A stretch of 64,000 nucleotides of DNA. It comes from Mugil cephalus. Its lineage: Eukaryota; Chordata; Actinopteri; Mugiliformes; Mugilidae. Positions 1 to 64,000 of this stretch are shown piece after piece; position 1 is the first letter of the stretch, and each line of letters starts with the position of its first letter. The notes beneath the pieces are model-generated. The model was not told the DNA's origin. It did not search any database and saw only the letters and a list, made by a program, of their open reading frames with translations. The DNA is taken from contig NC_061777.1 in the NCBI RefSeq assembly GCF_022458985.1, forward strand, positions 18,813,668 through 18,877,667, given 5' to 3'. The translations under genes and the position numbers were made by a program.

Positions 1-163
1 ATAAAGTTGAGCAGTTTTACTTGTGGTGGATTATCTGTCATAAGAAGAGAAACTACAGATATCTTTACTCTGCTTTTGAAAATATTTGGCAGTGATGCAC
101 TTAAAGCATTTGATGTGTTTGTTTTTGATACCCCTAAGATGTGTTGGCCCAGTTTCCATGTAG

Positions 164-10711
<10,548 letters not shown>

Positions 10712-11206
10712 TCAACCAGAGCATTTCTTTTTGATAGAGGGATCAGTAGGGTTTTTTGTTTCCTTTTTGTTTTTTGTAGATATTCACTCTGATTTATATA
10801 CCTTCACTTTTGACCCTGTCATTGTCATCTCTACTTTTGTGAAAATGTTTGAAATTGTTTCTCTCCTCAGTCTATATTACCTAAATGATGTTCACCAGTC
10901 CAGAATTAGTGTACAGGAATCAATCACTGTTGACAGCAACCAAGCACCATTCTGGGTTTTAAATGTAAAAGTTTATAATGTTTTGTAATCTGTAGTCTGG
11001 GATCTACTTAGAAACACACAAGTAGAGGATGATACAGACTCATATTCTGAATTGGTTATTTGAAGATACTTAGATACTTTATGTTCTGTTAGTTATGGAA
11101 TCTAATTCTTGGACTGGTCTTAATGTTTTTAGTATGATGTGCTGTCTGAAATGTTTTTTGCAATAAAGAGAAGCCACATACGTTTTTATATTATGTTATA
11201 TTTATT
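10712..11206. terminator. snrnp200 3'UTR and the facing polyadenylation signals of snrnp200 and ciao1
   Basis: The snrnp200 3'UTR runs from 10712 to a + strand AATAAA at 11162-11167. The facing gene ciao1 has a - strand AATAAA at 11206-11201, after a roughly 215 nt 3'UTR. Cleavage normally falls 10-30 nt past each signal, so the two mRNA ends should abut or overlap by a few bases between about 11171 and 11197. No other signal was seen here. Confidence 0.75.
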
Positions 11207-11419
11207 TACATTAACATGAAATTTCAATCAATTCTCAGCTAAGCTGTTACAAAGAAATATGTAGACTCAAAATGCACTAAAGCCGCATTCAACAAATTAA
11301 TCAAGACGGTTGACATGTTCATAGAGGTAATGTCAAGCAGAACCTGCTGAGCCATCAGTGTAACTATAAAAGATGCTGTCAGTGTAACTTTCAGTAAGGA
11401 AAACGTGTCGACTCTAGAG

Positions 11420-13254
11420 TCAGTGCTCTTCTTGGAACTTCCAAATTGCGATCTCTCCATTGTCACTGCAGGAAGCCAGGAGTCCTGCCTCCTTCGGGTT
11501 CCAGGTGACGCAGTTAACATCCTGGGTGTGAGCTCTGGGCACCTGAGCAGCCAGCGAGAACCCAGGCTGGGCTGGGTCTGACCCCTCGTCCTCCTTAAAC
11601 ACCCTCACTGCATCATCACCACAGGCGGTCGCCAGGGCACCAGTCAGTCGACACCTGAGTAAAGAAAGCTAGATTGTTAGATCAGTTCGACATGTGAAGA
11701 CGACACTGCAACTGACAAGAGAAATCGGCTTTCTCATATTAATTTGGTGACGAATTAACATGGATGGTGCTTTCAGATATTTATCTTAAACATGCAGCGA
11801 GCAGCTGAATCAGTGTTAAAATACTACATATGGATGTGTTAATGCTGGACTAGCTTCCATCCACTGTTTTTTATGGAAAAATAATAAGAACGATTGTTCT
11901 CTGTTTACAACAGAGCCATAATATAACCTTAATGATTTACAGATGTCTGCAAATATAACGGTCAAGACAAGGAATGGGCCAAACTGCTATCAGACATTAT
12001 ATATAAAAACGAGACGCATCATACCAGGCGATATCATACACGGTTCGTCCATGGTATCCTGTCAGAGTGCACACACACTTCCACGACAAGTCTTTTAACA
12101 AATGAAGCAGAAAAAAAATTAATGAGATTATTTTCATCGACTTTACTGATTAATACCAGCGTCCACCACTGAAAACTCACCCTGTCCACTCTCTTCTGGG
12201 TATTCTTTCCAAATCTTCACAGTGCGGTCATCACTGCAGGAGGCCAGCCTCTGTCCGGCCGCATCAAAACACAAAGCCCACACTGTTGACGTGTGTCCCT
12301 GTAAGGTGGCCCGGCACTCCCAGTCGTCATCCTCTTCCTTGTAAATACAAATATTGTTGTCGTAGCTGGCTGACGCCAGGAGCTGTGCAAACACATAATT
12401 AGTGAGACAGTAACACGACACACTGAGAAACCATCCAGCCACATACACAACAGACCTACCTCCTGGGTCGGATGCCATACAACATGCTTGACATCTTGTG
12501 TGTGAGAGTTCACAACGGTGACACACTCATATTCGTCTTCTTCGTCCACTGTGAAACACAAACAGAGCATGTAGTGACTTGATGTATTCCTTAGTTTCTC
12601 TGCAACATTCTGCACAAGCACTTAACACAAACCTTCCCAGACCCACACCGTCTTGTCCCGGCTGCATGTGGCCAGCAGATTCCCCGACGGGGCCCAAGCC
12701 ACACATTTGACTTCATTTTCATGTCCTTCTAACACCGTCAAACTCTGAAAGACAGATCAGGAGTCTGGGTAAAACCTACATAAGGTAAAGCATTTCCAAT
12801 CACAGACTGAATATGAAACGTCTCATCCAACCTCAAAGCCATCGTTCTTCTTTTTCCAGATGCATGTGGTTGCATCGAAGCTGGCGGAGGCCAGATAATT
12901 CCCACACGGAGACCACGCCACTTTCCTCACAGTGCGCTGGTGTCCGTCCTCAAGCACACTCTTACATACCCAAGTGTCACCTGGAAACAGGGAAGACCAC
13001 AATGACAGTTGTAATTGTAGCATGCTAGATATTATATTTTGTAAATGTCTTTAAATTATTTATTAGTGAAAAGCAGTTGAACTGTTTCTGCTAAGTTATT
13101 TTCTTGAAAGCTCACCCTCTCGCCCCCATATCCGGATGGCCTTGTCGCCTCCACATGACGCCAGCAGTGTCCCGTTTGGGCTCCAGCTGACGAACCAGCA
13201 CCGAGAGTCCGGGTGTGCGCTCAGTCTCTGGACCAGGGACAAAGACTCCTTCAT
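11420..13254 (-). CDS. ciao1: Cytosolic iron-sulfur assembly component 1 (CIAO1), WD40 protein
   Basis: CIAO1 is the WD40 scaffold of the cytosolic CIA targeting complex (with CIAO2B and MMS19), which hands Fe-S clusters to cytosolic and nuclear apoproteins. Seven coding exons on the - strand run 13254-13116, 12980-12832, 12744-12633, 12548-12460, 12382-12181, 12091-12025 and 11654-11420. They sum to 993 nt, giving 330 aa against 339 in human. The protein starts [11 protein letters not shown]. Blade motifs include [53 protein letters not shown] and SDNGEIAIW, so seven blades are seen. The 67-nt exon at 12025-12091 is easy to miss; it encodes [20 protein letters not shown] and restores blade 6. 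The gene is convergent with snrnp200 and divergent from tmem127. Confidence 0.97.
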
Positions 13255-14299
13255 CGTGAGCTGCGCTGAGCTGCTAAGTTACAACAACAGTTGTCTCTTC
13301 TTCTGTCTCCTTCCGCTTACCGCTGACAGTTAACCGAAATACCACACAGGAAACACCCTGAAATGTAACACCGTAAACAAGCCGCACAAACAGGCTGCTG
13401 CTTGACAGATAACTGACTTAAACTGCAGTTATCTGCCAACACGGGAAGACGGTGAGAAAGAGGGGATAGTATTTACACTAAAAACCAAAGTCCAAAACAA
13501 GTTCACAATAACAGCCGTGCAGGAACTGCCGCCATGTTTGAGTACCAGGAGCTGATGCTCGCGGTGCCTTGTGGGACTTTTCTCAATTTTTTTTTTATTT
13601 TTTGTCTTTTTTATATATATATAATTCTACCATAAAATTATAATAAAAAATATAGATTTATTACTGTAATACAGAGTTCTTAATGTAATGTATCCGTGTT
13701 GCCGTTTAGCTGTCTTTGTATTAGTCACCAGTAGGCGGCAGTAGTGATCGCCCCTCCAATTGAAGCCACAAAGAAGAATGACTTGAACAAGGAAGTCAAT
13801 AATATTTTAGAGGAAACGACCGTAAGCTTCCTCTTGTTTTGTTTTGTCTTTCTTTTTCTCGGGGCGAATTGGTTGTCGTAATTATTAGTGTGTTTCGATC
13901 GATTAGTTAATTGGGTTTAGTTTGTTTAATTTGTTTCAGTTGAGTTTATTTTGTGTCGTAATCATTGACGACATTTGGCGTTTCCTGTGAATTAGCTTAT
14001 CACGCTAACAACAGAGCTAACAGGCCTGAAAGCCATCGGGTTGTTGTATGTCCGTCAGTCACATACTTATCCCGTTTTTATCAAGTAGACACGTTTAAGC
14101 TCGTACGTTGTTTGAAAACATTTGTTAAAACGGCGAACAAAGTTTCTCGGCCGCTGTCATCCGTTCGTCGCCGTGGTGACGTTAGCTGTACCGGCTAACT
14201 TGTTTGAGTCAGATTATCGCTATTAAAGGGGCACTGTCAGATTTACTGACATTAAAAAGAAGCCAAGACTACAACAGGCGATAAAGATATCGGATGACC
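13255..14299. promoter_or_regulatory. Shared (bidirectional) promoter region of ciao1 and tmem127
   Basis: About 1 kb separates the two start codons. A perfect YY1-type motif (GCCGCCATGTTT, 13528-13539) lies where the ciao1 transcript should begin. Read on the - strand it contains an ATG opening a ten-codon upstream ORF (MAAVPARLLL, 13535-13503). A CTCF-like sequence CACCAGTAGGCGGCAG lies at 13727-13742 and a CCAAT box at about 13756. On the tmem127 side, GTAAGC after GACC (about 13831) could be the donor of an untranslated first exon, as in the mammalian gene; that is inference. No TATA box was seen. Confidence 0.6.
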
Positions 14300-15188
<889 letters not shown>

Positions 15189-16300
15189 TGCTGCCAGAGT
15201 GGCTTTGCTGACACACGTCTCTCTCTCTGTCTCTCTCTCTCTTTCTCTCTCTCTCTCTTTCTCTCAGCACAGATATTAGCTTGATCTTGATCTTTGCAAA
15301 TACTATTCGCATTGAACAAAGCGTGTGCACAGTGTGTGCACAGATTCCTTCAGTGACAGTGCTTGGGTGCATGAAAGCTTTCTTTAGTGGTGACAAAGAT
15401 TTAGAAGCTAATTCTTACTTTCTCCACTGAAGTGGTTAGTGATTTGCATGTAAATGGCTTCTAGGAGTTGGTCCTTACATGTAAAGAAAACCAAACTACA
15501 AGGAGTCCCCAGCACAGGTCATCACAAGTAATTGATGAAACAGCCATTGCCTGATCAGTTCCCGTTACTGAATCGGGGCTGCCAGCGGCTGTCTTGCTCT
15601 TAATTGGACGTGGAAGAAGCTTTGACAAGCAGCGTTTTTGATTTGATGTGATTGTGTGTATGATTTTTACTTTATTGATACATTATAGATGCAGAAATAC
15701 ACTGACATGATTGTTTTAGACCTTTATTTTGTATGAAATATCAGAAAGGACCCTATTTATTGTCTGTTCTACGCATTTTTCTTTTGCTTTATACTCATCT
15801 GTCACTGCTGTAGTCTTCTTTGTTGATTTCTCTGCTTCAGATAACAAGAACATTGTCAAAAGGTCTTTGTGGTGTGTCAAAGAGGATTGTGTTGTGTGTT
15901 AAGAGCCAGCAGCCACAGAGACACGGAGATTCAGTTAAGGGCGACATTTAGTGACAAACCTCACCACGCAGGTTGGTTATGTCATGTTTCTCGTGTTTGA
16001 TTTGGAAAAAGACACCTTATTTGTATTTTGTGATTACCTTATGTGACAGTTTAAGTGTCTGTTTCTTATGCATGAGTTCTTTTGTGTGCAAATTTTGAAA
16101 TGTTCATTCTGAATCTTATGGGAACGTCTCGCATGAGGTGCCAGCTAAGGCCTGAAATGTGATTCTTGTTGGTTGTATTTTGTTTTGTTGATGCCATTTT
16201 CTGCATTTTTGTTCCTCAAACTGTCTCTCTACTTTCATCACCGGTATGTAAATATTGATCGTTTATACATAAAAAGTGGTCATAATAAACAAAATGCCAT
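15189..16300 (+). other. tmem127: tmem127 3'UTR
   Basis: About 1.1 kb of AT-rich non-coding sequence runs from the stop codon to AATAAA at 16284-16289. It begins with an imperfect (CT)n tract at about 15217-15265. No long ORF was seen. A further AATAAA near 16805 is a possible alternative end. Confidence 0.6.
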
Positions 16301-17043
16301 AATTTGCCTCACATTACTCATCTGTGACTTTAAATTGGTTCTTCACTATCAGCCACTGGCTGCAGCAGGAGATGTCTTTTTGTTTTACCTGTATTATGAC
16401 GCTGATTTTTCCGTCTCACCGAGGTTAACTGTCTAGACGTAGACGCAACATGGCATTACACAGAGTAAGAGCCTTACAACTTAATGGACTTTAAAGGGCA
16501 TACAACATTCCTTGCACTGCATAAAGGCATCACATACTCTGCTACCCTACATTAACAACAATGGTAGAATCATTCTCAAAAACTGCACGCAGATTGTTGT
16601 GCAAAAGTAGTATATTATCAGTCCAAACATAAAACTACGTATTTTTTTTAATTATTTCTGTAAGTTGCAACATCTACGCTTCCTACCAAGAGTTAAATTC
16701 TAAATGGGTCGAGATATTTCATGGGTCAAAGCGCTACACATTTAGATCACTCTCCAAAGCTCTACTGTCACTCTGTGGCCAAATGACTTAAAGCTAATCA
16801 GATGAATAAACAAGGTATTATAAGGGGGGGTGTTCAAGAGGAGAATCGGTCATTCAAGGCAAAGAAGTAATGACTCCTCTCAGAACACAGAGCTTACGTG
16901 GTAACGTCACTTGGCCGCACTCTGGCTCTATATATACGGATAGGCTCGGTAAGATCAATATCACGCCCATCAAAAGTCTTTGCAGGCTCGTGGCATATTG
17001 TGAAGTCACATATTCCTACAAACAGTCAGACTGAAGCTAAACC
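16301..17043 (+). promoter_or_regulatory. es1 promoter and 5'UTR with TATA box
   Basis: This is intergenic DNA between the end of tmem127 and the es1 start codon. TATATATA at 16929-16936 lies about 110 nt upstream of the ATG at 17044, a plausible spacing for a TATA box plus a short 5'UTR of roughly 80 nt. An OTX/CRX-like core (CTAATCA, about 16795) lies further upstream. Fish ES1 is reported as a cone photoreceptor mitochondrial protein, but the motif is too short to carry weight alone. Nothing else was recognised. Confidence 0.5.
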
Positions 17044-20000
17044 ATGCTAGCAACAAGGACTTTGCTGTCAAAACAAACCCTGGCTGTTCTTTCTCGTCAG
17101 CCTGCCTGCTTTGTGCACCACGGTGACTATGGCAACTGGGGGAATACCAATATTGCACTGGTAAGTGAAACAGATCGATATAGCAACAAGTAGGCAGATC
17201 AGCGTGGACAGTGTGTGATTCGTGAATTGCTGTATTCCAGGTTTTCTCAGGATGTGGATGGTGGGATGGGACTGATGTCCATGAGGGTGTATAGTGAGTA
17301 TCGCAGGAATTTAACCTCACTGACTTAACACATCACAATGCAAAGATGGTAATTCACAACTCTGTCTTCAGCACCATGTACCACCTGAGCCGCAATGGCG
17401 CTCGCTTCCAGATGTTCGCTCCGAACCAGCAGCAGATGCATGTGATTGACCACATGAGGAAGCAGCCCGCCTCTGGCGAGAACCGGTAGGCTTGTCAGGA
17501 ACCGCTGATACTCTGATGGGTCCATTAAATTCCGTTTAAAAGTAGCATTTCTGATTATTTCTGGCTGTTGCGCAGGAACATGATGATGGAGTCAGCTCGC
17601 TTCAGTCACGGTCAGGGAATGATGCAAATGCAGGATCTTTCCAAGCTGGATGTCAACAGCTTTGATGGGGTCATCTTTCCTGGAGGCCATGGGGTCACCA
17701 AGAACCTGTGAGGAGCAATGACACGCGACATACTTCTAGACTGGATCGTGTCAAATAGAGTGGAGTTAGATATACGGATGTTAAAATGAGTACTAATATT
17801 AAACTCTCAACTCTTTAGATCCTCTTTCATTAAGGATGGCAAAGACTGCAAGCTGCACAATGACGTGGAGAGAGTGCTGAAAGATTTCCACCGTTCACGC
17901 AAGCCTATTGGGTATGTATCATTAACTATGGACAATTATGCACTTAAAATGTTGATGTTAAGTGAGGCATTATTGCTTTAAATCAGATTAGATTCAATTA
18001 GATTATACACATTAAACAGTCCCTGTAATGGAATTAGGACACAGGAGAAGCTGTTATTGATGTAGATAAATAAAATCGGAACCACATCTTTGCTGCAGGA
18101 TTAAGTGTTGCAGACCCAGGCGGGCGTTAGTTAGTTAAAAGCAGTACGTTCAAATGTTTACATGCTTTCACGTTGTAAATTTCCTGACGAATTAGCCATG
18201 TCAAACATATGAAATGGACCATTAATGGGCAAATTTGTTTGTACTACAACAGATAGATACAACAGATAAATAATAAATAATGGCTGTACAGTTTAATCTA
18301 TTTGTAAAAATATTCATGATAACATTGAATAACTATCAATAGAATGTGGAGTAAGGCTAGGAAAAATGTAAGAGTGAAACAAACTACTTATTCCTATTCC
18401 TAAATCCTATTCTCATGCCAATTGTTTAAGCTGCAGCATCAGGTGAGAGTCTCCACATCAACTCTCACAGCAGGATTGCAGGTGCAGTGAAAACCTTTGC
18501 ACTTTTAAGCGTCCACTGGCAGACAGGGGCAGACACAAATCCTAACTGTTAAATCAGCCAAGACAGACTAAATACTCAAACAGATGCAGCGTTTATTTAC
18601 ACTGTCTCTGCACCGAGAGGCAGAACTGGTGTGGGACCCCTGGTGGCCAGGTGCAAAACAGCAGGTCAGAGGTGACGGGAGGAGATGGAGGATTACAGCT
18701 ACCAAAGTTGATTAAAGTTGGAAGCAGAGGATGAGGAAGTAGAGGCTGAAGCAGCTGTCACTATGACAGGACTTGTGGTATGTTGGTATGTTTATTTGTG
18801 ACCTACAACCAAAATCATTCTTCTCTACTGCCATTAATACATATGAAGAGTTTGATCCATTAAAGATTATTTTTATCTGTGAAACAATGAACTACTGAGA
18901 ACAACACATGCTAAAATTAAAGGCCATTGTTCTGTTTTGCCAAAGCTAATTGGTGAGGCTAAGTTTGAAACTGATATGTAGACAAAACAGTACATGTCCG
19001 GAACCAGATCATCCTTCTTAAAGCAAGAGATAAGCCGCGGGTGGTAAATCCAACAATTGTCTTCCTGTTTGATTTAGGAGTGTTAAGGACAAGTTTGACA
19101 TTAAATGAAGTTTCTACCACGGTCCCTCAACAGCCAATTGAATTCAGTTGTTTAAATTATTGTACATACGCTTCATATTCATGCTGTAATTTACTTGGGT
19201 ACATCTCCCTCTGAGTTCCTGTCGGGGTAGAAACAGATAAGTCTGCACTGAGCAGGTACATTTACCTGATGGATTATGATGATTTGGTGATTTTCAACTC
19301 CCCAATGTCACAATGACATTTGAATACAATGTCAAGAGAAATGATTTGCTTTATTTTTCATGATAAATAGTTGAACTCAGCTTACTACACATTCTTTAAA
19401 AGTTGTAAATAATGGAATTAATGCTCAAGTATGAAATTAAAAGGAAAAAAAAAACACACCACTGCCTCAAGGTTACACCATGTGTGCCGTAATGTTCAAG
19501 CTGCTGTACCGTTCAAAGATGTGTTTCTTTCAGGTGGTATTTCATCTCAAGTTGTGAGAACCTGTAGTCATGTCTTTGTTAATCCCCGGGCTGATTTGGA
19601 TCTGTTACATCATGTGTGCTTGGCTGCCACTTTGCAAATGTTTTGACAGCAACTCCTTTTCCTGCACAAGAGTCAGGGACTGAAATCCACTTGGTTCAGG
19701 AATTCCTACTTTATCTTTAAGACTCTCTTCCAGGAAGCTGTCTGAAGCTGATCAGTTACAGACTTACTGTTTCTTTGAATTAGAGAGGCCTCCAAGTGAA
19801 ACCTTGCACATTTTATTCCTGTTTAAATCTGATGGCATGTGGTGATCTGGTAGTCTGTAAACTGCCCTCAATGAGTGACTGATGTAACCAGTGCTGTGTG
19901 CTGGGAGAGACGTTCTTTTTCACGGTGCTGAATCTCTCCTGTCTGACACTGGTAAGGCAATTAACCTCACACTCAGATCAATCTCTTAATCTCGATTTAA

Positions 20001-20431
20001 TAGTAACCTCCTCTGTTTCAGACTGGCCAGCATGGCTCCTCTGCTGGCCTGCCGTGTCCTGCCCAACATTGAGGTGACCATGGGCTACGAGCGGGACGAA
20101 AACACCCGCTGGGGGAATTGGCCCAACACGAACATGGTGCAGGCTGTGAAGGGCATGGGAGCTCGCCACAATGTCCGCGAGCCATACATATCCTTTCAGA
20201 GGTCTCTGTCCGCCGGAGATACTAGTTTAAAGTAATAATATCTGTTAATTGGTTTATGATCCCAAATGTAACTTTGACCTTAACCCTTTCCCTCACGAAG
20301 TCTATGTGGATGAGAAGAACAAGGTGGTGAGCACTCCATCCTTCATGTGGGAGACTGACTATCACTATCACTACATCTTTGATGGCATTGGAAACATGGT
20401 CAAACACGTCATGCGCATGTCAACCAAGTGA
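17044..20431 (+). CDS. es1: ES1 protein, mitochondrial GATD3-like class I glutamine amidotransferase-fold protein
   Basis: ES1 belongs to the DJ-1/PfpI superfamily (E. coli ElbB, human GATD3/C21orf33). Seven coding exons, 17044-17160, 17241-17293, 17372-17485, 17576-17707, 17819-17911, 20022-20187 and 20297-20431, sum to 810 nt and give 269 aa. The N-terminus ([20 protein letters not shown]) is basic and hydroxylated like a mitochondrial presequence. The core follows with [44 protein letters not shown] and KPIGLASMAP, and ends [16 protein letters not shown]. The elbow that holds the nucleophile cysteine in ElbB and human GATD3 (CIAP) reads SMAP here, so the Cys is Ser (codon 20029-20031). The last intron is AT-AC, not GT-AG. 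The intron before exon 6 is about 2.1 kb. The 3'UTR has AATAAA at 20872-20877 and 20890-20895. Confidence 0.95.
17912..20021 (+). other. es1 intron 5, 2.1 kb, nothing recognised
   Basis: The intron begins GTATGT and ends CTCTGTTTCAG. I see no ORF of interest, no clear inverted repeats and no recognised transposon within it. It is much longer than the other es1 introns, which are about 80-110 nt. Confidence 0.6.
20188..20296 (+). other. es1: AT-AC U12-type (minor spliceosome) intron, last intron of es1
   Basis: The exon ends with the codons for REPY at 20187. The next bases are ATATCCTTTC, an exact match to the U12-type 5' splice site consensus ATATCCTT. Near the 3' end GACCTTAAC (20276-20284) matches the U12 branch site TTCCTTAAC, with the branch A about 13 nt before the terminal AC at 20295-20296. 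The next exon reads EVYVDEKNK, giving a continuous ES1 protein. No GT-AG pair near here keeps the frame, and direct read-through meets a stop at 20233. With this 109-nt intron removed the whole CDS is divisible by three. Confidence 0.9.
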
Positions 20432-22097
20432 GGTGATGCGGGGGAAGAAACACAGGAAGCTGGTATTACAACATACACGTCTGTGCTATGATGAAACCAC
20501 TTTCCTGAAATCTTTTAAATGTTTTAGTTAAAGAGAAAATGGTTCGTTGTGTGTAATTGATGGTCGTTATGGGCAAACGTGTTTAGACGAACCAAATTAT
20601 GTGTGAGTATAAAGTGGAGAGTAATAGGAGCGAGTACCCTTCACGAGGCGACTCGGAAAAAATAGTCATGGGATGGCAGTTGCTTCTGATCTTTTGTCAC
20701 AGTTCTGGGACATTAGTTCAACAGTTCATTACACCCACACACCTTACATAAACAGTAACTGTGTATTTTGTACCAGAAAGGCTGAATCAGTGTTGATCCA
20801 CTCCTTATATGGCGATGTGCAGTGGCCTAAATCATGTATCACTCTCTGATCCAACTGAAATAATAAAATGTGAGATGTTACATCCTTGAAATAAACTAAA
20901 ATCCTATGGACAGCCGATGGGGATCTTGTGTTTGTCACACCCACCGAGGCGTGAGGTCAGACTGACTCACCCGACTACGCTGAGCAGACAAAATACAGAG
21001 GGAGGAGGATTCACGTGCAGACAGTCAGATTCCAGTACAACGGCTGAAAGAGTCTCCTGTGTGATCCTGATGTAGTTCAGTATTAAGGTTGGCTTGATTG
21101 ATACATTATATTTGACATAATTAGATGATCACTCCACTGTTTGGTGGAGCTGTTAAAAATTTTAGTTTCACTCTGACAACACACTGATCGTAAGACATGA
21201 AGCCACTGGTTTAATCTTTAACAGTGTGTTTATTGCAAACGTCCAGAGGACAAACGGTTGCAGAAAATGAATATTTTCTGGCGGCAGCAGCCTCTTTACC
21301 CTCCTGAGACCCCGAGTCCTCACATGGAGACGTCAAGTTTTAGATTTGCAGGAGCTTATTCTTATTCTATTCATTTAAACCTGTCCTCTTAAGCGGGCGC
21401 TTTAGTCAGCCACATAGTGGTAGCAAATGATCAACACACCAGTCGGGGTAAGAACATGATTCATTCTGTGGCCGATCACAGGACAAAAGTAGACATGGTA
21501 CAAAACCTCATCCAATTAAAACTTGTCTATTTAAGCTTATAAACTACCATAGTTTGACATAACACATAAATTTAACAAATTCTACTAATAGTAACACGCT
21601 ACAATGACACTAATTAGCAAGTACTCATTTGAGGACGTTGGGATTTCGTTGTTTGTAATCCTGTTTTTGCTCAGCAGTGTTTAAGATTTGAAATAAATTG
21701 TTTTATAATTTGTTACACACTGGTGACTATTGTATAACGCAGCCCTTTGTCTACATATATATTTTTTCAAAACTACTTCTTGATCAAAGATAGTTTTTAT
21801 TCTTCTTGGGACCTACTAATCCCAAATACCATAGAGAAATTCAACATGCATACCAAACTAAAGCTCAGGTCTCGTGAGGTTAAGCAGGATAATGCCTCAT
21901 AACTGAGGAATAAAGGAACCGAGATTTGAATCAAGTTGAGGAACAGTCATGTCCGGTCACATTTTCAGACTTTATGCAGTGAATGTAAGACACTTTGAAA
22001 GAGTGACCGTTTCACCAGAGAAAGAAGCAGTTATGGATTAAAATATAATAAATAAAAAAGAGAGATGACTATGGATGAACAAGCAGCAATTACCACA
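20432..22097. other. es1 3'UTR, then intergenic DNA between es1 and igsf9a
   Basis: The es1 3'UTR probably ends about 15-25 nt after AATAAA at 20890-20895. From about 20.9 to 22.1 kb the two genes converge. A - strand AATAAA near 21229 (TTTATT on +) is a possible distal end of igsf9a. No ORF, repeat family or RNA gene was recognised. Confidence 0.5.
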
Positions 22098-23856
22098 TTT
22101 ATTCGCTGTGGAAATAATAACGCCATAAATCAATACACTGACTCTGGAACATTCGGAATAAAACAATTTATTTGTTACAAACATATAAAAATGACAAAAA
22201 CAACCAGGTGGCAAGATATAAAAGTTTCCATTTTGTACAAAGTTTCCAAAGCCATGGTCAGAAATGCATACTCACTCCACATGAGGATCTTAATCTGGGG
22301 TATTTAAGTAAATATAATACAAGCTGTGACTCTTCCCAAAGTATAGCTAAAAAGATACTCTTCAAATTTGTTTGTCAGGTGACGTATAAAAACTGTCTGT
22401 CGTATGTCAGTTAAAAAAACAAAACACATACGGGCACAAAATTCATAACAGACTGGTGATTCATACACTGAATCAGAAGTTGATGACACATTCACAGTGT
22501 TGCCTTCACATCAGCGATGTGAAATGTAAACATTGTTGCATAACTCACCTCAATAAATATACAGACATATTCATAACGTGAGCATAACTTATATAAAAAA
22601 AAGGTTTACAATAACTTTTAATCCTCTGATCAGTTCTGATTAGCTCAACCTTTAAACTTTATGACAAAAATAAGGCAAAAAAATATTTTCCCTGTGTTTC
22701 TTATCAAGTTCTGCTCTCTGCGTTATTCAATCACAGAGTTAAGGTCAGACCGATTCAGGTGGAGTAAAGTAGCATTTGTTCGTCCGATGAAGTGATGACG
22801 AGGAATATACAACAGCAGGACTCTTTCATTTTAAACTATATATAGACATCTGTACATTTTCAACAGACACTGGGAGGCTACAGGGGAATGTTAACGGGAC
22901 AGACATGTGGACATGAAGTGATTTCAGGCAGCAGGTAAATCACGGCAGCATAACAGCAAATTATTCTTTTAAATAAAGTGAACTTGTTTTGGGAGTTATG
23001 AAATTTGAGGAAGCTTCTGTGTGAACTTACAGTCGTCAGAGTGTCGTCTCTAAGAACTACTGTTATAAAATGTCATATTAACAGGGAGATGGTAGTGAAA
23101 ATGCTTCGAGCACTGTTTGATTGGCATCACAGGCAACATTACAGACACACAGAGCTACATAATTGTCATTAGCATCCCTTAATTACTAGGGGTGAGTCTC
23201 GGATGCAACAGACATTAATCTTCATTATGTAGCATGCTGCTGCTATCACAAACGAAGTCTTTCTCAACACTCTCTACTGTCAACCTTTCCTAGTTTCCAC
23301 AAGCATTTCATTCCTTTGCGCCTGATTGTCAAGGTTCAAAAATGCACCAAAATACAGTTGCACAGGCTTCTTAGAAAAATAAAAAATAAATAAATCCATC
23401 TCAGATTCATTATGACAAACTCAGTGGAACAAATATGAGAAAGAACGCGTCATCTGAAAACACCCCAGAAGATGCAATGTCACATCTGATGGCGTAAAGT
23501 AGTACCGTCTCTTTAAATGTCTTAACTTTAACTTCCTGTAACGGGATAAAAACTTTAAACATGACACAGTGTCAGTGAGGTGTGTCTGTTCAGAACCACA
23601 GTGCTGTCATCTCTCCATTAGAACTGCTATTTGGTATCTGTCTTGGATCCACCTGTCAAAGAGAAAGAGAGAAGGCATTATAGAACGGTCCTCAATGAGC
23701 AAAACTAAGAATTATAACTTGATGTTGGCATGCAGAAATTCACAGTATTCACAGCAGCAGGCAAGAACGGGATGCAAGCGGGCGAGTAGGGAGAGGTGGA
23801 AAAAAGGAGGAGAGAGGTGAGAGGGCAGTCGGAGCGACGGACCGAGTTGGGGGCTG
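22098..23856 (-). other. igsf9a: igsf9a 3'UTR
   Basis: Non-coding sequence follows the igsf9a stop codon (23859-23857). Candidate - strand polyadenylation signals (TTTATT on +) lie at 22167-22172 and 22098-22103, giving a 3'UTR of about 1.7 kb. It is AT-rich without a long ORF. The exact end is not visible from sequence alone. Confidence 0.5.
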
Positions 23857-26800
23857 CTAGAGAAGTGCCGAGCTGGAGTCAGAGTCTGAATCGTGACCGG
23901 GGGTGAGGCAGGGCTCACGGGAACAGACGGATTCCTGAGCCCGCCTGTACTCTTGATACTCCAGGCGGAGAGCGTTGAAGCGTGCTTCGCTTAGGGAGCG
24001 GCTGTAGCGGCAGCGGGGTGGGTTGAAAACTGGCGGGCTGACTGAGGGAGACGGGCCTGAGGGGTGCATCGGGGACAGGAGATGTGTGGGTGGGTATGTC
24101 ATGGGACAAGCTCAAAATAATCACATCACATGGGATGACCACATGCAGTACCATCACATCAGGCATTACACTCACAATGATACATGCAACAGTTAAGACA
24201 CGGTGGGAATATAAAAGGAATGATTACCTTTCTGTCTCTGGTCCTGGAGGCCAACGGCTTGATCAGACCTAAGTTCCCCTCTGCCTCTCCGATCACCCGT
24301 TTGTGGCTGATCAAACTGTGTGGCCTCCAGGACCTCCGAGTCCACACAGGCATCAGCAGAGTCCCACTCATAACTCTCATCTACTGATGTGTTCCTTCTA
24401 ACGGGATACATAAAACAACCGGTCAGATAACAGTGAGATCATAAGAAACAACAAAAAAATATATATATTTTGGCAACATGAATAAAGCTCTTTCCACCAG
24501 GAGGACACTCCAGTGTGTTTGTTATTCCAGGTGTGGTGGTGGTGGTGGTGGTGGTGGTGTTTCACCTTTTCGCTCTTCTCTCAGGATGCTCCATCTCAGC
24601 TCTGTGCCGCTCGTTTTCCTCTGTGGTTTCCGGGGAGCTGAGCAGAGTGGGAGTGACGGACAGAGACTGTCTGAAGAGACCAGCGCTACCTCTGCCGCTG
24701 CTCTGACTGGCGTAACTGGCCCTACCCCCATCCCTGACCTCCCGCATCTCTGTTTCCCCTCCCCTCCCCATCATCCTGTCTGGCTGCCTGTAGCTCTCCA
24801 CCTCTCTGGGCGGGAAGGGGGCATAGTAAGGTGAGGGCCAGCTAATGCCCCTGGGCAGGTAGGACCTCGGAGGGCCTCTCCTGGCGTCCACGGGTCTCGG
24901 GCTTTCCCGTCTCGACCCTGGCCAGTGCTGGTAATAGGGGACAGGGATGGAGGAGGGCATGGGGATGTATTTATGCTGCGCAGACCTCAGAGTTTCGTGG
25001 TAGGAGGGAGACCACCTGGAGGACTCTGGGAAAACGGCGGCTTGCCGTCGAGGATCAGACGGTTCTAGCAGGGGGGAGGTTGATGTTGGTCTGGGTGGGT
25101 ACATAGGGGTGAGGTAGGAAGGACTGGCTAAAGGTCTTTGTAGGTGATGAGGCCTCTCCATGCTCTCCATGCTGGGGCGCCTGAATGGGACATACTCCCT
25201 CCAGGAAGGGCCTGGCCTGGGGAAGGAAGCTGGCGTGCGGCCCAAACTGTAAGATTTCACTCTGACATCTGGGTTTGGGAACTCGTCCCAGTAGCACCTT
25301 TCAGATATATAAGTCCTCGGGGTCTCAAAGTGCTCCCACCTCTGCGAGCCTAAGCTGATGGATTTCTTTAGGAAAGGCTGAGGCTGCCCCATGCCTGAGA
25401 GGGTCCGACAAGGGCCTATGCTTAAGGATTTCCTTAAAAATGGCACAGGCGCTTGAGTTATTCGCGATGCAATGTTATTAGCTCTGCTGCCCTGAGAAGC
25501 ATGTCTTTGGGATTGCTCGGAGGAAAGCTCACTGTTGTCTACAAAACTGTGTGTGTGTTTCGACACTATGTCCGCCATGCCTTTAGCTGCGCTGAACAAG
25601 GTGTGAGCCGACCTGGATCCAAGTCTGGATTCAGGCATGTCTGGGTTTTTATGCCCAACTCGAATTTGTGTTTTTTCATCATGCAGCTGCTTGCTAGTTT
25701 TTTCTGGACCGGGTGAAAATGGTCTTTCGTCGTCAGGAAATCGTACTCTAGCTTCAGCATGGAGGGAACGTTGGCAGCCTTGTTTTTTACTAGCACCTAG
25801 GCTGACTTCTGCAGCACCCGCGAGGCGAGCCTGATCGAAGGAAAGCTCTTGTTTTGAACCAGGTTCCTGGTTTTTCTGAACGTGAACCTCCCAGTTTTTA
25901 GGAACAACATCAGGCTTAGCCACCACAGAGTTATCTGGCTTCAGCTGTGAACTTTGTCCAGAGGTGCCTGTTACTTCAGCTTCTTCAACCGGTTCATCTA
26001 CGCTCATTTCGATGAAGCCTGGAAGACTGAGGTATTCGAGAATTGCACTTGTCTGTAGTGGGGACACACTGGGCGAGGGTGCTGCAGGTTTTTCCTTGAA
26101 GGAGTCAGACATTCTGGGGACCAAAAATTGAGACTGGTCACCGTTATCTTCTTCAACAAGAGTTAAGGTGGTGATAGGACTCGGACTGTCAGAGAAAAGA
26201 CACCGGTCACTCCTCCTGGATCGTGTGCGGACGCCTTCTCTCTCTAACTCAGGGTAAAACCCTGAACTTCGTCGGCCGTCCTGAGTCTCACTCTTTCTTG
26301 TCTCTCTATCTTTGGCCTTTGCCCCCACTTCATGATGTTCATAGGGTAAGGTAGAATAACTAGAGGGGCTGGGATGCCTTGTGGCCATGGGGTCTACGTC
26401 TGCAGTTCTTTCAGGCTGATTATATTGTGCAGAAGCTGAACTTTTAGGTCTCTCGTCAGGACTTCTGGCAGATGAATCCCAGGGCTGAGTGCTTGTGTAA
26501 GCATACGAATGTCTGGACCTTGAAGCAACACCTCCACCCTGTGTCTTTTCTGTTAACCCCTGGTCAGTGATAGCTGTCACGCACATGTCAGACGTTCTCT
26601 GAGGACTCAATGACCTGGCTCTGTCTGGTGTTTCTAAACACAGACCTGGGGTTTCAGTGGTGACGTCAGGGGACAGCATGGGGAGGGAGGTGTTCTGGGT
26701 GACTGGAGAGCGCGATGAATCAATAGCAAGAGAGTCTTGTGTGGCTTCTCTACATGTGCGGGGATGTGGTGACCTGGGCGACGTGGCCTCCCGAGGACTC

Positions 26801-29800
26801 TGCACAGGAATGAGGCTGGTGATGGATGAAACGGGGCTAATGTCCCATTGTATGCGAGACGTAGGGAGCCGGTCCATGGGACTGCTGGTGCTGCCAAAGT
26901 AGCACGCCTTCCTATATTCAGATACCCGACTTGTCTGACCTGAGGACCTGTGTTTCTGTCTTATATTAACATCTAACGGCTTCCAAACAGGCTCCTCCTC
27001 TGACTTGGGTGAATCCCTTTGAGGGCTTTGTGTTGTTTTACACTTATGCTCATCTCTCCCACGACTGCGGCTTCTTTGATCGGCCGTGTAGATCTTCAAC
27101 TCTCTCTCCATTTCTTCCCTCTCTTTCGCTAACTGGACACACTTGTTAATACTGTCCCTGTCCAACCCACTGTCAAGTTGTGAGACCAGGGTGCTGTTAT
27201 CAGTCAACTGACTCTCCATCGGCTGGTAGCCTGAATGGTGTGCTCTCTCTCTGTCTCTATCCACGAGCTTTGTTCTTCTCCCCAAACTGGGGAAAAGGTC
27301 TTCAGCGTGGCCTGGCATGCGATGCCTCCTCAGAGAATCACTGGGCTTTTTCTCACTGTTGTCCGAATAAAAGCTGGCTCTTTCCAAAAGAGCCTCTGAG
27401 CCTTGCTCATCGTCCGAATAAAAGCAGCCGTGACGGGAGAAGTTTCTGGCCATGGCCCGCACTCTTCCAGGGGAAGAAGGAGGCCTGCTCAGCTCTGGGA
27501 CGTCCACGGTGAGAGGAGAATCCTTCCTCTCATCCTTATCTGAGCTCAAAATGCTTGACTTCGGAGAGTCCCGGAACGATGTCCTGGCGCTCCCTGAGCC
27601 ACTAGCCCCACCGTTGCTTTGCAGGACGTCCTTTTTCGCAGTTTTCCTATTGGAAGGACTGGAACCCTCTGGCAGTGGCTGGACAATGAAGCGGCCATCT
27701 GGGCCTCTGGAAATGGACTCCAGAGCAGTTGGTGAGGGCGCCTGTGACCCCAGGTGACTCTCAAAGAGTGTGTAATGAGGTGGTGGAGACGAGTTGGACA
27801 AGAGCTGCTTCCGCTGGTCGTGGTATTCCCCACGGCTGCCTTTCTCAAAGGAGGATCGGTCAGACTGTGAGGACGAGTTGTTGGGAAAGAAGGGAAGCGG
27901 TGGACAAAGCTTCAACTTCAGGACACTGTCTGGGCTGCGAGGAGGTGAGCGAGATCTGAGAAATGCATAGATGGGGAAAAACAGCTCAAATTAAATGGAG
28001 TTTGTAACTTTACTGTATGTGAAACAGGTGAAAAAGCTCATTTCAAATATCAAATAACAAATAAATCAACTTTTTGTTTCAGAGTGTGAGAATGAAGCTT
28101 TTCGCATTAATATTAAGCATAAATTCCTTTAGAAATAAGATATTTCATTGTTTATGAATTATTACAATCAATGTATGAAACAAGCAATGAGACTTACTCT
28201 TCAGAAGTGCTCTTCTGGAAGGCAGACGGTAGATCTATGACAATGTAAGAATGGAATAAAATGGGTGAACAACTCCAATCATTCATATAACTTTAGAAAA
28301 AGAAGTGAAGGCAAAACATGGCCCACCTCGTCTTCTCTGTTTGCGTCTACGCTGCCGGCGTTGACTCATGTAGCAGGCTGTCACCAACGAGAGGATGATG
28401 GCAACAAAGAGGAAGCACACTCCTGCCAACACACCGGCTAACAGCGGCTCAGGTATGACCTCCAGGAAACTGGGACGTAGGGGGTAAATCTCCATCCCTG
28501 TAATCACACCCGGGTCAGTAGCTGCTAACGGCTGCTGCTCATGTCATTTTAAGTTAAACAAAGCTAATCACTCACCTGCAGTGGATATATTGACGGACTC
28601 GCTCGGTTCACTGAGTACTTTGTTGCTGCGAGACATCAACCTCAGATCATATGTAGAGTCCTGAGAGAAGGACAGATTAAGGGTTTGATGTATATATAAA
28701 CCAACATGCTTGGAAAGTGCAGAGGCCAATTTAAAGTATCTACAAAACCTTACCCTAAGCAGTCCTTGTACAAGTATTTCACTCTGGTTGGCGTCGATAT
28801 TGCTGTTGAGGATGACCCACTGTCCCAGATCCCTGCGGGCCTGCAGCACATAACCCGTCAGTGAAGACAACAGGACGTGAGGAGGCATCCACTGGAGGAC
28901 AACTCCTTGTCCAGTCCGGTTGGCTGACAGGAGTGTTGGAGGATCCGGGATTGGGGGAGAGGTGACAACTGTAGGTACTTCTGTTGGCACAGCTGGTAAG
29001 AAAGCCCAAGATAAGTTCACACTGATACATATTCAAAGCAAAACAGAATTATAATCAAAACGGGACACATGTCCATTTCGACAAACCTTGTGTTCGCACA
29101 GATACGATTTCACTAAAAGGTCCAGAGCCAAGTTTATTCTGAGGTAGGACGCTGAACTGATAGCCGGTGCCAGCAATTAGCCCCGTCACCAGCAGGTAGT
29201 TTTTGGATGTTGGCACAGGCAAAGACGCCCATTCATGTTTCCCCCTGGACGCCTGCTTGACCCTGAAAAAAATCACAAAAGCCAAAATGAAGACATAGTA
29301 TGTGAGTCATGTTGGTAGGTGAGAACGGATTGTTTGACACTGACCATACAGTGAACTTCTGGGTGAATCCACCATCGAAGCCAGGCACCCAGGACACGTT
29401 CGCCTGGTTCATCTCTGTAGTGACTGACACTGAGGATGCAACGTGAGGACTAGTGCCTGAGAAACAGAAAACAAAACACTTTAAATTTTAACTGTTGACA
29501 ATAGACCCAAAGACATTCAATTTCAGGGGCTGACCCACTCACCCAGCACAGTGACCACAGTGCCTGTACTGACAGTCGCCACACGATTAGTGGCCAAGCA
29601 CTCCCAGCCCCCATGGTGATCTTTGCTGAGGGGCTGCAGCAGGAGGGAGCCGTTAGCCAACACAGCGTACGGCGAACGTGGAGTAGGGCCAATCTGTGAG
29701 GAAGCACAGCAACAGGTTATAATGAGGGATCAGTCAGGCATATCGCCATAGCTCCTCTGTCCTGCTCTCCTGTACCTTGCTCCAGGTTATGTTTGGAGGA

Positions 29801-32800
29801 GGGTCTCCGACGGCTTCACAAGGGATGATCAACTCTCGGCCCACCTCTTGGAGATACTCGGGCCGGGGAGGCACTCGGAATGACGGTGGGTCCTAGAGGA
29901 GGGAGAGACACTTTTCACTTGTGCCCGTGAATATGTGTACGTACACATAGGTAGTTCTCTGTAAATAAAGAGAGTTGAGTTCAGAACACTTTACCTTTAA
30001 AATGACCTGGGTGGGTGTAGACTGACCCATGGTGCCATAACTGTTGTAGGCCGTACATGTGTACATGCCCACAGCGTTGTCATTGGCTGTAGCTATGAAA
30101 ACAGAGCCCTCCGAGTTCACCATCCAACCTGGAAACTGGACAGGGAAAAGGACAAAACAGATAAACACATTAGCCAGGTTTACATGGAGACTTTTCTCTC
30201 ATTACGATTGAAGGTTTCAGATCAACTGTTTACATGTGAGGTGATCTATTCTGATCTGATGTTTACATGTACGTCTACTTTTAATTAGAACGGCCGTTTT
30301 ACAGACGTGTGACATGCGCAGATCAATGAAAACAACCCTAATTAGCAGTAGTTGCTATTGTTTTTACATTTTTACTTATTTTTATATTAAAACAAAAGCT
30401 TGATTCGGAAAGTGTGTGGGGTCATATCCACTTTTGCTATTGTGTTAGCCTTATTGTAGCCGGTCTTCAAGGTTTCCTAGGTTTCCTAGCTGTTCCAAAT
30501 TTGTTCCACTCTTCGGTCTATCCCGGCTTCAATGAATTGTTGTTGGACCTTTATAAACAGTTCAGTATTTTTCTGCTGTCTAAGCGTGTGATAATGTCTA
30601 GCTCTTTCAGAGCTGTTATTAAAAGTAAACTCTCCTTGGCACCGCACACCCGGTTGAGGAGACGCCCCTCGAATTTACGTCAAGACAGAGCATGTGCAGA
30701 CAGAACGGAGCCTAACTTCGTTCTGATTCACCATTTACATGACTTTCGATTGACAAAAGGAATATGTTGTTTGGGCCTGTTTATTCTGCTTGGAGGTGTT
30801 TATATGGAGCATTTTCATTCGGTCTGGGCTCAGGGTTTAGTAATCTCCGCTCGCTGATATAATTTATTTCCATGTCCACAACTTACATTATCAGGATTCA
30901 GATCGTTCCCGTCTTTGGTCCAGTTGACATACAGCACAGGAGGATCAGCCTGGACGGGGCAAACAATGACTCCCTCCATGCCCGCAGGCAAATATGTTTC
31001 CCGTGGCATTCGGCCAATGCGTGCAGGATCTAAGATGAAGGAAGAAGAATTAATCAGTGTGAAGTAAAGGTTCTTGGGCAGGACATGCTGGGAAATGCAA
31101 CTAATCACTGCAACCCGGACCAGCAGGGTTACCAACGAAGCAGGAGAACAATCTGAATGTTGTTTCACCAACTAACGTTTCACTTTGAGATGTGCAGAGG
31201 CTGAAGGCGGCGTCAGTAACCCATTAGTTGGAATACAGGTGTAGTTCCCAGCATCTTCTGGGATGAGATTAGGAATAAGAAGTGTTCCATCTACCAAAAT
31301 CTTGACTCTGGACTTCAGCGACCTAAAAATAAAAGTCATGAAATTGACTCTGACACACAAACTGTTGTCTGCAGCAAGAAAATAACTTTATTTATAAAGG
31401 TTATTTAGCTGTACATGTAAGAAAATGACACTTTAATAACAGATGATGACCTCATGATATAATTGTCTTCTAATAATTTAGTTATAAGTTAATTGGAAAA
31501 ACACTGGATTTATTATTTTAAATATTGTACCTCGACATATATTCCAAATTGTGTCTGACTATTGTTTAACTATGCTTTAACTGCCATCACTGATATTTTG
31601 AAGACTCACTCAATATGGTAAACGTTCTGTCCTTGTTTCATCCACTCGTAGGTGAGGTTTGAAGGGTAGGCATCAGCCTGACACTGCAGGACTGCATCCT
31701 GGGTCATGTTGAGCGTGGTGTCCTCAGGGGAAATGATGATGATTGGAGGACCTTTTTGACAAAGTAGAAGAAAATGTAAAACATCCTAATTTGATATTAT
31801 GACTATGTCTACAATGCAGTCAGTGATGGATAGATCAGAGCTCAGTATTAAATCATTGCAAAGCAGGGAATGGACTGTAGGGGGCAGTATAGCCTACTTT
31901 AAAGTCAAGCCTCAACTGTTAGTTTCAGTATCACGGCAGGATAACACAAGATTTGGGGATGAGAAGACAATTTAATTTATCTTGAAAAAAATGTTATAGG
32001 AAAACTAGTGGTGTTACTCCTTTAAAAACATGAAAGCTGTGTGGATGATGGTGGCTGACAGTCCAACACTGACCTTTGACCTGCAGCTGCATATAGTGGG
32101 TCAGGTTCCCCTCTGAGTTGGACACGTGACATTTATACACTCCTGAAATATTTCTCGTGACGGAGGCCAGAGACAGAGTACCATTGAGCACCTGAAATGA
32201 GGCGAAGGTTAAGAGTCAGAAGATCAAAGACAAAGAGAAAAGGTGGATTGAGGCCGCGAGGCGAGATGACAACAAAGCAGTTTCCTTCAAAGAAACATCA
32301 AAGCTACGACTCCTGCAGAAAATGCTAATTATGAAGTATTTAATTAGAATACTGCAAATACCATCTGTTAATCCTGCTCACTTTTATTTTTTCATGTTTC
32401 TCAATTGGGCTCTCATCTTTATGCCAGACAACCGTTGGTCGAGGGTTGCCATGGGCTCCACAGCTGAGAGTCAGCGAGTCCCCGAGCAGAACCTCCACAA
32501 AAGTCGGCGGTGTCTTAATAAACACGGGAGGAGCTGGAAGAAAGACAGAGCAAGTGGAAGCATTATTTTTATTTATAAGCTCCAATGGGAAATAGAACTC
32601 AACCAGAGCAACTTTAAATTGGACAAATTCTCACAAATCCACATAAATAGCTTCGGAGTGATTTACTGTGGCTTAGAGCTGCAACCTGTACATTAGATCT
32701 CAGCGGCCACCGGTTTGATGCTTCTACTTGAGGAGATTAGCTGTTGGATATAAATTACATGCTGTTTCAATATATTACAAAAGTGACACTAAAACTAATA

Positions 32801-35800
32801 TCACTGAACAGAAGTAAATCCCACTGAAACTGCACTGACTGGCAGACACCGTTTTCTATTTTGTAGCACTTTTGCCAAACACTACCAACACTACCAGGGT
32901 TCATACTGAAAGAATCCATAAGCAATCATTGAATTGGAAAGTCCTTTGGGAACACTGTCAAAGAACAATGCTCTGTGCCAAGTTTGGTTTTGGAATAGAT
33001 TCATTTAGTGACCATGTATCCACATTAGCTTGACTCACTTCTTATCACAATATGAGTTTGGTAACACGCCATTTGGATTCCATTATGGGACATGCGTCAA
33101 CCAGTAAAGACAAAGAAATATCTCTACAAGCAACTGGCTTGTCTTACAACCAATCAGAGTCCTTTTGTTCAGGGACGCTGGTCTGGTTTCCAGGATATAT
33201 TCATAACATATCCATTACGTGCATGATGTAACGCTGGTATGTTCAAAGAAGGTGTCGTGTGTAACTTGATGCAGTCACTGTGGCTGTACTACAATCAGAT
33301 TAAATCACCACTTCACACTCACAGTGGACGGTGGGTTGAAATGCTTTGGGGGTTTAACCAGAGTCACGTTATTCTTAAAACAAACATCAGCTCACAGCAG
33401 GTGAAGCACAAACATAAGATGAGATCACCGTGTGCACAGAGCCAGAACACTTTCTGCCAGGGCCTTCAGAGCCAGAGCCACAGCCAGGCCCCATGCTGCA
33501 GCCGTTCTAAATACGGACGGCGCCGGCGATGAGCAACGAGAGGAGCGGCTCCCAATTCCCCAAAACCCTGCGGTGCTGCACCTGTGATGGAGAGAAAGGT
33601 CCACGTCCCGTTCCGAAAGTCGTCGGTCTTGCTGTCCAGGAGGAGGATGCGACATTCGAACCAGCCCTCGTCCTCCAGGGTCAGCCGTTCTAGCCGCAGA
33701 GAGGCACCCCGGGTCAGGGACACACGGCCTGTGGGGAGGAGGGGCGCACACAGGCAGACAGGCAGAGTCAGCACATGCAGGAAGGGGGCTTATCACGCAG
33801 GGGACACAGGCATCCCAGTGTCACAAAGGCCACAGTCAAAGTTACAGCCTTTCCACGAACAGACAAATCCGTGCGCGGTGTGAAGAAGCGCAGCTCTGAT
33901 GTTTGTTGAAAATAACAAACCACACAATTGAGATTTATGAAAACAGTGTGGGTGGACACAACATTTGCAGCTTGTGGATGAAACGTGAGTGGCCCTGAGT
34001 TGGAGTGCAAACGCATGAATCACTAAAGTGATGATTATAATGATCTACAAGATGACAGATGAAGATGGCGTCCTGTCATTTGGGGTTTGGTTGGAGGAGT
34101 GGAGAGCTGGGATGCCAGGAATACTTGAATGCAGCTTCATTAAATCACTAGAATAGAAAATGTTCGCAGCTTAAAAAGGAAATCAACAACAACAGTCCAA
34201 AGTAAAGTAAGACACCTGCTTTTGTTCGGTGGAGGAAATGGACAGAAGACAACAATGTGAGGCAGATGCACACTACGCACAAGTGTGTGAATGCCCTCAA
34301 ACACAGATGGACGAACAAGCGCGCGCACACATCTCACCACAACACACACCCAAAAACCCCACTCCCTCTTTCCTCCTCTCTGTACTTCTTACAACTCCTT
34401 GTCAGGCTTTGAAACTTGATCTGCTGGTTGCCTGGTGACTGCTGCCTGGTTTTCAGGGTATAACCCCCCCCCCCCTCCTTTTATTCGCTCTCTCAATGAA
34501 CTCTTTTTTTCGCCCTTCAATCTCAGGGCTTTAAACGGCAGGAGGATGCGTGTAGGAGGGGAAACACACACGTTGCTCATGCCAGGCTCGGCCGCAGCAG
34601 TTTGAAAGTAAACAGGAGAATGTGGGGAAGTTTTCCTGCGTTTCGTCATACTGGTTTGTTATTAACATGACGTGATCGTAACATGTCTCCTGAAAGTACA
34701 CCGATCAGTCGTTACATTATGACCACCATCCTAATATTGTGCAGGTCCCACTCCAAAACAGTGACTCATTAGAGAATGGACATGGGTCTTCTGACGTGTC
34801 CTGTGGTGTCAATGTTATTTACTTCACTACTGTTAGTGGTTTTAATGTTGTGGCTGATATGTGTATATAAATAATAAAGCACTGCAAAAGAAAATCATTT
34901 AATCTTTAGAGTAGCCTCGGGAGTTATTTACACCAGCTTAGACATCATGTATAAAAGGAGAACTTTCATGAATGTTCTGCAACCTTGACGCAACAACATG
35001 ACGAGAAACACAACTTACTCCCACATTTCACGGTGGTCTCCCTCCAGACAGCACAGACCGGGAGCAGAGCCTGAGAGCTCTGAAACTCACCTAACCTCTG
35101 TAGACGGCCTTAAGACAGGGTGAAACACACACTGAGAGTAAAGACGGGCAACAATAGGTAACAATTAACCCCACATTCCTGACCGGGGCTGTTGCCGTGT
35201 CTAATAGTCAGGTTTAATGATTTACTGACCTCTTAAACAACAGACACGCATTTGATGGGCCGCGCTCACTCAGAGGCTCCATAAAAAGAACGGCTCTGAT
35301 TCCAGGTCAGCATCTTTTAAACAACTGGGTTAGGCTCGGAGAGGGGAAAAGTGCAGGAGGCAGATGATAACAGGTGTGCAGACCACTTTAGGCCTTTTTC
35401 CTCTCTTATCTCACCGTGATGGCTCGTCCATTTCCTGCGCAACCTTTTCTGATCAGACGTGGAATTAACTAGTCGGCCTCAGCGCGCTCAGGAGGAAAAT
35501 AGTTCCACGTGCGACATCACACTCTTGAGCGTAATCCTCCTGTGAGTAAATGTTATGGGATGCTTAAAGATCACTGTGGCTGAAACTGCGGCCTGTGGAA
35601 ATCCCACTAACTTGAGCATGTGCACCGATCTCGGGGACTCAGGAGCACGTGGGTATGTATATGTGTTGATTTTCAAAATGCACCGAGTGCCCTGCCCCCT
35701 GGGTCAACACGGGGTTTTGGCTGCCGAAACACTTAACCCCTTCCCGTAGCCTCCCTCTTGTCCGTCGCTACAAAGAGGCGGCAGCCCCCCATTCCTCATT

Positions 35801-38800
35801 CTCTCGGGTTACCATAGTGACGAGGCCAAGGAAATACCCGGGCAGTAGGTTTAGATTTGAATTCAGTTGCTGTAGAAACACGCCGTAGCCAAACGTGGCG
35901 GGTCGATCGGGTTCTACTGTCACAGATTTGAAAAATTACAAGGGGGGGAAAACATGTTTAGATAAAAAAACTGTACTGTGCCACATTCAAGAACCCATGA
36001 GGCAATGATGGGAGAGTGGGAGAAATTAATGAAAGGAAGGATAAGAGAAGGCTTTTCTTTTCAGCCTCTGGACAGACAAAAAACGGAGACTGTGACAAAT
36101 GTTGCTCTATTTAAATTTGAATGTTGCATCTCAGGACTGAAACACTGGAAGCACTCGGCAGGTGCTCTGCCCCAAAAGATGACTTCATGCAAGGATAAAG
36201 TGTAAATATACTGCATCAACTGGACATGAAGGGAAAAATTATGAAACCATATCAGGGAAAAGGCACCGTGCTTTAAAATCAAAGAGGAACTTAACAAGGG
36301 GTTACACAGAGGTTACCCGAATTATGTGCATTGACAATCCACTGACAACTAATGAGAGGTTGACCTTCCTGACCTATGCGCTCTAGCAGACACATCCATC
36401 ACTCCCCCTGATCCTATATAAGCACGATGTCCACGAGTCTTCCTCAAGAGACAAACATCATAGGACTCTATGGCAGACAGAGAGAATCGCTGCAACAATA
36501 GCTGCTGCTCCTTCCTGATGTCGACCCTCCTCCTCCTCCTCCTCCTCCTCCTCCTCCTCTGTTTTTCTTCCAGCAGCTATCACATGACAACTCCGGTCTA
36601 TCTTGAAATGAGCCCTTGTTTCCAACAGGTTGAGTGCAGCCAAGGGTAGAAAATGGAAACGCTAATCCGCCAGTGCTGTTTGAACCTCTAAGACGCACCC
36701 TCTTCATATTAGGGAGAGTCGGGTTCTCGCCCAGTGGGTGGCAGGTTAGGAACAACTCAGCTTTCAGAGCCGGTAGCTGGCCTTGTCTCACTCATCTCAT
36801 CTCCAATATCTTTCTTTTTTTTTTTTCTTACACATCCACATGTACCTCTGTCTGCAGTCAAGCTGAGGGCAGTTTACATCACATACTTTTTAACCATATA
36901 AGTCATTTGTGTGTTGTGGTTGCATTAAAAATGTACCTTACTGGCATTTATATTTTATTTTCTCACTTGGCTACAAGGGCTCTAGGATCTTATTGTTCCA
37001 AATGATTGGCATCAGCGTGTTTTTTTTTTTGCATCGCAAGTTCCCACTGATACATACTGACAATGTAATACATGGAGTATTGTGATTTTTATACAATACA
37101 ATAGCAGGGGTAAGTATGGAGGAAGACAGATTATTCTGTTTGGAGAAGCATCAGCGCTGCTTTTCTTTGTCCATCCGTATGTGCATAAGGGAGCCGTGCA
37201 GAGGTGCATTGTGGGATGTGTTTTGATTTGAATACAATCATAAGTCTGGGTCCGGCCCCCTGCCTCTGACAGCTCACCCCTCCCATTCCCCCAAATTTCT
37301 CTCTTCAATCCTCCTGTCCCCCTAATCAGTTTAACCCTCTTATGAATAGCTCTTTGTCGTGAGATAGATTACAGTTAACTCTGTCCCTCTCGCTGGGTCC
37401 AGCTCCAATAACCCTCTGAAAAAGCAAGTGCACGCAGCTCACGTGCTGATTTTTTACTACAACTAACCGCAGGAATTAGCTCAAATATTAAATCTTTGGT
37501 GCAGGGAGATTACAGAGGTATTTGAACTCTTTCTCCTGTACAGAGCTTGAGCTTTGTTTCGGGTCAGGACGAGATAACACCGATGTTAATGATTGCCAGA
37601 ATTTATGCTTTAGTTGCTCAGTCGGAGAGACCTTCAGGAAAACGCTCCTCGTCATTAATGGCATGAATGTCAAACCTGCATCTCTTCAGGAGAGTCAGAG
37701 ACACGCCTCAGGAATGAGGTAACAAAGCCTTTGTGACGTTCTGCTGCTCTAAGCTGGAGAACGTGAAATTCCCAAACCGTGGCCGTCTATTCTTCTTTCA
37801 CCGTGTCATTGTTTGCTGCACATCACCCAGGTCTCGTTGTAGCAGAAAAACAGGTTGGAGATGATGAAGTGATCGGTTTCACATTTCCACTGGGCTGTGT
37901 TCTGTTTTTAGACCGCTGTCTGCGAAAGCTTAAGTTTTTCTAGTTGAAAGGCCACGGAGTTCGAGGTTTGTCTGTGTGTGCGTACGCTTCGGTTCAGTCG
38001 AGTATATAAACGTGTACGTGACTTGTGCATGTGTGTGACTTTCTCCGGTGATCAGACGACTCGCTGAGAGAGTGATGGAGCCCTGCTGAGATCTGTGGGC
38101 TTCCCCATTGTCATTCTAACCTGAGGTCAGAGTCCCCTGCTCGCAGTCCCGACTGATTTACTTCACCGCACGGGAGACATGTGATCTGACCCTGCAACAG
38201 TAAACCATCCTGACAGCGCAAGGCTTGAACATATTGTCTATACGGATATAACTCAAACCAGCTATAACAGCATGTCAGCTAGAGTTTATCTTGCTGTTTC
38301 CTCTTTGTTGTGAGCTGACTAATGTTCAACTGTCCGAGGCGTGCTGGGCGTGAAACGGAGAGGAAGAGGAATGAGAGGTACCTACATCTCTCTGATTCAT
38401 CTGGAGCACACACGAGAGATGGTCTCTGAGACGTAGGAAGGCTAGCGTCTAATGGCGTCGACAGAAGGATGCGTCATTGTAGTCGTGACACTCTTCAAAT
38501 ACAGAGTGCGATCTCAAGCACACCTGATATCATATCAAAAAAATGATGGTTTAATGGACTGACACAGAGGTCCGTGATATCACTTCACTCCAATTCTTTC
38601 ATCTCAGTTACCAAAAATTGCTAACAGCATCAGTGCACTTGAGACATAGCAGCAGAGCAGACAGAAGATATCTGGGAATGCTTTTTTTATGTTTTATTTT
38701 AACCTGCTTTCTTACGCAATGAGACCAACAAAGGAAGGTCAGAAAAAACTGCTTCACTTTAATGCTAAATGCTGACTTACCGGTAGTATTAATATATTCA

Positions 38801-41800
38801 TGACGGATACATCGCTTAGCTTTATTGGTAGAAGCCATTATGCTGTGAAACCACCCAGTGATGAAAACAGTACAGGTCTGTGCAACGCTCATAATTCTTT
38901 TCCATGATCTTCGAGCTTACCATGAAAATCAGCCCTGCTCTCCGGTTCCTGTCCTCAGACAAGCTGAGACAAAGACCAGGAAACAGTAGCCCCACTGTCT
39001 TGTAGTTAAATCTGAAATCCAGCGAGATTTTAATTTGAGGGTAGCATACATTAGACCCACTGCACTGACACGCTTCACATGCTGCCATCTGCCTCCAGTG
39101 GGAGGGGAGATATGAGGATCTGCGGCAGACAGGGGCAAAGCCCACACCAGACAAGAACAGTCAGGGGATAAATATGGAAAAACATCAGCGCATCACAAAC
39201 GCGCTTCTACTCTGAGCTACATCTCTGCGGTGTTGTTTACTTCATTACGGCTGCTTATGTATCAGATGACTGCTCCTAAACAATGACGTGGTTAACGGCC
39301 TACAAGAGGGTTAACATGCCAAACACGTGCAGTCTAACTGTGATGGTGGGAGACTGTCTGTGTCTCGGTCCCTTTGCAAACCTTCAGTGAGGTTCCTGAG
39401 TGTTACGGTGCTGAAAATAGATGTTTCAGACTCGTACGTTTTCCTGCTCTGACTCATCTCTTAAATGGTTTCTTACAACGAATGGATTTTCAGAGAGGTC
39501 CCCCTTGCACCCATCCACAGTGACCTAGTTGGGACAGTATGGGATTTGGGGTGTCCTAGTAGTCCTTTTGGCTTTGGTGAAGCAATGGGAGGTTGTGATA
39601 CCCCTCTTTGTCTTTTGTCCTCTGGTAGACAATGACAGGATTATAGGGCTCCAGCAAGAAAACTCCCATTATTCCCAATGCTTCATCCATCCTCCTTCCA
39701 GCACAACAATCTCCCCTTACTGGGTCACCACTCAGCATACTAATAAAACACTGTCATCAGACCACCAAGCCCCCACCTGCACTCCTAATCCCTCCGTGAG
39801 CAGCGTTACTGGAACCCCCCTCTCCTTCTAGCGCAGCTACCCCACCCCCCTTTAACTGCCGCCATTAAAGCACATCCATTCTCGCCCATCCCCTTTTCAC
39901 TGCTGTACTCCAGAAACACACAGACCAAACGCTAGCTGTAATTACAGGGTTTGTGCTTTGGATGGATTACCTATTTGGAGTAGTGTTTCATCCAAACTTC
40001 CCCTTCCCCTCTAAATATCAGTGTAACCTCCTCATGTCTACCTTTGTTATGGACACCTTGGCTTACCTCAAATAACTCTACTGAATCATTTTCCGGGGAA
40101 TCTGTCAGCGGCCGGTGGTCAGAGACTGTCAGGTTGACAGCTCTGAGCTCAGCTCTCGGAAATGTTTTTTAAGTTCACTCGAGAGTCTGGATGCTTTGAA
40201 AGCACAAAGGCAATGAAAGAAGGAGTCATTTGAAGCCAGGTCTCACTGATCCACTTCAAGAGAATGCAACTCCAGCTAAGTAACAAGTCTCTCATCGTTT
40301 TTTTTTTTTTTTTTTAAAGGCCTGCCAGACTAAACACACCTGGAGCAAAGCTTACCCTTATAGTTTGGATGAACGCGAGGAGCGTACACTCCAAATTTGA
40401 TGAGGATGGGAACGCTGTAACCGAGACGAACCCATTCCACAACGTGCAGTGGAAAGAGGTTCGGGGTGGTGGCTTCTGTGGATGTTGGCGTGAGACTACA
40501 GCCGAGCTCCGCAGTGGCCCCCTCTCTGGCACGAACCACCGACTCCACGCCTTGAGACACACCTGTAAAGACAAACAGCATACCGTCAGGATAAAGCACT
40601 TGATTCACTGTGCTGCTGATAACACAGAAGGCAATAAACAGCAAAAAATGTGGTTAAACACATAAATCAAGGTCTATAAGGCATTTTAAAGAGAGTTATG
40701 GGTGCCGAAGTGGCCGGATTAACCTCTCTGGAATTTCCTGGTCATTTGTTCCTGTGAAAATTGTCTGCTGTGCTAAGAACTGTTGATAAACGATGATCGC
40801 AGAGGCAGCAAGAGGTCAAGAAAAGCTGGTGAGACGGAGCTACAACAAGCAATGGGAACAACTTGGCCTATCTATGTTTCATTGAGCTGGAGTTTGATTC
40901 AGCCACTGAATATGACTTGCCCAGGCTGTTAAAAGCCGGACCGTCAGAGGGCATGAAAAACAGTCACGGGCCATTTGGTCACAAGATAGTATAGCTACAA
41001 AGCCTGCAAACACACTGCAATCCCATTAGTGACACCTGGAGCGGTGTCTCCTCTCTCTGCCATGTGCTCACGTGGGTGTGTGTGCGACTGAGTGCCAGTG
41101 TTTGCTCTGCTACTCATCTGGCCCGGTGATTACTCTAATCTCAGATGGGAGAGGGGGCGGGTGGTGGTGGTGGTGGTGGTGGTGGTGGTGGTACTCTGAT
41201 GCAGGGCAGCAGGACCCTCTGTGCTTGCTCCGGCCGACCTCCCACCACCCCCTGGGGTGCGCACATGGTCTGCAGACCAGCTCAATCAATCCCACCACCA
41301 CCCCCCCGACAACACATGCACGCACATGCAGAAGCGTGCCTAGGGTTGGGGGTAGCACAAATCCAGGATTGATCTAAATCCACACCCAGAGATGCCATTT
41401 AAGTTGGATTTTGGCCCCATTCTCTCATGCCCACTCCATGTCTGATGCGTAACCCCTCCTCTTCACTCTCTCCAGCATAAGGCAAATGGATCTGTGCCAG
41501 ATGCAGCGGGGTGTCACTGGAACTGTATGCAGGCTGCTAAAGAGCAGCATATGCCAACTGCTCTGCGATGATTTGCAATAACGAGGGATGCAGGTCTTGT
41601 TGGTGCTGGCAAATGAGGTAGAGTAGAAATTAAGAAAGCCTCACGAAAACGTAGATGCAGTTAGATACATGCCACGGCAACACTGCACAAATCAATTTCT
41701 ACTGCATGCATGAGTTCACCTTTCAGTATCGCTGCTCATAATCTTTGAGGACCAGTAGACTGTTTCCTATTGACGTGGAGCCAGTTGAATGTGCAGAAAT

Positions 41801-42499
41801 GTATCATTTAAATTATTTGAAATGAAAGTTTAATTTAAAATCTTGAAAAGTCGCGTAGATGTTTGAATAATAGTGCGTGTCCATATCTTGAAAGCGATTT
41901 GTGAAGAAAGACAATCACAGCCATGCAAGAAAGATTTGCATTACAGATAATCCCTACTGTTTACACGTGTTAAGTGAATTTTCTATGTCAGTGTTGCATT
42001 TTTCTGCGGTTTTAATCCGTTTTATTTGTAGTTAAAGAATTAGATCTGCAGTGTTGAGCAGCCTTGAATGCAGCAGCTCTCCATGGTCTAATTCGCCCCG
42101 CCATAGTCTCATAACAAACTGGAAATAGCTTTACGCGTCTCAAATAAACGTTGTTGTGGTGGTGTTGTGTTCTGCTCTGTTGCTCCTGCAGGTCATCTCC
42201 CTCCACTAGTTATATCTCCCCTCTCTGCCCAAAGCGAGGTTTTGATAATGTCAATGGTTTGGTAAATGAAGCCAAAAAAATAAATAAATAAAAAAATTAC
42301 TGTTAAAATATAGTACTGAGAGACAAAGACAAGTTAGTGAGAAACATAGAAAGGTTCAACGGGAGAAATAAATAAAAGAATGATGGAAATGCATTTTTAA
42401 TGAATGCATTGGATCCATATCTGCATTTGCATACTTACTTAGCAGACAGATGGCTACAGCGGTGGTGACAGCCTGAAGCCACCGTCCCTCCAGTCCCAT
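23857..42499 (-). CDS. igsf9a: Immunoglobulin superfamily member 9 / protein turtle homolog A (Dasm1)
   Basis: This is a single-pass neuronal adhesion receptor of the Turtle family, linked in mammals and flies to dendrite growth and synapse maturation. Twenty coding exons on the - strand sum to 6105 nt (2034 aa): 42499-42439, 40562-40356, 33728-33582, 32533-32382, 32191-32074, 31751-31610, 31322-31177, 31029-30887, 30135-29995, 29892-29776, 29693-29543, 29456-29345, 29262-29087, 28992-28754, 28660-28576, 28497-28327, 28234-28198, 27955-24566, 24397-24228 and 24056-23857. Rough domains: signal peptide (1-22), five Ig domains (to about 508), two fibronectin III domains (about 509-712), TM near 730-752 followed by RRQRRRKQRRR, then a tail of about 1280 aa. 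Tail motifs shared with mammalian IGSF9 are SRGPDGRF, EYLSLPGFIEM, SQSSGRGSA and RRNTSVDESYEWDS. The A paralogue is chosen over B because of the last three motifs. Confidence 0.95.
24533..24560. repeat. (GTG)n / (CAC)n triplet microsatellite next to an igsf9a splice donor
   Basis: About nine GTG units lie in the intron directly beside the giant exon. On the transcribed strand the repeat reads (CAC)n and begins about six bases after the GT of the donor (AG|GTGAAACACCACC). CA-rich intronic tracts are known binding sites of hnRNP L, so repeat length could affect splicing; that is inference. Confidence 0.9.
24566..27955 (-). other. igsf9a: igsf9a giant exon encoding most of the cytoplasmic tail
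   Basis: The exon is 3390 nt, open throughout, with acceptor TTTCTCAG at 27956-27963 and donor AG|GTGAAA at 24565-24564. It supplies about 1130 residues rich in Ser, Pro and Arg, with no recognised folded domain. Human IGSF9 is about 1180 aa in total, with a tail of some 420 aa, so this tail is roughly three times longer. Conserved islands sit at its start (SPDSVLKLKL, ISRGPDGRF), middle (EYLSLPGFIEMSVDE) and end (SQSSGRGSAGLF). The extra length is in the low-complexity stretches between them. Confidence 0.9.
30165..30886. mobile_element. Possible non-autonomous DNA transposon in an igsf9a intron
   Basis: This intron is unusually long (30136-30886) compared with its neighbours. It carries several TTTACATG/CATGTAAA-like motifs: GTTTACATGG at about 30178, TTTACATG at about 30228 and 30262, TTTACATG at about 30733 and TTTATATGG at about 30798. 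Such repeated subterminal motifs are typical of fish MITEs. I could not define clean terminal inverted repeats or a target-site duplication, so the limits and family are uncertain. A 147-codon + strand ORF inside (30414-30857) resembles no protein I know. Confidence 0.35.
34697..34867. mobile_element. Internally deleted Tc1/mariner-type element
   Basis: The left end reads TACACCGATCAGTCGTTACA, followed by TTATGACCACC. The right end reads GGTTTTAATGTTGTGGCTGA, followed by TATGTGTATA. These are diverged inverted copies of the terminal repeat of a common fish Tc1-like transposon (TACACCGATCAGCCATAACA). The end-proximal pieces CCTAATATTGTGCAGG and CAATGTTATTTACTTCAC also match that element as I remember it. 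Only about 170 bp remain, with no transposase, so it is a dead MITE-like copy. The TA target is consistent with the family. Confidence 0.8.
36526..36559. repeat. (CTC)n triplet microsatellite
   Basis: About eleven uninterrupted CTC units lie in igsf9a intron 2. The tract is a perfect pyrimidine run on the + strand. Confidence 0.95.
41159..41192. repeat. (GGT)n triplet microsatellite
   Basis: About eleven GGT units lie in igsf9a intron 1 (40563-42438). The rest of that intron shows nothing recognisable. Confidence 0.95.
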
Positions 42500-45400
42500 G
42501 GCCGTCCGTCACACTCCTTCACACATCTCCCAACCTGAAAGAGAAGACCACACATCCCACTTACTCCTCAGCAGAACACCGCTGTGGCTACCCGCACAGC
42601 TGTACGAGGACCCCCCCCCACCTCTCCACCCGGACGATGTAATCCCTCGAGTTTACATCGACTCATTATCCAGCAACTACGCTACATTCCAGATGCTTCC
42701 GGGTTAATACAATACTGTACATTTTAAATAAGCTGATTCACGAAAAGCGAGTGTACTTCGACAAAGGCAAAAATACAGCTAACTTCCATAGAGCGTGCAT
42801 CATGTGGAGGTTTGCTTGCCTAGGCCCGAGTGTGTGTATGTGTGTGTATTTGTGTGTAGCCAGAGGGAAGACCTCTGCAAGGCTCTAAGTGTACGTACAG
42901 ATTAACCTGATACTTGTGATTGGTCCGGCTCATGCAGAAGGTCTCGTCTCACACTAAATAGGCCAACGGCAATTGACAGGTGACGCGGGTAACATTGAAA
43001 AGTGTGTCTCGGGACTCCAGATGTTGTGTTAATGCCGACGCTTAAACTTAAGTAGCATAAACAGACTGCCATTAAGAGACGCGCTTACCTTAAATCTATC
43101 GACAGCGCAGCATATGCTAAGGAGCCCGTGGCATAAGGTGCACTTCAAACAAATGGCAAACGCACAAACAATCACTCCAGCGCAATTAAATCATCTCCTA
43201 ATGAGTCACATTAAAGAGGACTCCACGTGGACAAACTGCAGCTCGCCACAACTCATGAGGCACATAAACTGGATTGGAGGCACAAGTTTACATTGATGTC
43301 CTTCAAAGTCTATGGGAGCCCTCACACACTTCATTCCGTACCCCTAATACCAGCTTATTACTTTAATAATTGGTGATATAAGAAGGATACAATCAGACAT
43401 GCACTCCAAAAACATGGGACAGCGGAATTATATGATGGGGACTTGAAAAACCAAACAGCAGAGATTAAAACAGCAGGAAGATGCATTTATCTCCTTGAAC
43501 TGGACCAACGCAGAGAGTGTCTTTGGTGGGTCTGGCCGAGGAGCATTGTAATTACTTTTCTATTGCACCTTTCCTAAACAATCAGAGAGATGAAGGAGTT
43601 GGCTTTACAGCAAAAGCCGATGAAATGTGGATGGTGAACACTTTGCAGTCGTGTTTGCCCGTTTTTGCGAGACACAAAAGATTTAAAATGAGCTGGAATA
43701 AACAGAACTATTATTATAACGGATTCAGAAGCGGAACAGACGAAGCTGCTCACTGTAATCATTTTTTTGCGTCACCTCCAGCAGTCAGAAAAACGATGGG
43801 AGTGATTGCAGGTCGCTGCATCATTTCGGCTGCCGTCTTCGCAGCCATGAGGAAATACTGTCACGCTTTTCTAGTTCCAGCCCACACGTAGACCTCAAGG
43901 AACCGCTGGCAACCTCAAGACAGGAAACATCGCGCCTTTGGTCACCGCCGTGCTGAGCTGCGCCTCCGCACCAGAATATATGGGGCGTCTTGTAAAAAGA
44001 GACAGACAGGGGAAGACTGGAGGGGGCCTTTGTCTGCAGGTGCAGGAGTGGGAAGAGAACACCCAGATTATTTCCCTCAGACAGCAGAGCACAGCGAGGC
44101 AATTTAATTGGCATGTGCACGGAGAGCAGCTCAAAACAAGCCCTAAAAACAAAGTCAGAACACTGAATCTAAAATGAATACCGGTGGTTTTTGCTATTTA
44201 TCTGTCATTTACACGTCAGCATTAACTCAGCTCACAGGTTCAGTGACACTTGTGCACATCAGAAGTGTTTACCTCTACACACTAATCTTTTCACGAGGGC
44301 GTCTGAGGGGAATGTAGACGTGGGATTTTGTGAGGGAAAAAGTTACAAAAAGTGGTGCGGTGCCTTCGTGAGTTGCGAAAAAGCCGTCACTGCAGGTAGG
44401 CAGGGAAAATAAATGAAACTCAGCTCACTGTGCAACAGGCACGTGGGTGTTGTTCAGCGAACCAGCGTTTCTCAGGATTTCACTGACACAAATTGCTTTG
44501 GACCTAGTCATGACTTAGCCTTCTGGACGGTACATTTGTAACACCCAGTCTAATCCTGCCTTGCTGCTCCGCGTGTTAATAGTGTAATTGAATTAGAGAT
44601 CAAATTGGTGAGACAAATCAAGGACACTCATATCATCGAGCTGCGCGTTCATCAACCACTGGTGGATCAGGTGTCTGGAGTCCACCTGCTCCCACTCTCC
44701 AGTTTCTGCCGGTGGAGAACACACGGAAAACGACATCCAGTTGTGTTTTTAATAGAGGACACGTGTGACACTCTTAATTCGGGTCATTTCTTGGTATTAT
44801 GTGCTGATCCTCTCTCCTCCTCAATTACCTCAGGTTAAGAGATGAGGTGTTTGGTAGGTGTTTGGTAACACTTACTTCTACTTAATTCAAAGGAAAATCA
44901 CAGAGACGCACGCTCAAAATGATCTTGTCATAAATTCTAATCATAATTGTGAGCAGAGTGATGGATGTTTGAAGGCTGTTTTAATGATTTCTTGTGTGAG
45001 TAAGAAGCTGTCTCCAGTCTGTCACATGTAACAGCTGGTAAGCCTGCCCTCTCCTTATGCATCTCTATTATATTATTCAAACATGAACTGAATAATGCAG
45101 AACTTAAGGTGCTCTTACTAATGGGTGACATTGTGCAGGTGTTATGGTGTTATAGTGCAGCAGTCTTGTCATCAGTCTTGTACACTTTGCAAGTGACAAT
45201 AAAACCATCTTACTTCTTCGCGGCCAAAGAGGAAACTCAACAACGAAAAAGTGAACTTTTGACCTAACGTGTGTGTCATCCCTCAGTACCTAAGCAGATC
45301 TGTCAGTGATGCTAGCGACAGATACAGGCCTGATAAGCAGTAGCATTACTCTCTTTTTAATCCTCCTTAATCCTGACAGGCCGTAGCCTCAGCGCAAACC

Positions 45401-48200
45401 GACCTGTAGAAGGACCCACTGCTAAGCGACACTCAAACACAAACTTTGGCAGCTGACACGGTCAAGTAAAAACATCACGCAGCCACGCAGATCGAACACA
45501 ACAGACCTGCACTGACCATACATGTCAACCACGGTCGTCAACAAGGGGAATGGTTAAAAACCATCATTCCAAACTCGACTGGTTGGACCAGCCCGCACGG
45601 CGAGCCAATCAATTCATGGATTTTGTCCATGGCACAGCAACCCAGATTAGAGACTGCATTGACATTTACTTTAACTAAAGGAAATGAGCTGGGCACACAC
45701 TGGGCACGGGAGTGGAGTCCTGGTCCGTCGGGGAAAGCCTACTGTATATGGATTAACGCTGTGATTGTTGGTTAAGCCAACACTTGCTACTAGAGGGTAT
45801 AACAGTATTGAACGGCGATTGAATGTTTTTAGATTACAACACAACACGAGCACAAATAACGTTACCTTTACTGTGCACTATTTGCAGTAATTGGACACTG
45901 TTGCGTATTACACAAATAAATCAGCCATGTGCTTCACACATGAGTGGACTGCTTTAATGTGGAGTCCCCCCACCACCACCAACACCCCACCCGAGGATGA
46001 TCCACATTCATATAGCTCAGCCGTCCCAGGGGAAAGGAGAATTACAAGTGAAAGGAAAGCAGTTAACATCATCCTTGTAAACGCTCGGTCTGGGTCAGTC
46101 CCATGAAGCAAAGACCGAACGCTGAAGGCAACCAAGAGCCATAAGACAGAGGTTACGAACTCATGTCTCCAGTGTTGAAGGATGGCACTGGATTTATTTT
46201 AAAACCTGAGAATCAATGAGACACAGAGGACAAGTGCTTTAGTATGGTTCTCACGTCTTCGCTTAGGGACAGCTGTTAGTGCCCAGATGCAAAGAGCTCT
46301 TTCAGACAGGTCAAAACTAAAGAGACGTAAAACAATGCTGTCCATTTATGGCTGTCGTCCAACTACTTGGGCATTTTTCTGCGTTTTCTTTATTGCACCG
46401 GCAGCGTCAGGACTGTGTAACAGGTCTCAGTTTGCTGTGGACTCAATCTTAACCACTAATAACAGTAATTTGGAGAAACCACTTTCAACTCGTGAATTAT
46501 TTGTGTCCCGCTGCAATCAACTTCCTCCAGCATGAATATGTGCCCACAGGGGACAGTTAGCCACATAGGGTTTGGAACAATGCAATGAACGAGTTAAATG
46601 TCGAGGCTTTCAGTGCGTTGAATGTGTGCCAGCCGTGTGCAGGTATCTGACACACACAGACTTTACGCTGCAGGGCCTGGGTTTCGGGTGGAAATGTCCA
46701 AAATTAGCTGCTTCTTAATATGGCTGTCACCTTGTTAATAATGCAAAGCCAATCAAAAAACTCATTTATAATTAAGTTCTGACTAAGACGGGCAGACCGG
46801 GAGTACACATTTTTCACTGGAGCGCTTTTATTTTAAACAAAGAAACATTTTAGAATATGGATTCCTGTGGAAATTAAACTGTGTTGTCTTGCTGATACAC
46901 AAGGGAGATACCAGCAGTCATGTGTGGCCCCACACACACCCCTCCGTCTCTGATCCAAACCGGCACAGGAAAAATAAAGACACTGTGCTCTCCTCCCGTA
47001 CAAAACAGTTCAAACCTGTTTCCCTCCCTCTGCACCATTCGGAGCAGGGAGCTGATAGACTGTCTGGTCTGTGTCAAACAAACACCGAGCCACAAAGCAT
47101 TTATTACTGCACCACTACAGCGCACATTTTGACGCACATCCGTTTCTGTCACCAAACAAAACAGGTGCATCTTTTGTCTGACTCCAGGAGTCTGATGGGA
47201 GCCAAGAAGAGGAAAACCTAAATAAAAAAAACCACGATAAAAACACTGCGTTGTTCTCGGCATTTTGATCCAGGTGACAGTGTTAAATCAAGGGTCACCA
47301 CAACAAGTTATTTAAATGAAGAGGAGGGGAAAGGAACCCCTCATTAAGATAGAAAGTGGTGCATGTGATACCCAAAATATAAACAACGGTTTTGCAAAAA
47401 TAAAGCAGTGCAACGTGCTGAAAACCACCGGGAAACAATGGTCCCCTAAAATAATATTATAATTAGAAACCAGGGAACAGTAATGTAATTATCACTCAAA
47501 AGTCTCATTGTGAGTGGTTATGAGAGTACAATAGAAATGTCAGAGGGATTTCTAGGCTGCCAGTAGATAGCAGTGATTTGTTACAGACTGGACGCTGCAC
47601 AGGATGTTTTATGTGTTTATGTTCAGGATGTCTTGGCTCAGCTCCTACCTTGCTTGAGGCACTTTTCACTTGAAGCTGAAAGTACAATCCATCAATCCAT
47701 TGATGCTCTTCTTTCAGGTTCGTCTTGCAGCAATAATTTAACCTTGATACCTTTCTCCAGGTGGAAAGTGGGGTAAAAGAAAGACTTATTATAACAATAA
47801 TAAGAGGGAGGAGAAGAAGAAGGCGGTGTTGAGCAGAGCGCAGGTGGTCACATTTTTTCCCCGAGTCCGTGCGCGGGTTTCAAAAGAAAATCAAATTAAT
47901 CCTGGACGTCCATAGAAATCAGACCTTTTATCAAAACTTCTTGAATAAAATCCATCAACCGAGGCCGCTCATATGAGTCCAACACCAGTTCATTTAAAGT
48001 CCGTTTAAACTTTCCACGCACTGGCTCCTGATGTCCGCAATCTTCTTAGTCCAAACTTGCCGAAAGTGCCTTTAATCGTGAGAGATAATTTGAAGTTGAC
48101 TTTAAAAATGTGTAAAAAATGGCTCCAGTGCGCATTTCTCATCAGAGAGAGAGCACACCACACGTTTTGTCGGAGCCCTGCTGTTGATACTCCCCCATGG
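42500..48200 (-). promoter_or_regulatory. igsf9a: igsf9a 5'UTR: start-codon exon leader, 5' intron and candidate untranslated first exon
   Basis: The start-codon exon has an acceptor (TCTCTTTCAG) at 42535-42544, so the mRNA must have at least one untranslated exon upstream on the - strand. The best candidate runs from about 48200 down to a donor AAAG|GTATCA at 47751/47750. This block reads like a vertebrate leader, with GC-rich patches (about 47830-47880) and short upstream ORFs. A second possible donor, TTAAG|GTAAGC, lies at 43089/43088. The 42.5-47.7 kb stretch otherwise holds no coding exon that I can see. Confidence 0.4.
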
Positions 48201-51200
48201 TGTCCCTCCTCTCATTATCACCATTCCCTCCTCCTACCACGGCTACAGCTGCTGTCAAGTCAGAGGACAACCACAGCACTTCCTGTCACATGTTTCAAAA
48301 TAAAGCTTCGAAGGGAAAATCGGGTGTAGGCGTCGATGGGTGAAGCTGAGTCAGTTAAGTGATATAATCATACTTTAAGTGACTTAGTGATTCATTTTAG
48401 TCATTGATTTGTTGCCTCACGCTTCTCACGTGTAAGACTGTGGTATTTTGTCAGATTTTTAACCAATAAAGTTAGCTACAAACTGTAATGTCTATTTTCA
48501 AAATGTCTTAATTAATAATTAAGGGTGCAAATAATAATAACAATACAATAATACATAACACAAGTTGATTCGTTGTCTGTGTTTACACGAGGCATTTAGA
48601 GAGTAGGATCTTGACCTGGGGTAGCCACACTCAGTTCTCATCAGAGTATGAGCCATTGTGTTGTAAACAAATTCAGCTCCAAGGTACTTGGATGACTTAA
48701 ATGACAATGTTGTATTTTCACTGCATAAAGTCCACCCAAATGACCTGACAGGCCCTGCAGATGTCAGATCATAATCAGTTCCCAACAGATTAACTGCAGA
48801 CCAAACTTTACACCACAAAAGGGAGGATGAGGGAGGTCGGCCTGGCCTCCAGCTAGGAAAATCCAAACACAAAGACGAAACAAATGCAACTCATCCGACT
48901 TGAACCCTTATCCAAGTGGCTTCTTCAGAGCTAAATGCCTGGAGGTTTAATTAGTTAATTAGATGTTTCTGTTGAAAGGCTGCCCACCTATAAACTCCCA
49001 TCACTAGTGTCTGTCAATAACCCAATTCCTGCAATTAGAGTTGTTCACGTTAACCAGATGTTATTTTTTTCTCAATTAGTGTTATAAAGGAGTCTGATTA
49101 CCTTTGTTTTAGCTGTATTTTTTGGATATACCACATACTATTTGACTTGCTTCAGTTTCAGAGACCTTCTGTTATATATAATACTTCATTGTCACACTGA
49201 GACAGTATCGTGTAACAGCATCACCACTTAAGTTATTTTTACTTTCCCTGATAATCCAAACTGACCACTCACTAACTAACCATGTCTAGACCCTAAACTT
49301 GCACTACAACACATCACAAAGACTATAGCCAGTGGCCAGCAGACACATACATCATGAAGGAAATGGGATCATCTGGTAGGCTAGGAAGCGCTACAAACCA
49401 CTGACTAGAGCTGGTCAGACACCAGGAAAACATCCATCTGTCAGCTGGTGTGTCATGGCCCTCCTCGCTGATACTGTAACCAAATGAGATGAATCAATAA
49501 GAACTAATAAAAAGTCTAAAAGCCAGATTGTAAACTTGTGTACGAGTTCAAATTAGGGTCCGAGTATACGTCAGTCTGACGCTTTTATTTTGAAAGAACT
49601 TCCGTGAATCTGCCTGTGTCTGTGTGTCTTGATGAAGCAGGTACTTTAGCGCCTCAGACAAAAGCGCCTTTCCGTGGGAACGAGTCCTGAACCAAACAAA
49701 GCAAACACACGCACCGAAAGGACCCGTTCGCCTCGTTTGGCGAAGCATTTACCAAATGTGCCACAAAGCATGTACGGAATTAGAAAAAAATCTAACAACA
49801 ACAGTTTTTTTCCCTCGATATTAAAACTGGAAAACTGGTGTAAAGCTGTTCGAAATGATTTAAAATGCGTGTTTATAAGGAGCAGGGTCTTACACCCACC
49901 ACATGTACATCATTAACGCCACACAACCTATTTTCTTCAAGAGGAACCTTTTCATACCAATAGGTAACTGATTTTGCGACTACACTTTAAAAAATGTTTT
50001 TACATTTTAACTACTAGGATGCCAATAAAACGTTTATGTTCGAGAAAGAGATATGCATAAATTAAATTTTAGTAAAATCATGGCGTTAACCTACAGCTAT
50101 AAATTACCATCATTGAGCACTTCTCCCTCCATTAGCTTGCAAGAGCCAGACATTATTCTCCAAATAAAACTTACTAGTAACTGCAGTTACCAAGAAATAC
50201 ATACAAATAAAATTATAAATAAGTGAAAAACAATTAAATATGTGAAATATTTCAGCTGTGAGGTCTGCATTGCAGCACATTAGCAGCTAACACTTTAGCA
50301 AAAGCCACGTTGTTCTGATAGCTTAAACTGGCTAACTCACCGATACTCAGCTTTTCTGTTACGTTTCCCTCATTTAATGTTACACTTTTCACCTTTTCAT
50401 GAATTTATTTAAAAGACAGAGGGAAGTTAGCAACTTTTCTGTAAGTGATTTTAATGATCTTACCCCAGAAGCCAGTTCCAATGGCGCCCTGTCAAGATGC
50501 CCCAGGTCTTAATCGAAGAAGATTAAATGTTGTGTCGCATATATCTGATAGTTGTGATCAGATCAGTTACTGCAGTCTTGTTTACATTTAGGTTTAAAAT
50601 AGCCAATCCAGGAGAAGGAAAGTCATAGACTGCAGGTATTACCACAAGGGGGCGGTAAAAAGCTTTAGTTCCCATAAAATCTTATTTATGACTAGTTTAC
50701 TGTGATTTTTGCCTTGATGAAAATTTTTGAGAGTAACAATTTAAAATGCGCACATAGTTAAATTTCAGCTACATTTGTACAACAATACTATAAAATAAAA
50801 ATAAGAGTTAAGCTATGAATTAAAAAAAGCTCTCAAAATATTAAGTGCAAATAAGAGTGATTACGAGGAAACATGCAGCAAATCTCCGCTTTCTGTAAGA
50901 GGTTTTTTTTTTCCTGAAAAGAAAATCTGGGCTGATTTTAAGTGCATAATCTTGTTTGACTAATACTAGGTAGTTTGTTGTTGGCAGCTAATCGGGTGGG
51001 CTCATTTGAAAGCAAGAAACAGGGAGAATATAAGCAAATATCCTTGAATTATCTCTTTGACTAACAGCGGGTTGCCAGGCATCTGCGAGGATTACAGAAG
51101 TCCAACCTTTACTAGCAAATGAGCTTCACATATGACATTATCCAGCAAAGAAAATTGAGGTCGTAGCCTCTGTGTTTATCACCCGACCTTCAAATTAGGA

Positions 51201-51713
51201 CGAAATTGATGAGTTGATAGCACGGAAAGGTTTGCTGACGTGGGTTAACAGAATGTCAGCCTTTACTTGCTCGTGTGCTGTGCTGTTTTACAGTGTTTAC
51301 CCTCAGAGGCCAGGTGCGCCATATGGAGATCAAAGGATTGGAATTAATCAATTAATCACACAAAATCCTCCAGGAAACGACTGTGCAGAGTAAGGAAAGA
51401 GGAATTAACGCAAGCGTAAGGCAAAGTGTAGAGTTAAGTATCAGTTATCTCCCAGAGCAGTTAATTATTTAAGTTTTTGAACCATCGGACAGGTAGATGT
51501 ATCACCTCAACTAACACTTGGTTCTTTTTTAAAAGAGACATCACCTATATGGTTAAATACCATTACATACCACAATATAAACTAAAATCAGTACAATGAC
51601 ACTAGTGTGGGGTTTCTATTAATCGGAGGCCATACTCTGACACTTAAATACTGTCCTTCTGTGGGTATGGATGATTGAAAATGCCATTACACACATAAAA
51701 AATCAGTTTCCGG
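48201..51713. other. Intergenic DNA between igsf9a and tmem230
   Basis: No gene was recognised. A CTCF-like motif CCACAAGGGGGCGG lies at 50643-50656, close to two - strand donor-like sites (GGG|GTAAGA near 50464 and TCG|GTGAGT near 50341). These might mark an alternative, more distal igsf9a leader. A segment at about 48885-48935 resembles a phrase seen in many fish repeats, but I cannot name the family. Confidence 0.4.
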
Positions 51714-51913
51714 TTTATTTATTTATTAAGCTAAAAACAAATATACAAATTAAACAAATCTGGCTTCATAGGTGCAGTCTAAAAAGCTACCAAGAGAACA
51801 CTGTAATTTACAAAAAATGCTTACATTACATATTTTGAGGTATCTCTACCTTAGATTTAGCCATTAATGCAGCTGGAAGCATAGTAAGACTGAGGCTGAA
51901 GCTACAGTGCTGG
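51690..51913 (-). other. tmem230: tmem230 3'UTR
   Basis: A short 3'UTR of about 200 nt ends with - strand AATAAA at 51719-51714, and another copy four bases further on (TTTATTTATTTATT on the + strand). Confidence 0.65.
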
Positions 51914-54118
51914 TCAGTCATCAAAGTCTGGTATATCATCGTAGGAGTAGCCTGGGTAGCCCTTTGATGCATAGTAAGCTATCCGGAGGTGGTAAATTCC
52001 AGGCAGGAAGACGAGGATCCCAATGATAAGGACTGGCACGGTTCGGTCGGAGTGCTGAAACAGAGATAACGTATGTTAAATGAAGACAAATATCATGTTT
52101 GTTCTGTGTACAAAAAAGATCTATGCTTTGAAAAAGTACCCACTGTGACACCAAAGTATCCAGCCAGCAGAAGGGAGCCAATGATGATTAACAGAGACCC
52201 GATTAGAAAGAGTATCGTGGCAAGTGCAATTGCTTTGTATGGGACCTTGGGTGGGCTCCTTTTGAACTGTGAAGAAGGACAAATATTTATTTAAAATGCT
52301 TTTTTCTACAGTACTGTTTGTGTTATGTCGTGAAGCGGGCAGGCAAAATGAATGTGCCACGGTAATCCCTGAAAACTGGAGAAGAACTCACATTTCCAAC
52401 ACTGTAAGTTTTCCACCTTTTACATACATGTCTTATGTTTCTTACATCACATATAGCTACCAAAACAACTTTATCTTTGTTGTGTTATGTTTGACCTCAT
52501 AAAACATTTTGTGTTTCTTGATTTGAGTAAAATACAGTGATTGTTGTTTGTAGAACATGCTGCCGTCAAATTCACAGTGTTCACGAGAAAAGTCCACATG
52601 AACAGCACCCTCTAGTGGTATTCATGACTTTGCAACTGGAAACTGTCAATATCCAAGTTCGGGAGTTATGAAGTGTTTGCTGATGTGTTCAGAAATGGCA
52701 GAGGTGGATGGTGAGTTAGTACATTGTGATAAACATGTGCTCGCTAGCTTGCTAACCTTTCTAGGTGCCAACGGATGCCTAGCAGCAGTGTTCCCACAAC
52801 TTATGGATGATGTTACCAGTTGAATGGCAAATGTTTTTTGCTGTTGAAGTTTTAAGAAATGAATTGTATTTTCATGTAGACATTGACTCATACAGAGTTT
52901 CCCTCATCATTTTTTAACGTAGTATGTCTGAGGAAAATGTTGATAATCGTAACTATCTCATCCTTTCATTATGCCTTTAAAAGGATCATTTCAGAATCTG
53001 AATTCTCTTGATGGACTGATGACAAGTACGTTCACACATATGAGAAATCTGTTGTCGTGGTTAGTACAATAAACAGGAATAAACAGTCTGGAAAATCAAA
53101 CAATATGAATAGAGAAAATCTATACAGACTAGGGGTGGGAAAAAATATCGATATTGAATTGCTTTTCGACTCAGTTTGTTCAATGAATTGTCATTGTCAT
53201 CTGATGTACCGATATATAACTTGTATTTTATGCTGCACTTAAAATTTCTTAGTGAACTATGCATAATATTATATCGCAATATCATAATATTGCAATAATA
53301 TATCATATATATGTGACATATTGTGACTCAAGTATCGTGATGTGTTTCGTATCATGAAGTCCTTGCCAATACCCACCACTAATACAGTGTGTGGTGTGCA
53401 TTACTAGGCAGAGCGTAAACATAGAAATGTGGATTAACAAACAAGGTACGTTAATGTAAAGCCTGGGTTAGGGTGGTGAAAAGCCTTTTGAGTACAAAAC
53501 TTCCCATGCTGTGACCATGAATACACAAATTTAATTTAAGGAAGCAAAACACAGATGAAAATTACTTCAGGTTCATGGTCCAACTTTCCACAGTTACAGC
53601 AATGTTTAATGAATGCAGCATTGATCGATTACACAGCAGATACTTTAAACTGAAGGAAAGGAACAGGTGTATAAATGATTAATAAACCCAGAGTTTTCCT
53701 ACTTAAGACAAGCTAAATGCATTGTTAGGAGGGGGGAAAAAAACAAACACATTTCCCAGAAAACAGCATTGCATTCTGGGAAATGCAAGTGCAAAGTATT
53801 AACCCCAATGCACCTTCAGATGAATATTTTATAATACTGTGGTTTAATCTAGTTTACCCAGTGCACTGCTGCTTTTAGGCTGTGTAGCTATAAATATTAG
53901 AAGTATATGAACTATGACCTTCAGTCTATTATCAAAACACGGTCATCATTACTCAGCTCAGCCCTCCCTACAAACATAGCATTAGTGGGTTATCCTAGCA
54001 TTATGCTTAAGCCCTGCCTTACCTGTAAGTCAATGTAGCCGTCATCATCAGTGGCCAACCTGGAGTACCTAACCTTGCTGTTAGGAGGGCCGTGGGACAC
54101 AACATTACGAGCAGGCAT
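51914..54118 (-). CDS. tmem230: Transmembrane protein 230
   Basis: TMEM230 is a small two-pass membrane protein of secretory and recycling vesicles; a proposed link to Parkinson disease is debated. Three coding exons on the - strand, 54118-54023, 52266-52144 and 52054-51914, sum to 360 nt and give 119 aa (human 120). The N-terminus [20 protein letters not shown] leads to [12 protein letters not shown]. The first membrane segment is [20 protein letters not shown] and the second [18 protein letters not shown]. The C-terminus [11 protein letters not shown] matches the family exactly. The donor of exon 2 is ACA|GTGGGT; the nearby GG|GTACTT would break the frame. Confidence 0.97.
53130..53381. mobile_element. 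hAT-type MITE in tmem230 intron 1
   Basis: The 252-bp element starts TAGGGGTGGG and ends CCCACCACTA, a terminal inverted repeat with one mismatch. It is flanked by ATACAGAC (53122-53129) and ATACAGTG (53382-53389), an 8-bp target duplication identical at six of eight bases, as expected for hAT. The interior is full of ATATCG and ATATTG words, typical of a fish family beginning GGGGTGGGAAAAATATCG. There is no coding capacity. Confidence 0.75.
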
Positions 54119-54380
54119 CTTCCCCAGCTGCTTTGGTCCTTACTCGCAGTTTGTTTTTAAGGTTTCAATGAAGCAGCTCCGTTACAGAAGCGTTAACGAC
54201 GAGGCAGTCACCATCCCCCACGAGCTCTCACTGACGAAATAAAGTTTTAAAAAAAGCACCCTTAAAATGCAATGTGGTGCCGTTGCGACTTATTTTAGCA
54301 CGTTTACAGAAGAGATTACAGCGACAGTTGTCTGTTTAGCAGCTTCCGGGTTTTTCAAAGAGCATGCGCAAGTGTATCAT
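54119..54380 (-). promoter_or_regulatory. tmem230: tmem230 5'UTR and promoter
   Basis: An ETS-type CCGGAAG (CTTCCGG on +, about 54343-54349) and a half NRF1 site (GCATGCGCA, 54362-54370) lie about 230-250 nt upstream of the start codon. This combination is common in TATA-less housekeeping promoters. The transcription start is not visible. Confidence 0.5.
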
Positions 54381-54513
54381 CGGTGTTAATTGGTTGTTGG
54401 GTAGATTCAGCACGTCTGGCTGATACACTCCTACACGTGTTAAGCAAGATTCAGTTAAGTTTGTGGTAACTGTACAGCATTAATATCGTATAAGGGACTT
54501 TATTCTGGTAAAC

Positions 54514-54537
54514 TGTTGTTGTTGTTGTTGTTGTTGC
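54514..54537. repeat. (TTG)n microsatellite
   Basis: Eight TTG units lie upstream of tmem230. A CTCF-like sequence CCACAAGAGGGCACAGCC follows at 54553-54570. Confidence 0.9.
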
Positions 54538-54570
54538 ACCACATTAAACCAACCACAAGAGGGCACAGCC

Positions 54571-57189
54571 GAGTCTTCTTTAAAATGACCGGGTCACGAC
54601 TAGGAACAGACTGACACACTGGTGTCAACATTCATCTTTCTATGTGGATGTTCATTTCCGGAGGTGTCCTCTCAGGTCAACTCTGAAATCACGCTGTGTT
54701 CTCAGAGGATAAAGTTTCTGTCAAGGCTGCAGATTTTTGATGCAGTTTTATGTAAGAGGAGCCGACTCCTCCACTGAAGGCTGTTTTATTAAGCCACGCG
54801 GATGCAATGCAATCACGAAATTTAACCAAACAGAAAAAAACAGAAGAGGATGAAAATGAATGATGAATCTTCTGCTTGTCCCCAAAACAAACACACATCA
54901 ATATTCAGTCGATTTGACGTCCAATGTCCATCAGATTAATTCATCATCTCACTGTTTAATAGCTGGAATGAAAATAAAATCTGATGTCATTTGTGTATAC
55001 AAAGTTGTTTGCCAGATACTGCCATCTCTCTCGTCCCGCTTAGCAATCACCTGGATCTGTGAACGACTGACCGTGAAATAGGCAAAACACACAAAAAAAT
55101 AACATCTACCGGCAATCCCCCTGAAATGAATAATTAAAGCTGTTGTGATAGCTGTAATATATTGTATTTTTCACAATTTTTCTTTTTTTAAATGTTTTCC
55201 ACATTCCCCTGCTGGTCTGTAGAAAATTGGACTGTCACACAGACAAATAAAGACTCTGCTCTGCCCTGAAGCTACACACAGCGACTGGATCACTGTGATT
55301 CCAGCTTTCTGGTACAGCCATGTGTGCTACTTGCAAGGACAAATGTCTAAATGTAAATAATCTAGCAATACACTGCTCTTTTCATAAACAGTAATAAGAA
55401 AGAAAATGCATATTTGATGCGCTTGCGGCATCGGTAGCACAGTTTAAAGTAAATGTTGGCAGAGAAAGAGTCTCCAGTGGTCATTAGTGCACTAAGAAAC
55501 CTTGACTGCAAGTCACATTGTTGTAGTTTAAGGCCTTATTGTCAATCTCTGTGGGGATATGAGCCCTGAAATAATTTATTTTGAGTTTCATATTGGTGAT
55601 GTTTTTTCACTATATGTAAGATGAATTGCTATGCAACACTTTGCATTGCAGGTTCCCTTTATGGGTGCATATATAGCCGAGCCTCTACATGAAATAATCT
55701 CCATAAATCTACCCTGCATACAACTGGATTTCATGTTTGCTCCAAGGGGACTGAACACATGCATCGGCTCTCTTTATAGGCTACTTAAATGTGCATCAAT
55801 ATTACAAACAGCAGTGCACAAATGCATATAGTCCTTGCTGCCGTTTTTAACTGTTGCTGACACTAACAGATGCAAACTTTGTGCTTTGTTTTATCAGTCA
55901 TGCCAGTCCTTACTTATATCTCACTGTTCTCTGTGCCTGCATGTCGGCTACACTAATTAGCGGACGCTGGCGCACCTTCCTTTCTATGCTAAATAAGTTC
56001 CCATTTTATCCGTTCGGTCTCCTCTCTTAGATTTTCAGTTCCTAAAATCAAGGTCACTGCACGAGTCGCTTACCCTTCCGCAGTCTGAATTTAGAAACAT
56101 GGCATTTAATTTATCTGCTCTATGGCCTTGAAACAATCTACAAGACCGACTACATCTGCAATTATTTTACATTCATAAATTCAAGATGAATGGGCACAGG
56201 ATGGAATAATTTATCAGTGAGTAACCCTGCTGCCCCTTTCCATTTGTTTTCAGACATTACTTCATCTATTGTCTAGATGTCTTGTCTGTATTTTTCTGAG
56301 GTGCACGTGGATGCTGGGATTTGGAGTGTCAATGTATTTTTGAGTGTAGTTTACTATACAGATGCAGCTCAAGTGACATCTGGAGTTGTGATTAATTAAT
56401 CAGATGATAGAGAGGACTGTCACCAGTCAGAGGGGGGCAGAGAGTGTTGTCATGTTAGATAATCCTTGCCACTAGACTGTAATGCCTGCACAGAGGAGCA
56501 TCGGAACAGCTGAGCACACTGAGCCCTCAGTGTGCATGTTTGTGTGTTTGTACATTTGCATGTTAAGAAGACAGCAGCACTCGCCCCCTTATAACCCCTG
56601 AGTATGACACTGAACAGTAAGAGAGCAGCATTTAGGCCATAATTAGAGTCCTGTTGAAAGTGGAGTTCTGTCTGCTGAGATAATTAGGTCTGTCTTCATT
56701 ACAGCAATTGCAGATAGAACCACAACTGGAGCCCAATAAAAGCCGAAACCATTATACCACTTGAGCATCATGCAATCTCCCCGTGGTTTAGTCTTTTTAC
56801 TTTTAAAGCCCCCAGGTTTCAGAAATGATCAAATGTGCCATGGGGGTGGTGCACAGGTGCTGCTGGGCAACAAGCTTCTCAAGATTTAAAATAAGATAGT
56901 GAGTCTTGATATAATTATTTGTGGGTGAGTAGATGATTGAGCTTATTTGTGGTTTTGTGCTTTGTAAATGTACTCAAATGCTGAGAATATAACAACGCCT
57001 ATTGTAACACAGCTCAGGATGGCATGTCTACCTGGGTGTCCCCTCAGACTGAAATCATTTTAGAATGATTACCTTATAAACCATGGTTCACATCCCACAA
57101 ATCCCACTGATATCTCTAATTTCTAAATCGGCTGGCACATCAAGTTTTCTTTTACGGAAACACTGAGTGATCAACATGAAATTTGGTAC
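54571..57189. other. Gene-poor intergenic DNA
   Basis: No ORF with protein-like character was seen. The part from about 55550 to 56760 is rich in TAATTA and TTAATTAA words and free of recognised repeats, and could hold conserved non-coding elements (see findings). No RNA gene was recognised. Confidence 0.4.
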
Positions 57190-57700
57190 AAGGAATTCCA
57201 GACATTCCTCGGAGGGATTTCAGAGAGTTCCCAGGCCAGTAAAAACATGAAACTCTTCCAGTTAATTCAGTGTCTAACCCGCGGTCTCCTCCCAGCTGGC
57301 CGTGCCCAGCATCCTCATCAGATGCCCGAACCGCCATAACTGGCCCCTTTGGACGTGAAAGAGCAGCAGCTCAATTCCTGTTACCTCATTCTGTCCATAC
57401 TTCGGCCCCCAGCCACCCTACAAAGGAATCTCGTTTAATTTCCTCGTGTCCGCGGTGCCATCCTTTAAGTCACTACCACAAAGTTCGTGAGAGAAAACTT
57501 TGCCTAATGACTCAGCTCCCTCTTCCCACTGACAGTTCAATACGGGACCTGCATTTTACTGCAACCACCACGGCAACCTTTCCACCTCTTGCTCCATTCT
57601 ATAGTTACTTGTGGAACATCACGGTCTGGTGAAGTCAACATTGTCTGCAAAAGGCAAAGATGCAACTCTGATGTTCCTATGCTGGTTATCCCCTCATCTA
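57190..57700 (-). mobile_element. Decayed LINE (non-LTR retrotransposon) 3' fragment, sense on - strand
   Basis: Several stretches match, in order, the reverse complement of a very common fish LINE reverse-transcriptase C-terminal region: TTCCCAGGCCAG (57228), CAGATGCCCGAACCGCC (57319), GAGCAGCAGCTC (57360), CAGCCACCCTAC (57410), GACTCAGCTCCCTC (57509) and GTCTGCAAAAGGCAAAGATG (57643). The match is from memory of the repeat. The exact clade (Rex/RTE- or L2-like) is not resolved. Many indels and stops make it inactive. Confidence 0.75.
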
Positions 57701-60045
57701 TAATCCAATAGTGTAGTTAAGGCATGCTAACACACAAAACTTTGATAAAGAGATGGTAAATCTACTAAACAGTGCTTGCTTTAGCCTTGCTAGTTTTGAG
57801 CGTATTACCGTTTACCCTAAAGTTCACTGTTCAAGAACTGGTAGCTGCAAACTTTTAAGTCTTTGCTTAGTGTTTTGTTATTCGTTGTGTGAGACGAGCA
57901 AAATGAAAGCATAATTTAGAAATCTTTCAGCCATACTTCATCAGCCTAATCATAACACTAATGTAGTAAAATCACTTTTTAATGACTGCGGTGTCGCTCC
58001 AGTGAACAAAAACACTGACTGACGTTGCCTGCTGTGAGTTCATAACAATGTCACATTCATGTAAGTGATGGTGGACAATTAAATACAAAAGGATCTGTCG
58101 ACTTTGATTGGATCACAGAGAATTGTCACTCTGAACAGAACACTAGGAGCTCATGCAAAATTTATGCCAGACATAATCACAATGTGATGAGCGACGCTTT
58201 GCTCCCAGCATTGCAGGTAGCGTATGTCATGCAGGACGGTTGCAGCAAGACACAAATGACTTCTTCGATTTCTCTCGACTTCTCACGACTCAAGTAGTTC
58301 TTTTTTTTCCCCCTCCCCTCCTTAATCTGCATTTCAGGTGTGAGCCTCAGGTTAGCCTGTGTGTGGGCGGACAGCTGACTGTTGCAGTGTACACCTTTAT
58401 TTAAAAATGTCAGCTCAGTTTTCTCCTTCAGCCTATAAAATAACAACCACAGTGGCTCGGCGGTTTTCGAGAATATCACCGCAAAATTAGGTTTCCGTCT
58501 TTAATATGCCAGTGAAATGAAAAACTGCAGTATAATGTGAGCCATGTGCATTTGGCTGCTCTGATGATTGAAATCTGTGTTATATTTTTTGTCAAAGCCA
58601 GAACCAGAAGAGAGGGAATCTCTTGATATGCAATTAAGGGGAATGCCACTGTAAATGCCAACATTAGTGTGTATGCTCGGCTCAGGTTTGTTGCCTCCGT
58701 GACGGAAACATTTCTTCCGGTGCAGAGATATTGATTTCAGTATCTTTCAAACCCAGCAGCCCACCTCTCTGCATGGGCGACTCAGACAGGTAATTACTTT
58801 TCCAACAGATAGCACGATAGACCCTAACAAGATGCAAATAAATAGAAATCAGCAAACAGTGAAGAAACATATGAGCATTGCTTCTCAGTTTTTAAGTACG
58901 GTGTGTTTTTTTAATACATGACATAATACTTACACTTATTAGAAATCGGCTTGTCTGTGTCAGTGCCAGGCAGTCATGAATGTGCAATAAGGCGACTTAA
59001 ATTGGCGTTAACATTGTTCAATTTATTGCACACACACAAAACAGGTCAATCTATGTTAGCCTTTTGCTAACATGAGCATACATTTAGAGAGTTTAGACGG
59101 ACGTGGGCTTGTGATTTTGCTCTTAACATGACGAGGTGGATTTGTCCCCAGGATATATCAGCAGGTAAAAATGGATAAAAAAGAAAAACACCAGTGCGGT
59201 ATTATGAAAGTCTCATCATTGACTCATCACAGAGGCTATACTTTAAACGCTCAAATGTTTTCTTCACAGACAGGCTCAGCATCTCTCACTGTAAGCAAGC
59301 CCCATGTAAATCCTTGGTATCTGGATAAAGCCTGAAAAAACAAAGAACACTCCAACTGGCTTAACCGAGGATTTGTCCACAGTGGGAAAAGAATCAACCC
59401 CCCAAAAATCAATGTCCTGTGCTTATTCATGTGTGCTTGTGGGCGTGATTGCGTGCCTGTTTCTGTTATGTCTCTCCATCATAACTTAATTGGAAAAAAA
59501 GAACACCAAAGTACAAGAATGGGTGTTGAATAATAGTGTTCCTCTTGAAATTGCAATGCTATATAAATTACAATTGGCTTTTTTGCCTTAGACATTAACA
59601 GATGAGTATTGACCGAGTTGTGCAACAGACAGGAGGCAGGAGAGTCTTATACAATACAATATGTTTATGCCGTTTATGTCAGTTTGTCCTTTACTCTGTT
59701 CCCCAGTACCCATTTAATGCGATACACATACAGAAGTCCACTGGGTTATAGCTCTGTTGATAAATTAAACATGTTTCCATTACAACTTGCAGCAAATGCA
59801 GGCTAATTAATTTTGCAGGGGGGTATCAGTCCAAATGCAGCTGCATACTATGAAAGGGGAAAGCAGGTAGAAAATAAGACAGAGGGGTGAGGGAGTTCAA
59901 GAAATTACCAACACTGTAAATAAATAACCTATTTAATAATTACAGAGTTTTACTGCTACTGAATTTGTGTCACCTACAATAAATACTGACATTCTTAATG
60001 ACTTTTAAATAGCCCATCAGGACCACTTTACCGTTTCATTTTTAA
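57701..60045. other. Intergenic DNA, nothing recognised
   Basis: AT-rich sequence with no convincing exon, repeat family or structured RNA by eye. Confidence 0.5.
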
Positions 60046-60069
60046 TTTTTTTTTTTTTTTTTTTTTTTT
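60046..60069. repeat. Poly-T tract (24 T)
   Basis: An uninterrupted T run within AT-rich intergenic DNA. It could be the tail of a - strand retroposed sequence, but no body was recognised beside it. Confidence 0.9.
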
Positions 60070-60441
60070 GCTAATGGGGAGATAAACTTAAGGCTTAGCC
60101 AACAAATAGTGTGTAACCAAACCACAAAATGGATATCTCTTTATATCATACACTACATGATGGTCAGGGAAGGCTTAAATTCTGTGATATTGATTGTTAA
60201 ATAAATGAAAAGCCACTCATGAAAAAAAAAATGTTGGAGAATAATGAAGTCATTTTTTTTGTTCTCAATGCTTAATTTCTTCAAAGATGCTTGAGTGATT
60301 CCAGCTGCAGCGATGACCTTTACTTTTACAGGAAGTGACTTCCATCAAGGCAAAGCATTTAAAATGTTGGAGAAAGCGTTTTTATTATTATGTGAGTCAA
60401 CTGGGATTAGTCAGTTGTAAAATAAAGCAGACCAATGTTTA

Positions 60442-60443
<2 letters not shown>

Positions 60444-60524
<81 letters not shown>
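60444..60524. repeat. (TA)n microsatellite, about 81 bp
   Basis: An uninterrupted TA repeat of about 40 units. The length in the assembly may be collapsed or inexact. Confidence 0.97.
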
Positions 60525-60526
<2 letters not shown>

Positions 60527-60839
60527 CTATACGCTGTGTTTCAGCCCGTGAAACATTGCAACTAAAACGGTTATGGGACAGAATCATCAATTTTAAGTTA
60601 TTAGTAGATTATTAGATTTAAGACAGATAAAGCATAATACCAGTGTTGGAGCAAAATAAATTACTAGTAGGGGACAGGAACAAAATCCAAATGAGTTGAC
60701 AATGTTGGAGAATGTTTAGTCAGACTGAGTTCATACATGAATAGACTGGATCGACTGAGGAAGAAAGGTACCACCTACGACTGAACAAAAACAGTGCAAC
60801 ATATATTTTGCATCGCCTCTCATTGTATTCGCTCGCAGA

Positions 60840-61220
60840 CTGCCTGACAGTTGGCAAGGTGAGTGTCTCGTTAATGAAACATTTCTGAATGAAAAGTCGT
60901 ACGGTAAGACAGTGACTGGTCGCGATGACGCACAGGGAGTGATGCTGAGCGGGAGTGAGGTGATGTGAGTGGTTGGATGGGTGAGGGGTGGGGGGAGTTG
61001 AAGGGTGTAATACCGTGGGGGGAGAAAGCCGTGAGTGATTTGGCACTCATGATCATCTGAAGAGACCTGGAGCACCTGAAGCCCGGGCGTTTGTGCCGGC
61101 TGACGCGAGGGCTCTCCACGATGAGCGCACTTCTCCTCAGCGCCCGCTCCAGCCACACATTCAGCGTTCACAGCCAAATAGGCTCTGGTCAGCGGAGGAG
61201 ACGGGATGTGAAAGTTATGG
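60840..61220 (+). other. CpG-rich spot with a possible first coding exon
   Basis: CpG density rises sharply against AT-rich flanks, as at a promoter. On the + strand an ATG in CCACGATGAGC (61121) opens the frame MSALLLSARSSHTFSVHSQI and runs to a strong donor ATGG|GTGAGT at 61220/61221. An in-frame stop sits just before 61059. I do not recognise the peptide, and no second exon is visible before the window ends. It could be an untranslated or alternative first exon of a gene to the right, or not an exon at all. Confidence 0.35.
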
Positions 61221-63148
61221 GTGAGTCCCGGAAATTTCTATTTCGAGCATTTAATTGCAGCATTGTGTGTTGATTTTATTTTATTTGTATGTAACGCTCA
61301 TCACTTCTTAATCAGTTGGTTCGTTTCTTTATTTGTTGTCGTCAGTCGCTGAACAAATTTAATTGTTTCGATGATGAAATGCAGTCGGATCTAATCATTG
61401 TTTGGTTTGTGTTTTTTAATCAACTTTAAGCTGCAGGCAAATTTGTAAAGTAGTCCGAATATCCATCCAGGATCTTTTCAGATACGTGTCTGAAATATTA
61501 ACGCTTGGTTGCTCTGATCTGTTATTAGTTGAGTTTTATGTTATATTTGTTATTATTATTATTATTTAATTCTTAGACAATTAGAAACCAAGCCTTGAAT
61601 TTCTATTTTTTTTTTCCTTTTTTTTTTTGGATAGAAGTCTTAGAGGGCTGAGTAATGACGTCTCTAGTGACTGTACCAGCCCCTGCATCTGTCATTTTAT
61701 TAAGGTGGATGTCACTTTATGTCTGATGGTCCTGGACAGTGTCTCCATCTTATAAAGAGGGGAATTGCTCCGCACACAAGCGAAGCGGTTGAGATTACAT
61801 CTGAGCCAGAATGGCTGTTTACTCCTGACCAATTAAAATAACTGCAGACTGTCTGCATGTCTCGGGCTGTCCTCAACATTATTGTGGATTCCGGTCCAAC
61901 CCTCAGCAGCAGCTGCACATCAGCCACTTCAACACATTGTTGTGTGTGTGCCTGGAAAACGGCCAAGAACACCGAGGCTATATTTGTAGATCATCCCGCC
62001 GTAGAGATACTCGAAACATGAAGGACTTCCAACATCTTAACAGAGAAGCTACGGTGCCCTTGAGCAAGGCACTTAACTTCCAGATACTTCGGTGTAGAGA
62101 TGCTCTCTGGTTTGGGGTCACACTGCCTGAAACTACGCCTGCGTTTTCCCTTGGCAACCCCATTAAAGATGCGTGTTGCTCTGTGTGAATATTAAACAGA
62201 TCAGAGCTGGAAAAGCACCAAACCTACAAGAGAACAATTTTAAATGAAATCTCATACACCTTAGGCTCTGCAGTTTAGTGAAATCAACAGGTATTTTAAC
62301 TGAAGCCCAATGTAATTAGTGTATAAACTGGATGAATGGATTAAATTAGATTTGCTCACTGCAAATGCATCCAGTCATACTGACAAAAATTAAAGAAATA
62401 TATGTACAAACACAATGAATGGTAACCACTTCAATCCCTTCATCTTCTAATGTAATGTAATAAAGTCACCGAGCTGCCACAAATGTCATATCTACACCTT
62501 ATTACTGGTAGTGATATGAGCTTAAACCCAGTAACACGACACTGATCTGAAACGCCTGTATTTTCCTGCTCGACGAACAAGATTAAATCACTACTGAATT
62601 GAAGTGAACTTATTTTACAGTAAATCCATCAAGCACATTGTCTCCACTTTAATACACCCGCACAGTTTTAATGCAGCACCGATAGTTAAGTCAAGGTAAC
62701 ATAATCCATTCAACAGTGCAGAATAACGACGGTGTAATGAGCTCCTGCATTTCTCCTGTGGATAAACATGTAACTCTCACTTTCATAATTACCTTACGGG
62801 CGTTATTAACCACCTCCTCCCTCTGCTTGAGTGGGTGGGAGAAGCTCAGGTGCTGTGTTGCGAAGGCTGATGAATCCAGCCTTTGCCGCATGCGGTGCCA
62901 GCAGCACTGTAGCTAACCTGAGACATAAAAGTCAGTGGAACATGCTGAACATGTGAACATGCAGTGTGGAGCAGAGGTTTGTGGAAGAAAAGGTCAGCCA
63001 GTGGTTAATAGTGTGGTGAGGAGGGGGCTAAGGACTAGAGGGGACTGCATAATGCCTCCACCTTCAGTGCTGCATTGCACAGGCTGTCTTTGTGTGAAAC
63101 GTGTTTGACCCAAGCATCGCTGTGAAAGCTGGGGCAAACAGAACATAA
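61221..63148. other. Intergenic or intronic DNA right of the CpG-rich spot
   Basis: No second exon matching the candidate at 61220 was recognised. A SINE-like scrap lies at about 62050-62110. If the CpG spot is a real first exon, this is its first intron. Confidence 0.4.
62050..62110 (+). mobile_element. SINE-derived fragment
   Basis: GTGCCCTTGAGCAAGGCACT (62054-62073) is a hallmark phrase of a tRNA-derived SINE body widespread in fishes. The flanks match less well, and no tRNA-like A/B box head was seen, so only a fragment is claimed. Confidence 0.5.
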
Positions 63149-63170
63149 ACAGACAGACAGACAGACAGAC

Positions 63171-63267
<97 letters not shown>
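63149..63267. repeat. Compound (GACA)n(GATA)n microsatellite
   Basis: About 5-6 AGAC units (63149-63171) run directly into about 24 AGAT units (to 63267). Confidence 0.97.
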
Positions 63268-63268
<1 letters not shown>

Positions 63269-64000
63269 GAAACTGTCCATATAAAAGAGGGAAACCTGAA
63301 TGAACTTTTAATTTTGTTTCAAATAAAGCAGCTTAACAAAATCCCAAAAAGTCTCAACATGGCCACTCTCACTAGTCGCATCTAATCTACATATATTTAA
63401 TCTGCGCAGACAAGATTAATTTCCCATCTGTCTAAGCGGAGCAGTTCCTGTGACACTAAGACATTGTTTTCAACTTGAAAAAGACCGAACATTCAAAATG
63501 AAATTAATTCAATGCATCAAAGTCAGAGTGAGCGATTCGGGCAAAAACTCAGCACAGCTGGACAATCAGTGTGCAATGACACAAGTAGAAATTTAAAAAT
63601 TGCATTACAACAACTGCTTTAACTACTACTAATGTTCTCTTTTGAATCGTTTCATATAAATACAAAGCCGCAGTGGCAGAAAAAAAGAAGAAGAAGAAAA
63701 GAGAAAAAAAAAGTCCAATTGATTCGTGATTATTAAAAGTTAGAGGTTGGGAAAAAAAAAGAAAAACGTTTTTATGAGAGATAGCGGATTGATACCATGC
63801 ACACACATGCTCATGTTAATTACGGAGCTATCAGGCATTTAGCTTAACTGACCAGATGGGAACACAACCTAGCCAAGCCTATTAACAGGATTGGTTTAGA
63901 AACACATTTAAGCTCTATGTTTAACATGGAGTATCTTATTTGATTAATATGAACTAAAAAGGTTGACTAGCTCTGGAGATAAAAAGCCAACAGGCAGTTA
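63268..64000. other. Right edge of window, nothing recognised
   Basis: AT-rich sequence with A-rich runs near 63690-63765. No exon was recognised. Confidence 0.5.

Follow-up and report, generated by a model that had tools for sequence, protein, structure and literature searches.

A probable U12-type AT-AC intron as the last coding-region intron of es1 in Mugil cephalus

The es1 gene and its surroundings

The window, i.e. the whole 64,000-nucleotide stretch of Mugil cephalus DNA analysed here, lies on C8, one of the 24 contigs making up the 635-Mb genome, and contains on its forward strand a gene with seven coding exons (17044-20431) encoding a predicted protein of 269 aa. Its coding exons, together with the elements of the sixth intron, are as follows, with all positions being those of the window.

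17044-17160, forward strand: es1 coding exon 1, an open frame with a GT donor after it
17241-17293, forward strand: es1 coding exon 2
17372-17485, forward strand: es1 coding exon 3
17576-17707, forward strand: es1 coding exon 4
17819-17911, forward strand: es1 coding exon 5
20022-20187, forward strand: es1 coding exon 6, ending in REPY
20188-20296, forward strand: intron 6 of es1, putatively U12-type with AT-AC ends, 109 nt, phase 0
20188-20198, forward strand: putative U12-type 5′ splice site, ATATCCTTTCA
20278-20284, forward strand: putative U12-type branch site CCTTAAC, with the branch A at 20283
20295-20296, forward strand: terminal AC of intron 6, 13 nt past the branch A
20297-20431, forward strand: es1 coding exon 7 and stop codon, starting with EVYVDEKNK

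Introns 1 to 5 all start with GT and end with AG. The encoded protein scored 203.9 bits against the NCBIfam model NF008747 (ElbB; cut-off 180), which places it in the ES1/GATD3/ElbB family, and it matched four PDB sequences of the ElbB family, one of which is titled ‘Es1 family protein’; a Pfam search of the product returned no family at an E-value of 0.001. The name es1 was taken over from an earlier sequence-only reading of the window and rests on these ElbB/Es1 family matches, by whose names the protein belongs to the same family as zebrafish cone ES1 and mammalian GATD3A. The zebrafish es1 product is described in passages of PMC4772128 as a factor enlarging cone mitochondria. In addition to the resemblance in family, a primer description in PMC8935817 indicates that mouse Gatd3a, like the seven-exon es1 gene, has an exon 7, which there adjoins the 3′ UTR.

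Upstream of es1, the last part of tmem127 was found at 14736-15185 (forward strand; Pfam TMEM127), and an exon of snrnp200, encoding the U5 200 kDa helicase, at 4183-4521 (forward strand; E about 1e-42). The presence of snrnp200 in the window, which the sequence-only reading had pointed out alongside the intron, was thereby confirmed; this neighbour says nothing on intron 6 of es1. On the reverse strand, positions 24565-27990 stay open over 1142 aa, for which Pfam gave no match at an E-value of 0.001, and a fibronectin type III match under the cut-off is located nearby on the same strand (28571-29032).

Sequence of intron 6 and the exon 6/7 junction

Intron 6 opens with ATATCCTTTC at 20188, in agreement with the U12-type 5′ site pattern [A/G]TATCCTT, and its AT and AC ends are those expected of an AT-AN (A-type) minor intron. 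The full U12 branch-site consensus is TTCCTTRAY; the es1 branch region reads GACCTTAAC, with the core CCTTAAC and without the leading TT, and was counted as close to this consensus. The branch A of U12-type introns is located about 10-20 nt from the 3′ end, and the 13 nt found in es1 fall within this short distance. The ATATCCTT donor, the CCTTAAC element, the AC end and the short branch-to-end distance are shared with animal U12-type AT-AC introns such as that of KCMF1, compared to which the es1 intron is short (109 nt) and is the last in the coding region. Its phase, 0, runs counter to the bias usually seen in U12-type introns, among which this phase is disfavoured according to passages of PMC7367187 and PMC10639083.

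The expected frequency of such motif combinations was derived from 300 order-2 Markov sequences. ATATCCTTT occurs once in the 64-kb window with both strands summed, and the strict ordered set of ATATCCTTT, CCTTAAC and AC was found once on the forward strand and not at all on the reverse strand of the window, where 0.01 would be expected per strand. A middle set (ATATCCTT, TTAAC, AC) also gave a single occurrence in the window, versus 0.26 expected. The loose set ([AG]TATCCTT, TT[AG]A[CT], A[CG]) gave three forward and one reverse occurrences versus 1.35 expected per strand, so that loose matching by itself proves nothing. The strict match coincides with the exact site where homology demands an intron.

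This homology was assessed with the PDB ElbB chains and with an alignment of 82 bacterial relatives, comprising 80 sequences kept of the 567 found by a profile search (profile built from es1, its two intact paralogues and two bacterial ElbB sequences) and two Vibrio sequences; es1 used alone as query against genome and viral contig collections found no relative. Like the bacterial ElbB proteins (NF008747; PDB 1vhq, 1oy1, 5lir), the es1 product is colinear with the family around the junction, and chains 5lir, 1oy1 and 1vhq aligned without gaps over the exon 6/7 boundary, while the match to 3l3b reaches residue 193 only. The bacterial ElbB frames were read as uninterrupted; es1 carries extra residues upstream of the junction (the GNWPNTN region) and two more downstream. 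Between the columns of residues 225 and 226, neither an insertion (0/82) nor a gap (0/82) was found among the bacterial relatives. The first residue of exon 7, E226, occupies a column with E in 49, D in 28, Q in 2, G in 2 and A in 1 of these sequences, so that E or D is present in 77 of the 82, and E is also found in the paralogues on C12 and C5 (C5A). The gapless junction and the E226 column together speak for an intron ending at AC 20296 in preference to AA 20299 or AG 20300, and removal of the intron is predicted to be precise and in frame, in a conserved gene.

The sequence-only reading had further held that only this intron restores the es1 frame. Its removal does yield an in-frame coding sequence of 810 nt including the stop codon, but the claim of uniqueness did not stand as worded: when donors at 20150-20289 were combined with acceptors up to 20344 for introns of at least 41 nt, the frame likewise stayed open to the natural stop with seven GT-AG and ten GC-AG pairs, and with other AT-AC pairs too, e.g. 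when donor 20188 is joined to an AC end at 20272, 20278, 20284 or 20320. With every one of these GT-AG or GC-AG pairs, conserved residues are deleted, foreign residues are inserted, or both. Of nine consensus positions, 5, 5, 3, 3 and 6 are matched by the five GT donors of these pairs, compared to 8, 7, 6, 6 and 6 in the remaining five donors of es1. A nested U2-type pair (twintron) from GT 20202 to AG 20300, spanning 99 nt, was also considered and rejected, as it is not among the frame-keeping pairs. If intron 6 is retained, translation stops within it after 240 aa, which adds 15 novel residues at the end and removes the last 44; provided that no intron follows in the 3′ UTR, such a transcript would have no exon junction past its stop and should escape junction-dependent decay. 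A correct es1 model would need the AT-AC intron, without which these 44 residues are lost or garbled.

Minor spliceosome components, similar introns and assignment of intron 6

The genome carries the minor spliceosome snRNA genes U11, U12, U4atac and U6atac, with one U11 gene (113 bits), at least one U12 gene (123 bits), two U4atac matches (best 105 bits) and three U6atac matches (best 133 bits), all over the Rfam cut-offs; within the window itself, an Rfam scan gave nothing at gathering scores. Four matches to the CCDC84/CENATAC family were found clustered on C8. In human cells, depletion of CENATAC affected 92% of A-type minor introns, as stated in a passage of PMC8280824. The TCCTTT of the es1 donor (20191-20196) can pair with AAAGGG of the genome’s own U11, a pairing length equalled by shuffles in 9% of cases, and CCTT(A)AC can pair with GTAAGG of its own U12 with the A bulged, a length that shuffles equal in 77% of cases. 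Similarly, TCCTTTCA of the donor (20191-20198) can pair with TGAAAGGA of the genome’s own U6atac, the shuffles having covered the U11 and U12 pairings. Such pairing is consistent with a U12-type intron and is no proof of one.

To put the motif into a genomic context, the pattern ATATCCTT N70-100 CCTTAAC N8-14 AC was searched on both strands of the 635 Mb, giving 13 places (12 distinct loci) versus 8 for the reversed pattern, a modest excess that makes the motif by itself weak evidence genome-wide. Flanks of up to 240 nt were judged at all 12 loci, and an open frame runs across the intron in seven of them, es1 included; the remaining five showed no frame continuity, those on the forward strand having been tried with the pattern’s own 3′ end only. 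A family match continues across the AT-AC junction at an E2F locus (E2F CC-MB domain; PDB E2F1) and at a glycyl-tRNA synthetase locus (85 aa without a gap), and at a tandem CCCH finger locus the domains flank the junction on either side. The U12-like AT-AC intron at G000:C4:7259783-7259887 (L001) is followed by an EF-hand over the cut-off and preceded by a PH domain under it, in a gene that we take to be probably a phospholipase C eta. One frame-continuous AT-AC locus, without a Pfam match, is presumably CEP170-like, judged from frame and name. A further U12-like AT-AC intron at G000:C19:7433809-7433914 (L010), with 17 nt between its branch site and its end and a Pfam match under the cut-off, is likewise assumed from frame and name to belong to a kcmf1-like gene. 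KCMF1 is listed as containing an AT-AC U12 intron in a passage of PMC2831892. At locus L006, the AC that suits the frame is one at 10 nt from the branch A and differs from the AC picked by the pattern. The branch-to-end distances of the six other AT-AC examples from this genome are 12, 13, 10, 13, 11 and 17 nt.

Given the 5′ site, branch site, spacing and termini, the junction fixed by homologues, the minor machinery and the similar AT-AC introns of the same genome, it is almost certain that positions 20188-20296 represent intron 6 of es1, the last one in its coding region, and that this intron is U12-type with AT-AC ends. These lines of evidence support the U12 interpretation originally made from the letters of the window, and the extent of the intron (20188-20296), its donor, its CCTTAAC branch element 13 nt from the end and its terminal AC were all found to have been placed exactly. 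By each sequence test made, it appears as a U12-type AT-AC intron with an ordinary mechanism, belonging to a known rare class and not to a new type, and seems slightly unusual in its phase 0 and its absence from the paralogues.

The splicing of intron 6, and the spliceosome responsible, we infer from these features. As in the known minor spliceosome, U11 would bind ATATCCTTT and U12 would bind CCTTAAC in the form of the U11/U12 di-snRNP, U4atac/U6atac.U5 would join, and U6atac would take over the 5′ site from U11. Attack by the bulged A (20283) on the 5′ end of the intron would follow, and exon 6 (REPY) would be joined to exon 7 (EVYVDEKNK). As an AT-AN minor intron, it is predicted to need CENATAC.

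Passages of PMC2831892 and PMC8280824 attest to U2-type AT-AC introns, and the major (U2) spliceosome might in principle remove intron 6 despite its AT-AC ends, as it does some sodium-channel AT-AC introns. However, the U2-type AT-AC introns of sodium channels all have a G at +5 according to PMC2831892, where es1 has a C, and given the full ATATCCTTT and a U12-type branch site 13 nt before the 3′ end such a route is very improbable. There is next to no chance that a GT-AG intron is used instead, the example being 20225-20300: this pair leaves the frame open and has a pyrimidine-rich stretch ahead of AG 20300, but its donor CTAGTTTAA matches only 3 of 9 consensus positions, and the resulting product would contain an insertion absent from all 82 bacterial relatives and from the two paralogues while losing the residue at which 77/82 carry E or D.

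Frequent retention of intron 6, with the 240-aa protein and its 15 novel end residues serving as a working isoform, would fit the stop inside the retained frame as well as the higher retention of short and AT-AN minor introns compared to others (passages of PMC6717393, PMC9501576 and PMC8280824). For the most part, however, the 44 residues that would be lost can be aligned with the family, and we regard such an isoform as very improbable. That the es1 model is a pseudogene or an assembly error, with the motif present by chance, is hardly credible: a broken copy of the family does exist on C5, but the seven exons of es1 join into an open 269-aa frame scoring above the family cut-off, and the expectation for the strict motif set is 0.01 per strand.

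Minor introns of the AT-AC type are few: passages of PMC9501576 count 662 minor introns of any type in zebrafish, spread over 612 genes, and PMC8280824 puts the AT-AC share of human minor introns at about a quarter. A search of article texts found no statement on the U12 type of the last intron in zebrafish ES1 or GATD3A, nor any paper combining C21orf33/GATD3 with U12, U12-type or minor introns. C21orf33 was not found in the main texts of PMC9501576, PMC6717393, PMC2831892, PMC8280824, PMC3564746 and PMC7367187, and neither C21orf33 nor GATD3A was found among the matches listed in wider literature searches. Because gene lists sit in supplements and databases, the intron may well be catalogued already for zebrafish or human. 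Should the intron be conserved in other fish, es1 would join the genes that rely on the minor spliceosome for their output.

Paralogues and origin of the intron

When the genome was searched with es1, three further copies were found, located on C12 (L025) and C5 (L026), the latter contig also holding a broken one (L027). The C12 and C5A copies each have three GT-AG introns with identical phases (0, 1 and 2) at matching places, the third being shifted by a few columns beside a gap, and these coincide with none of the six es1 intron positions. Both copies read through the U12 site of es1 uninterrupted and without a gap. The es1 protein shares 46% and 44% sequence identity with C12 and C5A, respectively, which are 66% identical to each other. 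In a midpoint-rooted FastTree phylogeny of 85 proteins, the three fish proteins formed one group (0.95) with C12 and C5A together (0.92); the fish grouping is provisional, because the bacterial sample was selected by similarity to a C12-headed profile. Zebrafish is described in PMC4772128 as having ES1 and a widely expressed paralogue, which fits the presence of more than one gene copy here. What is new here, as judged from the predicted gene structures, is that the paralogues are without an intron at the U12 site and without any intron position shared with es1.

As neither intact paralogue has an intron at this site, the U12 intron would have arisen by gain along the es1 line or else disappeared from the C12/C5 line, in the latter case together with the other introns, for instance via a spliced copy. 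Gain of minor introns is described as very rare in a passage of PMC10639083, which favours loss in the paralogue line. GATD3A is thought to be of bacterial origin through one early lateral transfer (passages of PMC8935817), and entry of the U12 intron into es1 after its split from the paralogues, in a gene acquired by eukaryotes from bacteria, is a possible but rather unlikely course of events. If true, a minor intron would have been gained at a datable point, which is regarded as a very rare occurrence, and should this copy also be the orthologue of zebrafish cone ES1, a cone mitochondrial gene would thereby have come under AT-AN minor-spliceosome control. The comparison of es1 with its paralogues constitutes a small test case for gain versus loss of a minor intron.

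The degraded gatd3-like copy on C5 (L027; G000:C5:15637800-15641000, about 1500-2450) is located ~37 kb from the intact copy on that contig. It has an in-frame TAG in its first exon as well as other lesions, and its introns are still there, which makes it look like a segmental copy and not a retrocopy.
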